NCBI GenBank assembly: GCA_009781475.1
Contig: WQYB01000013.1
Span: 1-48,650, forward strand
Origin: Treponema sp.
GTDB taxonomy: Bacteria > Spirochaetota > Spirochaetia > Treponematales > Breznakiellaceae
Direction: 5' to 3'
Length of the DNA stretch: 48,650 bases
Positions within the stretch are counted from its first letter, which is position 1. Each line of letters begins with the position of its first letter. Made by a program: the position numbers and the translations under genes. Below, piece after piece: positions 1 to 48,650 of the stretch. The notes beneath the pieces were generated by a model, which saw only the letters and a list, made by a program, of their open reading frames with translations, ran no database searches and was not told the DNA's origin.

Positions 1-66
1 TAGAACATCCGGGTCATTGAACAACGCGGAAAACACGCTGTCTTTGTACTTTTGGTTAGCTTTCAT
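1..66 (-). CDS. Rpn-like PD-(D/E)XK nuclease / putative transposase, 5' part only
   Basis: The minus strand from 66 down to the window edge reads MKANQKYKDSVFSALFNDPD and on, 22 codons with no stop. The KYKDSVFSxLFxDPD opening is typical of the Rpn family (recombination-promoting nuclease, formerly 'putative transposase'), which is abundant in Treponema genomes. A GGAG lies about seven bases before the ATG (plus-strand ctcc at 74-77). The catalytic part lies outside the window, so activity cannot be judged. The family call rests on a short N-terminal signature only. Confidence 0.6.
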   Translation of the reverse strand, partial: MKANQKYKDSVFSALFNDPDVL

Positions 67-232
67 GCAAACACTCCATAAAGCAATGTTTTTTAGAACA
101 TTACTTAAGAATTTTCGTCAACATAAAATTGACTTACCCTTATATGGCGCGAGCATTTGTGGCGCATTAGAAAAAGAGGAAAAATTAGGAAATATTTTTT
201 AAACTGTGACAAAGGTCATGCGGCTAAGAGGT

Positions 233-405
233 TCACACAAAGGCACGGAAACGCAGAGTTCACGGAGGAGAATTTTAGATTAAGACTAGATTTCTTTCTT
301 TAACCTTCTTATATTCTTTGTGTTCTTAGTGCCTCTGTGTCTCCGTGTGATTGTATTCAAATAATTCTCTTGCCGTTCTTAGCGCCTTGGCGAGAGCTGC
401 TTCTT
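233..405. repeat. Dispersed intergenic repeat, inverted copies
   Basis: Positions 233-268 (starting TCACACAAAGGCACGG) and 316-350 (ending CTCCGTGTGA) are imperfect inverted copies of one motif, with consensus roughly TCACACGGAGGCACGGAG plus a CACAGAG/CGCAGAG tail. A further fragment, GTTCTTAGCGCCTTGGCGAG, lies at about 375-394. Related copies occur at 46270-46400 and 47150-47260, with a fragment near 22120-22145. No coding frame in 67-470 looks real. It is a non-coding repeat able to form a long imperfect hairpin; function unknown. Confidence 0.6.
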
Positions 406-418
406 TGTAAATTTTTGC

Positions 419-443
419 AAAAAAAACCTCGGCAACGCCGAGG
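419..443 (-). terminator. Rho-independent terminator of the first secreted paralogue
   Basis: Read on the minus strand: CCTCGGC, loop GTT, GCCGAGG, then eight T. The stem arms are 437-443 and 427-433. It lies 27 bases after the stop codon of the minus-strand gene at 471-977. Confidence 0.85.
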
Positions 444-470
444 CTTTTTCTTTTACTAAAAACTCAAGTC

Positions 471-977
471 TTAGTTGGTTTTTGTAAGAATAAATTCTGA
501 GAAGTTAATAGTGATAGGACCCTGAGACTGCGGACTTACGTTAGCCAGAATAAAAGTATTCTGTCTTGAGCCTGCGCTGGATGCTCTGTTAATAAGGGTA
601 ATTGTTACTTCTGCTGATACAGGCTGACCTGCTCTAGCTGCAGGAAGTACTGCTCCGCCGTTATTCGCCATTGGGATTTCTCCGCCTCTTGGTTGTCTCC
701 AAGAAAGAGTCTGCCAAGGAGTCATGTCTGCAAAGCCAACGCCGATACCGTCTACGTCACGGCTAACAGTGTATGTAACTTTCAGTGTAAAAACATCGCC
801 TCTCTGTAAGCGATAACCATGTAAAATGGTATCCCTAATTTCTGCCTGGAAGTTGTTTCCGGGCGGATTCCAAGGAAGTGTAAAAGAAACCGGTCCTAAT
901 GAACCGCCGGGTGTCTGGGCTACTGCAAAGCCTGCTAACAGACAAACGCCCAAAAGAATCATGATTGCTTTCTTCAT
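471..977 (-). CDS. Secreted beta-sandwich-like protein, paralogue 1
   Basis: A 168-residue protein with a clear type I signal peptide (cleavage expected between A20 and Q21, 'FAVA-QTPGGSLG'). The mature part is rich in alternating hydrophobic residues (GDVFTLKVTYTVSRDVDG, LSWRQPRGGE) and ends in 'INFSEFILTK', a pattern like the closing strands of carbohydrate-binding jelly rolls. I do not recognise a named family. Two paralogues follow at 1169-1702 and 1734-2237; the middle of this protein is almost identical to paralogue 3. It has its own upstream repeat/promoter region and its own terminator. GGAGGAG precedes the ATG. A surface or periplasmic glycan-binding role is inferred from fold-like features and the nearby GH5 operon. 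Confidence 0.75.
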   Translation of the reverse strand: MKKAIMILLGVCLLAGFAVAQTPGGSLGPVSFTLPWNPPGNNFQAEIRDTILHGYRLQRGDVFTLKVTYTVSRDVDGIGVGFADMTPWQTLSWRQPRGGEIPMANNGGAVLPAARAGQPVSAEVTITLINRASSAGSRQNTFILANVSPQSQGPITINFSEFILTKTN

Positions 978-992
978 AAAGAATCTCCTCCA

Positions 993-1008
993 ATAAATGG
1001 TAATTTAT
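993..1008. repeat. Recombinase-type palindromic site S1 (centre GGTA)
   Basis: ATAAAT-GGTA-ATTTAT, a 6-bp inverted repeat around GGTA, directly upstream of the paralogue 1 ribosome-binding site. It shares the TAAAT-N4-ATTTA core with sites at 2255, 3315 and 3424, and its centre GGTA with the site at 3315. Its right flank continues into the 25-base sequence shared with 3434-3458. Confidence 0.6.
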
Positions 1009-1050
1009 ACACATGATAACATCGAACTTGACAGAAGGCAACATTTTTTT
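1003..1050 (-). promoter_or_regulatory. Probable leftward promoter region, duplicated at 3434-3480
   Basis: Bases 1003-1027 are identical to 3434-3458 (25 bp), and similarity continues to a shared poly-T run (about 1046 and 3475). On the minus strand it reads CTGTCA, 17 bases, TGTATA followed by AAAT, giving a weak -35/-10 just before site S1 and the GGAGGAG of paralogue 1. The promoter call is inference from position and weak boxes; the 25-base repeat itself is certain. Confidence 0.45.
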
Positions 1051-1120
1051 GATATTTTATGAACTTATTTGCTTTTTTGGTCTTTTTGAGCCTTTTTCGT
1101 GCCTTATATGGTAGAAACAT

Positions 1121-1149
1121 AAAAAAAAGCCCCGAAATGCTCCGGGGCT
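1121..1149 (-). terminator. Rho-independent terminator of paralogue 2
   Basis: On the minus strand AGCCCCG, an 8-base loop, CGGGGCT, then a run of T. Arms 1143-1149 and 1128-1134, tail 1121-1128. It lies 20 bases after the stop codon of the gene at 1169-1702. Confidence 0.85.
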
Positions 1150-1168
1150 CTCAAAAATTGGTCTAGAA

Positions 1169-1702
1169 TTAGTTCTTTGTGAGAACGAATTCTGTAAAGG
1201 AAATAGTTGCAGGCCCTTTGACGCCTGAACCTAATGTTCCATGTCTACCCTCACCTCGTGATTCAAATACAAGTGTATTTGCTAAAGGAGTTGCATTGGA
1301 AGCATTTCTAAGAAGTGTAATTTGCACTTCAGCGCTAATGGTCTGACCTGCTCTTGGTGTAGGAATTATAACATTTGAATATTCTCCGCCTCTTGGCTGA
1401 TTCCAGCTAAGTGCTCTCCAATAGTTTGCGCCCGGTGTTTGGTCTGCGAAACCAATACAAAGCGGGTTTTCAAGGTCACGATCAATTGTAAAGGTTACTT
1501 TAAGAGTAAACCTGTCGCCGTTCATGAGCCTGTAGCCGTTCATCAAGTTGGGAACTCTTACGTCACCCTGATAGCCGGTGCCGTACTGAAAATTGTCTTT
1601 TAACACGAGCTGAAACGCGCCCAATGAACCGCCGGGTGTCTGGGCTACTGCAAAGCCTGATAACAGACAAATGCCCAAGATAACGAAAATCGCCTTCTTC
1701 AT
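1169..1702 (-). CDS. Secreted beta-sandwich-like protein, paralogue 2
   Basis: A 177-residue protein, signal peptide MKKAIFVILGICLLSGFAVA followed by QTPGGSLG. The start at 1702 is chosen because GGAGGAG sits just before it and the signal peptide begins there; a longer frame exists but would run into the next gene. The mature part (GDRFTLKVTFTIDRDLENP, RALSWNQPRGGEYSNV, ATISFTEFVLTK) follows the same strand pattern as its neighbours but is the most diverged of the three. It lies 31 bases downstream of paralogue 3 with no terminator between, so the two are probably co-transcribed. Function unknown; secreted glycan-binding protein is an inference. Confidence 0.75.
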   Translation of the reverse strand: MKKAIFVILGICLLSGFAVAQTPGGSLGAFQLVLKDNFQYGTGYQGDVRVPNLMNGYRLMNGDRFTLKVTFTIDRDLENPLCIGFADQTPGANYWRALSWNQPRGGEYSNVIIPTPRAGQTISAEVQITLLRNASNATPLANTLVFESRGEGRHGTLGSGVKGPATISFTEFVLTKN

Positions 1703-1719
1703 AATTAATCTCCTCCAAG

Positions 1720-1735
1720 ATAAATATTGAATTTT
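1720..1735. repeat. Degenerate site S2 at the paralogue 3 / paralogue 2 junction
   Basis: ATAAAT-ATTG-AATTTT. The left arm and centre are identical to the site at 2255-2270; the right arm is degenerate and runs into the stop codon of paralogue 3 (1734-1736). The distance between the two sites is 535 bases, one gene plus its leader, as expected for a cassette border. Confidence 0.4.
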
Positions 1736-2237
1736 AGTTCTTTGTGAGAACGAATTCCGAGAAATTAACTGTAATTGGACCAAGATTTTGCGCCTGTCCA
1801 TTTTGCATAATAAAAGTATTTTGCCTTGAGCCTGCGCTTGATGCTCTCTGAAGCAATGTAATTGTTACTTCTGCTGATACAGTCTGACCTGCTCTAGCTG
1901 CGGGAAGAACTGCTCCGCCTAGATTTTCCGCAATATTTTCTACGTTTCTCGGTTGTCTCCACGAAAGCGCCTGCCAAGGAGTCATGTCTGCAAAGCCAAC
2001 GCCGATACCGTCTACGTCACGGCTAACAGTATATGTAACTTTAAGCGTAAAAACATCGCCTCTCTGTAAGCGATAACCATGTAAAATTGTGTCTCTGATT
2101 TCAGCCTGGAAATTGCTTCCGGGTGGGTTCCAGTTTAATGTAAACGAAACTGGTCCTAATGAACCGCCGGGTGTTTGGGCAACTGCGAAGCCTGATAACA
2201 GACAAATGCCCAAGATAACGAAAATCGCTTTCTTCAT
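1734..2237 (-). CDS. Secreted beta-sandwich-like protein, paralogue 3 (mosaic)
   Basis: A 167-residue protein with the same signal peptide as paralogue 2 (KKAIFVILGICLLSG) but a mature region nearly identical to paralogue 1 (FQAEIRDTILHGYRLQRGDV, then TLKVTYTVSRDVDGIGVG). Its 3' end (EFVLTKN) again matches paralogue 2. The gene is therefore a mosaic of its two neighbours, a sign of recombination or gene conversion. GGAGGAG precedes the ATG at 2237. Upstream lie site S3 and the divergent recombinase gene. Export is well supported; the ligand is unknown. Confidence 0.75.
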   Translation of the reverse strand: MKKAIFVILGICLLSGFAVAQTPGGSLGPVSFTLNWNPPGSNFQAEIRDTILHGYRLQRGDVFTLKVTYTVSRDVDGIGVGFADMTPWQALSWRQPRNVENIAENLGGAVLPAARAGQTVSAEVTITLLQRASSAGSRQNTFIMQNGQAQNLGPITVNFSEFVLTKN

Positions 2238-2252
2238 AATTAATCTCCTCCA

Positions 2253-2272
2253 AGATAAATATTGATTTATCT
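2253..2272. repeat. Recombinase-type palindromic site S3 (centre ATTG)
   Basis: AGATAAAT-ATTG-ATTTATCT, a perfect 8-bp inverted repeat with a 4-bp centre, between paralogue 3 and the recombinase gene. Its 16-base core (2255-2270) is repeated exactly, in direct orientation, at 3424-3439, so the two copies bracket the recombinase gene. Confidence 0.65.
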
Positions 2273-2274
2273 CA

Positions 2275-2314
2275 TTCCTGCCGACAAAGAATTTATATTT
2301 TTAAAAGGCAGGAA
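2275..2314. promoter_or_regulatory. Inverted repeat enclosing the recombinase leader
   Basis: TTCCTGCC (2275-2282) and GGCAGGAA (2307-2314) form a perfect 8-bp inverted repeat with a 24-base AT-rich loop. The right arm contains the AGGA that should act as ribosome-binding site for the ATG at 2318. Folding of the mRNA, or protein binding, could therefore limit recombinase synthesis (inference). Confidence 0.5.
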
Positions 2315-2317
2315 AAA

Positions 2318-3310
2318 ATGAAAGACAAATTTATTACAGAGATCTTAGCAGATATGGCAGTTATGCTTACTAATGTTCAATTAGAAAAGTTGCAGCAGAC
2401 ACTGTCTCATAGTCTGTTAAATATCGAACTCAGCGAAAGCATAATCTTTAATCCAGTTGCAGATAACGGTAATGATTTTTTATTGGAGGTTTTTATTTCT
2501 GCAAAAAGGATAGAAGGCTGTTCGGAGAAATCTCTTGTTTATTACAATGCTGTAATTCTTCATATGATAAACAGCGTTAAAAAACCAATACGCATAATTA
2601 ATACTGACGATTTACGCCGTTATCTTGCTGATTATCATAGAGAGCGCAATTTAAGCAAAGTAACCGTCGATAATATGCGCCGTATTTTTTCTAGTTTTTT
2701 CGGCTGGCTGGAGGATGAAGACTATATCTTAAAAAGCCCTGTACGGCGGATTCATAAAATAAAAACAGAAAAAACAATCAAAGAAACTATAACAGACGAA
2801 GGGCTGGAACTGCTCAGAGATAACTGCGGCGAAATCAGGGATCTGGCGATAATCGACCTGCTTTCTTCTACAGGAATGCGTGTCGGAGAGCTTGTACGGT
2901 TAAACCGTGATGATTTTAATTTTTACGAACGTGAATGTGTGGTTTTTGGCAAGGGCGGCAGTGAGAGGGTAGTGTATTTTGACGCTCGGACAAAAATTCA
3001 TCTATTGGATTATTTAAACAGCCGGATAGACGGGAATCCCGCAATGTTTGTGTCACTTGTTATGCCGTTTGACAGGCTTAAAATAGGAGGAGTAGAAACT
3101 CGTATCAGAGAAATCGGTAAACGGGCAGATTTATTCAAAGTTCACCCTCATAAGTTTAGGCGGACATTGGCTACACGGGCAATAGACAAGGGAATGCCGA
3201 TAGAACAGGTTCAGCATTTGCTTGGACATGCAAAAATAGATACAACAATGCACTATGCAATGGTAAATCAGGTAAATGTTAAGAATTCGCACCGTAAATA
3301 CATAGGATAA
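2318..3310 (+). CDS. Tyrosine recombinase / integrase, XerC/D-like
   Basis: A 330-residue protein with an N-terminal SAM-like core-binding domain (about 50-150) and a C-terminal catalytic domain. The catalytic set is complete: R188 in GMRVGEL, K212 in GKGGSERVV, H278 and R281 in HKFR, H304 in LLGH, and Y313. The stretch between R188 and H278 is short, so the extra helix region that defines integron IntI integrases is absent. The gene is divergent from the secreted paralogues and bracketed by the direct repeats S3 and S5, with a third perfect palindrome just after its stop. No phage genes lie nearby. It most likely acts on these local sites; a general Xer role is less likely given this setting. 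Confidence 0.9.
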   Translation: MKDKFITEILADMAVMLTNVQLEKLQQTLSHSLLNIELSESIIFNPVADNGNDFLLEVFISAKRIEGCSEKSLVYYNAVILHMINSVKKPIRIINTDDLRRYLADYHRERNLSKVTVDNMRRIFSSFFGWLEDEDYILKSPVRRIHKIKTEKTIKETITDEGLELLRDNCGEIRDLAIIDLLSSTGMRVGELVRLNRDDFNFYERECVVFGKGGSERVVYFDARTKIHLLDYLNSRIDGNPAMFVSLVMPFDRLKIGGVETRIREIGKRADLFKVHPHKFRRTLATRAIDKGMPIEQVQHLLGHAKIDTTMHYAMVNQVNVKNSHRKYIG

Positions 3311-3313
3311 GTG

Positions 3314-3333
3314 AGCTAAATGGTAATTTAGCT
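3314..3333. repeat. Recombinase-type palindromic site S4 (centre GGTA)
   Basis: AGCTAAAT-GGTA-ATTTAGCT, a perfect 8-bp inverted repeat three bases after the recombinase stop codon. It has the same centre as site S1 at 993-1008. It is too AT-rich and lacks a T-tract, so it does not look like a terminator. Confidence 0.6.
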
Positions 3334-3422
3334 GACAGGCATTTTGCATAATTAGCGGCAGAATTGCAGTTTTATTCTTATTTTGTGGGTTCTTTTTTTA
3401 TTTTGCAAAAAGAGGCGAAATA

Positions 3423-3440
3423 TATAAATATTGATTTATA
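3423..3440. repeat. Recombinase-type palindromic site S5 (centre ATTG)
   Basis: TATAAAT-ATTG-ATTTATA. The inner 16 bases (3424-3439) are identical to site S3. It is followed on the right by the same 25 bases that follow site S1, so paralogue 1 and this position share one ancestral right-hand context. Confidence 0.65.
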
Positions 3441-3503
3441 CACATGATAACATCGAACCTGCGCAAAGGCAACGTTTTTTTTACTTTTTTACAAAAAAAA
3501 TGA

Positions 3504-3532
3504 TTGACGGCTGGTCATTATCAAGGTAAGAT
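3504..3532 (+). promoter_or_regulatory. Sigma70-type promoter of the glycan operon
   Basis: TTGACG at 3504-3509, a 17-base spacer, TAAGAT at 3527-3532. It is the only good promoter seen before the gene at 3606 and probably drives the long operon behind it. Confidence 0.6.
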
Positions 3533-3605
3533 GATCGTTGATTGGATTGTACGAAATTTCAGTAATTTCCGCGCAATACCTTTATCTTAATTTTGGAGGA
3601 AAAAT

Positions 3606-4184
3606 ATGAAAAAAATACAAAACTTGGTATTAATCGTTCTTTGCTGCTTCGTAGCGCTCGCGTTAGTGTCCTGCGGCGGTAAAAAAGACCCTGTTTTGGC
3701 AACCGGCGATTGGATGACCTATACCGATGTTAATGACGGCGGTGATTCAACATCAGAAATGGAAATTTCGGAAGAAACAATTGGCGGCGAGCTCAAGACT
3801 GTTTACACAGTTTGGGGAGATGTAACCGAACAGTTTATTTACGGCTTTGCAGGCTGGGGTCTTGATGCAGATGATGAAACAAACGAACTCTACAAAACCG
3901 CTTCTATGCTTTCGTTTACAATTCTCGGCGACGGTAACAGATATTCGATAAAGTTTAAAATCAGCTCTGTCAAAGATCACGCTTACCACCAATTCACTTT
4001 TGATACCGAAGAAGACGAAGCCATTACTATAGAAGTACCAATGGAATTCTTTATGCAGCCAAGCTGGGGAGCGCACGCAAGGTTTGACCAAGAGCTCGTA
4101 ACCGGCGTTGAATGGCAAACGCACGAAAGCTGGAGACCGGGTCCATTCAGAATTAAAATGTGGGACTTCATGATTCATCCCTAA
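3606..4184 (+). CDS. Lipoprotein with carbohydrate-binding-like domain
   Basis: A 192-residue protein with a lipoprotein signal (LVSC, lipidated Cys at residue 23) after a GGAGG ribosome-binding site. The rest is a single beta-rich domain with many Trp and acidic residues (VWGDVTEQFIYGFAGWGLDA, FKISSVKDHAYHQFTF, FRIKMWDFMIHP), which resembles CIA30/CBM11-type jelly rolls; the match is by eye. It is the first gene of the operon and lies 12 bases before the GH5 gene, so it probably tethers or presents glycan at the outer membrane for that enzyme. Confidence 0.7.
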   Translation: MKKIQNLVLIVLCCFVALALVSCGGKKDPVLATGDWMTYTDVNDGGDSTSEMEISEETIGGELKTVYTVWGDVTEQFIYGFAGWGLDADDETNELYKTASMLSFTILGDGNRYSIKFKISSVKDHAYHQFTFDTEEDEAITIEVPMEFFMQPSWGAHARFDQELVTGVEWQTHESWRPGPFRIKMWDFMIHP

Positions 4185-4196
4185 AAGAGGATTCTT

Positions 4197-5444
4197 ATGG
4201 CGGTTAAAAGGGTATTATTTGCCTCATTTGCGATTGTTTCTCTCCTGTTAACCGCTTGCGGGTCTTCTTCTGCAAAACCGTTTGTTCCAAGTGTTCCTGA
4301 CGCTGTCAGGGACAATCCGCTGGAATCTGTCAGCGGTAAAACTGCATTTGATTATTTTAAAGACGAAAATATATTATCAGGATGGAACCTCGGCAATACT
4401 CTGGATTCGTACAACGATGGTTTTGCCGGCGAAACACTTTGGGGTAACCCTTCGATTAATCAAGAGCTGATGAACGGCATTAAAGCCGCAGGTTACGATT
4501 TGATCCGTATTCCTATCACATGGATGGGGCATATCGGGAGCGCGCCGGATCACCGCATATCTACACGCCGTCTTGAACGTGTCGCTGATGTAGCAGAGAT
4601 GGCAAACAAAGCCGGATTAAAAGTTATCATTAATATTCATCATGACGGCTCAACTCCCAACGAAGGTATCGAACACGGCTGGCTTTCTATAAGAAAATCA
4701 TACAGAAACGATGACGAATATAAAAAAATAACGCATAAGTTTACGCGCATGTGGGATCAAATTGCCGCGTATTTTCAGAATTACGGCGATTGGCTCATTT
4801 TTGAATCTTTTAACGAACTCCATGACGGCGGCTGGGGTTGGGGTTTGGATTTTAGAATGTTCCCACAACAGCAATTAGATATTATTAATAATTGGAATCA
4901 GATTTTTACAGACAGGGTGCGCGCGTCAGGAGGCAACAACGACGTACGTTATCTTGTTATTCCCGCTTATTGCACGATTGCCCAGCAGACATTGTCAGAC
5001 GCTTTTATTCTGCCGGCGGATATTACACCCTCAAAGCAGATAGTTTCTTTTCATTATTATGATCCGTATGAGTTTGGCATAGAAGGAAAGACATCTCTGT
5101 GGGGATCAGAAGAAGACAGAAAAAAAACAGATGATGATTTTGCTCCTTTTAAACCGCACTTTGTAGACAGAAACATTCCGGTAATTATAGGAGAATGCGG
5201 AGCGGTACTGCAATTGTACCCGAATGATTCTGCAAGAGAAGCTCAGGCTCGTCAGAGCAGATACAATTATATTTTGCATGTTTTTACTACCGCAAAAAAA
5301 TACGGGCTTGTTCCCGTTTATTGGGACAATGGTTTAACAAGAGGAAACGGCGAAAAGTTCGGCTTGTTTGACCGCAGAACAGGTCTTCCAAACTCGCCTG
5401 ACAGCGAAGCTCTTATCAGAATGATGATAAATGCTGTAAGGTAA
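4197..5444 (+). CDS. GH5 glycoside hydrolase lipoprotein (endo-beta-glucanase or mannanase)
   Basis: A 415-residue protein with lipobox LLTAC (Cys21), so anchored to a membrane, probably surface-exposed. GH5 landmarks are all visible: GWNLGNTLD near the N-terminus, RIPITW, INIHHDG, the acid/base Glu207 in SFNELHDGGWGWG, SFHYYDPY, the nucleophile Glu333 in IIGECGAV, and VYWDNG near the end. The GWNLGNTLD opening is common in the GH5 endoglucanase/xyloglucanase subfamilies. The neighbouring GH130-family gene suggests mannan or glucomannan as substrate. Substrate cannot be fixed from sequence alone. Confidence 0.92.
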   Translation: MAVKRVLFASFAIVSLLLTACGSSSAKPFVPSVPDAVRDNPLESVSGKTAFDYFKDENILSGWNLGNTLDSYNDGFAGETLWGNPSINQELMNGIKAAGYDLIRIPITWMGHIGSAPDHRISTRRLERVADVAEMANKAGLKVIINIHHDGSTPNEGIEHGWLSIRKSYRNDDEYKKITHKFTRMWDQIAAYFQNYGDWLIFESFNELHDGGWGWGLDFRMFPQQQLDIINNWNQIFTDRVRASGGNNDVRYLVIPAYCTIAQQTLSDAFILPADITPSKQIVSFHYYDPYEFGIEGKTSLWGSEEDRKKTDDDFAPFKPHFVDRNIPVIIGECGAVLQLYPNDSAREAQARQSRYNYILHVFTTAKKYGLVPVYWDNGLTRGNGEKFGLFDRRTGLPNSPDSEALIRMMINAVR

Positions 5445-5464
5445 ATAAACAAATAGAGGCTGTT

Positions 5465-8371
5465 ATGGATACGAATGAAAGTGTTGGCGAAAGAATCGCC
5501 AGAATAAGAGGCATTGTAATTGCCGTCGTTATTGTTGTTCTTTTCATTACCGTCATTGTTCTCAGACGGGGAACGGATCAGGATTTCTATGAAAAATACG
5601 ACGGTTTTGATCTTAGCGGAGCAAGTACCGGAAGAACAAATACATACCCCAGATATCTGGAAAGGCATTCGGGCGTAACTAACGGCATAAGAGATATTCC
5701 GATTAATATTTTTGCATGGAGCTCCGGAGAGGGAGTTTCTATTGTCCAAGACTTTGAAGGCGAGGCTCGTGTTTTACGCACAGAAGAAGCCAGCTTTGTT
5801 GAATATACAGTTAATGTTGACCGCGCAGGTTTTTATAGTTTACATGCCGAATATTTTCCGCTTCCTTCCAGAGGTATTCCGATGGAACGCGCTCTTTATA
5901 TAAACGGCGAAATTCCTTTCCTCGGCGCTGACAGGCTTTCGTTCCATCGCGTTTGGGGAGACAGCGGACCGCACGGTTGGGATAATCAGCGAAATCAAAT
6001 TCGCGCTTCTCAGATAGAATTACCCCGTTGGGAAAGTGCATGGTTTAAAGATTCACTCGGACATGCGACAGAACCGTATCTGTTTTATTTTAGGCAGGGT
6101 GTAAATACTATAAGGCTTAGAGGCATTAATGAACCAATGGCTATGCGTTCTCTTGTATTAAGAGCGCCTGTCGATATAAAAAGTTACAGAGATTATGCCG
6201 CTCAAATTGATACAAACCGTTTTAGAAATACAAGAACAAGTTATGTAATGAAGATTCAGGGCGAAGACGCTGACCGCAGATCTGACCCTTCTTTATATCC
6301 GATTTATGATCGTTCTTCCGGCGCTACTGAACCTCCAAGCGTTGCGCAAATCCGTCTCAATATGATCGGCGGACAGAGCTGGCGTGTTGCGGGTCAATGG
6401 ATCGAATGGGAATTTGATGTGCCAGAAGACGGACTGTATCGTGTTTCTATTAAGGGCAGACAGAATTATAACAGGGGTTTTGTTTCTAACCGTACTGTAA
6501 TGTTAAACGGAGAGATCCCTGTACAGGAACTTTCTTCTGTTCCTTTTACTTACACTAACAGATGGGTTCTTTCTACGCTCGGCGATGATGATGGCGACTT
6601 TTTATTCCCGATGAGAGAAGGTACAAATACTCTGCGTATTCAGGCGACTCTCGGCGGTATGGGCGAACTGCTCAGTGTAATGGAAGAAAGCGTATTTAGA
6701 TTAAACGCGATCTACAGAAAAATCCTTGTTTTAACAGGGCCAGACCCCGACGTTTACCGTGATTACCGCGTACATGTTGTATATCCGGAAGTAATAGAAG
6801 CTATGGAGCTGGAAAGTAAAATTCTTTACAAACTTGTAGATGATCTTACTAACTATACCGGCGAACGCAGCGCGCAGGCAGCGGTTGCTTTAACTGTTGC
6901 AAGGCAGCTGGAACTTTTTGTAAAGCGCCCGGAAAGGATTCCGAGAACGCTTGTTAACTTTAAATCTAATATAAGTTCGCTCGGTGACAGTTTGCTGGCG
7001 CTTTCCCAGTCTCAGCTTGATATTGACTATATTGTAATCAGCGCCGCAGAAGCTCCGCTGCCAAAGATAAACGAAAACTTCTTTGTCAGAGCTTCGCATG
7101 AAATACGCTCGTTCTTTGCGTCGTTCTTTGTCGATTACGATAGGATTGGCGACTTTCATAAGGGCGAAGGTGTTATCGAAGTTTGGATTCTTACGGGGCG
7201 TGATCAAAGTACTATCCTTAAAACAATGATCGACGATACCTTTACTCCTGCTTCGGGAATTTATGTAAACGTTAAACTTGTCGCGTACGAAGCGCTTATG
7301 CCTGCGGTTGTCGCAGGGACAGGACCTGATATTGCGCTGACAGTACCGCAGGTTGATCCTGTTAACTATGCTATTCGTAAAGCTGTTGTGGATGTTTCTA
7401 AATTCCCCGGTTACGAAGAGACCATAAGAGAACTTAATCCGGCTGTTATTGTTCCGTTCAAGTTTGGTGACGGCGTGTACGGTCTGCCGGAAACTCAGTA
7501 CTTCCATGTTATGTTCTACAGAAAAGACGTTTTTCAGGAACTGGATATAAATGTTCCGAATACATGGGATGACCTTATAAATATTTTCCCGATTATTCAA
7601 AAGAACAATATGCAGGTTGGTATTCCTTCTGTCGCTACAAACGAACAGGTAAACATTGACTTTTCTAACTTCCTTGCGCACCTGTTCCAGCGCGGCGGAC
7701 GGCTCTATAACGAAAATGGCTCACGCACTCTTCTTGACAGCGAAATAGCAATCGAAGCTTTTGATGTTTATACAAAGTTCTTTACGCACTACAAAGCTCC
7801 GGTTGTTTATAACTTTGTTAACCGCTTCCGCACCGGCGAAATGCCGCTTGCGTTTGCGGACTATACTAACTTTAACACGTTAGAAGTTTTTGCGCCTGAG
7901 CTTCGCGGTCTTTGGGGTTTTGCGAGAGTGCCGGGTTTAAGAAAACCTGACGGTACTATAGACCGTTCTGTTTCTACAGGTACGCTTGCTTCTATGATCT
8001 TTAGCAAATCCAAGCGCCCAGACCTTGCGTGGGAATTTATGAAGTGGTGGGTCAGTTCGGAAACACAGTTAAGGTTTGGACGTGAGCTGGAAAGCGTTAT
8101 GGGCGCTGCGGCGCGCTATCCTACTGCCAACTATGAAGCGTTCAGACAGCTCTCCTGGGGTTCTGAACAAATGGCAGTTCTTGATGAACAGCGTTCGTGG
8201 GCAGTCGGTGTTCCGGAAGTTCCCGGCGGTTACTTTGTAAGCCGTCATATAACTAACGCCGCGCGCCGTATCTTAAACGAAGGTCAGGATACACGGGAAA
8301 CCTTGTTGGATTATACCATCACTATCAATGATGAGTTGATGAAAAAACGACTGGAATTTGGTCTGGAATAG
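5465..8371 (+). CDS. Membrane-anchored ABC solute-binding protein with two carbohydrate-binding-like domains
   Basis: A 968-residue protein. Residues 17-33 form an uncleaved N-terminal membrane anchor. Two beta-sandwich domains follow: about 92-235 (EYTVNVDRAGFYSLHAEYF, LYINGEIPF) and about 260-415 (GQWIEWEFDVPEDGLYRVSI, VMLNGEIPV), both like CBM6/35-type modules. A helical linker leads to a family 1 extracellular solute-binding domain (about 568-935; GTGPDIALT, FGDGVYGLPETQYFHVMFYR, AWEFMKWW). Ordinary solute-binding proteins are half this size. It precedes two permeases by nine bases and should bring oligosaccharides from this operon's hydrolase to them, in the periplasm. Confidence 0.88.
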   Translation: MDTNESVGERIARIRGIVIAVVIVVLFITVIVLRRGTDQDFYEKYDGFDLSGASTGRTNTYPRYLERHSGVTNGIRDIPINIFAWSSGEGVSIVQDFEGEARVLRTEEASFVEYTVNVDRAGFYSLHAEYFPLPSRGIPMERALYINGEIPFLGADRLSFHRVWGDSGPHGWDNQRNQIRASQIELPRWESAWFKDSLGHATEPYLFYFRQGVNTIRLRGINEPMAMRSLVLRAPVDIKSYRDYAAQIDTNRFRNTRTSYVMKIQGEDADRRSDPSLYPIYDRSSGATEPPSVAQIRLNMIGGQSWRVAGQWIEWEFDVPEDGLYRVSIKGRQNYNRGFVSNRTVMLNGEIPVQELSSVPFTYTNRWVLSTLGDDDGDFLFPMREGTNTLRIQATLGGMGELLSVMEESVFRLNAIYRKILVLTGPDPDVYRDYRVHVVYPEVIEAMELESKILYKLVDDLTNYTGERSAQAAVALTVARQLELFVKRPERIPRTLVNFKSNISSLGDSLLALSQSQLDIDYIVISAAEAPLPKINENFFVRASHEIRSFFASFFVDYDRIGDFHKGEGVIEVWILTGRDQSTILKTMIDDTFTPASGIYVNVKLVAYEALMPAVVAGTGPDIALTVPQVDPVNYAIRKAVVDVSKFPGYEETIRELNPAVIVPFKFGDGVYGLPETQYFHVMFYRKDVFQELDINVPNTWDDLINIFPIIQKNNMQVGIPSVATNEQVNIDFSNFLAHLFQRGGRLYNENGSRTLLDSEIAIEAFDVYTKFFTHYKAPVVYNFVNRFRTGEMPLAFADYTNFNTLEVFAPELRGLWGFARVPGLRKPDGTIDRSVSTGTLASMIFSKSKRPDLAWEFMKWWVSSETQLRFGRELESVMGAAARYPTANYEAFRQLSWGSEQMAVLDEQRSWAVGVPEVPGGYFVSRHITNAARRILNEGQDTRETLLDYTITINDELMKKRLEFGLE

Positions 8372-8379
8372 GGGGAAAA

Positions 8380-9312
8380 ATGAGTCTTTCAAGGTATATT
8401 GCCAAAGTTAAGGCGAGAGACGAAAGCCGCGCAAGAGAAATTTACAAGCATAGGGTTTGCTACATGTTTCTTGCGCCTTATGCTGTTGTCTTTATTCTTT
8501 TCTTTGTCGCTCCGGTTGTTATCTCTGTGTTTTTTAGTTTTACATACTTTAACGTTTTGGAACCGCCCAAGTTTATCGGGCTTCGTAACTATATAAATCT
8601 GCTTTTGGCGGATGATGTATTTTTAATCTCGATGAAAAATACATTTGTTATGGCGGCTATAACAGGACCTATCGGTTATATTATGGCGTTCCTTTTTGCA
8701 TGGTTTATTAACGAACTGCCGCGTTATGTCCGCGCCTTTGTTACGCTTGTTTTCTATGCGCCTTCAATTTCGGGCTCTGTATTCTTTATATGGGCATTGA
8801 TATTCTCCGGCGACGCTTACGGTTATATAAACGGCGTTTTAATGTTCTTTGGTCTTTTGGATCAGCCGGTGCTTTGGCTGACGGATCCAAAGTTTATGAT
8901 GCCGGTTATGCTTGTTGTTATTTTATGGATGAGCTTGGGCGCAGGCTTCCTTGCGTTCCTTGCGGGTCTTTCTACTATCGATCCTACTTTATACGAAGCT
9001 GGTCTTGTTGACGGTATTTCTAACCGCTGGCAGGAACTATGGTATATTACTTTACCAAATATGAAGGGGATGTTAATGTTCGGCGCGGTTATGGCGATTA
9101 CACAGTCTTTTGGGGTGGCTGATGTTACAATTGCGCTTGCCGGGTTCCCAAGTACGGACTATGCCGTACATACGGTTGTAAACCATCTCATTGACTACGG
9201 TTCGATCCGTTTTGAGATGGGATATGCTTCGGCTATTGCGACAATATTGTTCTTTACAATGATTGTCTGTAATTACTTGATCCAGAAAATGCTAAAACGA
9301 GTAGGAACTTAA
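8380..9312 (+). CDS. ABC sugar transporter permease, UgpA/LplB-type (system 1)
   Basis: A 310-residue inner-membrane protein with six predicted membrane helices. The cytoplasmic EAA loop reads YEAGLVDGISNRWQELWYI followed by TLP, the contact site for the ATPase. GGGG precedes the ATG. It pairs with the permease at 9322. No ATP-binding subunit is encoded in the operon, as is usual for transporters that share an MsmK/MsmX-type ATPase. Confidence 0.92.
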   Translation: MSLSRYIAKVKARDESRAREIYKHRVCYMFLAPYAVVFILFFVAPVVISVFFSFTYFNVLEPPKFIGLRNYINLLLADDVFLISMKNTFVMAAITGPIGYIMAFLFAWFINELPRYVRAFVTLVFYAPSISGSVFFIWALIFSGDAYGYINGVLMFFGLLDQPVLWLTDPKFMMPVMLVVILWMSLGAGFLAFLAGLSTIDPTLYEAGLVDGISNRWQELWYITLPNMKGMLMFGAVMAITQSFGVADVTIALAGFPSTDYAVHTVVNHLIDYGSIRFEMGYASAIATILFFTMIVCNYLIQKMLKRVGT

Positions 9313-9321
9313 GGGGCGCAT

Positions 9322-10191
9322 ATGAAGAAGATAAAAAAACTAATTGGCGGCAAAAGGCTCAACCGTTCGTACGGCGGCGACGCGTTTATTATAACGATAC
9401 TCACGATCTTTGGATTGTTCTTTGCTTATCCTCTTGTATTTGCAATTAACAATGCTTTTAAGCCATTAAACGAAATTTTCCTTTTCCCTCCGCGTCTGTT
9501 TGTAGAACGTCCTACGATGAACAATTTTCAGGATCTGTTTATTCTTATGAGTAAATCGTGGGTTACATTCTCACGTTATATTTTTAACACTGTGTTTATC
9601 ACTGTTGTCGGAACCGTAGGTCTTATTATTTTTGCGAGTATGGGAGCGTTTGTTGTTTCTAAGTACAAGTTCCCCGGAGCAAAGATATTTTTTCAGGGCG
9701 TTATTATTACTCTTATGTTCCAAGGTTATGTAACGCAGATTCCAAACTACTTGATTATGGCAAGTCTCGGATGGGTTGATACGTTCCTGTCTGTAGTTAT
9801 TCCGGCGTTCGCTATGCCTATCGGATTCTTCTTGTTAAAACAGTTTATAGACACAATCCCTGATACGCTATTGGAGGCGGCAAAGGTAGACGGAGCAAAA
9901 GAGTTCCGTATCTTCCTTTATATTATTCTTCCTATGATCAAACCCGCTTGGCTTACAGTTATGATTTTTTCTGTTCAAAACTTATGGAACGCAAGGGCGT
10001 CTGTCTTTATATATTCAGAACAATTAAAGACACTGCCGTATGCGCTTGGGCAGATTATTATGGGTGGTGTTGCCCGCGCCGGTGTTGGAGCTGCGGTTTC
10101 GCTCTTTATTATGATCGTACCGCTTGTAATGTTTATATTTGCCCAAAGTAACATTTTACAGACGATGGCAAGTTCGGGGATAAAAGAATGA
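9322..10191 (+). CDS. ABC sugar transporter permease, UgpE/LacG-type (system 1)
   Basis: A 289-residue inner-membrane protein with about six helices and the EAA loop LEAAKVDGAKEFRIFLYIIL followed by PM. It is the partner of the permease at 8380, nine bases upstream. Its stop overlaps the ATG of the next gene by four bases (ATGA), which implies translational coupling to the NHL-repeat protein. Confidence 0.92.
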   Translation: MKKIKKLIGGKRLNRSYGGDAFIITILTIFGLFFAYPLVFAINNAFKPLNEIFLFPPRLFVERPTMNNFQDLFILMSKSWVTFSRYIFNTVFITVVGTVGLIIFASMGAFVVSKYKFPGAKIFFQGVIITLMFQGYVTQIPNYLIMASLGWVDTFLSVVIPAFAMPIGFFLLKQFIDTIPDTLLEAAKVDGAKEFRIFLYIILPMIKPAWLTVMIFSVQNLWNARASVFIYSEQLKTLPYALGQIIMGGVARAGVGAAVSLFIMIVPLVMFIFAQSNILQTMASSGIKE

Positions 10192-11633
10192 AAAAAAATT
10201 ATTTTGTTTTATTGCTTCTGGTATTCTGCCTTTCGGCAGTTCCGGTTTTTTCCTCGCCGACAAACTATACCTACAACTATGACTTTTGGCGGGAGCAGGT
10301 AGCTTCGCCGGATGCGTATCGTGTCAGCGCTTACATTCTCGGCACATCTCTCGGCGTAGGTCATCTAAGGGATCCGCAGGGGTTATTTATCCGTGACAAC
10401 CGCATTTATGTCTGTGATTCCGGCAACAATCGTATTCTTAGAATCGAAGTACGGGAAGACGGAAGCCACGTAGTTACATCGAATGTTTCCTTTGTAATGA
10501 TTAACGGCGAACGGTCGTATTTTAATAACCCGATGGATATTTTTGAGAACAGAAACGGCGATCTTTATATTGCAGACATGAATAACCAGCGTGTGTTGAT
10601 ACTCGACCACAACTGGAACTTTATCCATGAGATTACAAAACCTGACGATTTAAGCTTTGATGAACATACCGAATTTCTTCCTGCAAAACTGGTTGTAGAT
10701 TTTGCTAACCGTGTCTTTGTTCAGGCGCGCAATATCAACAAAGGTCTTATGGAGTTTGATAACCGCTGGGAGTTTTCGGGTTATATGGGCGCTAACAGAG
10801 TAGTTATTAATATTATTGACTATGCATGGAAGCTGGTTTCTACCCGCCAACAGCTTGAAAATATGGAACTTTTTATTCCGACAGAATACAGTAATGTCGC
10901 CCTTGATAAAGACGGATTTATTTATGTTACAAACGCTACACGTCAGACAGAACCTGTACGCCGTCTTAACGCAATGGGGCAGGATATTTTAATCCGCAAT
11001 GGTTACGAAAAACCTGTAGGCGATTTAACTTTTGGAACTGCCGCTAATATTTCCGGTCCTTCGAGGTTTTTTGATGTTGTAGCTTTTGATAATGATTCGT
11101 ATGCATGCTTTGATAATAACCGCGGAAGAATATTTATGTATGACTTTCAGGGAAACCTTTTATACGCGTTTGGCAGTAAAGGTAACCGCGAAGGCAGATT
11201 TGATCAGCCGGCTGCAATAGACAGAATGGGTTATGCGCTTTATGCGCTGGATTCCGGAACCGGAGCTATTACAAGGTTTGATCTTACCAAATACGGTGAG
11301 ATGATTAACCTTGCATTAAACGAATATAGAGCAGGCCGTTATGAATCATCGGCAGAAGTTTGGGAAGAAGTTCTTAAAATGAACGGCAATTATGATCTTG
11401 CGTATATCGGTATCGGCAGAGCCGCGCTCAGGCAGGGCGATTATCTAAAGGCGATGAGATATTACAAATTAAAACATTACCGCGAAGGATACGGAAAAGC
11501 ATTCCAGCTTTACCGCAAACAATGGATGGAAGAAAATCTTTGGTGGATGCTTCTTTCTTTGGGTATAATTGTATTCCTTCCCGGCATTGTTAAACTCTCT
11601 ATAAAAACTGTCAAGGAGATTATAGAAGCATGA
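10188..11633 (+). CDS. Exported NHL-repeat protein with TPR-like segment and C-terminal membrane helix
   Basis: A 481-residue protein. Signal peptide 1-23; a beta-propeller of NHL-type repeats at about 50-375 (GHLRDPQGLFIRDNRIYVCD, SGNNRILRIE, NPMDIFENRNGDLYIADMNN, EGRFDQPAAIDRMGYALYAL); a TPR-like helical part at about 378-440 (RYESSAEVWEEVLKMNGNYD, GRAALRQGDYLKAMRYYKLK); and a membrane helix near 452-470. It overlaps both neighbours by four bases, so its product is probably needed in fixed ratio with the permease and the YIP1 protein. The role is unknown; a periplasmic scaffold or sensor at the transporter is a guess. Confidence 0.8.
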   Translation: MKKNYFVLLLLVFCLSAVPVFSSPTNYTYNYDFWREQVASPDAYRVSAYILGTSLGVGHLRDPQGLFIRDNRIYVCDSGNNRILRIEVREDGSHVVTSNVSFVMINGERSYFNNPMDIFENRNGDLYIADMNNQRVLILDHNWNFIHEITKPDDLSFDEHTEFLPAKLVVDFANRVFVQARNINKGLMEFDNRWEFSGYMGANRVVINIIDYAWKLVSTRQQLENMELFIPTEYSNVALDKDGFIYVTNATRQTEPVRRLNAMGQDILIRNGYEKPVGDLTFGTAANISGPSRFFDVVAFDNDSYACFDNNRGRIFMYDFQGNLLYAFGSKGNREGRFDQPAAIDRMGYALYALDSGTGAITRFDLTKYGEMINLALNEYRAGRYESSAEVWEEVLKMNGNYDLAYIGIGRAALRQGDYLKAMRYYKLKHYREGYGKAFQLYRKQWMEENLWWMLLSLGIIVFLPGIVKLSIKTVKEIIEA

Positions 11634-12286
11634 AATATCTCGCTACAAAAGTATGGTGGGAACACCTTGGGAAAACCTTAAAATATTCTCTTTATGTTAT
11701 TACTCATCCGCTTGACGGTTTTTGGGACTTAACACGCGAAAAACGCGGTTCTATGGCAGCCGCCAATGTGATTATTGCTCTTGCGGTTATTATCGAAGTC
11801 CTTAGGCAGACGCTGACAAATTTTCAATTTATTACCGTTAACATGGAGTACTTTAATTCGATCATTGTAGCTATGCGTATTCTGCTTCCTGTTGGATTAT
11901 GGACAGTCGCAAACTGGAGTCTTACAACTCTTATGGACGGCAAAGGCAGAATGAAAGAAATCTACATGTCTGTCTGTTATGCGCTTACTCCTTATGTAAT
12001 GATTAATTCTGTGATGATTTTTTTAAGTCAGGTTATCACATACGAAGAAGGCGCAATTTACTGGGTACTGGCTGGCTTTGCCGCTGTTTGGACTGGTATA
12101 CTTTTACTTTCTGCAATGATGATGGTTCACGATTACAGTCTTATTAAAACGCTGCTTTCCAGTCTGCTTACAGTTGTTGGAATGGGAGTAATGGTATTTA
12201 TCTTTGTTATATTTTTTAGTCTTATAAGCGACGCTTTTGCTTACTTTGTGTCGCTGTATAAAGAAATAATGTTCAGGTTGATATAA
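11630..12286 (+). CDS. YIP1-family integral membrane protein
   Basis: A 218-residue protein with about five membrane helices after a short N-terminal stretch (GKTLKYSLYVITHPLDGFWD), which is typical of bacterial YIP1-domain proteins. It overlaps the previous gene by four bases (ATGA) and is followed ten bases later by the DUF5696-type gene. The association of NHL, YIP1 and DUF5696-type genes with sugar ABC permeases recurs in other bacteria to my knowledge, but its biochemical role is not known. Confidence 0.75.
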   Translation: MKYLATKVWWEHLGKTLKYSLYVITHPLDGFWDLTREKRGSMAAANVIIALAVIIEVLRQTLTNFQFITVNMEYFNSIIVAMRILLPVGLWTVANWSLTTLMDGKGRMKEIYMSVCYALTPYVMINSVMIFLSQVITYEEGAIYWVLAGFAAVWTGILLLSAMMMVHDYSLIKTLLSSLLTVVGMGVMVFIFVIFFSLISDAFAYFVSLYKEIMFRLI

Positions 12287-12296
12287 AGGGGGGCAG

Positions 12297-14840
12297 GTGA
12301 AAAAGACAGGTTGGCTTTTATTAATATTTTCCGTAATTTTTCTGGCTGTTTCCTGTGATATAAGGACAGCGAGACCAAACCCGGTAATGACATACGATTT
12401 TCTCGTAGAAGAAGGCGAAGTTGTTCCTGATGTCATTATAGAAAACGAATATCTGCACTTGCGGTTTATTCCAAAGACAGCGGAAGTTGTTCTTACAGAT
12501 AAACAGACCGGCGTTCAGTGGCGTACCAATCCCGCTGATCCTTCCGCTGACCCGCTTGCGGATGTTGTTACAAGGCAGCTGATGGAATCGCAGCTTGCGC
12601 TGGAATACGCGGATAACTCAGGCGTAGGTATGACTCTGGAATCCGGTATGTTCAGCGTCGAAAGAAAAGCGTTTGAGTTTGATGTTACTGACGGCGTTTT
12701 AGAAGTTAATTATACAGTCGGCGATCTTGCGCGCGCTCATCGTATTCCGCCTGCAATGTCAGAAGAAAGAATGCTCACATATCTTGATCGGATGGAATGG
12801 GAAGAACGCGGAATTGTCGAAACCGCATATCGTTTTTATGATATTAACAATCTGCGCTTAAATGATAACAGAAGCAGGCTTCTTCAGGACTACCCCGAAC
12901 TCGCGCATATAAAAATGTATGTAATGCGCACGCAGGCTCCAGACTATATAAAAGATATTGCAGAAGAACAATTTAAGCTTGCAGGTTATACGCTGGATAA
13001 CTTTATAGAAGATTCTATGCGTTATGAATTAACCGGCGGAGATGTTAAACCTGCGTTTAGCATAACATTGCGCTATAAACTCGAAGGCAGATCTCTTGTT
13101 GTCAATGTGCCGTTCAGCAGAATCGGATACCGCGCGGCTTACCCGATAAAAGAACTTACCCTTCTTCCGTTTATGGGAGCGGGCACTACCCAAGATACCG
13201 GTTACTTGCTTGTACCTGACGGAAGCGGTTCTATAATTAACTTTAATAACGGAAAGCATAATCAGGTTCCGTATGTTATTCCTGTTTACGGTCATGACGA
13301 AGCAATGCCCCGCAACGAAGTTGTTACTGATAACAAAGCTTTGTTCCCCGGATTTGGAGTTCATAAAAACGGTAATGCATTATTCTGCATAATAGAAGAA
13401 GGTTCGGCATACGCAAGTATTCGCGCGGATATTTCCGAACGCAACAGCTCTTACAATATCGTGTATCCAATTTTTGATTTGGTTCACGGCGCGCTTATGA
13501 ATATCGAAGGCCGCAACCAAAGAAATGTATTTTTATACGAAACTGCTCTGCCGGCAGGCGAAAGTATAACTTTACGTTATATACCATGCGAATCGCCCGG
13601 TTATGTAGGTATGGCAAATGAATACCGCAGTTGGCTTTTAAACAGGTATCCTGCGCTTAATAACAGACCCAATACAAGCGGTATTCCCGTAGCTGTAGAA
13701 ATTATCGGCGCTGTTAATAAAACACAGCACCGTTTTGGTATTCCTATGGATCTTCCGTTAAAGTTAACTTCTTATAACGAAACTACGGGTATAATTAATG
13801 ACTTAGCAGGTTTTGGCTGGAAAAACGTACAGATTAAGCTGAGCGGCTGGTTTAACCGCAGTGTAGATCATACTGTTCCGTCAAAAATCAGGCTTATTAG
13901 ACAGCTCGGCTCAAAAAATGATTTTAAAAACATAACTCAAACTGCTCAAAGAAACAACTTTGATATATTCCCGGAAGTTGATTTTATGTTTATGAGGGAT
14001 GCAGGCGCGTTTAGCGGATTTAATCTCTACAGCGATGCCGCCCGTTATGTTAACCGCGAAAGAGTTCAGCGTTATCCTTTTAGCTTTGTCTGGTTTGGAG
14101 AACGCAAGAATTGGGGTAAGTTAAATTATCTTGCGCGTCCTGCTGTTTCTATAAGAATGATAGATAATTTTATGCCCAAAGCCGCAGATCTGGGATTAAC
14201 AAATATTGCGTTTAGGAATATGGGATCAAGGCTTGGCGGAGATTATAACGAAAGACGCCATATAAGCCGCGAAGCTTCTATGAGATTGAGGCAGGCTCAG
14301 TTCGAAAAAATGACAGATAACGGAAATAAAATCATGGTAAATGCCGGATTTGTATATTCCGCTCCGTGGGCAAGCATGATCACCGACATGATTATAGAAG
14401 ACCAAAACTTCTGTGTTACTGACGCTTCGGTTCCGTTTCTTCCTATTGTTTTACATGGGCTTGTTCCTTATACAGGCAGAGCTATCAATCTTGCAGAAGA
14501 TTATACAAAGAATCTTTTAAAGACAATCGAAAGCGGCGCCGGATTGTATTTTAGTTTTATGACAGAAGAAACTGCACTATTGCAGGAAACTAAATACAGG
14601 CAGTTTTATGCCAATGAATATGCAAAATGGATAGGGGATGCAAACGATCTGTATCAGCGGCTCTCTGCGGATTTAGGTCATTTGTATAACCAGCGTATTG
14701 TAAACCATGTAATTTTATCAATGGATGTAACAGTTACCGTTTATCAAGACGGAACCAGAGTAGTTGTTAATGCAAGCGATAATGCATGGAATTATAACGG
14801 TAATAATGTTAACGCAAACAGCTACATAGTACTAAGGTAA
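12297..14840 (+). CDS. Large lipoprotein, DUF5696-type
   Basis: An 847-residue protein starting with GTG at 12297, preceded by AAAGGGGGGCAG. Lipobox LAVSC puts the lipidated Cys at residue 20. The first 400 residues look beta-rich (YLHLRFIPKTAEVVLTDKQT, GTTQDTGYLLVPDGSGSIIN); the second half looks like an alpha/beta barrel (KLTSYNETTGIINDLAGFGW, NNFDIFPEVDFMFM, RIVNHVILSMDVTVTVYQDG). That layout resembles a glycoside hydrolase of unknown type. The DUF5696 label is recalled from family character, not searched. It lies between the two transporter sets and could be the uncharacterised hydrolase of this locus. Confidence 0.7.
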   Translation: MKKTGWLLLIFSVIFLAVSCDIRTARPNPVMTYDFLVEEGEVVPDVIIENEYLHLRFIPKTAEVVLTDKQTGVQWRTNPADPSADPLADVVTRQLMESQLALEYADNSGVGMTLESGMFSVERKAFEFDVTDGVLEVNYTVGDLARAHRIPPAMSEERMLTYLDRMEWEERGIVETAYRFYDINNLRLNDNRSRLLQDYPELAHIKMYVMRTQAPDYIKDIAEEQFKLAGYTLDNFIEDSMRYELTGGDVKPAFSITLRYKLEGRSLVVNVPFSRIGYRAAYPIKELTLLPFMGAGTTQDTGYLLVPDGSGSIINFNNGKHNQVPYVIPVYGHDEAMPRNEVVTDNKALFPGFGVHKNGNALFCIIEEGSAYASIRADISERNSSYNIVYPIFDLVHGALMNIEGRNQRNVFLYETALPAGESITLRYIPCESPGYVGMANEYRSWLLNRYPALNNRPNTSGIPVAVEIIGAVNKTQHRFGIPMDLPLKLTSYNETTGIINDLAGFGWKNVQIKLSGWFNRSVDHTVPSKIRLIRQLGSKNDFKNITQTAQRNNFDIFPEVDFMFMRDAGAFSGFNLYSDAARYVNRERVQRYPFSFVWFGERKNWGKLNYLARPAVSIRMIDNFMPKAADLGLTNIAFRNMGSRLGGDYNERRHISREASMRLRQAQFEKMTDNGNKIMVNAGFVYSAPWASMITDMIIEDQNFCVTDASVPFLPIVLHGLVPYTGRAINLAEDYTKNLLKTIESGAGLYFSFMTEETALLQETKYRQFYANEYAKWIGDANDLYQRLSADLGHLYNQRIVNHVILSMDVTVTVYQDGTRVVVNASDNAWNYNGNNVNANSYIVLR

Positions 14841-14853
14841 GGCAGGGGGAAAA

Positions 14854-15780
14854 ATGTATTTTATTAAAAAAAATAATAAATTTTCGTTGACGCTGGAAGG
14901 CAGGAACGCGGTTGTAGGATACTTGTTCTTGCTTCCCTTCATTATCGGCTTTTTGTCGTTTATGTTTTTACCCATTGTAGAATCCCTGCAGATGGTATTC
15001 AGCGATGTTAGAATCGACAACGAAAATTACGGATTTACGATGCAGTTTACCGGCATAGAAAACCTTCATCGTGTTGTTGCAGTTGACCATGAGTTTAACA
15101 GATTCCTTGTAGAAGAAATGCTGCGTATGGCGCTTATAGTTCCTGCAATTATCATTTTTAGCTTGTTTGTTGCGCTTATATTAAACCAGGAATTTAAAGC
15201 AAGAGGTTTTGTCCGCGCGATTTTCTTTTTACCGGTAATTTTATCATCCGGCGTTATGATTGGACTGGAAACAAACAACTCGCTTTTAAACAGTATGGCA
15301 GAGATCATCAAAGAAGGAAACTTAATGAAGTCTTCTGTCACTAAAGTGCTGGAAGACATTCTTGTCGCAGAAGGCGCGGCAAGCGACTTTATGAAGTACA
15401 TTTTTATGATTATAAATCAGATTTATAATATTGCGATGGCTTCTGGTATTCAGATTATTATCTTCCTTTCTGCGCTTCAGACGATTCCGCCCAGTATGTT
15501 CGAAGCCGCAAAAATCGAAGGCGCGACATCTTGGGAATGTTTCTGGAAAATAACTTTCCCTATGGTAAGTTCTTTAATTCTTGTAAATATTGTTTACAGC
15601 GTTGTTGATTATTTTATCAGAACGGATAACCGTGTTATGGACAAGATTGATACGGCGATAAGAAAGATGATGAATTTTAGTTTTGGAACAGCTATGGCTT
15701 GGGTTTACTTTGTTTCTGTAATTGCGATTATCGGAATTGTAATGGCAATAATTTCTAGGAGGGTATACTACTATGAGTGA
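14854..15780 (+). CDS. ABC sugar transporter permease, UgpA-type (system 2)
   Basis: A 308-residue inner-membrane protein with the EAA loop FEAAKIEGATSWECFWKITF followed by PM. It has an unusual extra soluble stretch at about 145-185 (NSLLNSMAEIIKEGNLMKSS) between membrane helices. GGGGG precedes the ATG, 13 bases after the DUF5696-type gene. It overlaps the next permease by eight bases. Confidence 0.9.
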   Translation: MYFIKKNNKFSLTLEGRNAVVGYLFLLPFIIGFLSFMFLPIVESLQMVFSDVRIDNENYGFTMQFTGIENLHRVVAVDHEFNRFLVEEMLRMALIVPAIIIFSLFVALILNQEFKARGFVRAIFFLPVILSSGVMIGLETNNSLLNSMAEIIKEGNLMKSSVTKVLEDILVAEGAASDFMKYIFMIINQIYNIAMASGIQIIIFLSALQTIPPSMFEAAKIEGATSWECFWKITFPMVSSLILVNIVYSVVDYFIRTDNRVMDKIDTAIRKMMNFSFGTAMAWVYFVSVIAIIGIVMAIISRRVYYYE

Positions 15781-16789
15781 TGACATTTATACCGATAAAG
15801 AGCGTACTGCCAATTGGGGCAATATCTCCCGTAACTACCATAAAAAGAAAAAAGCGCTGGAAATAGTGTTTAAGATTTGCCGCGCAATTCTTCTCTTTGG
15901 GCTGTGTTTTCTTATTATTCAGCCGCTTCTTGATAAATTGAGCGTCAGTTTTATGGCAGAGCAGGATCTGTATGACAGTACTGTAATAAGTATACCAAGG
16001 AATTTTACTACAGAAAATTATGAAACAGCAGCGCACCTGTTGGATTTTTGGCGTGCCCTTGTCGAGACTTTTAGTATAGTTACTGTAAGTTCGATATTAC
16101 AGATTGCGGCTTGTACTCTTGCCGCTTACGGTTTTGCGAGGTATAAGTTTCCTCTTAAAAACTTCTGGTTTTTCTGCGTTATGCTGATGATTATTATTCC
16201 GCCGCAGACTATTATGGCTTCGCTTTATTTAAATTTCCACTTCTTCGATATATTCGGTATTTTCCGGCTTATAACAGGAGAGCCGGTTAACCTGCTTAAC
16301 AGTGTTTATGGATATTGGCTGCTTTCTGCTACCGGTATGGGATTAAAGAGCGGGCTTTATATCTTCCTTTTAAGGCAGTATTTTAGAGGCATGCCAAAAG
16401 AACTCGAAGAAGCGGCTTGGGTAGACGGCTGCGGAAGATTCAAAACATTTATAAGGATTATGCTTCCTGACGCAAGTCCAATGCTTACATCATGCTTTCT
16501 CTTCTCGTTTGTTTGGCAATGGACAGATTCGTTCTATTCTACATTGTTCCTTGCAAACTACAGAATGCTGTCAAAAAACTTAAGCGCTATTGCAGAAAGA
16601 ATTACCCAATGGTGGGCAAATATCAATTCTGTTACAGGCGCGGCTGTTGCTTCGACTGCTCCTACAGGGTATGTGCAAGCAATGATAGCGACAGGTATGC
16701 TTATGTGCCTTGCTCCTTTAATTATTCTGTACCTAGTAGCGCAAAGGGCGTTCGTAGAATCCCTGAGCCAAACAGGTATAAAGATGTAA
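15773..16789 (+). CDS. ABC sugar transporter permease, UgpE-type (system 2)
   Basis: A 338-residue inner-membrane protein, longer than system 1's partner because of a hydrophilic N-terminal tail of about 35 residues. The EAA loop reads LEEAAWVDGCGRFKTFIRIM followed by LP. AGGAGG lies inside the end of the previous gene, which it overlaps. With the gene at 14854 it forms a second transporter channel in the same operon, served by the solute-binding protein at 16888. Confidence 0.9.
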   Translation: MSDDIYTDKERTANWGNISRNYHKKKKALEIVFKICRAILLFGLCFLIIQPLLDKLSVSFMAEQDLYDSTVISIPRNFTTENYETAAHLLDFWRALVETFSIVTVSSILQIAACTLAAYGFARYKFPLKNFWFFCVMLMIIIPPQTIMASLYLNFHFFDIFGIFRLITGEPVNLLNSVYGYWLLSATGMGLKSGLYIFLLRQYFRGMPKELEEAAWVDGCGRFKTFIRIMLPDASPMLTSCFLFSFVWQWTDSFYSTLFLANYRMLSKNLSAIAERITQWWANINSVTGAAVASTAPTGYVQAMIATGMLMCLAPLIILYLVAQRAFVESLSQTGIKM

Positions 16790-16842
16790 CCCAAAGGTTA
16801 TTAATTGGGTTATTTATAGGTAGGTTTCAATGCGCGGCCGCG
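16787..16842 (+). promoter_or_regulatory. Hairpins between permease and solute-binding protein genes
   Basis: TAACCCAA (16787-16794) and TTGGGTTA (16805-16812) form a perfect 8-bp stem that starts at the permease stop codon. A second GC-rich palindrome, CGCGGCCGCG, lies at 16833-16842. There is no long T-tract, so partial termination or protection of the downstream mRNA fits better than full termination. Such elements often raise binding-protein levels over permease levels. Confidence 0.5.
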
Positions 16843-16887
16843 TTGCGGCAGTACGCTTGAGATATATTAATTTTTATGGAGGAAAAG

Positions 16888-18279
16888 ATGTCAAAGAAAA
16901 AAATCATGATAGCATGTCTTGTACTTGCGTCAATGTTTTTTAGCGCAGCAGTTTTTGCTCAACGAGTTCCCGACGCACCCAATGCAGTTCGCACTACAAT
17001 CAGAGGGATGAACATTACAATCGGCACTTGGTGGTTTGACTATAATACTACCAGAACACCGCCCACCAATCAGTGGACAGGCAGCGATTATCAGGAAAGA
17101 CAGCTTGACTACCGCAAAAGACTGTTAGCTCAATACAGCTTTTCGATGGTAGAAAGAAACATTGCAAGCTGGAACGAAATGTCACAGGTTGCAGCTACGT
17201 CGATTATGGCAGGAAGACCTGCGGCTACAGTATTCCGTCTTCAGCCGGACTGGGCAATGGCTTTATACCGCCAGAACCTTCTGTATCCTGTAGGAAACCG
17301 CTCAAGGCAGGCAGGTGTTAACTGGACTGCAACAACTCCTGTTGAATGGAACAGATCTGTAACAGAAGCTTTTACATTTAACAACAGAACTTTTGCATTT
17401 GCTGACGGATACGGCGGAAGCCAGCACGCGGCAGTTGTTTTCTGGAACAAGAGATTGTTCAGAGAAGCAGGACTTGATCCTAACCTTCCTTACGATCTTC
17501 AGAGAAACGGACAGTGGACTTGGGACAGATTTCTTCAGATCTGCAGACAGCTTACAAGAGATACAAGAAACAGAGGTGTAATTGATACTTTCGCTATGCC
17601 TGCTGACCTTTCTACAGAAATTCTTGACGCATTAATTTCAAGTAACGGTGCAAACTATGTCGGCAGAGACAGAAGCGGCCGCCTCTTTAACGCAACAAAT
17701 ACACCTGCATTTATCGAAGCTGTTAACTTTTATATGAGACTGAGAGACGCAGGCGTTATGAAGCCGAAACCAGACGGTGCTGCATGGAACTGGCACATTC
17801 CTGAATTTAATGACGGAAGAGTAGCTATGAGAATTGACCAGCAGTATCTTGCTACAAACGATCTTCGCAACATGAGAGACGATTGGGGTATGGTACTTCC
17901 TCCCAAGGGTCCAAGAGCTCCCGGTAATAATTACGTAGTATTTAACGATGAAAACGTAATGGTTATTCCGGCTCGCGGATTTACAGACGCTCAGGTTGAC
18001 GCGATTCTTTGGGCAGTTCAGGCTTGGGTAACACCAATCGATGAAAACTGGAGACTTGAACATTATTCATTCTACAGAGACAGAAGAGCTGTTGATGAAA
18101 CAATCGCATTAATCCGCGACCAGAGACTGTGGCAGTGGAAATACCACTTACACGTACCTGGTTTACAGCGCGGCAACATTGCATGGCAGATTTGGGGACA
18201 TGACGGCGAACCAGCTCAGCTGATCGAAGCTGTATCCCAGACATGGAATGCTCTTATTGCTGACGCAAACACAAGGTAA
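16888..18279 (+). CDS. ABC extracellular sugar-binding protein, family 1 (system 2)
   Basis: A 463-residue protein. The start at 16888 is chosen over an in-frame ATG at 16876 because TGGAGGAAAAG lies between them as ribosome-binding site. Signal peptide with cleavage expected at A24-Q25 (SAAVFA-QR); no lipobox, so a soluble periplasmic protein. The body is a usual-length family 1 solute-binding protein (AATSIMAGRPAATVFRLQPD, WTWDRFLQICRQL, AAVVFWNKRLFREAGL, LIEAVSQTWNALIADA). It should deliver oligosaccharides to the permeases at 14854 and 15773. Confidence 0.9.
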   Translation: MSKKKIMIACLVLASMFFSAAVFAQRVPDAPNAVRTTIRGMNITIGTWWFDYNTTRTPPTNQWTGSDYQERQLDYRKRLLAQYSFSMVERNIASWNEMSQVAATSIMAGRPAATVFRLQPDWAMALYRQNLLYPVGNRSRQAGVNWTATTPVEWNRSVTEAFTFNNRTFAFADGYGGSQHAAVVFWNKRLFREAGLDPNLPYDLQRNGQWTWDRFLQICRQLTRDTRNRGVIDTFAMPADLSTEILDALISSNGANYVGRDRSGRLFNATNTPAFIEAVNFYMRLRDAGVMKPKPDGAAWNWHIPEFNDGRVAMRIDQQYLATNDLRNMRDDWGMVLPPKGPRAPGNNYVVFNDENVMVIPARGFTDAQVDAILWAVQAWVTPIDENWRLEHYSFYRDRRAVDETIALIRDQRLWQWKYHLHVPGLQRGNIAWQIWGHDGEPAQLIEAVSQTWNALIADANTR

Positions 18280-18284
18280 CTTTT

Positions 18285-19307
18285 GTGAGTAGTATCATCG
18301 TAAATGGATGCAGCTTGCCTAATATCCCGTGGGAAGATAGGCCGTCAAACAGCGACCCTAAAAAGGAAGTTATGTGGCGGTATTCAAAGAATCCTATTAT
18401 TCCCAGGGATTTAACGTTAAGGAGTAACAGCATTTTTAACAGCGCTGTTGTTCCTTTCGAAGAAGACTCCGAAGGTGTAGACTCCGAAGGTGTCCGGTTT
18501 GCAGGCGTTTTTAGGTGCGATGATACTGCGCGTCATATGGACATAAACGCGGGGAGAAGTAAAGACGGAATCAACTGGGTTATTGATGATGAACCTATAA
18601 AGTTTATCAAAACTGATCCTGAATTACCTGATTCTGAATATAAATACGACCCCCGCGTAATTTTTATAGAAGACCGTTATTACATTATTTGGTGTAACGG
18701 CTACCACGGTCCTTGCCTCGGCTTGGGCTACACTTTTGATTTTAAAAAATTCTATCAGATGGAAAACACAATGATGCCGTTTAACCGCAACGGTGTGCTT
18801 TTCCCCCGCAAGATTGGAAATAACTTTGCAATGTACAGCCGTCCGAGTGATTCTGGGCATACGCCGTTTGGCGATATTATTTATTCCGAAAGTCCGGATT
18901 TAATTTACTGGGGCAAGCACCGCCATGTAATGGCTCCCAGCGGCGGATGGCAAAGCACAAAAATCGGCGCAGGTCCCTGTCCGATAGAAACAACCGAGGG
19001 CTGGCTTGTCTTTTATCATGGAGTACTGACAAGCTGTAATGGTTTTGTTTATTCATTCAGCGCAGCCTTGATGGATCTGGAAAAACCATGGAAAGTAATC
19101 GCGCGCCCGCGCCCTTATATGATTAATCCCCGCGAAATTTATGAAATTGCCGGTGATGTTCCCAATGTTACGTTTCCTGTCGCGGCTCTCGCTGACAAAG
19201 ACACGGGAAAGATTGCGATTTATTACGGCTGTGCGGATACTGTTACCGGTTTGGTTTTTGGCAAAGTCGACGAGATAGTTGCCTGGGTAAAAGCAAATAA
19301 GATTTAA
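18285..19307 (+). CDS. GH130-family beta-mannoside phosphorylase/hydrolase
   Basis: A 340-residue cytoplasmic protein with the five-bladed propeller pattern of GH130: WRYSKNPIIPRD near the start, FNSAVVPFE, FAGVFRCDD, INAGRSKDGINW, YKYDPRVIFIEDRYYIIWCN, KIGAGPCPIETTEGWLVFYH, and AIYYGCADTVTGLVFGKVDE at the end. Family members phosphorolyse or hydrolyse beta-1,4-mannosyl-glucose or mannooligosaccharides. GTG start at 18285, six bases after the solute-binding protein gene. No signal peptide, so it would act on imported oligosaccharides. It points to mannan or glucomannan as the operon's substrate. Confidence 0.88.
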   Translation: MSSIIVNGCSLPNIPWEDRPSNSDPKKEVMWRYSKNPIIPRDLTLRSNSIFNSAVVPFEEDSEGVDSEGVRFAGVFRCDDTARHMDINAGRSKDGINWVIDDEPIKFIKTDPELPDSEYKYDPRVIFIEDRYYIIWCNGYHGPCLGLGYTFDFKKFYQMENTMMPFNRNGVLFPRKIGNNFAMYSRPSDSGHTPFGDIIYSESPDLIYWGKHRHVMAPSGGWQSTKIGAGPCPIETTEGWLVFYHGVLTSCNGFVYSFSAALMDLEKPWKVIARPRPYMINPREIYEIAGDVPNVTFPVAALADKDTGKIAIYYGCADTVTGLVFGKVDEIVAWVKANKI

Positions 19308-19314
19308 GAATAAA

Positions 19315-19803
19315 ATGAAACATAAAAGATATTTTGTTTTATTGGCTGTTTTTAGTTTATTATTTTCTAATTGTTTTTATCTGAACCTTAACACAACACT
19401 AGAAATTATTAATAACGGAAAAGATAGCGAAGTAATAATTATTGGTATAAATTTTGACGAAGGCGCTGATTTATTTCATTCAAAATATATCTTAGAAAGC
19501 AATAAAACATTAAATTTAAACAAAAAAGAAATGAAAGATATATATTTTATATTTATTAGGAACGAAACATTCGAGGGAATATTTGAAACTGCTGTTGGTG
19601 TCACGCGATTATTTGCAAAGAGCAATATTATAATACAGATCGAAAACGATGAATTTGAGCTTATAGCTGGTGATAGAGTTGTATGGCATAACTATTTTAG
19701 TTATGATGATTTTGACTGGTCATCTAAGTATGAGAATTTTGAAGATTTTAAAGCACAGGAATATGATTTTATATATGAAATAATAAAAAGTGATTTAATA
19801 TGA
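19315..19803 (+). CDS. Small putative lipoprotein, unknown function
   Basis: A 162-residue protein with a hydrophobic N-terminus ending LLFSNC (Cys20), acceptable as a relaxed spirochaetal lipobox. The rest is beta-rich (TLEIINNGKDSEVIIIGINF) and acidic. Base composition turns sharply AT-rich here compared with the operon before it, seven bases upstream, so it marks the left edge of the AT-rich island. It overlaps the next gene by four bases. I recognise no family. Confidence 0.6.
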   Translation: MKHKRYFVLLAVFSLLFSNCFYLNLNTTLEIINNGKDSEVIIIGINFDEGADLFHSKYILESNKTLNLNKKEMKDIYFIFIRNETFEGIFETAVGVTRLFAKSNIIIQIENDEFELIAGDRVVWHNYFSYDDFDWSSKYENFEDFKAQEYDFIYEIIKSDLI

Positions 19804-20300
19804 AGAAGCGCAGGTTTTTTTTAAGTTTTAATGATGAAGATTCTTGGTGTGATAAAAGAATAATTAAAATTCCATTTTTAATTATTCTTTTATTTTGTAT
19901 TTTGGTTTTTATAAAAGTAATACCATTAAAAATAATATTTGACACAGATGGTTTGCCGGGAGAACTGCTTACAGCGGCGTTTGTATTTGCAATATTATTT
20001 GGAATTATGTTTTTTTACACTTTGTTTTTAGCATATGTTCCGAATATCTTTGGTAAAATTCCAAAATATATTTTAATTATTGCTTCTGCAATATTAATTC
20101 CATGCACATTTATAGTATTTAGAGATATAAATAGAACGTTAGGGTTTTTAATTGTAATTATTATTAATTATATAATTGGGTATGATAAATTATTTAATAA
20201 AAATAATTTATTAGAAAATCTTATTGTATCGTCAATAAGATTCATTAGTCTTATTATAGGTTGTTTATTTGCGTCATACATAATAATGAAAGGCATATGA
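19800..20300 (+). CDS. Small membrane protein, unknown function
   Basis: A 166-residue AT-rich gene product with about four membrane helices (IPFLIILLFCILVFIKVIPL, LLTAAFVFAILFGIMFFYTL and two more). It is translationally coupled to the lipoprotein before it through ATGA. No family recognised. Confidence 0.6.
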   Translation: MKKRRFFLSFNDEDSWCDKRIIKIPFLIILLFCILVFIKVIPLKIIFDTDGLPGELLTAAFVFAILFGIMFFYTLFLAYVPNIFGKIPKYILIIASAILIPCTFIVFRDINRTLGFLIVIIINYIIGYDKLFNKNNLLENLIVSSIRFISLIIGCLFASYIIMKGI

Positions 20301-20509
20301 GATATCTAAAAACAACGTTGCCAAAGTCGCCTCAGGTGCTAATCGCTCCATGTAGCGGGTGGTTGTAGGGTTGCGTTTATAAATAGTAATGTGAAATACC
20401 CCGAAAAATGAAGGTGTATAAAAAAGTATACACTTAAATATTATTAAGTATATTTATTAGGCTATAGACATAAATTGAAATATATATGATTATATATATA
20501 GAGGTATAT
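20301..20509. other. Intergenic spacer with GC-richer block and repeat
   Basis: Bases 20301-20392 are GC-richer than the flanking genes and resemble the other spacers of the island in character, but I see no clear attC-type ends. A 42-base repeat (20393-20434) follows, then an AT-rich leader before the antitoxin gene. Confidence 0.5.
20393..20434 (+). repeat. Repeat preceding toxin-antitoxin module 1, with inverted repeat
   Basis: This stretch, starting GAAATACCCCGAAAAATGAA, recurs at 21268-21308 with a single base difference in length. Both copies precede a toxin-antitoxin operon. Each contains GTGTATA-AAAAAG-TATACAC (here 20414-20420 and 20427-20433), an operator-like palindrome. Confidence 0.75.
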
Positions 20510-20749
20510 ATGGCTTTAGCAACTGTAAATTTAGCTTTTGAAGATGATTTTATTAGGCAAATTGACTATTTCGCAAATAATGAATCCCTTACACGTACGG
20601 ATTTAATATATAACTCTATTAAGATGTATATAAATCGTAAACAAAAACTACAAGAATTATATGCATACGGGGAAAAAATAGCAAAAGAAAATAAATTTAC
20701 TGAAGAGGATATTATTAATGATATAAAAGAGTATAGAAAAAATAAATGA
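20510..20749 (+). CDS. Antitoxin, ribbon-helix-helix type (module 1)
   Basis: A 79-residue protein, start at 20510 chosen for the GAGG five bases before it. The N-terminal MALATVNLAFEDDFIRQIDY and the following helix pair (SLTRTDLIYNSIKMYINRKQ) fit a ribbon-helix-helix DNA-binding antitoxin; the C-terminal tail (EDIINDIKEYRKNK) would bind the toxin. It overlaps the PIN toxin gene by four bases (ATGA). Autorepression at the palindrome at 20414-20433 is likely but inferred. Confidence 0.75.
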   Translation: MALATVNLAFEDDFIRQIDYFANNESLTRTDLIYNSIKMYINRKQKLQELYAYGEKIAKENKFTEEDIINDIKEYRKNK

Positions 20750-21147
20750 GAGTTGTATTGGATACAAACATATTTTTTTCATCATTTTATTGGGCAGGAA
20801 ATCCAAGGAAAGTTTTTGATAGGATTACAAAAGGATTAGATGAATTATTTATTACTGATGAGATTTTGAATGAAATAGTATCTGTAATGGAAAAGAAAAA
20901 ATATAAAGTAAATAAAAATGAAATTAATGAATATATAAAAATAATTGAAAGTTACTCAATAAAAATAATATCTAAGAATATTCCAGAAGTTAGTAGAGAT
21001 ATAGATGATAATAAAATATTACAATGTGCAGTTGATGGAAATTGTGATTTTATTATAACTGGAGATGAGGATTTATTGGTATTAAGAGAATATAATAATA
21101 TTAAAATAATAAAACCAAGAGAATATTTAGAATTATTTTTTAATTAG
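20746..21147 (+). CDS. PIN-domain toxin (module 1)
   Basis: A 133-residue PIN-domain ribonuclease of the COG1569-like toxin group. Visible landmarks are D6 in VLDTNIFFSSF, the central acidic residues in SRDIDDNKILQCAVDGNCDF, and ITGDEDLL near the end, which carry the metal-binding carboxylates. It probably cleaves RNA and is neutralised by the RHH protein before it. Confidence 0.82.
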   Translation: MRVVLDTNIFFSSFYWAGNPRKVFDRITKGLDELFITDEILNEIVSVMEKKKYKVNKNEINEYIKIIESYSIKIISKNIPEVSRDIDDNKILQCAVDGNCDFIITGDEDLLVLREYNNIKIIKPREYLELFFN

Positions 21148-21162
21148 AAATGTGCAGCCATC

Positions 21163-21267
21163 GCCTAACAGGATTATTTATGCTTCGCCGTCAAAAGTAG
21201 GCTCGGGTTACGGTTGGCTAGGTAGCTCCCATAGTGAAGATTGAGGGTTATGTCTAGAGAGTTAAGC
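21163..21267. other. attC-like spacer B (105 bases)
   Basis: Starts with GCCTAAC (21163-21169) and ends with GTTAAGC (21261-21267), the R'' (RYYYAAC) and R' (GTTRRRY) ends expected of an integron attC site; six of seven end positions pair. It lies just after the PIN toxin stop and is GC-richer than its surroundings. I could not find convincing inner L boxes, so this stays tentative. Confidence 0.4.
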
Positions 21268-21308
21268 GAAATACCCCGAAAATGAAGGTGTATAAAAAAG
21301 TATACACT
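21268..21308 (+). repeat. Repeat preceding toxin-antitoxin module 2, with inverted repeat
   Basis: Second copy of the 20393-20434 repeat, beginning directly after GTTAAGC. Its palindrome GTGTATA-AAAAAG-TATACAC is at 21288-21307, ending six bases before the -35 box of the mntA-like gene, a good position for an operator. Confidence 0.75.
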
Positions 21309-21312
21309 ATAG

Positions 21313-21341
21313 TTGACATATTTTATTTAATATCATATAAT
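21313..21341 (+). promoter_or_regulatory. Consensus promoter of the mntA-hepT-like module
   Basis: TTGACA (21313-21318), 17-base spacer, TATAAT (21336-21341), a perfect sigma70 consensus. Transcription should begin seven or eight bases after the -10 box, which is the GTG start codon at 21349, so the mRNA would be leaderless. Confidence 0.8.
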
Positions 21342-21348
21342 AATATCT

Positions 21349-21639
21349 GTGAATATTGAAGCAATAAATGCCTTAAAACAGGCAATTAAGAATGAAAATT
21401 TACTCAAAAAATACAATTTAGATAAAATTGGTATTTTTGGCTCTTTTGCAAGAGGTGAAAAAGCCAATGATATTGATTTTTATATAGATTTGGATAATTA
21501 TAATATAAAAAATTTAATACCATTAAAAAATGATCTTGAAATTATTACAAAAAAAGAAGTGGACATAATGTTAAAAAAATATGCAAATCCAATAGTTTTA
21601 TATCGTGCGAGAAAGGATATGATATATGTTACCCAATGA
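21349..21639 (+). CDS. mntA: MntA-like nucleotidyltransferase antitoxin (module 2)
   Basis: A 96-residue minimal nucleotidyltransferase. The active-site pattern GS-X-ARG...DID is present: G31, S32, D41 and D43 in GIFGSFARGEKANDIDFYID. MntA-type antitoxins silence HepT toxins by adding AMP to a tyrosine. GTG start with no ribosome-binding site, placed at the predicted transcription start. The HEPN toxin follows 12 bases later. Confidence 0.85.
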   Translation: MNIEAINALKQAIKNENLLKKYNLDKIGIFGSFARGEKANDIDFYIDLDNYNIKNLIPLKNDLEIITKKEVDIMLKKYANPIVLYRARKDMIYVTQ

Positions 21640-21651
21640 AAAAATGATCTA

Positions 21652-22068
21652 ATGTATTTATTTAATATTTTAGAATATATTGGAAGAATATGGAAATATA
21701 CAGAAGAAATAAATGACGCAGATGAATTATTTGAGAAGAATGAACAATTAAATTTAAATGCTTCATTAACATTATTAGCAAATATTGGTGAAAATGTATC
21801 AAAAATTTCTGAAAAATTAAAAAAGGAATATTCCAATATCGAGTGGAAACAAATAAAAGAATTTAGAAATAAAATTGTACATGATTATACTGGAATTGAT
21901 TTAGTTATAGTGTATGAAATTATAACAAATGATCTAAAAATATTAAATCCAGAAATTGAAAAAATAATTAAAGAAAAAATTAAATCAAATATATTTGATA
22001 TCGAAGAAATAAAAGTATGTAAAAATAGTAATCATTATAAATATATTAATTATGAAAATATAATGTGA
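21652..22068 (+). CDS. hepT: HepT-like HEPN ribonuclease toxin (module 2)
   Basis: A 138-residue all-helical HEPN protein with the RX4HXY motif at R72-H77-Y79 (FRNKIVHDYTG). R and H form the RNase centre and the tyrosine is the AMPylation target of MntA partners. The C-terminal 25 residues (EEIKVCKNSNHYKYINYENI) go beyond the usual domain. The pairing with the mntA-like gene makes this a type VII toxin-antitoxin module. Confidence 0.85.
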   Translation: MYLFNILEYIGRIWKYTEEINDADELFEKNEQLNLNASLTLLANIGENVSKISEKLKKEYSNIEWKQIKEFRNKIVHDYTGIDLVIVYEIITNDLKILNPEIEKIIKEKIKSNIFDIEEIKVCKNSNHYKYINYENIM

Positions 22069-22090
22069 AGTAACAGGGTGCTTTGTCACA

Positions 22091-22195
22091 GTCTAACACA
22101 CAATCAGCGCAAGAATGCATTTTTGGAACTCTGCGCCTTTGTGATGTTTTGCACTTGCAGTAAAGTTTAAGAGTTGTATTTAAAGATTGTTAAGC
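22091..22195. other. attC-like spacer C (105 bases)
   Basis: Starts GTCTAAC (22091-22097) and ends GTTAAGC (22189-22195), again exactly 105 bases. Inside, GCAAG-AA-TGCA (22109-22119) can pair with TGCA-CTTGC (22150-22158), leaving two bulged bases as in folded attC sites. Part of it (about 22125-22145) matches the dispersed repeat family. GAAAT follows, as after spacer B. Confidence 0.4.
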
Positions 22196-22205
22196 GAAAT
22201 TGAGC

Positions 22206-22232
22206 TTGACAATATATAATTCATGATATAAT
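22206..22232 (+). promoter_or_regulatory. Promoter of the gene at 22241
   Basis: TTGACA (22206-22211) and TATAAT (22227-22232) with a 15-base spacer, shorter than optimal. The ATG at 22241 lies eight bases after the -10 box, so the transcript would have almost no leader. Confidence 0.6.
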
Positions 22233-22240
22233 TTATAATT

Positions 22241-22690
22241 ATGAAAAGAAAAATTATATTTTCAATAATAGCTTGTTTATTATTATTTTTTGGTGGTTTA
22301 ATATATCTATGCTTTAGATCGCCAAATATAATTTTATTCAGATGGCTGGAACTTATTAATTTTAATTATTCTATTTTTCAAAATATAGATTTAAAATTAT
22401 CATCAATTATTATTTATAATTTTCCAAACGCTTTATTTGTATTATTTGGTTATATATTTATATATGTAATTTGGTTTAAAGATAAATATTATTATTTTTT
22501 ATATACATCAATAATAACAATATTGAGTATTATTTATGAAATAATTACAAAAGATATTTCTGACATAATAACAATATTTATTGCATTTTTAATTAGTTCA
22601 TTATTATATATAAAATTTCATGGAGTGAATTATGAAAAAAAGAAAATATTAGGAAAGTTATATAGAAAACATAATAAGAATAGAAATTAA
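22241..22690 (+). CDS. Small membrane protein, VanZ-like in character
   Basis: A 149-residue protein with about four membrane helices. The N-terminal part IYLCFRSPNIILFRWLELIN recalls small proteins in which an R-P/S-x-x-L-x-F-x-W motif follows the first helix, and which end up in VanZ-like groupings; I would not press this. AT-rich, own promoter, no ribosome-binding site. It sits alone between two spacers, like a single-gene cassette. Confidence 0.55.
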   Translation: MKRKIIFSIIACLLLFFGGLIYLCFRSPNIILFRWLELINFNYSIFQNIDLKLSSIIIYNFPNALFVLFGYIFIYVIWFKDKYYYFLYTSIITILSIIYEIITKDISDIITIFIAFLISSLLYIKFHGVNYEKKKILGKLYRKHNKNRN

Positions 22691-22829
22691 ATAATGGTGT
22701 ACGCCCTTACTTCATCTGTACAAACATAGTAATTACCTGACAGTATCCTCCAAATTAAACCCTGTGAGCCCTGCGTGAAGCTATTTCATATGATCTTTGT
22801 AATAATTAATAAAAATTCCTCTTAAACAG
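22691..22829. other. Intergenic spacer D
   Basis: A GC-richer spacer of about 140 bases after the VanZ-like gene. It includes a fragment resembling other island spacers (CCCTGTGAGCCCTGCGTGAA) but no clear RYYYAAC or GTTRRRY ends. No gene seen. Confidence 0.4.
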
Positions 22830-22858
22830 TTGACAAAATAGGCTTTATAATGTATTAT
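22830..22858 (+). promoter_or_regulatory. Promoter of toxin-antitoxin module 3
   Basis: TTGACA (22830-22835), 17-base spacer, TATTAT (22853-22858). The leader then carries AGGAGG before the ATG at 22888, so this gene has a normal leader, unlike module 2. Confidence 0.75.
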
Positions 22859-22887
22859 TAAAGTACTAGTTAAATTAGGAGGAATAT

Positions 22888-23175
22888 ATGAATGTAAATT
22901 TAAAACAGGATGTAAAACCAATTTCTTATATAAAAACTAATGCGGCAGAAATGATGGATTATATAAATGAAAATAAAAATCCAATAATTATTACCCAGCA
23001 TGGTGAGGCAAAAGGAGTATTTTTAGACATTGAATCTTATCAGGATATGGTTAACGCATTATCTTTAATGAAATTATTGCAATTTTCGGAAAAAGCTATT
23101 CGTGAAGGTAAAGTATATGATAATAACCAAGTATTTTCTGAATTAAGAAAAAAAATTGGTAAAAAAAATGGATAA
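22888..23175 (+). CDS. Phd/YefM-type antitoxin (module 3)
   Basis: A 95-residue protein with the Phd/YefM pattern: an N-terminal DNA-binding part (VKPISYIKTNAAEMMDYINE, PIIITQHGEAKGVFLDIESY) and a helical C-terminus for toxin binding. Strong AGGAGG ribosome-binding site. It overlaps the toxin gene by eight bases. Confidence 0.85.
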   Translation: MNVNLKQDVKPISYIKTNAAEMMDYINENKNPIIITQHGEAKGVFLDIESYQDMVNALSLMKLLQFSEKAIREGKVYDNNQVFSELRKKIGKKNG

Positions 23176-23509
23176 AGAATATGACATAAAATGGGCTTCG
23201 CCTGCAAGAGATGATATTAATGAAATCATTGATTATATTGCAAAAACAAATGAAATTTATGCTATAAAAGTTTTAGATAAAATAGAGGAAAATGTAGAAA
23301 AATTAAAAACATTCCCTACTCTTTATCGAACTGTTCCAGAATTGGAAAAATATGGATATTATATTTATCGTGAAATAATTGTAGATTATTGGCGTGTAAT
23401 ATATAAAATTGAAAATAATCTTATTTATATAATGTTAGTAATTGATAGTAGAAGAAATCTTGAAGATATATTATTAAAAATAATATTATTAAGAGAAAAT
23501 GAAATATAA
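23168..23509 (+). CDS. RelE/ParE-type toxin (module 3)
   Basis: A 113-residue protein starting at 23168; an in-frame TTG at 23156 is less likely. The pattern fits the RelE/ParE superfamily: KWASPARDDINEIIDYIAKT, a helix pair with KVLDKIEENVEKLKTFPTLY, then strands REIIVDYWRVIYKIENNLIY and IDSRRNLEDIL. This form, with a Phd partner, is usually RelE/ParE. Overlap with the antitoxin implies coupled translation. Confidence 0.82.
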   Translation: MDKEYDIKWASPARDDINEIIDYIAKTNEIYAIKVLDKIEENVEKLKTFPTLYRTVPELEKYGYYIYREIIVDYWRVIYKIENNLIYIMLVIDSRRNLEDILLKIILLRENEI

Positions 23510-23747
23510 AATGCGCAAAACCAGCACATAACTCATGATTAGCACTGCCTGCGTACTTTCACCTTTTCGGCTGGCTTTAAGTCAATTGCCTAAGAGCATT
23601 TGGCTCTAGCTTGCTTCTAGGCCAGCCTATACTCAAAATATTACAATAATAATCTTACACTTATTTAGGCTGTAATATAATTAAAATTATTGATAAGTTA
23701 GTAAAAAAATTATAAAGTATAAAGTATAATATATTTGATTATTTTTC
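23510..23747. other. Intergenic spacer E with GC-rich hairpin block
   Basis: Bases 23515-23635 are clearly GC-richer than the genes on both sides. They contain GGCTGGC (about 23570) and GCCAGCC (about 23622) as inverted arms, with a nested GAGC-ATTTG-GCTC stem near 23597-23610, and CATAAC near 23528. It is attC-like in character but lacks a clear 3' GTTRRRY end. The rest is AT-rich without a gene. Confidence 0.4.
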
Positions 23748-23776
23748 TTGACATTAATTTTAATATATTATAATAT
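23748..23776 (+). promoter_or_regulatory. Promoter of the lipoprotein gene at 23797
   Basis: TTGACA (23748-23753), with either TATAAT at 23769-23774 (15-base spacer) or TAATAT at 23771-23776 (17-base spacer). AAGGAGAAGG follows before the ATG. Confidence 0.6.
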
Positions 23777-23796
23777 TATGCTATAAGGAGAAGGAT

Positions 23797-24237
23797 ATGG
23801 TTAATAAAATAATCATCATAGGAATTACTGTTCTTTTATTATCATGTGGCGGGAATAATCAAGATAGGGTTTCTAGAGATGATATTATAGCATATATGGA
23901 TGAATATTTTGAAAATGTAAAACAATATGATTTTAAACTAATCGAATCATTTTATTCAGAAACAATGTATACAGATACAAGTAAAGAAGAATGGAATGAC
24001 TTACTTAATAGAATACATGCAATTCTTGGAGAGTTAGTTTCTGTAAAATTAACATCTTGGAATATAAGATCAAATTTAAGTACTTCTGGATCGGGAACAA
24101 CTTATACATTTGTTTATAATAACGTATATGAAAATGGCGAATCTACAGAAACAGTTGCTATATTTGTGCCAAGAGGGACAAAAGAAATTGGAATTATCGG
24201 ACATCATTTTACTTCTAATGCATTTTTGAGATTATAG
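23797..24237 (+). CDS. Small lipoprotein, NTF2-like in character
   Basis: A 146-residue protein with lipobox LLLSC (Cys17). The rest (DDIIAYMDEYFENVKQYDFK, then a helix, then strands ELVSVKLTSWNIRSNL and TYTFVYNNVYENGESTETVA) has the helix-then-curved-sheet order of NTF2-like lipoproteins. Function unknown. Confidence 0.6.
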   Translation: MVNKIIIIGITVLLLSCGGNNQDRVSRDDIIAYMDEYFENVKQYDFKLIESFYSETMYTDTSKEEWNDLLNRIHAILGELVSVKLTSWNIRSNLSTSGSGTTYTFVYNNVYENGESTETVAIFVPRGTKEIGIIGHHFTSNAFLRL

Positions 24238-24279
24238 TATTTTTGTAATGTCTACCAATTCGTAAGGAGTTGTTTAAAA

Positions 24280-25656
24280 ATGAAAGGCATAATATATGGA
24301 AAAAAACAAATAAAGCTGTCAAGTTTTGCAATTTTATCTTTTTTTATTTCTCTAACGCTTTGTTTTTCTGTAATTATTATGACAATTATAAACAGGGAAA
24401 ATATAGAGAAGCTCCAGATGGAACATCTAATACTAGAAAAAACTAATCGTATTAATGAAGTAATTTCTAGACTTCTTTATAAAACAAACTCGCTTTCAAT
24501 GATGGTTATACTGGAGGATGGTAATCTTGATAATTTTGATCGATTCGCTCCTTCTATAGTAGATGACCCTTCAATTTTAAATATTCTTGTTGCTCCTGAT
24601 GGTATTGTTTCAAATGTGTATCCAATAGAAGGCAACAGTGCAGTTCTTGGATTGAATTTTTTTGCCGAAAACGCCGGTAATAGAGAAGCAATTACTGCAA
24701 TAAATACCGGAAGATTAGTGCTTGGCGGTCCGTTTTTATCCGCACAAGGCATCGAAGTTTTGGTCGGCAGATTACCTGTATTTATTGATACCCCAGATGA
24801 AAAACAAAGGTTTTGGGGATTAGTTTCAGTTACGCTAAGATTTCCGCATGCTTTAGACGGCGCCGAACTTAGTATTTTAAATACTAAAGGGTTTGCCTAT
24901 GAATTATGGAGAATAAACCCTGATACAGGAGAAAAACAAGTTATAGTGAGCGACTATGAATACGCAGGATCAAATCCCCGATTTATCGAAAAACATATTC
25001 CCATTATAAATGCCGACTGGTACTTGAGAGTATGGCCGGTTAGAATGTGGTACAGTTATCCTGAAAATTTGCTTATTATAATTGCAGGTTTTTTTATTAG
25101 TCTTCTTGTATTTTTTGTAGTACAAAACAATACAGAATTAAAGCAAATGGGATTTGTTCTGGAAAGCATGGCAAAATGCGATTCATTAACTGGAATTTAT
25201 AACAGACGTCATTTTATGGAAAGTACAAAAATAGATATTGACAGAATTCGCCGTACAAATGAAGATTGTTTTGTGATACTTTTCGATCTTGATAGGTTTA
25301 AAAGTATAAACGATATACACGGTCATTATATTGGTGATAATGTTTTGATAGAAACAACTTCACGTATAAAAACAATTATTCGTCCTTATGATATTTTTGC
25401 GCGTTATGGAGGAGAAGAATTTATTATATATTTATCAGGGATAAATAAAAGAAGCATAATAGATATGGCAGAACGTTTGCGATTAAGCTTATGTGATAAA
25501 AAATTTGAATACGAAGGCGTAAGTTTGGATTCTTCTGCGAGTTTTGGTATAGCGCAGATTATTGAATATGATATTAATAAAGCCATTATGCATGCAGACA
25601 AAGCGCTTTATAAAGCAAAAAATGAAGGACGCAATAAAGTCGTTTTTTGGGATTAA
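24280..25656 (+). CDS. CHASE-domain diguanylate cyclase
   Basis: A 458-residue protein: membrane helix at about 16-36, periplasmic CHASE-like sensor at about 55-250, second helix at about 260-282, and a C-terminal GGDEF domain. The active site is intact (ARYGGEEF), as is the inhibitory I-site RPYD five residues before it. It should make cyclic di-GMP in response to a periplasmic ligand. It is less AT-rich than the genes around it. Confidence 0.9.
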   Translation: MKGIIYGKKQIKLSSFAILSFFISLTLCFSVIIMTIINRENIEKLQMEHLILEKTNRINEVISRLLYKTNSLSMMVILEDGNLDNFDRFAPSIVDDPSILNILVAPDGIVSNVYPIEGNSAVLGLNFFAENAGNREAITAINTGRLVLGGPFLSAQGIEVLVGRLPVFIDTPDEKQRFWGLVSVTLRFPHALDGAELSILNTKGFAYELWRINPDTGEKQVIVSDYEYAGSNPRFIEKHIPIINADWYLRVWPVRMWYSYPENLLIIIAGFFISLLVFFVVQNNTELKQMGFVLESMAKCDSLTGIYNRRHFMESTKIDIDRIRRTNEDCFVILFDLDRFKSINDIHGHYIGDNVLIETTSRIKTIIRPYDIFARYGGEEFIIYLSGINKRSIIDMAERLRLSLCDKKFEYEGVSLDSSASFGIAQIIEYDINKAIMHADKALYKAKNEGRNKVVFWD

Positions 25657-25726
25657 TTTTTTAGAAAATACTGTAAATTTTGCTTGATATTATTAATAAT
25701 AACTTTATATATTAAGGAGAAATGAA

Positions 25727-26209
25727 ATGGATCGGCAATATTCTTTTATAAAGCAAATAAAAAATGATTATTTTACATTTTTAAGTTTAATTGGTTTTGC
25801 AATATTTTTAGCTGCTTTTATTGGTGTTTCTGTTTTTGGTATAGCGCTTACAAAAAGAGATGGACTTATAGATTTTAGTGAAGATCCTTTTTTTCAGATG
25901 ATATTAGGTATTATTTTTGGATCTATTTCGTTATTATGTTTAGTATGGTTTATTTTCAGAATTAGAGCAGGAAAATATTTTGTAGACAATGGTTTAGAAT
26001 TGGAAGCAGAAATATTTAATGTTTTTTATGAAAGAGACAGAGGCAGGATAGAATACAGCTATGAAATTAATAATAATATTTTCAAAAGAGGCAGTGCGGT
26101 ACCGAAATATGAAAGTTCAAAAATATATGAAAAAGGCGAGAAAATAAAAATATTGGTACATCCAATTAATAATAATAAAAATGTAATAAAGGATCATTTT
26201 ATTATTTAG
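25727..26209 (+). CDS. Membrane protein, DUF3592-like
   Basis: A 160-residue protein with two membrane helices (LIGFAIFLAAFIGVSVFGIA, and one near 55-80) and a soluble beta-rich C-terminal part (VDNGLELEAEIFNVFYERDR, EKGEKIKILVHPINNNKNVI) of DUF3592 type. AAGGAG ribosome-binding site. Function unknown. Confidence 0.6.
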   Translation: MDRQYSFIKQIKNDYFTFLSLIGFAIFLAAFIGVSVFGIALTKRDGLIDFSEDPFFQMILGIIFGSISLLCLVWFIFRIRAGKYFVDNGLELEAEIFNVFYERDRGRIEYSYEINNNIFKRGSAVPKYESSKIYEKGEKIKILVHPINNNKNVIKDHFII

Positions 26210-26234
26210 TTTTTATATTAAAAAGGAGTTAATT

Positions 26235-26642
26235 ATTAAGAAAATATTATTTTTTATTTTCATTTTTAATGCCTCTATTGCATTTTGCGGAGGTCCTGAT
26301 ATTGTCTTATATATAAGAAATTCCTCAGAAAGAGATATGTACATAATGATAAGAACATCTCCATTAGTTGAATCAAACATTATAATTAATGAGGATATTA
26401 TTGGAAAAATGGTATTAGTATCAAGTCATAGAGATATAATGTTATTATATGCTTTTGGGAATTATTTTTATGATGATATTAGAAAGATATTAAATAGTAT
26501 TTCTGAGATTAATATATACAATTCTGAAGGTATTCAAGTACTGAATACAGATGAAATAAAAGATCGTATTGAAAGACAGATTAATAGAAGCCATAATTAT
26601 TTAAGAGGTAGTTTTTTTATTAATATTAATCCAAATTATTAA
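26235..26642 (+). CDS. Small exported protein with apparent ATT start codon
   Basis: The first ATG in frame (26337) would leave a 101-residue protein with no signal and no ribosome-binding site. Extending upstream in frame gives ATT-AAG-AAA at 26235, six bases after GGAG (26225-26228), and encodes a textbook signal peptide: (M)KKILFFIFIFNASIAFC. The full product would be 135 residues. So either ATT is used as a rare start, or an ATG has mutated to ATT and the gene is weakly expressed or dying. No family recognised. Confidence 0.6.
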   Translation: MKKILFFIFIFNASIAFCGGPDIVLYIRNSSERDMYIMIRTSPLVESNIIINEDIIGKMVLVSSHRDIMLLYAFGNYFYDDIRKILNSISEINIYNSEGIQVLNTDEIKDRIERQINRSHNYLRGSFFININPNY

Positions 26643-26652
26643 GGAGCATCCA

Positions 26653-26865
26653 ATGGAAATAAAAAAAGCAATTTATGAGGATTTAGCAGAAATATTAGAT
26701 TTGCAAAAGTTGGCTTATTTAAGTGAAGCAAAATTATTAAATGATTATAATATCCAGCCTCTTATTCAAACATTAGATGAATTGCAAAATCAATTTATGC
26801 AATATAATACAGGAGTTATATTAAAATTGACAAAATTATTAATTATACTAAATTGGAGAGAATAA
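26653..26865 (+). pseudogene. Truncated GNAT acetyltransferase
   Basis: A 70-residue frame whose first 48 residues (MEIKKAIYEDLAEILDLQKL, SEAKLLNDYNIQPLIQTLDE) match the usual N-terminus of GNAT acetyltransferases of about 150 residues. The acetyl-CoA-binding part is missing: after LQNQF the sequence departs and soon stops. AAGGAG ribosome-binding site remains. Most likely a deletion remnant. Confidence 0.6.
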
Positions 26866-26871
26866 TAAAGC

Positions 26872-27432
26872 GTGAAAAAAAGAATAGTTCTTTTTATGAT
26901 ATTTTTATTATTATTAATTAATGTGTTTTCTGATGAGGAAAATATTTATCAAAAAAGTGCTTATGAATATGATAATATTTTTGCTGTTAATGAAAATAAT
27001 GAATTTAAAATATTGGGAAATATGGAAATCGAGAATAAAAATATTATTTTTGCTAATTATGTAAATATTTGGGGAGATTCAAAAAGAGCTTCTTGGAAGT
27101 TTATGTTATTTTTAGAAAACGGAATATTTTTAGGGATGTATACGGGAATAGTATTTGATATTGAAAGTATTATTATAAATGATCAAATGATTATCTTTCC
27201 TTTTGATTCAAAAGACGGTAATATAATTGATTTTTCTAATGGAATACCAGATAGAGTTTGGATTGATGGATATCTATATGAATATTTAGAAATTAATAAG
27301 CCCAATAAAGAAATAAATTCTAGGTTATTTTTGATTATATGTATTATTATATTATTTTTTGTAATCTTAATAATTATTATTTTGGTATATTTGAGAACAA
27401 GAAAAAAGAATATATCCTTTTACCGGAAATAA
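26872..27432 (+). CDS. Exported protein with C-terminal membrane helix, unknown function
   Basis: A 186-residue protein, GTG start at 26872. N-terminal signal (KKRIVLFMIFLLLLINVFS), a periplasmic beta-rich domain (FKILGNMEIENKNIIFANYV), and a C-terminal helix at about 150-172 followed by a basic tail. GGAG is 13 bases before the start, farther than usual. Last gene of the AT-rich island; convergent with ffh. Confidence 0.55.
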   Translation: MKKRIVLFMIFLLLLINVFSDEENIYQKSAYEYDNIFAVNENNEFKILGNMEIENKNIIFANYVNIWGDSKRASWKFMLFLENGIFLGMYTGIVFDIESIIINDQMIIFPFDSKDGNIIDFSNGIPDRVWIDGYLYEYLEINKPNKEINSRLFLIICIIILFFVILIIIILVYLRTRKKNISFYRK

Positions 27433-27471
27433 TCGAAAATCAGTTTTGTAAACTAAAAAGTTAATAATACT

Positions 27472-28825
27472 CTAAAAACCCATGCCAGGCGGCATTTGCA
27501 TTCCCTGCGGCATACCGGGAATACCTTTGCCCTTTGCCATCTTTTTCATCATGCCGCGCATTTTTTCGAACTTTTTTAATAGGCGCGAAACTTCTGCAAC
27601 AGATGTTCCGGAACCTCTTGCGATTCTGCTTCTGCGCGGCGGTCCTATTATCAAGTGATTATATCGTTCTTTAAATGTCATAGAACTCAATATCGCTTCT
27701 TGGCTTTTTAATTCGGCTTTGTCTATATCATCTTCGCTTATTTGTCCCTGCATGCCGGGAATCATCTCCAGCATTTTTTGCAGAGAACCCATTTTTTTCA
27801 TTGCGCGTATTTGGTTGAGCCAGTCATCGAGCGTAAAGTTTTCTTTCTCCATTTTTTTCTGGAGTTCCAGCGCTTCTTTTTCGTCAATTACTTCCTGCGC
27901 TTTTTCTACAAGGCTGACAACATCACCCATGCCGAGAATACGGCCTGCAATGCGCTCAGGGTGAAAAGGCTCAAAGTCTTCGGGTTTTTCTCCGGTGCCT
28001 GTAAACTTAAGCGCTTTTCCTGTAACGGTTTTGAGCGAGAGAGCAGCGCCGCCTCTTGTATCAGAATCAAACTTGCTTAAGATAACTCCGGTAAGTCCGA
28101 TTTTTTCATCAAATGTTTTTGCAATGTCTGCGGCGGCTTGTCCGGTCATCGAATCTGCGACAAGGAGCATTTCATCGGGTTTGACGGTATTTTTAAGACG
28201 AGAAAGTTCGTTCATCATCGGCTCATCAATTTGCATGCGGCCTGTCGTGTCGATGATGACAGTATCGATCATATTCTTTTTTGCCCACGCGATTGCATTC
28301 TGATAAACTTTTACGCTGTCTTTTGCGCCTTCTTCTTTATGGACAGGAATACCTATCTGTCCGCCGAGTACAGCCAGCTGTTCCATAGCGGCAGGACGTA
28401 AGGTCGCATGCGATGAGCATAGGTTTGCGGCCTTCTTTTTTTAGGCGAAGCGCAAGTTTTGCCGCGCTTGTGGTTTTTCCTGAGCCCTGCAATCCAAGTA
28501 CAAGAATCGAAGAAATTACATCAGGACCGCGAAGTTTTAAAGCGCGGCTTGCAGGATCTTCATCTCCAAGAAACGATACAAGTTTGTCATGAACAATTTT
28601 AATAAATTGCTGCCCGGGATCTACCGAGCGCAGAACTTTTTCGCCTTTTGCTTCTTCTATCGTTGAATTTACAAAACGTCTTACAACACGCAGGTTTACA
28701 TCGGCATCGAGCAGTGCCATTTTAATCGCTTCTACCGCGTCTTCGATATTTTTTTCGTTAATTGACGCTTTGCCTGTAACAAAACGCATAGCGTCGGTGA
28801 TTTTTCCTGTTAGTTTTTCAAACAT
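27472..28825 (-). pseudogene. ffh: Signal recognition particle protein Ffh, with a 2-base frameshift
   Basis: Two adjacent frames together give a complete Ffh of about 451 residues: N domain and P-loop (LGLQGSGKTTSAAKLA) in 28337-28825, then G domain (DTTGRMQ, GEKPEDFEPF) and Met-rich M domain in 27472-28386. At 28396-28398 (plus strand GGACGTAAGG) two bases are missing relative to the expected ...DLTRPAAMEQ; restoring CG (GGACGCGTAAGG) joins the frames exactly. Ffh targets membrane proteins to SecYEG and is essential, so a sequencing or assembly error is more likely than true loss. GGAG precedes the ATG at 28825, which overlaps the upstream GGDEF gene by eight bases. Confidence 0.9.
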
Positions 28826-29966
28826 TTTTACTCCGCATTTTTCCGTCTAGGTGTCCAAGGAAATCCTGTATCTCCCATCCAGAGTTAGTTGTATATACAT
28901 CAAAACTATGTTTCATATTAAGCTGATAGGGACGCAGCCTCTTTTGATTCTGCGCATTCTTTGTTTCTATTATTCTGTCTATTATACGCTGAATATCGTT
29001 TTCGGCATTTGTGATAATTATAAATTCATCTCCGCCGTAGCGTACCGCAAAATCCGTGTGCCTTATGCAGCTTTTAATAATTGTGCTGGTGTCACGTAAA
29101 GCATTATCGCCTTCTAAATAACCAAACGAATTATTAATATCTTCCAGATATTCAAGGTCTAGTTTTAAAAAGGCATATTCTTTTTTTATTGACTGTTTAG
29201 AAATTTTGTTTATATATTCATAAAAATTATTTCTGTTGCCGATTCCCGTCAGACTGTCTATTTTTGCGTCTGCCCTTATTATAAAGAAGTACATGTACAA
29301 TATTGCGGCTGTAACGCATGGCCATATAAGGTTTGTTGTTCTCAGTGCGATGTCGATTGCCGCTCCGACAGCTGCAATAAGGACAAAAAATATGGTAAGT
29401 ATAATTTGGGTTCGCTTAATGTATTTCGGCGCAAGGCTTACATTAATTAAAATTAATATAATAGGGAGATAGCTTATAAATACCTGAAGAAGGTAAAGGG
29501 AGCCCGGTATATAAACGCTGTCCCTTGAGATATAAAAGTAATAACCAAGATTAAAGTTGGGGATAATGCTGATTGCATAAATCACCAGTACCACTGTTAC
29601 TATTTTAAAGAATTTTTTTGTTCTTAAAATATTGCCGTGGGCAAAATAATCGATAAAAACTGTTACATAGTAATAACAGCAGTTGCGCGCAATAAGATAT
29701 ATAGACCAAACATAGTAAAGCGTGTTATTTATTTCGGCTCCGGGCGGTTCCGTTAAGCCAAAAACTATAAGGAAAATTGCCTGATTTCTTTCGAGGGTTA
29801 AACCTATAAAATCGAAAACTGCCGAAACAAAAACGGCGCTCAGCATTACTATCAATAGTTTGCGCTGGAAGTTATCTGTATTATACTTGCGCAGATAGTC
29901 CGCAGCAATGATGAGAATTATTATAGATGAGCCAATGGCAGTGTTAAAGTATTCAAATATTATCAT
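28818..29966 (-). CDS. Membrane diguanylate cyclase (GGDEF), protein A
   Basis: A 382-residue protein with about seven N-terminal membrane helices and a C-terminal GGDEF domain (VRYGGDEF). The I-site RHTD is kept. The motif usually written D-x-D-x-F-K-x-I-N-D reads DLEYLEDINN and the following H is Y (FGYLEGD), so catalysis may be altered. It overlaps its upstream neighbour by four bases (ATGA) and ffh by eight, within the operon gpsA-DGC-DGC-ffh. Confidence 0.85.
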   Translation of the reverse strand: MIIFEYFNTAIGSSIIILIIAADYLRKYNTDNFQRKLLIVMLSAVFVSAVFDFIGLTLERNQAIFLIVFGLTEPPGAEINNTLYYVWSIYLIARNCCYYYVTVFIDYFAHGNILRTKKFFKIVTVVLVIYAISIIPNFNLGYYFYISRDSVYIPGSLYLLQVFISYLPIILILINVSLAPKYIKRTQIILTIFFVLIAAVGAAIDIALRTTNLIWPCVTAAILYMYFFIIRADAKIDSLTGIGNRNNFYEYINKISKQSIKKEYAFLKLDLEYLEDINNSFGYLEGDNALRDTSTIIKSCIRHTDFAVRYGGDEFIIITNAENDIQRIIDRIIETKNAQNQKRLRPYQLNMKHSFDVYTTNSGWEIQDFLGHLDGKMRSKNV

Positions 29967-30907
29967 ATCTGACTGCCTCTGCCGGTATCTATGCCGCCTG
30001 TGACTCTGTCACTAACGCGCCTATTTTCTTTATTGTGCTTGTGCATAAACTTATCGATGTGAGTTAAGAATTCATCTATCGGCTGGTTCCCGTCGGCAGT
30101 ATAATTATCGTATCCGCAGCAAATGCTGATATTGTACGGCTTTTCGCTTTTTTCGTTGAGGTTTATAAGTTCGTTTTCTATTTGCGCAACCAGCGCTTTT
30201 ATATCGTTTTCGGCTTTTGTTAAAAGGATAAACTCGTCGCCGCCGTAACGAGCATAAAAATCAGTTTTTTTGGCGCAGTTTTTTATTACCTGTGCAAAAT
30301 TTCTAAGAGCATTGTCGCCTTCCAAATGTCCGTAAATATCATTTATAGATTTAAAATTATTTATATCAAGCATTGCGACTGCCCATGATTCGCCTGTTTT
30401 GTTACGGGAGATCTTTGTAAAAAATTCAAAAAAACTGTACCGGTTGCCGAGACCTGTCAAATTATCGGTTTTGTTTTCTTTTAGAATTATATAAAGATAT
30501 GTAAATAAAAGAAGCGCTGCCATAACAGGCCAAATTGCTTTTATAGAACCGGTAAAAATATTAAAACTCATGCTGACTGCAAAAAGAGAAAGCAGAACAA
30601 TAATTAACTGGTTTATATTTTTACGCATTTTACTGAGGTAAATTACAATGCTTATAGAAATAATTACCGGCAATACATTGATTGTATAACGGATGACGGC
30701 GTTTTCTGCAAAAATATTGATTGTTGCCGCATTAAACATTGTTAAAAGCAGATCCATTACAAGGGACAACAGCGTTATTGCCAAAAAGGTGCAAAAGATG
30801 TTTTTTAATATACGGTCACCGGAATATTTTATCGAGCATTCTGCCAGAATTACAACTATGATTAATGCAGAGCCGAAAAAAATATTCAGGATATTCGGAA
30901 GACTCAT
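29963..30907 (-). CDS. Membrane diguanylate cyclase (GGDEF), protein B
   Basis: A 314-residue protein. Start at 30907 (MSLPNILNIFF) is preferred because its ATG overlaps the gpsA stop codon as TAATG. N-terminal membrane helices to about residue 150, then GGDEF with DINNFKSINDIYGHLEGD and ARYGGDEF intact. The inhibitory site reads KKTD instead of RxxD, so product inhibition is probably lost. It is a likely paralogue of the next gene. Confidence 0.87.
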   Translation of the reverse strand: MSLPNILNIFFGSALIIVVILAECSIKYSGDRILKNIFCTFLAITLLSLVMDLLLTMFNAATINIFAENAVIRYTINVLPVIISISIVIYLSKMRKNINQLIIVLLSLFAVSMSFNIFTGSIKAIWPVMAALLLFTYLYIILKENKTDNLTGLGNRYSFFEFFTKISRNKTGESWAVAMLDINNFKSINDIYGHLEGDNALRNFAQVIKNCAKKTDFYARYGGDEFILLTKAENDIKALVAQIENELINLNEKSEKPYNISICCGYDNYTADGNQPIDEFLTHIDKFMHKHNKENRRVSDRVTGGIDTGRGSQI

Positions 30908-31971
30908 TAGATATTCCAGTTTTCTAGTAAGTTCTTGCAAAATTCCATAGGTTCGAGTTCGCGGTTTAGGAGTTTGCATAGACCTATAGAAACCGGCATT
31001 TTTAATTTGTGTTTTTCCGCGATTTGACGAATGTATTTTGCGGCGGCAACGCCTTCCGGCAGATAGCCGATTTCGCCGATTCGTGAAATTATATCATCGA
31101 TATTCTTATAGGATTTAAGAATGTTTTTTTCTATTAATTCTCTGCCGAAACGGCGGTTTCTTCCGTAAACAGAACGGCAGGTAACATCCAAATCCCCGAT
31201 ACCCGAAATTGACGTAAATGTTTCGGGGTGAGTTGCTCCCAATGCTTTGCCAAGTATCTGTATCTCGTTTAATCCTGCGGCTAATAGAAGCGATTCTGTT
31301 CCGTCACCGAACATGTCCGTTTTTCCCATTGTTTTTAACGCATCCAGCATACCAAACGCAATTGCAATTACGTTCTTTGCCGCCGCCGATACTTGAACGC
31401 CGCGGACATCAAGCGATGAATATACAAGAAGGCGAGGTCCTCTTAACAAGTCCCTAAAACGGATTGAATTTTTTGCGTTTTCGCTTGCCGCTATAAGACC
31501 TGTTATTTTTCCGCAGGAAACTTCTTCTGCGTGGGATGGACCCGATATATAAACAAGCGATTGACGGAAGAAGCCGGGCAGGTAGTCTTCCATTGTTTCT
31601 ACAATTAAGCGCGGTCCGTTATTTTCGGCGGGCAGAAATCCCTTTGTAATTACAGCGATAACTGACTTGCCTTCCCGTATAGAATTTACAGAGAGGGTTT
31701 TTTTTAAAGTATCCAAAAGGAATAATGACGGCACCGCATAAATGATGTATTGCTTTCCTTCTGCAGCTTCTTCGATATCAGAAGTGGCTTTTAGTGTTTT
31801 TGGTAATTTAACATCCGGTAAATACCTTGTATTTTCATGTTTTTGATTTATGCCGTCACGGACATCGGTCTCGTAACTCCAGACAAGGACTTCTTTTCCT
31901 TTTTCTGCGATTACCTTGGCAATTGTTGTTCCCCAGGCTCCAGCCCCAAGAACGGCTATTTGTGTACTCAT
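30907..31971 (-). CDS. gpsA: Glycerol-3-phosphate dehydrogenase [NAD(P)+]
   Basis: A 354-residue cytoplasmic enzyme that makes sn-glycerol 3-phosphate from dihydroxyacetone phosphate for phospholipid synthesis. Rossmann motif GAGAWGT at 9-15, then ITKGFL, ISGPSHAEEV, the catalytic lysine region SAAAKNVIAIAFG, and TFTSISGIGDLDVTC, all as in the family. Length is typical. First gene of a minus-strand operon, with a divergent gene 92 bases away. Confidence 0.95.
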   Translation of the reverse strand: MSTQIAVLGAGAWGTTIAKVIAEKGKEVLVWSYETDVRDGINQKHENTRYLPDVKLPKTLKATSDIEEAAEGKQYIIYAVPSLFLLDTLKKTLSVNSIREGKSVIAVITKGFLPAENNGPRLIVETMEDYLPGFFRQSLVYISGPSHAEEVSCGKITGLIAASENAKNSIRFRDLLRGPRLLVYSSLDVRGVQVSAAAKNVIAIAFGMLDALKTMGKTDMFGDGTESLLLAAGLNEIQILGKALGATHPETFTSISGIGDLDVTCRSVYGRNRRFGRELIEKNILKSYKNIDDIISRIGEIGYLPEGVAAAKYIRQIAEKHKLKMPVSIGLCKLLNRELEPMEFCKNLLENWNI

Positions 31972-32028
31972 ACTTTATTATGACCTGTTTTGCTGATTTT
32001 CTCAATCACAAAAATGCCTTAAATACAC

Positions 32029-32057
32029 TTGAATGTGCTTCGACACCGTGATAATCT
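32029..32057 (+). promoter_or_regulatory. Promoter of the gene at 32064
   Basis: TTGAAT (32029-32034), 17-base spacer, TAATCT (32052-32057). The predicted transcription start is at or next to the GTG at 32064, and no ribosome-binding site precedes it: a probable leaderless mRNA. Confidence 0.55.
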
Positions 32058-32063
32058 TAAATT

Positions 32064-32975
32064 GTGAAGAAATTAGCCAAATTAATCATTTTTTTCACTC
32101 TCACTTTCATCATTGTGTTCTTAGCGGCAACAACGGTAAAGTATCTTTCGTTACGGGTTGAATGGGCAAAAAGTCTGTCTTTTAAGCCCGAAACTACTAT
32201 TACCCTAATGCTTTCCGCTGCCTATTGGGCTTTATCCTTATCCCTGTTTTCTACAATTTTAATGGCATTAAATTACGTTGTAAGAAAAGGCTATTCTGCG
32301 TTTTTAGCAGTTATTTGTATAATGGTTATGTCTTTTTTTTACAGCTATGGTATCTCTATTATTTTGAATCAATGGAAGTCTATGCCTCCAGCCGAGAGCC
32401 AAACAAAAGCCCTTGGGTCACGAGGTTTAAAACTCTCGCAGAATCTTACCAGAAGCGATTCGGTTATTGTTTTATTAAACGGAGCGGAAGATCCGTATGG
32501 TCCAAGATTAACGGCTATTTCCGGTCAGCCTTTTATTTATCATCAGTCTGTAAATACAGATTTTGAACTTCCGCCGGTGCCGTTTGGGGATGAAACTCCG
32601 CAGTTTTTAAAAAGCCTTTCTATAGATCTAAGGCTCAATGCACAGCGGCTTAATGAAAAATTCAACGAAGGGTTTGATTCGTTTTTGATCTATGCAGGCT
32701 CATTAATTTTTCTTTTATGTTCGCTCGGGTATGCCGTCAAGTTCAGCGTATGGCCGCTTGCAAATCTTTTTCTTGCTACCCTTGCTTTTAGGGGCATACT
32801 TGCTTTTGAGACTTTCTTTAATACTCCGGAGATTCTTGGCTGGGTGGAATCATTCCTTGGCAGCATGCTCCCGGTTACTCTTGCCCTTCCTGCGCTGTTC
32901 CTTGGATTTGGCTTGCTTTTAAATGTATATTCGCTCCTTTCTTTTGCTTCGAGAAGGAGGTTTGAAGATGATTAA
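32064..32975 (+). CDS. Integral membrane protein, unknown function
   Basis: A 303-residue protein, GTG start at 32064. Membrane helices at about 7-27, 52-72, 78-100, 218-236 and 270-295, with a periplasmic loop between 105 and 210 (SRGLKLSQNLTRSDSVIVLL). It overlaps the next gene by eight bases. No named family recognised; the pair looks like a spirochaetal membrane complex. Confidence 0.65.
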   Translation: MKKLAKLIIFFTLTFIIVFLAATTVKYLSLRVEWAKSLSFKPETTITLMLSAAYWALSLSLFSTILMALNYVVRKGYSAFLAVICIMVMSFFYSYGISIILNQWKSMPPAESQTKALGSRGLKLSQNLTRSDSVIVLLNGAEDPYGPRLTAISGQPFIYHQSVNTDFELPPVPFGDETPQFLKSLSIDLRLNAQRLNEKFNEGFDSFLIYAGSLIFLLCSLGYAVKFSVWPLANLFLATLAFRGILAFETFFNTPEILGWVESFLGSMLPVTLALPALFLGFGLLLNVYSLLSFASRRRFEDD

Positions 32976-34731
32976 TATTGACAGAATCCGCGCTCCTAAT
33001 TTTATATTTTTTGTTTATATCGCTGTCTCTATTTTATTAATAATGATCTTTCGTTTTATTTTTCCGGGCGCGGAATCTCCGTTAATAATTTACTTGTTTA
33101 ACTGGCGGATTTTACAGGGTGTTTTGGAAGTATTTAATTTGTTTCCCGCTCTCGCCTTGTCCGCGCTTGTAATTCCCTTTGGCATGGCTTCGTTCGAAGA
33201 AAACTATCAGAGTTTTTCGGAAATATTTTTTAAGCGCCTTGCTGTTTCTGTTGTCACTGCAATTATTGCCGCTGTTATTTACGGGCTCATTTTCTTTCTT
33301 GCTCTCCCTATGTTAAAAAATTACGAAGAAGGTCTCAAATACAGCGGAGAACTCTATCATCTTGCTAAAAAAAATGCGCAGGAGCGCAGGGATTCCGGCG
33401 AATGGTTCGAAGCCGCGCAGTTTATTGGTATTTGCGATCGTATATGGTACCACAGTCCGGAGCTTGTTTCTCTCAGGGATGAAATTAATATCAATCTCGA
33501 AGAGCAGCTTGCGATGGAAAGCATAGAAGAATATTATGCCCGCGCGGCATTGGCAAGAGAACGCCAGCGCATAGAGATCTCTCCGTTATCGGAAGATCAA
33601 AGACCTCTTACTTCTACTCAGGCAATCGCAATGGGAAGGACTGCTTTTAGTCAAGAGAGGTATTTTGACGCGCACTGGCTTGCAAATCTTGGAATGAGGC
33701 TTGCCGGAAACAATAATGTCGAGCAGGCGGCTGCCGCGCGTCTTGCAGGCGAAGCATGGGACATGATTTCTTCGCAGGCTCCGAATCAGAGAGATATCCG
33801 CCTGTTAAATATATTTAATTTAAAACTATCAGGGTATCAGGCGATGGAAGCTGGCGACTGGATTAGGGCTTACTACATTTTCCTAGAACTTATGTCTATC
33901 ACGCCTGACGATCCTGATGTAAAAAACTTTTATGCGGCAAGCGAAGAAGGCGCTAAAACAGTTGCATTTTTCATTGATGAGATGGAGCTCTCAATCGGAG
34001 AAATTTTAACTGACGCCGTATTCTCTCTGCCTCATAAATCCGGCAGGGCAGTTATGCGGTTTTCCAGCTTTACAATATCCGCGGATGTCGCTTACGGGTT
34101 TGGACTTGATTATATGGAGTTTGACGATGATTCCAATCCAAAGGCAAGTGTTACATCCCGTTATGCGAAACTACTGCCTGTTACAATTGCCGATAAACAG
34201 CAGATACTTGTTTTAACAAATGCGCTGGATCGGACAGATAAAGACGGAAACTTTGACAGCGAATGGCAGTTTGGAACCCCGGAGCCCGGCGGAATATTTT
34301 TAGATATCGATTTTGAAGATTTTATTCTTATTTCGCACGTTCGCCGCGGGTTAGCAAACCTTCCTATTAATGAACTTTTTGCCGCCGCAGAAAGGCTGGA
34401 TGATGCCGGTTATGTAACGCAGATTTTTCAGGCAGAAATTTTAAACCGCTTTGGCAGCGCTTTATTCTTTTTGCCTGCGGCAATTTTTGTAATTATTATT
34501 GCATGGCGTTACCGCGCCAAACAAAGACCGCGGTATCTGTTTGCGCTTCTTTTGCCGGTACTGCCGATTGTTTTTCATGGGTTTGTCTTTTTATACCGTT
34601 CGGTAATAAATACATTGGGCATTTGGCTTATTTTAAGTATTGGCTTTACTGCAGCTCTTGTTGTGTATATTGCAACTCTTGCCGTATCGCTGTTTGTTTC
34701 GCTCATTGCGCTGTCGGCTCAGCATAGTTAA
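32968..34731 (+). CDS. Integral membrane protein with TPR-like soluble part, unknown function
   Basis: A 587-residue protein. The start at 32968 is chosen because AAGGAGG lies just before it. Membrane helices near the N-terminus (three, to about residue 120), a large soluble region at about 125-490 with helical repeat character (AKKNAQERRDSGEWFEAAQF, DWIRAYYIFLELMSITPDDP) and a later beta part, then three helices at the C-terminus. Co-translated with the previous gene. Function unknown. Confidence 0.65.
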   Translation: MINIDRIRAPNFIFFVYIAVSILLIMIFRFIFPGAESPLIIYLFNWRILQGVLEVFNLFPALALSALVIPFGMASFEENYQSFSEIFFKRLAVSVVTAIIAAVIYGLIFFLALPMLKNYEEGLKYSGELYHLAKKNAQERRDSGEWFEAAQFIGICDRIWYHSPELVSLRDEININLEEQLAMESIEEYYARAALARERQRIEISPLSEDQRPLTSTQAIAMGRTAFSQERYFDAHWLANLGMRLAGNNNVEQAAAARLAGEAWDMISSQAPNQRDIRLLNIFNLKLSGYQAMEAGDWIRAYYIFLELMSITPDDPDVKNFYAASEEGAKTVAFFIDEMELSIGEILTDAVFSLPHKSGRAVMRFSSFTISADVAYGFGLDYMEFDDDSNPKASVTSRYAKLLPVTIADKQQILVLTNALDRTDKDGNFDSEWQFGTPEPGGIFLDIDFEDFILISHVRRGLANLPINELFAAAERLDDAGYVTQIFQAEILNRFGSALFFLPAAIFVIIIAWRYRAKQRPRYLFALLLPVLPIVFHGFVFLYRSVINTLGIWLILSIGFTAALVVYIATLAVSLFVSLIALSAQHS

Positions 34732-34764
34732 AGACACAGCCGCCGTAAAAATTTACCGCCGGCA

Positions 34765-35235
34765 TTACGCATTAATTGAGTTTTCCAGATTAAGCAGTTT
34801 CTGTTTTAGCTCCAAACCGCCTGCGTACCCTGTAAGGCTTCCGTCTTTGCCGATTACCCGGTGACATGGGATTATTATTGGTATTGGGTTGCGGTTATTT
34901 GCCATGCCGGCAGCGCGGCATGCTTTTGGGCTTCCGCTTTTAACAGCCAGTTGTTCATAACTCCAAGTTTCGCCGTACGGAATAGTTTGCAGTATGTTCC
35001 AGATTTTTACTTGAAACTCAGTTCCATTCAAAATAATGGGTAAGTCAAATACTTTTCGTTTTTTATTTAAATATTCATCAAGCTGTTGTATTGTTTTGCC
35101 GATTAGCGGAGTTTTTGTTTCTGTAAAATCCCTGCGGAAACTTTTATTTATAAATGAAATATTACATATTGCGTCTTGTTCTTCTGTTATTAAAAGGTTA
35201 CACAATTTATTGGAATAAATGAATAAAGATTTCAT
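34765..35235 (-). CDS. ogt: Methylated-DNA--protein-cysteine methyltransferase
   Basis: A 156-residue DNA repair protein that takes alkyl groups from O6-alkylguanine onto its own cysteine. The active-site motif IIIPCHRVIG puts the acceptor at Cys124; the helix-turn-helix part IPYGETWSYEQLAVKSGSPK and the GYAGGLELKQKLLNLE tail are typical. Convergent with the membrane protein gene before it. Confidence 0.93.
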   Translation of the reverse strand: MKSLFIYSNKLCNLLITEEQDAICNISFINKSFRRDFTETKTPLIGKTIQQLDEYLNKKRKVFDLPIILNGTEFQVKIWNILQTIPYGETWSYEQLAVKSGSPKACRAAGMANNRNPIPIIIPCHRVIGKDGSLTGYAGGLELKQKLLNLENSINA

Positions 35236-35305
35236 TTAAAAAGTGTAACACATAATTAGATTTTTGGTTATAGATTTATATGTATGTCATTGGAGGTTTA
35301 CAATT

Positions 35306-35899
35306 ATGAAGAAGTTTACAATTATTCTGTTAATTGCTGTTTTAGCTGCAGGAAGCGTTTTTGGTCAGGACAGAACAAATCGCCAAAGCCGCGAAGGCCG
35401 TCAGGTAGAAAACTGGCAAGGCCGTGAAAATCGTTCGACCGAAGGCCGCACGACTGAAGGTCGTCAGGCTGAGAATCAGGTTCGAGAACGACAGAATACT
35501 AATCGTTCGGCTCAGGAACGCCAAGCCCGGGAACGTCAGGTTCCAAATCGCGAGAATCAAAGACAGGCAGAAACTGTAACAGTCGAAGGAACATTAAAGT
35601 TATCAAGAGGCATGATAGCTCTGGAAAGCGCAGGTAATACTTTTTATATTCCGCTGCTTACCCGTTATATCGGTTTTATTAATGGATTAAGGGAAGGAGC
35701 AAATGTTTCTATAGAAGGCCGCAGTTTTAGGAACGTCATTCATCCGGTAAAGGTTACGATTGACGGCAGAGCATATGATTTTAATATGCGCCCGCGTGCC
35801 AATAACAATGTAAGACCTGGTCAGGGAAATGATAGAAGGAATGTACACGGAAGAAGAGGCTGCAGATGTGGATGCAGTCCTGCAGGAAATCCGGCGTAA
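35306..35899 (+). CDS. Secreted Arg/Glu/Gln-rich protein with Cys-rich tail
   Basis: A 197-residue protein; start at 35306 because GGAGG (35292-35296) precedes it and a signal peptide begins there (cleavage after VFG or FGQ). Residues about 22-92 are low complexity, built from repeats like EGRQ, ERQ and NR. A small beta domain follows (VTVEGTLKLSRGMIALESAG, ANVSIEGRSFRNVIHPVKVT). The end is basic with three Cys (RRGCRCGCSPAGNPA). No family recognised. Strong terminator downstream. Confidence 0.7.
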   Translation: MKKFTIILLIAVLAAGSVFGQDRTNRQSREGRQVENWQGRENRSTEGRTTEGRQAENQVRERQNTNRSAQERQARERQVPNRENQRQAETVTVEGTLKLSRGMIALESAGNTFYIPLLTRYIGFINGLREGANVSIEGRSFRNVIHPVKVTIDGRAYDFNMRPRANNNVRPGQGNDRRNVHGRRGCRCGCSPAGNPA

Positions 35900-35923
35900 A
35901 TCATAACCGGATCAGGTAATCGG

Positions 35924-35951
35924 CGCCCTGTTGTATAACAGGGCGTTTTTT
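35924..35951 (+). terminator. Rho-independent terminator after the RQE-rich gene
   Basis: CGCCCTGTT (35924-35932), loop GTAT, AACAGGGCG (35937-35945), then six T. Confidence 0.9.
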
Positions 35952-35964
35952 GTAATTATTAGAA

Positions 35965-37275
35965 ATGCTTTTGTTTAATTATCTTCCCGGTAAGGCGGTT
36001 AGATTTATCAAAAAAAATCCTGTCGCTTCCCGGTATATAATGGATGGTTTGTTTATAACAAGCGCCACCAGTATAACAATGAGCAGTTTTAACTTGTTTG
36101 CGCTTCGTTTGGGCGCAGATGATTTTCAGTTAAGCCTTATACAGTTTCTTCCGCAGATATTTACAATGCTTATTTTAATACCGGGCGGATTATTTATGGA
36201 CAGCCTGCATAATAAAAAACGGATAGTAATTATAACGCTTGTCCTTTTAATGCTGGGGGTGCTGTTTTGCAGTTTATCGCCTTTCGTTTATGCTCTCGCC
36301 ATTCCTTTCTTTTTGGGAGCGGTTATGTTCACAGGCGGAGCTTTGGCGCTTTATAATATTGCATGGCAGTCATTTTTTCCGGCTGTTGTAGATATAAATA
36401 CAAGAAACTATGTGCTTACTTTTAGAACCCGTGTGTCTTTATTTGCCGGAATGCTAGTGCCGCTGTTAATCGGTATTGTACTGACAAGTATAGGAACCGT
36501 AAGCGGAAAAATTATCGCTCATCAGGGGTTTTTTATATGTACGATTTTTTTACTTTTATTTGCTGCTTTTAATTTTAACAGGTTCCGGGTAAAGCAAATA
36601 TATGCAAATACGCCTGTATCAGCGGCAAAAAAGGTTTCGCTGGCAGAACTAAAAAATTCATGCAAAACCCTTTTAAAAAACAAGCATTTTTTATTATTTG
36701 CCGTTACCGCTCTGTTTTTTCATATGACTTGGCATTTTGACTGGACTTTGTATTTTATAGGACAGGTTACATATCTTGGAATGAACGAACTTCAGCTTGG
36801 ACTTGTCCCTTTGGGAGCGGCAGTTATTCAGCTTTTAACGCTCAAATTCTGGAGCCGTAAAAACGAAAAACATGGAGTTGTACTGCCGTTTACTTTTGGT
36901 ATTTTAGGGTTGAGCCTATGCCCCGCTTTTTTGGCAATCGCTGTAAGTGTGCCGATTTCTGCGGGACCTCATCTTTTTGTTATTTTGCATACAATCGCGC
37001 ATATTCCTTTTTGTGTTATTACTTTGAATCTTTTTCAATGCCTATTGCAGGTTGTTGACGAAGAAAACCGCAGTTTTTCCCTTTCTGTTTTTGCAACCCT
37101 GCTTTGCCTCTCCAATGCGGTAATGCCGGTAGCTGGAGTTAAACTATACCATGCGCTTGGCGGGGACTTAGACGGATTCCGGCATGCATTAATTATTATA
37201 TTTGTCATGCGCCTTTTTGCCGCAGGTTTCTGGTTGTTGCGGTGGCGTTGCGGTCTTTTTCCTAAAAAAGTATAG
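35965..37275 (+). CDS. MFS transporter
   Basis: A 436-residue protein with about 12 membrane helices in two halves. The loop after helix 2 (GGLFMDSLHNKKRIVI) is an MFS motif A variant. Substrate unknown. No ribosome-binding site precedes the ATG at 35965. TTGTAT/TAATTA boxes at 35931 and 35953, partly inside the terminator, would start transcription at the ATG, so this may also be a leaderless gene. Confidence 0.85.
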   Translation: MLLFNYLPGKAVRFIKKNPVASRYIMDGLFITSATSITMSSFNLFALRLGADDFQLSLIQFLPQIFTMLILIPGGLFMDSLHNKKRIVIITLVLLMLGVLFCSLSPFVYALAIPFFLGAVMFTGGALALYNIAWQSFFPAVVDINTRNYVLTFRTRVSLFAGMLVPLLIGIVLTSIGTVSGKIIAHQGFFICTIFLLLFAAFNFNRFRVKQIYANTPVSAAKKVSLAELKNSCKTLLKNKHFLLFAVTALFFHMTWHFDWTLYFIGQVTYLGMNELQLGLVPLGAAVIQLLTLKFWSRKNEKHGVVLPFTFGILGLSLCPAFLAIAVSVPISAGPHLFVILHTIAHIPFCVITLNLFQCLLQVVDEENRSFSLSVFATLLCLSNAVMPVAGVKLYHALGGDLDGFRHALIIIFVMRLFAAGFWLLRWRCGLFPKKV

Positions 37276-37280
37276 TTATA

Positions 37281-37309
37281 TTGTATAATTTGTTTATTTA
37301 TGGTACAAT
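37281..37309 (+). promoter_or_regulatory. Promoter of the REC-HD-GYP gene
   Basis: TTGTAT (37281-37286), 17-base spacer, TACAAT (37304-37309). The ATG at 37316 is seven bases after the -10 box, where transcription should begin; there is no ribosome-binding site. Confidence 0.6.
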
Positions 37310-37315
37310 CTGCAA

Positions 37316-38353
37316 ATGAAGACAATTTTTGCAGTAGATGACAACCACGTTAACCTTTTAATTGCAGAAGAAACATTGTCGGAACACTATGATGTTTTTA
37401 CCCTCTCGTCGGCTTCATTAATGTATGATCTGTTAAATGATGTAATGCCGGATCTCATTCTGCTGGATATAGTAATGCCCGAGATCGGCGGGTTCGAAGC
37501 CTTAAAACACTTAAAATCTGATAAGCGGTATTCCCATATACCTGTTATTTTTTTAACAAGCAAAAACGATGTAGATACCGAAGCTCAGGGACTCGAAATG
37601 GGCGTAGCGGATTTTATTTCTAAACCTTTCTCTAAACCGGTTCTTCTTAACCGCATTAGGATTCAGCTTGATATAGAAGAGGTAATCAGGGAAAGAAACG
37701 CAATGCTGCAGCTTAGGACAGAAAGACTGTTAAGACTGCAAAACAGCATGGCTTCGGTATTAGCGACTATGGTAGAAAACCGCGATAATCTGACAGGAAG
37801 GCATATCGAACGCACCACAAAATATATTCATATTTTATTAAATGCAATGACAGAAAACTGCGTATATACAGAAGAAATACATGACTGGAATGTAGAACTT
37901 GTCGCTTCGTCAGCGCGCCTTCATGATATCGGCAAAATTGTAATTACAGATCTGATATTAAATAAACAGGGCTCTTTGACAGAAGAAGAATTTGAAAAAA
38001 TGAAAACACACGCCTCCGAGGGCGAAAAAATAATAGACAGCATTATTGCTGATTCCGGAGACGGTTACTTTTTACAGAATGCCAAATTGTTCGCGGGCAG
38101 TCACCACGAAAAATGGGACGGCTCAGGGTATCCGAGAAAAATCAAGGGAGCGGATATTCCGCTGCAGGGGCGTATCATGGCGATTGCTGATGTATACGAC
38201 GCGCTGGTTTCGGAACGCTCATATAAAAAAGCATTCCCGCACGAAAAAGCATTAGAGATTATTAAAGAAGCCAGCGGTACGCATTTTGATCCGGCGTTAA
38301 TAAATGTATTCCTTGCGTGCGAAAAAGAATTCGTAAAAGTGGTGTCAGAATGA
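37316..38353 (+). CDS. Response regulator with HD-GYP c-di-GMP phosphodiesterase
   Basis: A 345-residue protein: REC domain 1-120 (acidic pair D8-D9, phosphoacceptor D51 in LLDIVMPE, TSK and SKPF) and HD-GYP domain at about 145-340 with all landmarks: GRHIERT, ARLHDIGK, SLTEEEFEKMKTH, GSHHEKWDGSGYPR, IADVYDALVSERSY. It should degrade cyclic di-GMP when phosphorylated. Its stop overlaps the start of the giant hybrid kinase (ATGA), which is thus its likely kinase partner. Confidence 0.93.
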   Translation: MKTIFAVDDNHVNLLIAEETLSEHYDVFTLSSASLMYDLLNDVMPDLILLDIVMPEIGGFEALKHLKSDKRYSHIPVIFLTSKNDVDTEAQGLEMGVADFISKPFSKPVLLNRIRIQLDIEEVIRERNAMLQLRTERLLRLQNSMASVLATMVENRDNLTGRHIERTTKYIHILLNAMTENCVYTEEIHDWNVELVASSARLHDIGKIVITDLILNKQGSLTEEEFEKMKTHASEGEKIIDSIIADSGDGYFLQNAKLFAGSHHEKWDGSGYPRKIKGADIPLQGRIMAIADVYDALVSERSYKKAFPHEKALEIIKEASGTHFDPALINVFLACEKEFVKVVSE

Positions 38354-41300
38354 CCGCTGTTAAAAAACAGTTAGTTATTGCCTTTTTTATTATATACGCT
38401 GTATTTTTTATTTTTTCGTGCTCTGTACCAATTGAGCTGACAGAAGATTTTGACATAGATCAAATCGAATCCTACAAAGAAATACCCGGCATAACCCCCG
38501 GAGAAATTGAAGCTATCGAAGCTTTAAAAGCGTCAAGGACAGAATTTATTTACGGCAGTATGCTGTCGACCGAAGCTTTTATTCTGCAAGACGGAACCTA
38601 CGCAGGGTTTACAGAATTATTTAGAATGCGTATTTCCGAATTATTTGGCATTCCTTTTTCTTTGCACCTTCATTCATGGACAGATCTAAAAAACGGGATA
38701 GACGATAAGACAATCGATTTTACAAACGAAATGACTCCAACGCCGGAACGAAGGCAGTTATATTTTATGTCATATCCTGTCGCAGAGCGCGGGCTTGGCG
38801 TTTTTACGCGGAACGATCTAACGCAGATTAAAATGGAAGATCTTAACGGTCTTAGAATAGGGTTTTATAAAGGGACAATTACAGCCGAATCTATTTTGGC
38901 AGTTTATCCCGATCTTAAGTTTCAAATTGTTGACGTTTTTGATGATCTTGATGTAATAGAAAAACTTTCATCAGGCGCAATAGATGCTTTTATTGACGAA
39001 GCCAAAAGCGCAATTGCTTTTAGCGGCTTTTTTACTCACAATAATATTCTTCCGTTGGTGTATACCCCTGTTTCTTTAACTACAGGAAACCCGGAACTAG
39101 CTCCCATTATATCGGTTATAGACAAATATTTAGCCTCGGGCGGAATAGATCAGCTTTATTCATTTTACAGAGAAGGTCATAATCAATATTCAAAATTCAA
39201 TTTTTATAATTCATTAACCAATCAAGAAAAAATATTCCTTGATAGTTTATCTGTATCTGGCAGTAAAATCCCCGTTGCTTTCGAAAGCGACAATTACCCG
39301 ATTAGTTTTTTTAACGAAAAGGAAAATGAGTTTCAGGGCGTTGCACTGGATGTTCTTAACGAAGTTACGCTTTTAACCGGCATTGAATTCGAAAACACAA
39401 GCAAGCCATACGATTCGTGGCCGCAGATTTTTGAAAGGCTGTCCGTTGGAGAAATATCAATGGTCACGGAGCTTTTATATTCAGAAGAACGAAGAGGCCG
39501 CTTTCTCTGGCCGGAAGTTCCGTATGCTGTAAACAGATATGCGCTTGTATCAAGATCGGACTATCCGTATTTAGAGCCGTATCAGGTTGTAAGAGCGAGA
39601 GTCGGCGTAATGGCAATGACAGGCCGTGAGGATACTTACCATGCGCTTTTTCCTGATTCGAATAATGTGATACGCTACGAATACCAGAGCGAAGCCTTTG
39701 ATGCGCTCGAACGCGGCGAAATAGACCTTGTAATGTCTACAGAGTACGATTTTCTTACGCTGATAAATTATCTCGAAAAACCCGGATACAAATTAAATAT
39801 TGTGTTTAATCGGCCGCTGGTAGAATCTTTTTTTGGGTTTAACATTAACGAAGAAGTATTAAAATCCATTATCAATAAATCCATAACGAATATCGATAGC
39901 AGCAGGATCGAGATGGATTGGGTTAACAAAACTTTTAATTATGAAAGAATAATGGCAGAACAAAGCCTGCAGTACGCAAATCAGAGAACTGGGATAATGA
40001 TGGCTTTCAGCGTAGTATTGCTGCTTCTTTCTATTATACTATCTCTGCTTTTAAGAAGAATTATTTTAACGCGCAAACTCTATAAAAACGAAATTGAAGA
40101 AAGAAAGAAGATAGAAAAAGTTATAACCACAGTAAACGAACGCCTGATGTTAATGCTTGATACTTCTCCGTTGTGCGCTCAGATATGGGACAGAAACCTT
40201 AATACGATTGACTGTAACGAAGCTGCTGTAAGATTGTACGGCTTTAAGGATAAACAGGAATATGCAGAAAAGTTTGTAACAAGCTGTTCTCCGGAATATC
40301 AGCCTGACGGACAGCGTTCTGATGAAAAAGCTATAAGGCTTGTGCAGCAGGCGTTTGACGAAGGTCAATGTAATTTTGGCTGGGTACATCAAATGCCCGA
40401 CGGCAGCGCTCTGATTCCTGCCGATGTTATGCTCGTAAAAGGAATGTACGGCGCCGAGGATGTTGTTATAGGATATACGCGCGACTTACGTGAGCATAAT
40501 AAAATGATGAACGTTATAAAGCACAGAGAAAAAATGCTGGAAACATTGAATAAAACAGCCATTGAGTTTATGACACAGCATAGTAAATCTTTCGAAGAAA
40601 TTATGACAGACGGGTTAAAGTATGTTATAGAAGAGATTGGTTTGGACAGGCTTTCTGTCTGGCGTAATTTTGAAAAAGAAGGCAGGCTTCATGCTTCGCA
40701 AATCTTTCGCTGGGACAAGCAGTCAGGCGGCGTAACCGAGCCAACCCCGGAACTAAAAGATGTTTTATATACCAAACTCGCGCCGAGATGGGAAAGTCTT
40801 TTGGCAGCAGGAGAGATTATCAATTCTCCAACAAGACTGCTTCCGGAAGCGGCTATGTTTAAGATGTACGGAGTTGTCTCGGCGTTTGTTTCGGCAGTAT
40901 TTATCGACAACGCTTTTTGGGGATTTGTACTTTTCGAAGACCGCGAAAACGAAAGATTTTTTGACGAAACCAGTTCTGATATTATGCGTTCTATCGCGTT
41001 TATGTGCGCCAATACTGTGCTTAGAAATCAATTAATTATAAAAAGTAAAAGCGATACCGCCATGCTGGAAAACGCATTGAATAAAATGTGCGAAGCGATT
41101 GAAATGGCAGAGCAGAGCAGCCGGGCAAAAAGTATCTTTCTTGCTCAGATGAGCCACGAGATCCGCACCCCGATGAACGCGATCCTTGGTATCTCTGAGA
41201 TTAATCTGCAAAAAAATAATCCTTTGGCAAACTCAGAAGAAGGATTTAGAAAAATATACGAATCGGGAAGTTTACTGTTAAAAATCATTAATGACATTTT

Positions 41301-42900
41301 AGATTTTTCTAAGATCGAAGCGGGCAAACTGGAGATTATTCCCAATAAATACGATGTGCCGATTTTTATTAATGACACTATACAGATAAACCGCTTCCGC
41401 TACGAAAGCAAACCTATAGAGTTTAAACTGCAGTTTGACGAGAATATGCCGCTGGAATTAATCGGAGATGAGCTTCGTATCAGGCAAATTTTTAATAACC
41501 TGCTTTCTAACGCATATAAATATACGGATGCAGGCGAAATAGGGTTGTCGATTACCTGTGAACAAGACTATGACGAAGATATGGTGCTTCTTATTTTTAA
41601 GGTCAGTGATACAGGTCAGGGTATGAATGAGGATCAGGTTGGCAGGCTTTTCGGCGAATACGAACGCTTTAACATGGAAACAAACCGCAGTATCTCCGGA
41701 ACCGGTTTGGGTATGAGCATTACAAAACGCATTATAGAATTGATGAACGGCAATATAAGCGTAGAAAGCGAAATCGGCGTTGGGTCTGTGTTTACAGTTC
41801 GTATTCCTCAGCAAAAATGCAACTTGCTGGTTTGCGGAAAAGAAATAGCCGAAAGCCTGCAAGACTTTAGTTTTCGCAGTACAACGCTTCTTAAAAACGA
41901 ACAGATTGTTCATGAATATATGCCTGATAATAATGTTCTGGTTGTGGATGATGTCGAATCCAATCTGTATGTCGCAAAGGGATTGTTACAGCCTTACGGA
42001 CTCAATATAGAAACTGCAAAGAGCGGATATGAAGCTATCGATAAAATCAAAAGCGGCAGTAATTACGACATTATATTTATGGATCATATGATGCCTAAGA
42101 TGAACGGTATGCAGGCGGCAAAAATAATTCGTGACATGGGTTATAAGAGTCCAATAGTTGCGCTGACAGCGAATGTAATCAGCGGGCAGGAAGAACATTT
42201 CCTGACCAATGGTTTTGACGGCTTTATTGCAAAACCGATTGATTCGCGCGAGTTAGATCTTATACTGACCCGTTTTATCCGCGACATTAAACCGCTCGCG
42301 ATCGAAAATACAGCGCGTAATTCGCAGAATAATAAAAATGAATTAACCAAAATAGAAAAGTTCTTTGTATTAGACGCAGAAAATGCCGTTAATGTGCTAA
42401 GAGAACTGGAGCCGTCGCTGCGCAGTCTTTCTGATGAAGAATTAGAACAGTATGTTATCACTGTTCATGGAATAAAAAGCGCATTGGCAAACATTAATGA
42501 AACAGAGTTGTCTGGGACTGCATATAAATTAGAACAAGCCGGTCAAAAACGGGACTTTGATGAAATTGCAAATACGCCTGCGTTTACAGATAAGCTTCAG
42601 TCTCTATTGGACAAATATAAACCGCTGGAATTAAATAAAGAAGAATCTGACGCAGAAGCTGCAGAAATTTCTGCCGAAGAAAACAAGTTTTTAATAAAAA
42701 AATTACAGGATATAAAATATGAGAGCGCTAATTTAAATAAGAGCGCCGTCAAAACATTGCTGGCGGATTTAATACAAAAGACTTGGTCTGTTGATGTTAA
42801 CACAGTTTTAGAAGAAATCTCTGTAAATCTTTTGCGCGGGGATTTTAAAAAGATAGTGTCTGTAACAGAAAAAGGGATTAACTCCTTTGAGAGGAATTAA
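38350..42900 (+). CDS. BvgS-like hybrid sensor histidine kinase with two solute-binding domains, PAS, GAF, REC and Hpt
   Basis: A 1516-residue protein; start at 38350 by ATGA overlap with the response regulator. An N-terminal hydrophobic segment ends IFSC (Cys24), a lipobox or an anchor. Two family 3 solute-binding domains follow (about 50-275 and 300-535), a membrane helix at 548-570, PAS at about 597-715, GAF-like at about 730-890, HisKA with H936 (MSHEIRTPMN), HATPase (NNLLSNAYKY, DTGQGM, GTGLGMS), REC with D1245 (FMDHMMPKMNG) and a C-terminal Hpt with H1373 (VHGIKSALANI). It should sense a periplasmic small molecule and relay phosphate, probably to the HD-GYP regulator. Confidence 0.93.
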   Translation: MTAVKKQLVIAFFIIYAVFFIFSCSVPIELTEDFDIDQIESYKEIPGITPGEIEAIEALKASRTEFIYGSMLSTEAFILQDGTYAGFTELFRMRISELFGIPFSLHLHSWTDLKNGIDDKTIDFTNEMTPTPERRQLYFMSYPVAERGLGVFTRNDLTQIKMEDLNGLRIGFYKGTITAESILAVYPDLKFQIVDVFDDLDVIEKLSSGAIDAFIDEAKSAIAFSGFFTHNNILPLVYTPVSLTTGNPELAPIISVIDKYLASGGIDQLYSFYREGHNQYSKFNFYNSLTNQEKIFLDSLSVSGSKIPVAFESDNYPISFFNEKENEFQGVALDVLNEVTLLTGIEFENTSKPYDSWPQIFERLSVGEISMVTELLYSEERRGRFLWPEVPYAVNRYALVSRSDYPYLEPYQVVRARVGVMAMTGREDTYHALFPDSNNVIRYEYQSEAFDALERGEIDLVMSTEYDFLTLINYLEKPGYKLNIVFNRPLVESFFGFNINEEVLKSIINKSITNIDSSRIEMDWVNKTFNYERIMAEQSLQYANQRTGIMMAFSVVLLLLSIILSLLLRRIILTRKLYKNEIEERKKIEKVITTVNERLMLMLDTSPLCAQIWDRNLNTIDCNEAAVRLYGFKDKQEYAEKFVTSCSPEYQPDGQRSDEKAIRLVQQAFDEGQCNFGWVHQMPDGSALIPADVMLVKGMYGAEDVVIGYTRDLREHNKMMNVIKHREKMLETLNKTAIEFMTQHSKSFEEIMTDGLKYVIEEIGLDRLSVWRNFEKEGRLHASQIFRWDKQSGGVTEPTPELKDVLYTKLAPRWESLLAAGEIINSPTRLLPEAAMFKMYGVVSAFVSAVFIDNAFWGFVLFEDRENERFFDETSSDIMRSIAFMCANTVLRNQLIIKSKSDTAMLENALNKMCEAIEMAEQSSRAKSIFLAQMSHEIRTPMNAILGISEINLQKNNPLANSEEGFRKIYESGSLLLKIINDILDFSKIEAGKLEIIPNKYDVPIFINDTIQINRFRYESKPIEFKLQFDENMPLELIGDELRIRQIFNNLLSNAYKYTDAGEIGLSITCEQDYDEDMVLLIFKVSDTGQGMNEDQVGRLFGEYERFNMETNRSISGTGLGMSITKRIIELMNGNISVESEIGVGSVFTVRIPQQKCNLLVCGKEIAESLQDFSFRSTTLLKNEQIVHEYMPDNNVLVVDDVESNLYVAKGLLQPYGLNIETAKSGYEAIDKIKSGSNYDIIFMDHMMPKMNGMQAAKIIRDMGYKSPIVALTANVISGQEEHFLTNGFDGFIAKPIDSRELDLILTRFIRDIKPLAIENTARNSQNNKNELTKIEKFFVLDAENAVNVLRELEPSLRSLSDEELEQYVITVHGIKSALANINETELSGTAYKLEQAGQKRDFDEIANTPAFTDKLQSLLDKYKPLELNKEESDAEAAEISAEENKFLIKKLQDIKYESANLNKSAVKTLLADLIQKTWSVDVNTVLEEISVNLLRGDFKKIVSVTEKGINSFERN

Positions 42901-42906
42901 TCCCTT
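42867..42906 (-). terminator. Terminator of the MCP gene, inside the hybrid kinase 3' end
   Basis: A stem of 15 positions per arm (42872-42886 and 42892-42906, one mismatch) around the loop TTGAG. On the minus strand it is followed by TTTTTC, so it terminates the MCP transcript. It overlaps the kinase's stop codon and has no T-tract in the plus direction. Confidence 0.7.
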
Positions 42907-42947
42907 AAACTATTTGGTTTGAGCTAACTAAGCTCTATTCTGCTTTT

Positions 42948-45149
42948 TTATTCTACTTTGAACTTTCCTACTTCTGTCTGTAATAAACCGATATTTTCGC
43001 GGTTCTTGACGCTCAAATCATTAATATGGTGAACTGCGATGTTAATTTGTTCTGCGCCGTTTGCCATTTCGTTAATACCCATCGAGATTTCCTGAGTTTG
43101 TTTTTCCAGTCCTTCGCTTTCTCTGATAACTTCTTTGGAACCTTCAAGCATTTCTTGAGAACCTGAGTTAACCTGCTGGGTGATTTCGTTTACGTTTGCA
43201 ATTCCCTGAAGTATCTGTTTGCTTCCTATATCCTGTTCTTCCATTGCGTGGCGGATATTCTCTTCCTGCTGCATAACTACAGCAACACCGTTATCGATAG
43301 CTTCAAACTTATTAAGAACGTTATCGGTAGAACTTGTAATTTTATCGATACAGTCTTTTATTTTCTTAAGCACTGCGCCGGTGGTTTTGGATTGATCGTT
43401 GGAGCTTTCGGCAAGTTTGCGGATTTCGTCGGCTACTACAGCAAAACCTTTTCCTACATCGCCTGCATGCGCTGCTTCTATCGCGGCATTCATCGAAAGC
43501 AGGTTGGTCTGAGACGCAATGTTCTGCATAACGGAGTTGATTTCCAAAAGACCTTCTGATTCGCGGGCTATTTCCTGAATGTCAGAGGCAACATCCTGCA
43601 ATCCCTGACGGCCGACTTCCGAAGCTTCTTTTAATGCCTTTACATTGGCTGCATTTTTAACAAGTGAATCCGTAACAGAGCGGGTATTGGCAACCATTTG
43701 TTCGATAGCAGACGAAGCCTGCGCGATATTATGGCTCTGGTTTGCGACATGTCCGTTAAGCTTGTTAATGTTGGTAACAACCTGATCCATTGTTGCGTGA
43801 GTTTCGCTTACGCTTGCGCTCTGGCTCAAAATACGGCTCTTAATACTTTGTACGTTTGCGTTGATTTGGTTTACTGCAGCGGCTGTCTCATTCATATCAC
43901 TGGAAAGGTCGTTGCCGATATCAGAAAGTACAACTGCGTCACTTTTTATGCCTTTAATCATATTTCTGATTTTTTCGAGCGTTTCGTTAAAATACAAAGC
44001 TACATCGCCTATTTCGTCTTTTGTGCTGACAACTAATTCGTGCGTAAGATCTCCTTCTCCTTCTGCTATATCCTTAAGAGTAGTTGATAATTCGACAAGC
44101 GGTTTACTGATAGTTTTAGAAAGGACAAAGGATGCGCCGATAACTAAACCCAGAACAATAACAGAAATAACAAGAGTTAATATAATCATATCGTTTACAG
44201 GTTTCATAACTGTGCTGACCATTACACCTGCGGCATAACTCCATTTGTTTGCAAAATCCCCGACTTCGATAGGGACGGTAATAACTTTTACATCTGTATT
44301 ATAGCGCCTGTAATAATTGATATAAGAAGAAGGTTCGCCCCTTCTTATCGCTGACGCAAATGCTTCTAAATCGTTCCCTAGTAATTCCCCTTCGGTCTCT
44401 CTTATGTTTCTTCCTATTCTTGACCTATCGTAGTGTCCGATTATATAACCGTTGTTACTGACAACCATTGTAAAAGCATCATCATACGGTTTATTTTCCT
44501 GAGAAATTGTATGCAGTCTTTCGATACTAATATCAATTCCGACAACGCCTATCACTCTGCCGTTTGCGGATTTTATCGGTGCGGCAATAGATGTGATTAA
44601 AATATCCTGGCCGCCTACATTATAATAATAAGGTTCTAAAAGCTGCATTTGACCTGAGTTTCTTGCCAGAAGATAATAGTCTCCGTCTCCTGGCGTGTCA
44701 AAATCAACTAATAGTTTGCTTTGAATTTGATTACCCTGGCGGTACCAATAAGGAGCAAAACGCCCGTTTGGATAACTCAATTCTGATCCGGCATATTCAA
44801 TATCATTGCCTTCCAGAACATTCGGCTCCCATAAGATCCATGAAGCGAGCATTCCCGGATTTTCCCTTAACATGGATTCCAGCGCTTTGTTTATATAAGC
44901 GCGCCTGTACGCAACGCCGATGTCTTCGTACAACGTCATATAAGTGCTGCTGGCTTTTACGAGATCCCAATAGGGTTCTAGGTACATTTCGACCTGTAAA
45001 CCCGAGTCATGAGCTTTACTGTAGGCATAATCCTCGGATAATGTGCCCAAGGTTTTACTTGAACTGACCAGCAGACTAATTGCGATTGCTCCAACGCTGA
45101 AAAAGCTCAGAATAACCATAATTACTGTAAGTTTAAAACCAATTTTCAT
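42948..45149 (-). CDS. Methyl-accepting chemotaxis protein with dCache sensor
   Basis: A 733-residue protein. Start at 45149 because GGAGAAG lies six bases before it; an ATG 18 bases upstream has none. Membrane helix at about 5-25, periplasmic double Cache domain ([51 protein letters not shown]), second helix near 320-345, HAMP, and a signalling hairpin with the conserved tip ([34 protein letters not shown]). It should feed ligand information to CheA. Confidence 0.95.
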
Positions 45150-45224
45150 TTTCTTCTCCAAATTCATTTTTGATATTGCCTGTAACTAAGGCTGCTTAAT
45201 AAAATTAGTAATGTAATGGAAGGG

Positions 45225-45506
45225 TCATGAATTGAATCGAACTTTTAAAAGGACTGAGGAAACATAAGTAATAACGGAACTGGAATACTTTTGAGTATCA
45301 TTGCAGAAAGACTCCAAGAAGGCAGAAAGGTAAAAACCTGAACCTGCTTCTTTTATGTTTTTAGAAAAAGAGTTGTTTTTAAATTCCGCTTTATGGCATT
45401 TTACAAAGCCTAAAGCTGTTATGGTTTCTGCAAAAACAAGCGTAAATACTATGCATACTGCCAGAACAAGAAAAAGTATTTTTGCCTTTTTATGATTAAG
45501 TCCCAT
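45225..45506 (-). CDS. Small exported protein, unknown function
   Basis: A 93-residue frame with an N-terminal hydrophobic segment (AKILFLVLAVCIVFTLVFA) and then a polar region with two Cys. Weak ribosome-binding site (AGAAG). It fills the gap between MCP and HD-GYP genes on the same strand. It may be real, but no family match or strong start supports it. Confidence 0.4.
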   Translation of the reverse strand: MGLNHKKAKILFLVLAVCIVFTLVFAETITALGFVKCHKAEFKNNSFSKNIKEAGSGFYLSAFLESFCNDTQKYSSSVITYVSSVLLKVRFNS

Positions 45507-45562
45507 ACTTCTAATTTTATATGGTTTTCAAGTAAAAATCAAGATAAATCGAAGTAATTGTA

Positions 45563-46195
45563 CTATATTACGGTTTTAAGCTGATCTTTAATTTCGAGAA
45601 AAACGTCGACAATTAGGGGATCAAACTGCTCTCCGGCTCCGTCCATTATGATTTTTAGCGCTTCATCCGGGGCAAACGGAGTTTTGTACGGGCGTTCTGA
45701 GATTAAAGCGTTATAAACATCGATTATTCCAATAATTCGTCCCAAAAGAGGGATATCTGTCTTGCCAAGACCCCGCGGATAACCCTTTCCATTCCATAAT
45801 TCGTGGTGGCTTCCGGCAAATTGCTTGGCATAACGAAGGAATTCTTCGTTTTCGCTTGTTTTTGACTCAATTTTACCGATTATGTACTCGCCTTTTAGGG
45901 TATGGGTCTTAATAATGTCAAATTCTTCTTTTGAGAGCCTGCCCGGCTTGTTAAGAATAACTTCTGGAATCGAGATTTTTCCTACATCGTACATACAGGC
46001 AGAAGAAAGCAGGATATCTATATTGAATTTATTGAGTTCGTGGGAATAAACGCCGCGTTCTGTCATTCCGTCAATTAGGGCTTTTAAATGACTGGTCGCG
46101 CGCTCAATATTGCCCTCTTTTCCTTCGTAGCGGCTTTCTATCATGTCCGCCAGAACAATCATTGTTCCGTAAATTAAGTTTTTATTTTTCTGCAT
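45563..46195 (-). CDS. Degenerate stand-alone HD-GYP protein
   Basis: A 210-residue protein; start at 46195 (MQKNKNLIYG) with AGGGAT upstream. It aligns by eye with the HD-GYP half of the gene at 37316: YSHELNKFNIDILLSSACMY, RLSKEEFDIIKTHTLKGEYI, GSHHELWNGKGYPRG, DVYNALISERPY. But the metal-binding HD reads YD (MYDVGK in place of LHDIGK) and it lacks a REC domain. Loss of that His should cripple phosphodiesterase activity; a c-di-GMP-binding role is possible. Confidence 0.85.
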   Translation of the reverse strand: MQKNKNLIYGTMIVLADMIESRYEGKEGNIERATSHLKALIDGMTERGVYSHELNKFNIDILLSSACMYDVGKISIPEVILNKPGRLSKEEFDIIKTHTLKGEYIIGKIESKTSENEEFLRYAKQFAGSHHELWNGKGYPRGLGKTDIPLLGRIIGIIDVYNALISERPYKTPFAPDEALKIIMDGAGEQFDPLIVDVFLEIKDQLKTVI

Positions 46196-46259
46196 TTTGT
46201 AATCCCTGAGTAATATATTAACATGGAGTGTAAAAAAAAGCAATGGTTGTTTGCAGGGA

Positions 46260-46545
46260 GAAAGCGGGATATGCAGAGAAGAGACTCACACGGAGGCACG
46301 GAGGGCACAAAGAACACAGAGAAGGAAAAAGGAAAAGCTCTTCTAGTTTTCTTGCTAGAGGGTACGCTACAAGACCCCTCCGTGATCTCTGCGTCTCCAT
46401 AGTTAAAAAATCTCTATAAAATCCTTCACACGGATCCCTGCAGCGAAGCTACCTTGAAACTTCGCTCTTACGAGCTCGTTGGAAGTCCTAGCTGGCACGA
46501 AGACGCAGAGAGCATAGAGAAATTAAATACAGATTACTTAAATCA
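46260..46545. repeat. Dispersed repeat cluster
   Basis: Contains TCACACGGAGGCACGGAGGG (about 46286-46305) and, inverted, CCTCCGTGATCTCTGCGTCT (about 46377-46396), plus fragments TCACACGGATCCCTGCAGCG and ACGAAGACGCAGAGAG further right. Same family as 233-405. No gene in 46196-46686. Confidence 0.6.
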
Positions 46546-46555
46546 TCTATGTAGA

Positions 46556-46567
46556 GTTAGGCGAAAT
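46556..46567 (+). other. Cassette-border motif GTTAGGC-GAAAT
   Basis: GTTAGGCGAAAT is the same border motif (GTTRRGC followed by GAAAT) seen at 21261 and 22189. It precedes an AT-rich single gene with its own promoter. The matching 5' end of an attC site was not found upstream. Confidence 0.4.
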
Positions 46568-46590
46568 AGTGGCAAAATATAAAATGTATA

Positions 46591-46619
46591 TTGACTAAAT
46601 AATATTATTAAATTATACT
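46591..46619 (+). promoter_or_regulatory. Promoter of the SPFH-like gene
   Basis: TTGACT (46591-46596), 17-base spacer, TATACT (46614-46619). Confidence 0.7.
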
Positions 46620-46629
46620 AAGAAAAGAA

Positions 46630-46653
46630 TAATAATGTATTATTACATTATTA
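46630..46653 (+). promoter_or_regulatory. Perfect inverted repeat in the leader of the SPFH-like gene
   Basis: TAATAATGTA (46630-46639), TTAT, TACATTATTA (46644-46653). It lies just after the predicted transcription start, so an operator is more likely than a terminator (inference). Confidence 0.5.
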
Positions 46654-46686
46654 ATATTAAAATTTTAATGAAAAGGAGATCTATTT

Positions 46687-47064
46687 ATGGACAGAATAGT
46701 ATTTATTTTTATAGGAACTATTGTAAGCATTTTAGTTATTATTGGCTTAATGATAGGTATTCCAAATTATAATGTTTGGCAAAAAGAAATGTCAGGTAAA
46801 GCACAATTAGCAGAGGCAGAATGGAATAAACGAATAATGCTAATTGAAGCAGAAATGAATTTAGAAGCTGAAAAATTAAATGCTTTGGCTGAAATTGAAC
46901 GAGCAAAAGGTATGGCTGAAGCAATTATTATTGAAGGTGGAAATTTAACATCAGAATATATTCAATATTTATGGGTAAGGCAAAATACATTTAATGATAA
47001 AACTGTTATTTATATACCTACAGAAGCTAATATACCAATATTAGAAGCAAATAGAAGAAGATAA
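46687..47064 (+). CDS. Small membrane-anchored coiled-coil protein, SPFH/band-7-like C-terminus
   Basis: A 125-residue protein: membrane helix at about 5-25, then a charged helical stretch (QKEMSGKAQLAEAEWNKRIM, KLNALAEIERAKGMAEAIII) and the tail TVIYIPTEANIPILEANRRR. This is the pattern of small phage- and plasmid-borne proteins that resemble the helical end of prohibitin/SPFH proteins without the SPFH domain. Very AT-rich between moderate-GC genes, own promoter, AAGGAG site: it looks acquired, perhaps as one cassette. Confidence 0.7.
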   Translation: MDRIVFIFIGTIVSILVIIGLMIGIPNYNVWQKEMSGKAQLAEAEWNKRIMLIEAEMNLEAEKLNALAEIERAKGMAEAIIIEGGNLTSEYIQYLWVRQNTFNDKTVIYIPTEANIPILEANRRR

Positions 47065-47082
47065 TTAAAAAACCACTACTTC

Positions 47083-47270
47083 GCATAACACAATTCGGCT
47101 CTCGCACTGTGAAATGCATGATCCCCTCAACACCCTTCGACAAGCTCAGGGGTCACTCAGCGACCTCAGCGTGAGGCTCTTTTCTTCTCCCTCCGTGTCC
47201 TCCTCTTGCTAGAAGCTTCGCTGCAAAACCTGCGTGAGGTCTTCTCCGTATTACCTTCGTCATAGTTCTG
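47083..47270. repeat. Dispersed repeats after the SPFH-like gene
   Basis: GCATAAC (47083-47089), an attC-like 5' end, follows the gene. Then comes ACCCTTCGACAAGCTCAGGG (about 47132-47151), a motif seen as an intergenic repeat in many genomes, and CTCCCTCCGTGTCCTCCTCT of the dispersed family. No gene; 47271-47387 is the AT-rich leader of the next gene. Confidence 0.5.
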
Positions 47271-47387
47271 AAATTATTAATTCAGATATAGAACATTACA
47301 ATAGTTATTTTATTTTTTTTATGCTAATATGAATAATTAATTGGATAGTCAAGAATAAAATACAAATAATGATGGAGGAAATATCCG

Positions 47388-48032
47388 ATGAGCTTTTTTA
47401 TCCGCCTTTTAAATATGGTAATAGGACTTTTTTTCTATGCGGTTGGAATTTTTATTACCATTAAGGCGAACATAGGATATGCTCCATGGGATGTTTTTCA
47501 TGTCGGACTTGCCGGTAAAACCGGACTTAGCCTGGGGATTGTTTCGATTATTGTAGGAATAGTATTGGTAATAATTGTAACGCTATTAAAGGAAAAACTG
47601 GGACTGGGAACTATTTCTAACATAATACTTATAGGAATATTTATAGATATTCTTTTTTTTATTGATATTATTCCTGCGGCAGAAAATTTTTTTATAGGAA
47701 CCGGGCTCTTAATCCTCGGCCTTTTTATTATTGCTTTGGGTTCATATTTTTATATAAAATCCGCGTTTGGAGTCGGGCCAAGGGATAATTTGATGGTTGT
47801 ATTAGCAAGAAGAACAAAACTGCCCGTTGGTCTTTGCCGCAGTATAATTGAATTAATGGTAACCGCTGCAGGTTGGATTCTTGGCGGAATGGTAGGCCTA
47901 GGAACCGCCATATTTGTAATCGCCATAGGCTTTTGCGTTCAGATTGTTTTTAAGCTTTTCAGGTTTGACGTTACTTTGGTTAAACATGAGACGCTTGCAG
48001 AAACATTTAGATTGAAGAAAAACTTGGAATAG
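47388..48032 (+). CDS. YczE/YitT-type membrane protein
   Basis: A 214-residue protein with about five membrane helices and the family signatures GIFITIKANIGYAPWDVFHV near the start and SAFGVGPRDNLMVVL in the middle. GGAGG precedes the ATG. Members are poorly characterised transporters or membrane organisers. Moderate GC, so outside the acquired stretch before it. Confidence 0.8.
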   Translation: MSFFIRLLNMVIGLFFYAVGIFITIKANIGYAPWDVFHVGLAGKTGLSLGIVSIIVGIVLVIIVTLLKEKLGLGTISNIILIGIFIDILFFIDIIPAAENFFIGTGLLILGLFIIALGSYFYIKSAFGVGPRDNLMVVLARRTKLPVGLCRSIIELMVTAAGWILGGMVGLGTAIFVIAIGFCVQIVFKLFRFDVTLVKHETLAETFRLKKNLE

Positions 48033-48130
48033 TTTTTTGCAGCTGTCTTGACAAATTAACATATATATAGTAAACATACATATAGATAGCGGCAGCCTAG
48101 CAAGGCACCGCTTAAAAATTGGAGGAAGAT

Positions 48131-48460
48131 ATGGAAAAATTGATTGCTTACTGCGGATTGGACTGCGCTCAGTGCGGAGCGTACCTTGCCCACAAAAATG
48201 ACGACCAGGCACTGCGTGAAAAAACCGCCGCCGAATGGAAAGTTGCGCACAACTTTGATTTCACACCCGAGATGATCAACTGCACTGGCTGCAAAGGTGA
48301 CGGCGTGCAAGTCGGTCATTGTTCAGAGTGCGACATTCGCAAGTGCGCGATTGCAAAAGGTGTTGTTAATTGCGGCGCCTGCGAAGACTTTGCAACTTGC
48401 AAAAACATTAACGAGATGATGGAAATGGTATCGGGATTAAGGGAGAACTTAGGGCGGTAG
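48131..48460 (+). CDS. DUF3795 Cys-rich protein
   Basis: A 109-residue cytoplasmic protein; start at 48131 because GGAGGAAG precedes it. It has the DUF3795 Cys pattern (AYCGLDCAQCGAY, MINCTGCKGDG, HCSECDIRKCAI, CGACEDFATCKN), probably binding zinc or an iron-sulphur cluster. Function unknown. Confidence 0.88.
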   Translation: MEKLIAYCGLDCAQCGAYLAHKNDDQALREKTAAEWKVAHNFDFTPEMINCTGCKGDGVQVGHCSECDIRKCAIAKGVVNCGACEDFATCKNINEMMEMVSGLRENLGR

Positions 48461-48536
48461 TGGAGGTGGTGAAGAGTTGTGCCAGCACCACAACTTTTCG
48501 CTTTAATTCTTAATAAACTTGTGGTATTGTACTGTA

Positions 48537-48650
48537 ATGGAAGATCAAAAAACCGAATGGAAAGAATCCTGGAATGATGAATATCTAAAATGGATTTGTG
48601 GTTTTGCAAATACTCAAGGCGGAACTATCGAAATTGGCAAAAATGATAAA
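48537..48650 (+). CDS. AlbA_2/Schlafen-type ATP-binding domain protein, 5' part only
   Basis: Thirty-eight codons to the window edge: EWKESWNDEYLKWICGFANT then QGGTIEIG, the typical start of the AlbA_2 (Schlafen AAA_4-like) domain in bacterial transcription-regulator-like proteins. No ribosome-binding site; a weak TTAATT/TATTGT pair (48503 and 48525) would start transcription at the ATG, so it may be leaderless. Confidence 0.8.
   Translation, partial: MEDQKTEWKESWNDEYLKWICGFANTQGGTIEIGKNDK

Follow-up and report, generated by a model that had tools for sequence, protein, structure and literature searches.

Analysis of a 48,650-base stretch of Treponema DNA (the window) revealed a locus where a shufflon recombinase whose family is known from phase-variable type I restriction systems appears now to rearrange the promoters of secreted-protein genes instead of parts of hsdS, a reading to which we assign a probability of about 0.6. 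The locus is probably a two-way switch choosing which small secreted protein is made, and the proposed device is a promoter toggle that works by excision and reintegration and was co-opted from a restriction shufflon. We infer four of its elements: the recombination itself, the passage via circles, the need for matching spacers and the change in expression.

The locus contains a group of four exact palindromes, TAAAT-N4-ATTTA, lying within 2.45 kb and sharing one orientation (Table 1). The first-pass annotation had described four clear sites and a degenerate one within 2.5 kb, with GGTA and ATTG spacers, all in one orientation and at gene borders, around a catalytically complete recombinase and tandem paralogues. 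The five sites are confirmed, with coordinates 1-2 bases off those in Table 1; the exact sites bear out the two spacer classes and their orientation, and the paralogues are three, named A, B and C. No other exact copy of the motif is present in the window. When one mismatch is allowed, the 13 places found are close to the 12.3 expected, thus the signal is carried by the exact form only. In positions 993-3440, dinucleotide shuffles gave a mean of 0.019 exact sites and a maximum of 2 (n=5000), compared with the 4 observed, and random draws of four spacers from the genome's 42 sites outside the locus produced two same-orientation pairs in 0.12% of cases; the shuffles and the paired spacers rule out chance AT palindromes. 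Across the 3.29 Mb of the genome the loose motif is not enriched, with 46 places (4 of them in this locus) against 45 for the backward-read control. The earlier caution that the motif might be equally common throughout the genome is therefore true of its loose form, but the local cluster is unaffected. The GGTA spacer is confined to this locus (2 of 2 genome places), which also holds two of the four ATTG places; sites elsewhere with these two spacers were rejected as extra targets, since the other two ATTG sites are inside ORFs, on contigs C12 and C40, and no other GGTA site exists.

Table 1. Sites, genes and predicted signals of the locus (window coordinates)
Feature	Position	Strand	Remarks
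Gene A, secreted protein	471..977	-	signal-peptide-like start; next to P_A in the sequenced arrangement
Site-plus-promoter repeat, copy 1	993..1058	+	66 bases; starts at a site
Class-1 site G1, TAAAT-GGTA-ATTTA	994..1007	+	P_A (promoter-like) on one side, gene A ribosome-binding site on the other; ATG of A 16 bases away
Promoter-like P_A, TTGCCT-17-TATCAT	1013..1041	-	consensus match; TG before second hexamer
Terminator-like hairpin after gene B	1125..1152	-	parts unit C-B from unit A
Gene B, secreted paralogue	1169..1702	-	behind gene C; followed by the terminator-like hairpin
Degenerate class-2 site	1721..1734	+	left arm and ATTG spacer kept, right arm changed; in gene B leader, touching gene C stop codon
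Gene C, secreted paralogue	1734..2237	-	CBM4-like predicted fold
Class-2 site T1, TAAAT-ATTG-ATTTA	2256..2269	+	gene C leader, 18 bases before ATG of C; 62 bases before recombinase ATG
Predicted hairpin in recombinase leader	2275..2314	+	3' arm over ribosome-binding site; no shuffle control
Tyrosine recombinase, 330 aa	2318..3310	+	family known from loci of phase-variable type I restriction
Class-1 site G2, TAAAT-GGTA-ATTTA	3317..3330	+	7 bases 3' of recombinase ORF
Segment x, between G2 and T2	3331..3424	.	predicted to swap places with segment P_A-B-C
Site-plus-promoter repeat, copy 2	3424..3489	+	66 bases; starts at a site; 82% identical to copy 1
Class-2 site T2, TAAAT-ATTG-ATTTA	3425..3438	+	adjoins promoter-like P_C
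Promoter-like P_C	3444..3472	-	hexamers and spacing as P_A; recombinase segment between P_C and gene C

The recombinase is 72% identical to its homolog in Streptococcus suis (locus L047) and, in a tree of 127 homologs, falls among restriction-linked members; by its sequence it is a member of the SsuCC20p-type restriction-shufflon family. The expected catalytic residues are all present (R188, K212, H278, R281, H304, Y313), in keeping with the catalytic completeness claimed at first pass. The only NCBIfam model passed by the protein is NF040815 (228.1 bits, cut-off 220), whose name, 'site-specific tyrosine recombinase/integron integrase', is broad. Comparison with the homolog of the relative G018 gave a dN of 0.14 and a dS of 1.39; other pairs were mostly saturated at synonymous sites. 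No second close copy was found in its own genome, while phage records contain four unannotated matches at E 1e-60.

The three paralogues are all encoded on the - strand, and A and B share 83% and 57% identity with C, respectively; B and C are near-identical over the stretch running from the site to the end of the signal peptide, and divergent beyond it. These secreted proteins, with a CBM4-like predicted fold, are possibly carbohydrate-binding. Promoter-like consensus matches in the region occur at the chance level, 7 found versus 7.3 expected. Since the - strand of the recombinase segment showed no terminator-like site, P_C may read into C and the 'off' state may leak. As regards restriction genes, neither hsdS, hsdM nor hsdR had a match in the window, where 993 bases separate the left contig end from the first site, and the HsdS model matched in the window's genome (G000) two genes only, on C42 and C44, away from the sites. 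The window also contains no tRNA and no Rfam match at the gathering threshold.

According to the proposed mechanism, the recombinase would recognise the TAAAT/ATTTA arms and join sites sharing the four-base spacer. Since all four sites have the same orientation, recombination would lead to excision of circles and not to inversion. The circle bearing the recombinase would carry one site of each class, and for this reason it could reinsert at the other class. When the joins possible between the four perfect sites are followed through, two complete arrangements result and no others. In state 1, the sequenced one, P_A would lie by gene A while the recombinase segment separates P_C from C-B; in state 2, P_C would be placed by C-B and the recombinase segment would separate P_A from A. 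The outcome would be a mutually exclusive choice, with secreted protein A on one side and its secreted paralogues C and B on the other. The window's own assembly yielded no second arrangement, as DNA searches matched only the sequenced one.

The expectation that such sites would accompany homologous recombinases was only partly borne out. Indeed, 104 homolog loci, three of them repeating others, contain 135 sites compared with 6 in the backward-read control, 52 of the 104 being devoid of sites; however, 80 of 127 homolog loci lack an exact site within 4 kb. At least two exact sites within 4 kb were found at 40 of the 127 recombinase loci, some near-identical, and in 37 of these 40 every spacer has a partner, inverted in 32 and direct in 5, the window among the latter. 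An exact site at most 300 bases before the recombinase is present in 29 loci, and 16 of these sites lie 61-70 bases before the ATG, as does the one in the window (62). Two restriction loci from the window's taxonomic order (L185 and L186) have its same sequence of elements, class 1, class 2, recombinase, class 1, class 2. Eight genomes of the order encode recombinases about 50% identical (L175-L182), for which neither an HsdS match nor an exact site was found in short flanks, with two larger stretches read.

The layout is complete in one genome and partial in one other. Downstream of the G018 recombinase lie two sites, one GATA and one ATTG, and the leader of a paralogue on contig C127 contains a site of the GATA class; the class-1 spacer of this relative is thus GATA at both places matching the window. 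No second ATTG site was found in G018, so that its locus (L033) counts as unpaired within its contig. From the gene order in G020, we infer that contigs C127 and C83 of G018 adjoin. G020 has a single copy, in the order gene, near-site (one mismatch), promoter-like block and aroA, and no recombinase match at E 1e-40; two neighbouring sites on its contig C33 fall within a single ORF and are considered coincidental. In G002 one TGCG site is located upstream of the recombinase at a distance of 62 bases, with the contig end nine bases away, and 3' of the gene no exact site was found. The HsdS model had no match in G018 (71% complete) or G002 (67% complete). Three genomes of the genus show no HsdS beside the recombinase, these two and the window's, which form a clade with weak support (75/86); in two of the three the recombinase precedes CIA30 and cellulase-like genes that are the same in both. 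Clear genome-wide enrichment of the motif is absent in the relatives, the counts against the backward control being 14/8 in G018, 8/12 in G002 and 31/21 in G020.

The most serious competing explanation, although an improbable one, is that the locus is a relic, a restriction shufflon that lost its hsd genes and whose leftover recombinase and sites switch nothing. The absence of adjacent hsd genes and the decayed site at 1721 agree with this view, as do three other homologs (L053, L054, L062) with neither HsdS matches nor exact sites; on the other hand, the recombinase keeps the expected catalytic residues and its dN is far under dS against G018, four perfect spacer-paired sites stand at the leaders of a gene family unlinked to restriction, and G018 has a matching pair with a different spacer. 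Slightly less probable still is a self-moving recombinase circle, that is a selfish segment inserting at site-like leaders with incidental effects on the neighbouring genes. The recombinase and segment x would make a circle with one site per class, and the matching leader in G020, a genome without the recombinase, has a near-site; conversely, the recurrence of the recombinase before these CIA30 and cellulase-like genes in two of the three genomes, together with the lack of a second close copy in its own genome, argues against free movement.

Two further explanations appear very unlikely. One is a miniature integron, in which a recombinase and a promoter would gather promoterless cassettes. The integron-like layout noted at first pass stands insofar as a tyrosine recombinase lies beside a short gene series; C and B are in series with a site before each, that of B being degenerate, and their near-identity from site to signal peptide, followed by divergence, would suit cassettes. 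However, the protein scored 60.8 bits with the dedicated integron-integrase model (TIGR02249), compared with a cut-off of 265. Moreover, the sites are 14-base palindromes at gene borders, a single gene family is involved, and the recombinase is flanked by sites on both sides, being itself inside the movable DNA. Marginally less credible is that the palindromes are operators of a transcription regulator for the secreted-protein genes and the recombinase. Their position in leaders, adjoining promoter-like sequences, would fit this role, but their frame is identical to the repeat of homologous shuffling loci, and operators would have no need of the spacer pairing seen within loci.

If the promoter switch is active, a known epigenetic shuffling device would be tied to a different job, and both the address (the spacer) and the cargo of such recombinases would be exchangeable. 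It would represent a simple two-state switch and a phase-variation route for secreted, possibly carbohydrate-binding, proteins in uncultured spirochaetes; paired N4 spacers within TAAAT/ATTTA may also serve as a sequence rule for finding other recruited loci. A more specific version is tentative, at somewhat below even odds: the recombinase gene would be the moving piece, the spacer classes its addresses and the expression of the carbohydrate-binding proteins strictly either/or, in a family with fixed arms and free spacer that has been turned from setting DNA-methylation specificity to choosing promoters.

The claim that no described system has this form was not upheld: the sites share their frame with the SsuCC20p repeats, and the two-class layout of direct repeats is that of tvr. 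In SsuCC20p, a phase-variable type I restriction system of S. suis, the repeats are TAAATCATCATTTA/TAAATGATGATTTA and shuffling depends on the recombinase of the locus, XerD (PMC10790761). The four sites of the S. suis locus L047 match these repeats as printed, and its upstream site is 61 bases before the recombinase ATG, versus 62 in the window. The two systems have in common a homologous recombinase and the 14-base frame; however, SsuCC20p has inverted sites with one spacer (CATC/GATG) at an hsdS locus, while the window has direct sites with two spacers, located at secreted-gene leaders with no hsd.

The tvr locus of Streptococcus pneumoniae (SpnIV, recombinase TvrR) has two same-orientation repeat types around the recombinase, of about 18 and 70 bp, and works by excision-reintegration via circles carrying the recombinase, which is limited by a toxin-antitoxin pair and an attenuator (PMC6265443). 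Its resemblance to the window is in layout, two classes of direct repeats flanking the recombinase; its cargo consists of hsdS parts, which the window lacks. The type I restriction loci L185 and L186 have recombinases 60-61% identical to the one described here and share the site frame, the site order and the presence of two classes (CAGA, TAGT); differently from it, they have hsdS and hsdR by the sites, an apparent toxin-antitoxin-like pair and one extra TAGT (class-2) copy each.

Among surface-protein systems, the Vpma locus of Mycoplasma agalactiae has the tyrosine recombinase Xer1 beside a surface-protein family, with sites in the leaders and a promoter that changes partner (PMC2268961). 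The likeness again concerns layout, as the sites are in untranslated leaders of a surface or secreted family; Vpma uses one promoter and inversions, while the window has two promoter-like copies and direct sites. Among the titles and abstracts listed in literature searches, no case was found of this recombinase family acting on secreted-protein promoters. Compared with these systems, the site frame and the two-class layout are already known, and the unusual aspects are the cargo and the placement of the sites between promoter-like blocks and secreted-gene leaders.

A pattern search of the whole window found four exact TAAAT-N4-ATTTA sites (see the table) and no others, confirming the four clear sites that the first-pass annotation had placed around the recombinase. 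In 5000 shuffles of 993-3440 the mean was 0.019 exact sites and the maximum 2, against 4 in the real sequence. The spacers form one GGTA and one ATTG pair, each in a single orientation, as had been described; two such pairs arose in 0.12% of draws of four spacers from 42 other genomic places. No enrichment of the motif was found genome-wide (46 places, of which 4 in this locus, versus 45 in the backward-read control) in the assembly, which has 216 contigs, is 93% complete and has the window at the start of its contig C13. The concern that the motif is equally common elsewhere thus holds for the genome but not for the local cluster. Elsewhere in the window a putative ffh appears as two ORFs that overlap, a split perhaps due to an assembly or sequencing error.

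Coordinates of the recombinase locus and other features of the window
Feature	Position	Strand	Remark
Terminator-like hairpin beyond gene A	427-443	+	listed on + only; by eye, T's follow on - too
Gene A	471-977	-	secreted paralogue
Site, GGTA	994		
P_A	1013-1041	-	promoter-like
Gene B	1169-1702	-	secreted paralogue
Terminator-like hairpin 3' of gene B		-	
Site, ATTG	1721		degenerate
Gene C	1734-2237	-	secreted paralogue
Site, ATTG	2256		
Hairpin over recombinase ribosome-binding site	2275-2314		predicted, no shuffle control
Recombinase	2318-3310	+	
Site, GGTA	3317		
Site, ATTG	3425		
P_C	3444-3472	-	promoter-like
Putative ffh (signal-recognition protein)	27472-28386; 28337-28825		named by reading of sequence

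The placement of sites at gene borders was also upheld, sites 994 and 2256 preceding the ATGs of A and C by 16 and 18 bases. A 66-base block is duplicated (82% identity) outward from sites 994 and 3425, and both copies contain TTGCCT-17-TATCAT directed at the genes; since promoter-like matches of this type occur in the region at chance level, the weight of the evidence rests on the duplication of the block and on its conservation. Before gene A, promoter-like block, site and leader run in unbroken series, while before gene C the series is broken, between sites 2256 and 3425, by the recombinase segment. The stretches of B and C that comprise site, leader and signal peptide (1620-1733 and 2155-2268) are 95% identical, and the two genes diverge beyond, as if leader and signal peptide had been copied together as one unit with its edge at the site.

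When all recombinations between perfect sites of the same class are listed, excluding degenerate site 1721, the outcomes are two arrangements that are complete and two from which a circle has been excised. As sequenced, P_A stands next to A, and the recombinase segment separates P_C from C; in the alternative, P_C would adjoin C-B and the segment would separate P_A from A. These opposite promoter-gene joins mean that a switch would be either/or. The parts are best read as a two-state toggle, with a probability of roughly 0.6, P_A and P_C being promoter-like only. Read-through past the recombinase segment is possible, and the hairpin over the ribosome-binding site may limit the recombinase made from it; such hairpins, between upstream site and ATG, were predicted, with no shuffle control, in several of 19 folded leaders, those of homologous loci L031, L035, L038, L041, L046, L047 and L052. 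A DNA search of the own assembly found no second arrangement.

The layout is complete in one genome and partial in one other, the relative G018. On its contig C83 the recombinase is accompanied by a GATA site and an ATTG site, the latter followed by the promoter-like block and then by aroA and genes for a CIA30-like lipoprotein and a cellulase-like protein (apart from CIA30, these gene names were assigned by reading of sequence). Its contig C127 carries a paralogue with a GATA-class site 14 bases before the ATG, then the promoter-like block and a partial second paralogue. Thus the first spacer class differs by genome, being GATA at both places in G018 and GGTA at both in the window, while ATTG is common to them; a pattern search of G018 found no second ATTG site. 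In relative G020, where the recombinase has no match at E 1e-40, aroA is preceded by a single paralogue, whose near-site AAAATGATAATTTA has one mismatch, and by a single promoter-like block; this gene order suggests that C127 and C83 adjoin in G018. Relative G002 contributes a single TGCG site, which lies at the end of a contig and precedes the recombinase by 62 bases.

The window protein is a tyrosine recombinase in which the catalytic residues expected of such enzymes are present. Homologues are widespread: 492 genome loci matched, the best 80 of them at 61-80% identity, and viral contigs gave 20 homologues, at 58-72% except for one partial at 54%. Among 104 loci (L031-L134, where L036, L048 and L060 repeat others), 96 were matched by an HsdS profile built locally; the eight lacking a match (L032/L036, L033/L060, L053, L054, L055, L062) are six distinct loci, of which L055 has an HsdR match, and the G002 and G018 loci begin at or inside the recombinase gene, leaving their upstream side outside the scan. 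The recombinase thus belongs to the family that serves phase-variable type I restriction systems. HsdS, HsdM and HsdR have no match anywhere in the window; HsdS (PF01420) has none in G018 or G002 and is encoded twice in the window's genome, both times on contigs other than that of the locus. The window protein groups with restriction-linked recombinases in a 127-member tree, next to those of G002 and G018, the three forming a weakly supported clade (82; 75/86 in a second tree, built from 30 of the 127). L053, L054 and L062 (70-77% identity, no HsdS match, no exact sites nearby) are apparently orphans. A separate clade about 50% identical (L175-L182, eight genomes of the order) showed neither an HsdS match nor an exact site within short flanks.

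Around the 104 homologues (three of them repeats) exact sites number 135, against 6 in the backward-read control; 52 of the loci have none. Within 4 kb of the recombinase, at least two exact sites are found in 40 of 127 loci, one in 7 and none in 80. Every spacer is partnered in 37 of the 40, in inverted orientation in 32 and direct in five (the window, L129, L133, L185, L186); L033 (G018), L101 and L112 have unpaired spacers. Some loci lacking the exact site, in genomes of the window's order, have another arm, e.g. CAAAT-N4-ATTTG. This arm is used by related restriction loci L184, L161 and L166-L169; L184 (genome G109) has two copies of the recombinase, and its sites fall into two spacer classes of three each.

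Proteins A, B and C have signal-peptide-like N-terminal stretches and matched neither Pfam nor NCBIfam at E 0.1. A predicted model of C (pLDDT 78.9, pTM 0.73, three-sequence alignment) best matches CBM4 modules (best E 9.8e-6, TM 0.42-0.46); other beta-sandwich proteins, including capsid proteins, also match below E 0.001, so the evidence for a CBM4-like fold is moderate. Loci L139, L140 and L141 encode relatives that are fusions with CIA30 domains, and next to the window's locus lie the gene of a CIA30 protein and a cellulase-like gene, the latter named by reading of sequence. A, B and C are plausibly carbohydrate-binding proteins.

That a known recombinase-site pair was recruited to new cargo is well supported. 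The earlier view that no system of this form had been described has to be given up: for SsuCC20p of S. suis, the published repeats are TAAATCATCATTTA and TAAATGATGATTTA, and xerD deletion is reported to have frozen the hsdS alleles (PMC10790761). The pneumococcal tvr locus is described as having two repeat types in one orientation, with excision and reintegration via circles (PMC6265443). Loci L185 and L186, which contain hsdS and hsdR, have CAGA and TAGT sites, all in one orientation and with one extra TAGT copy each, and they share with the window the order class 1, class 2, recombinase, class 1, class 2.
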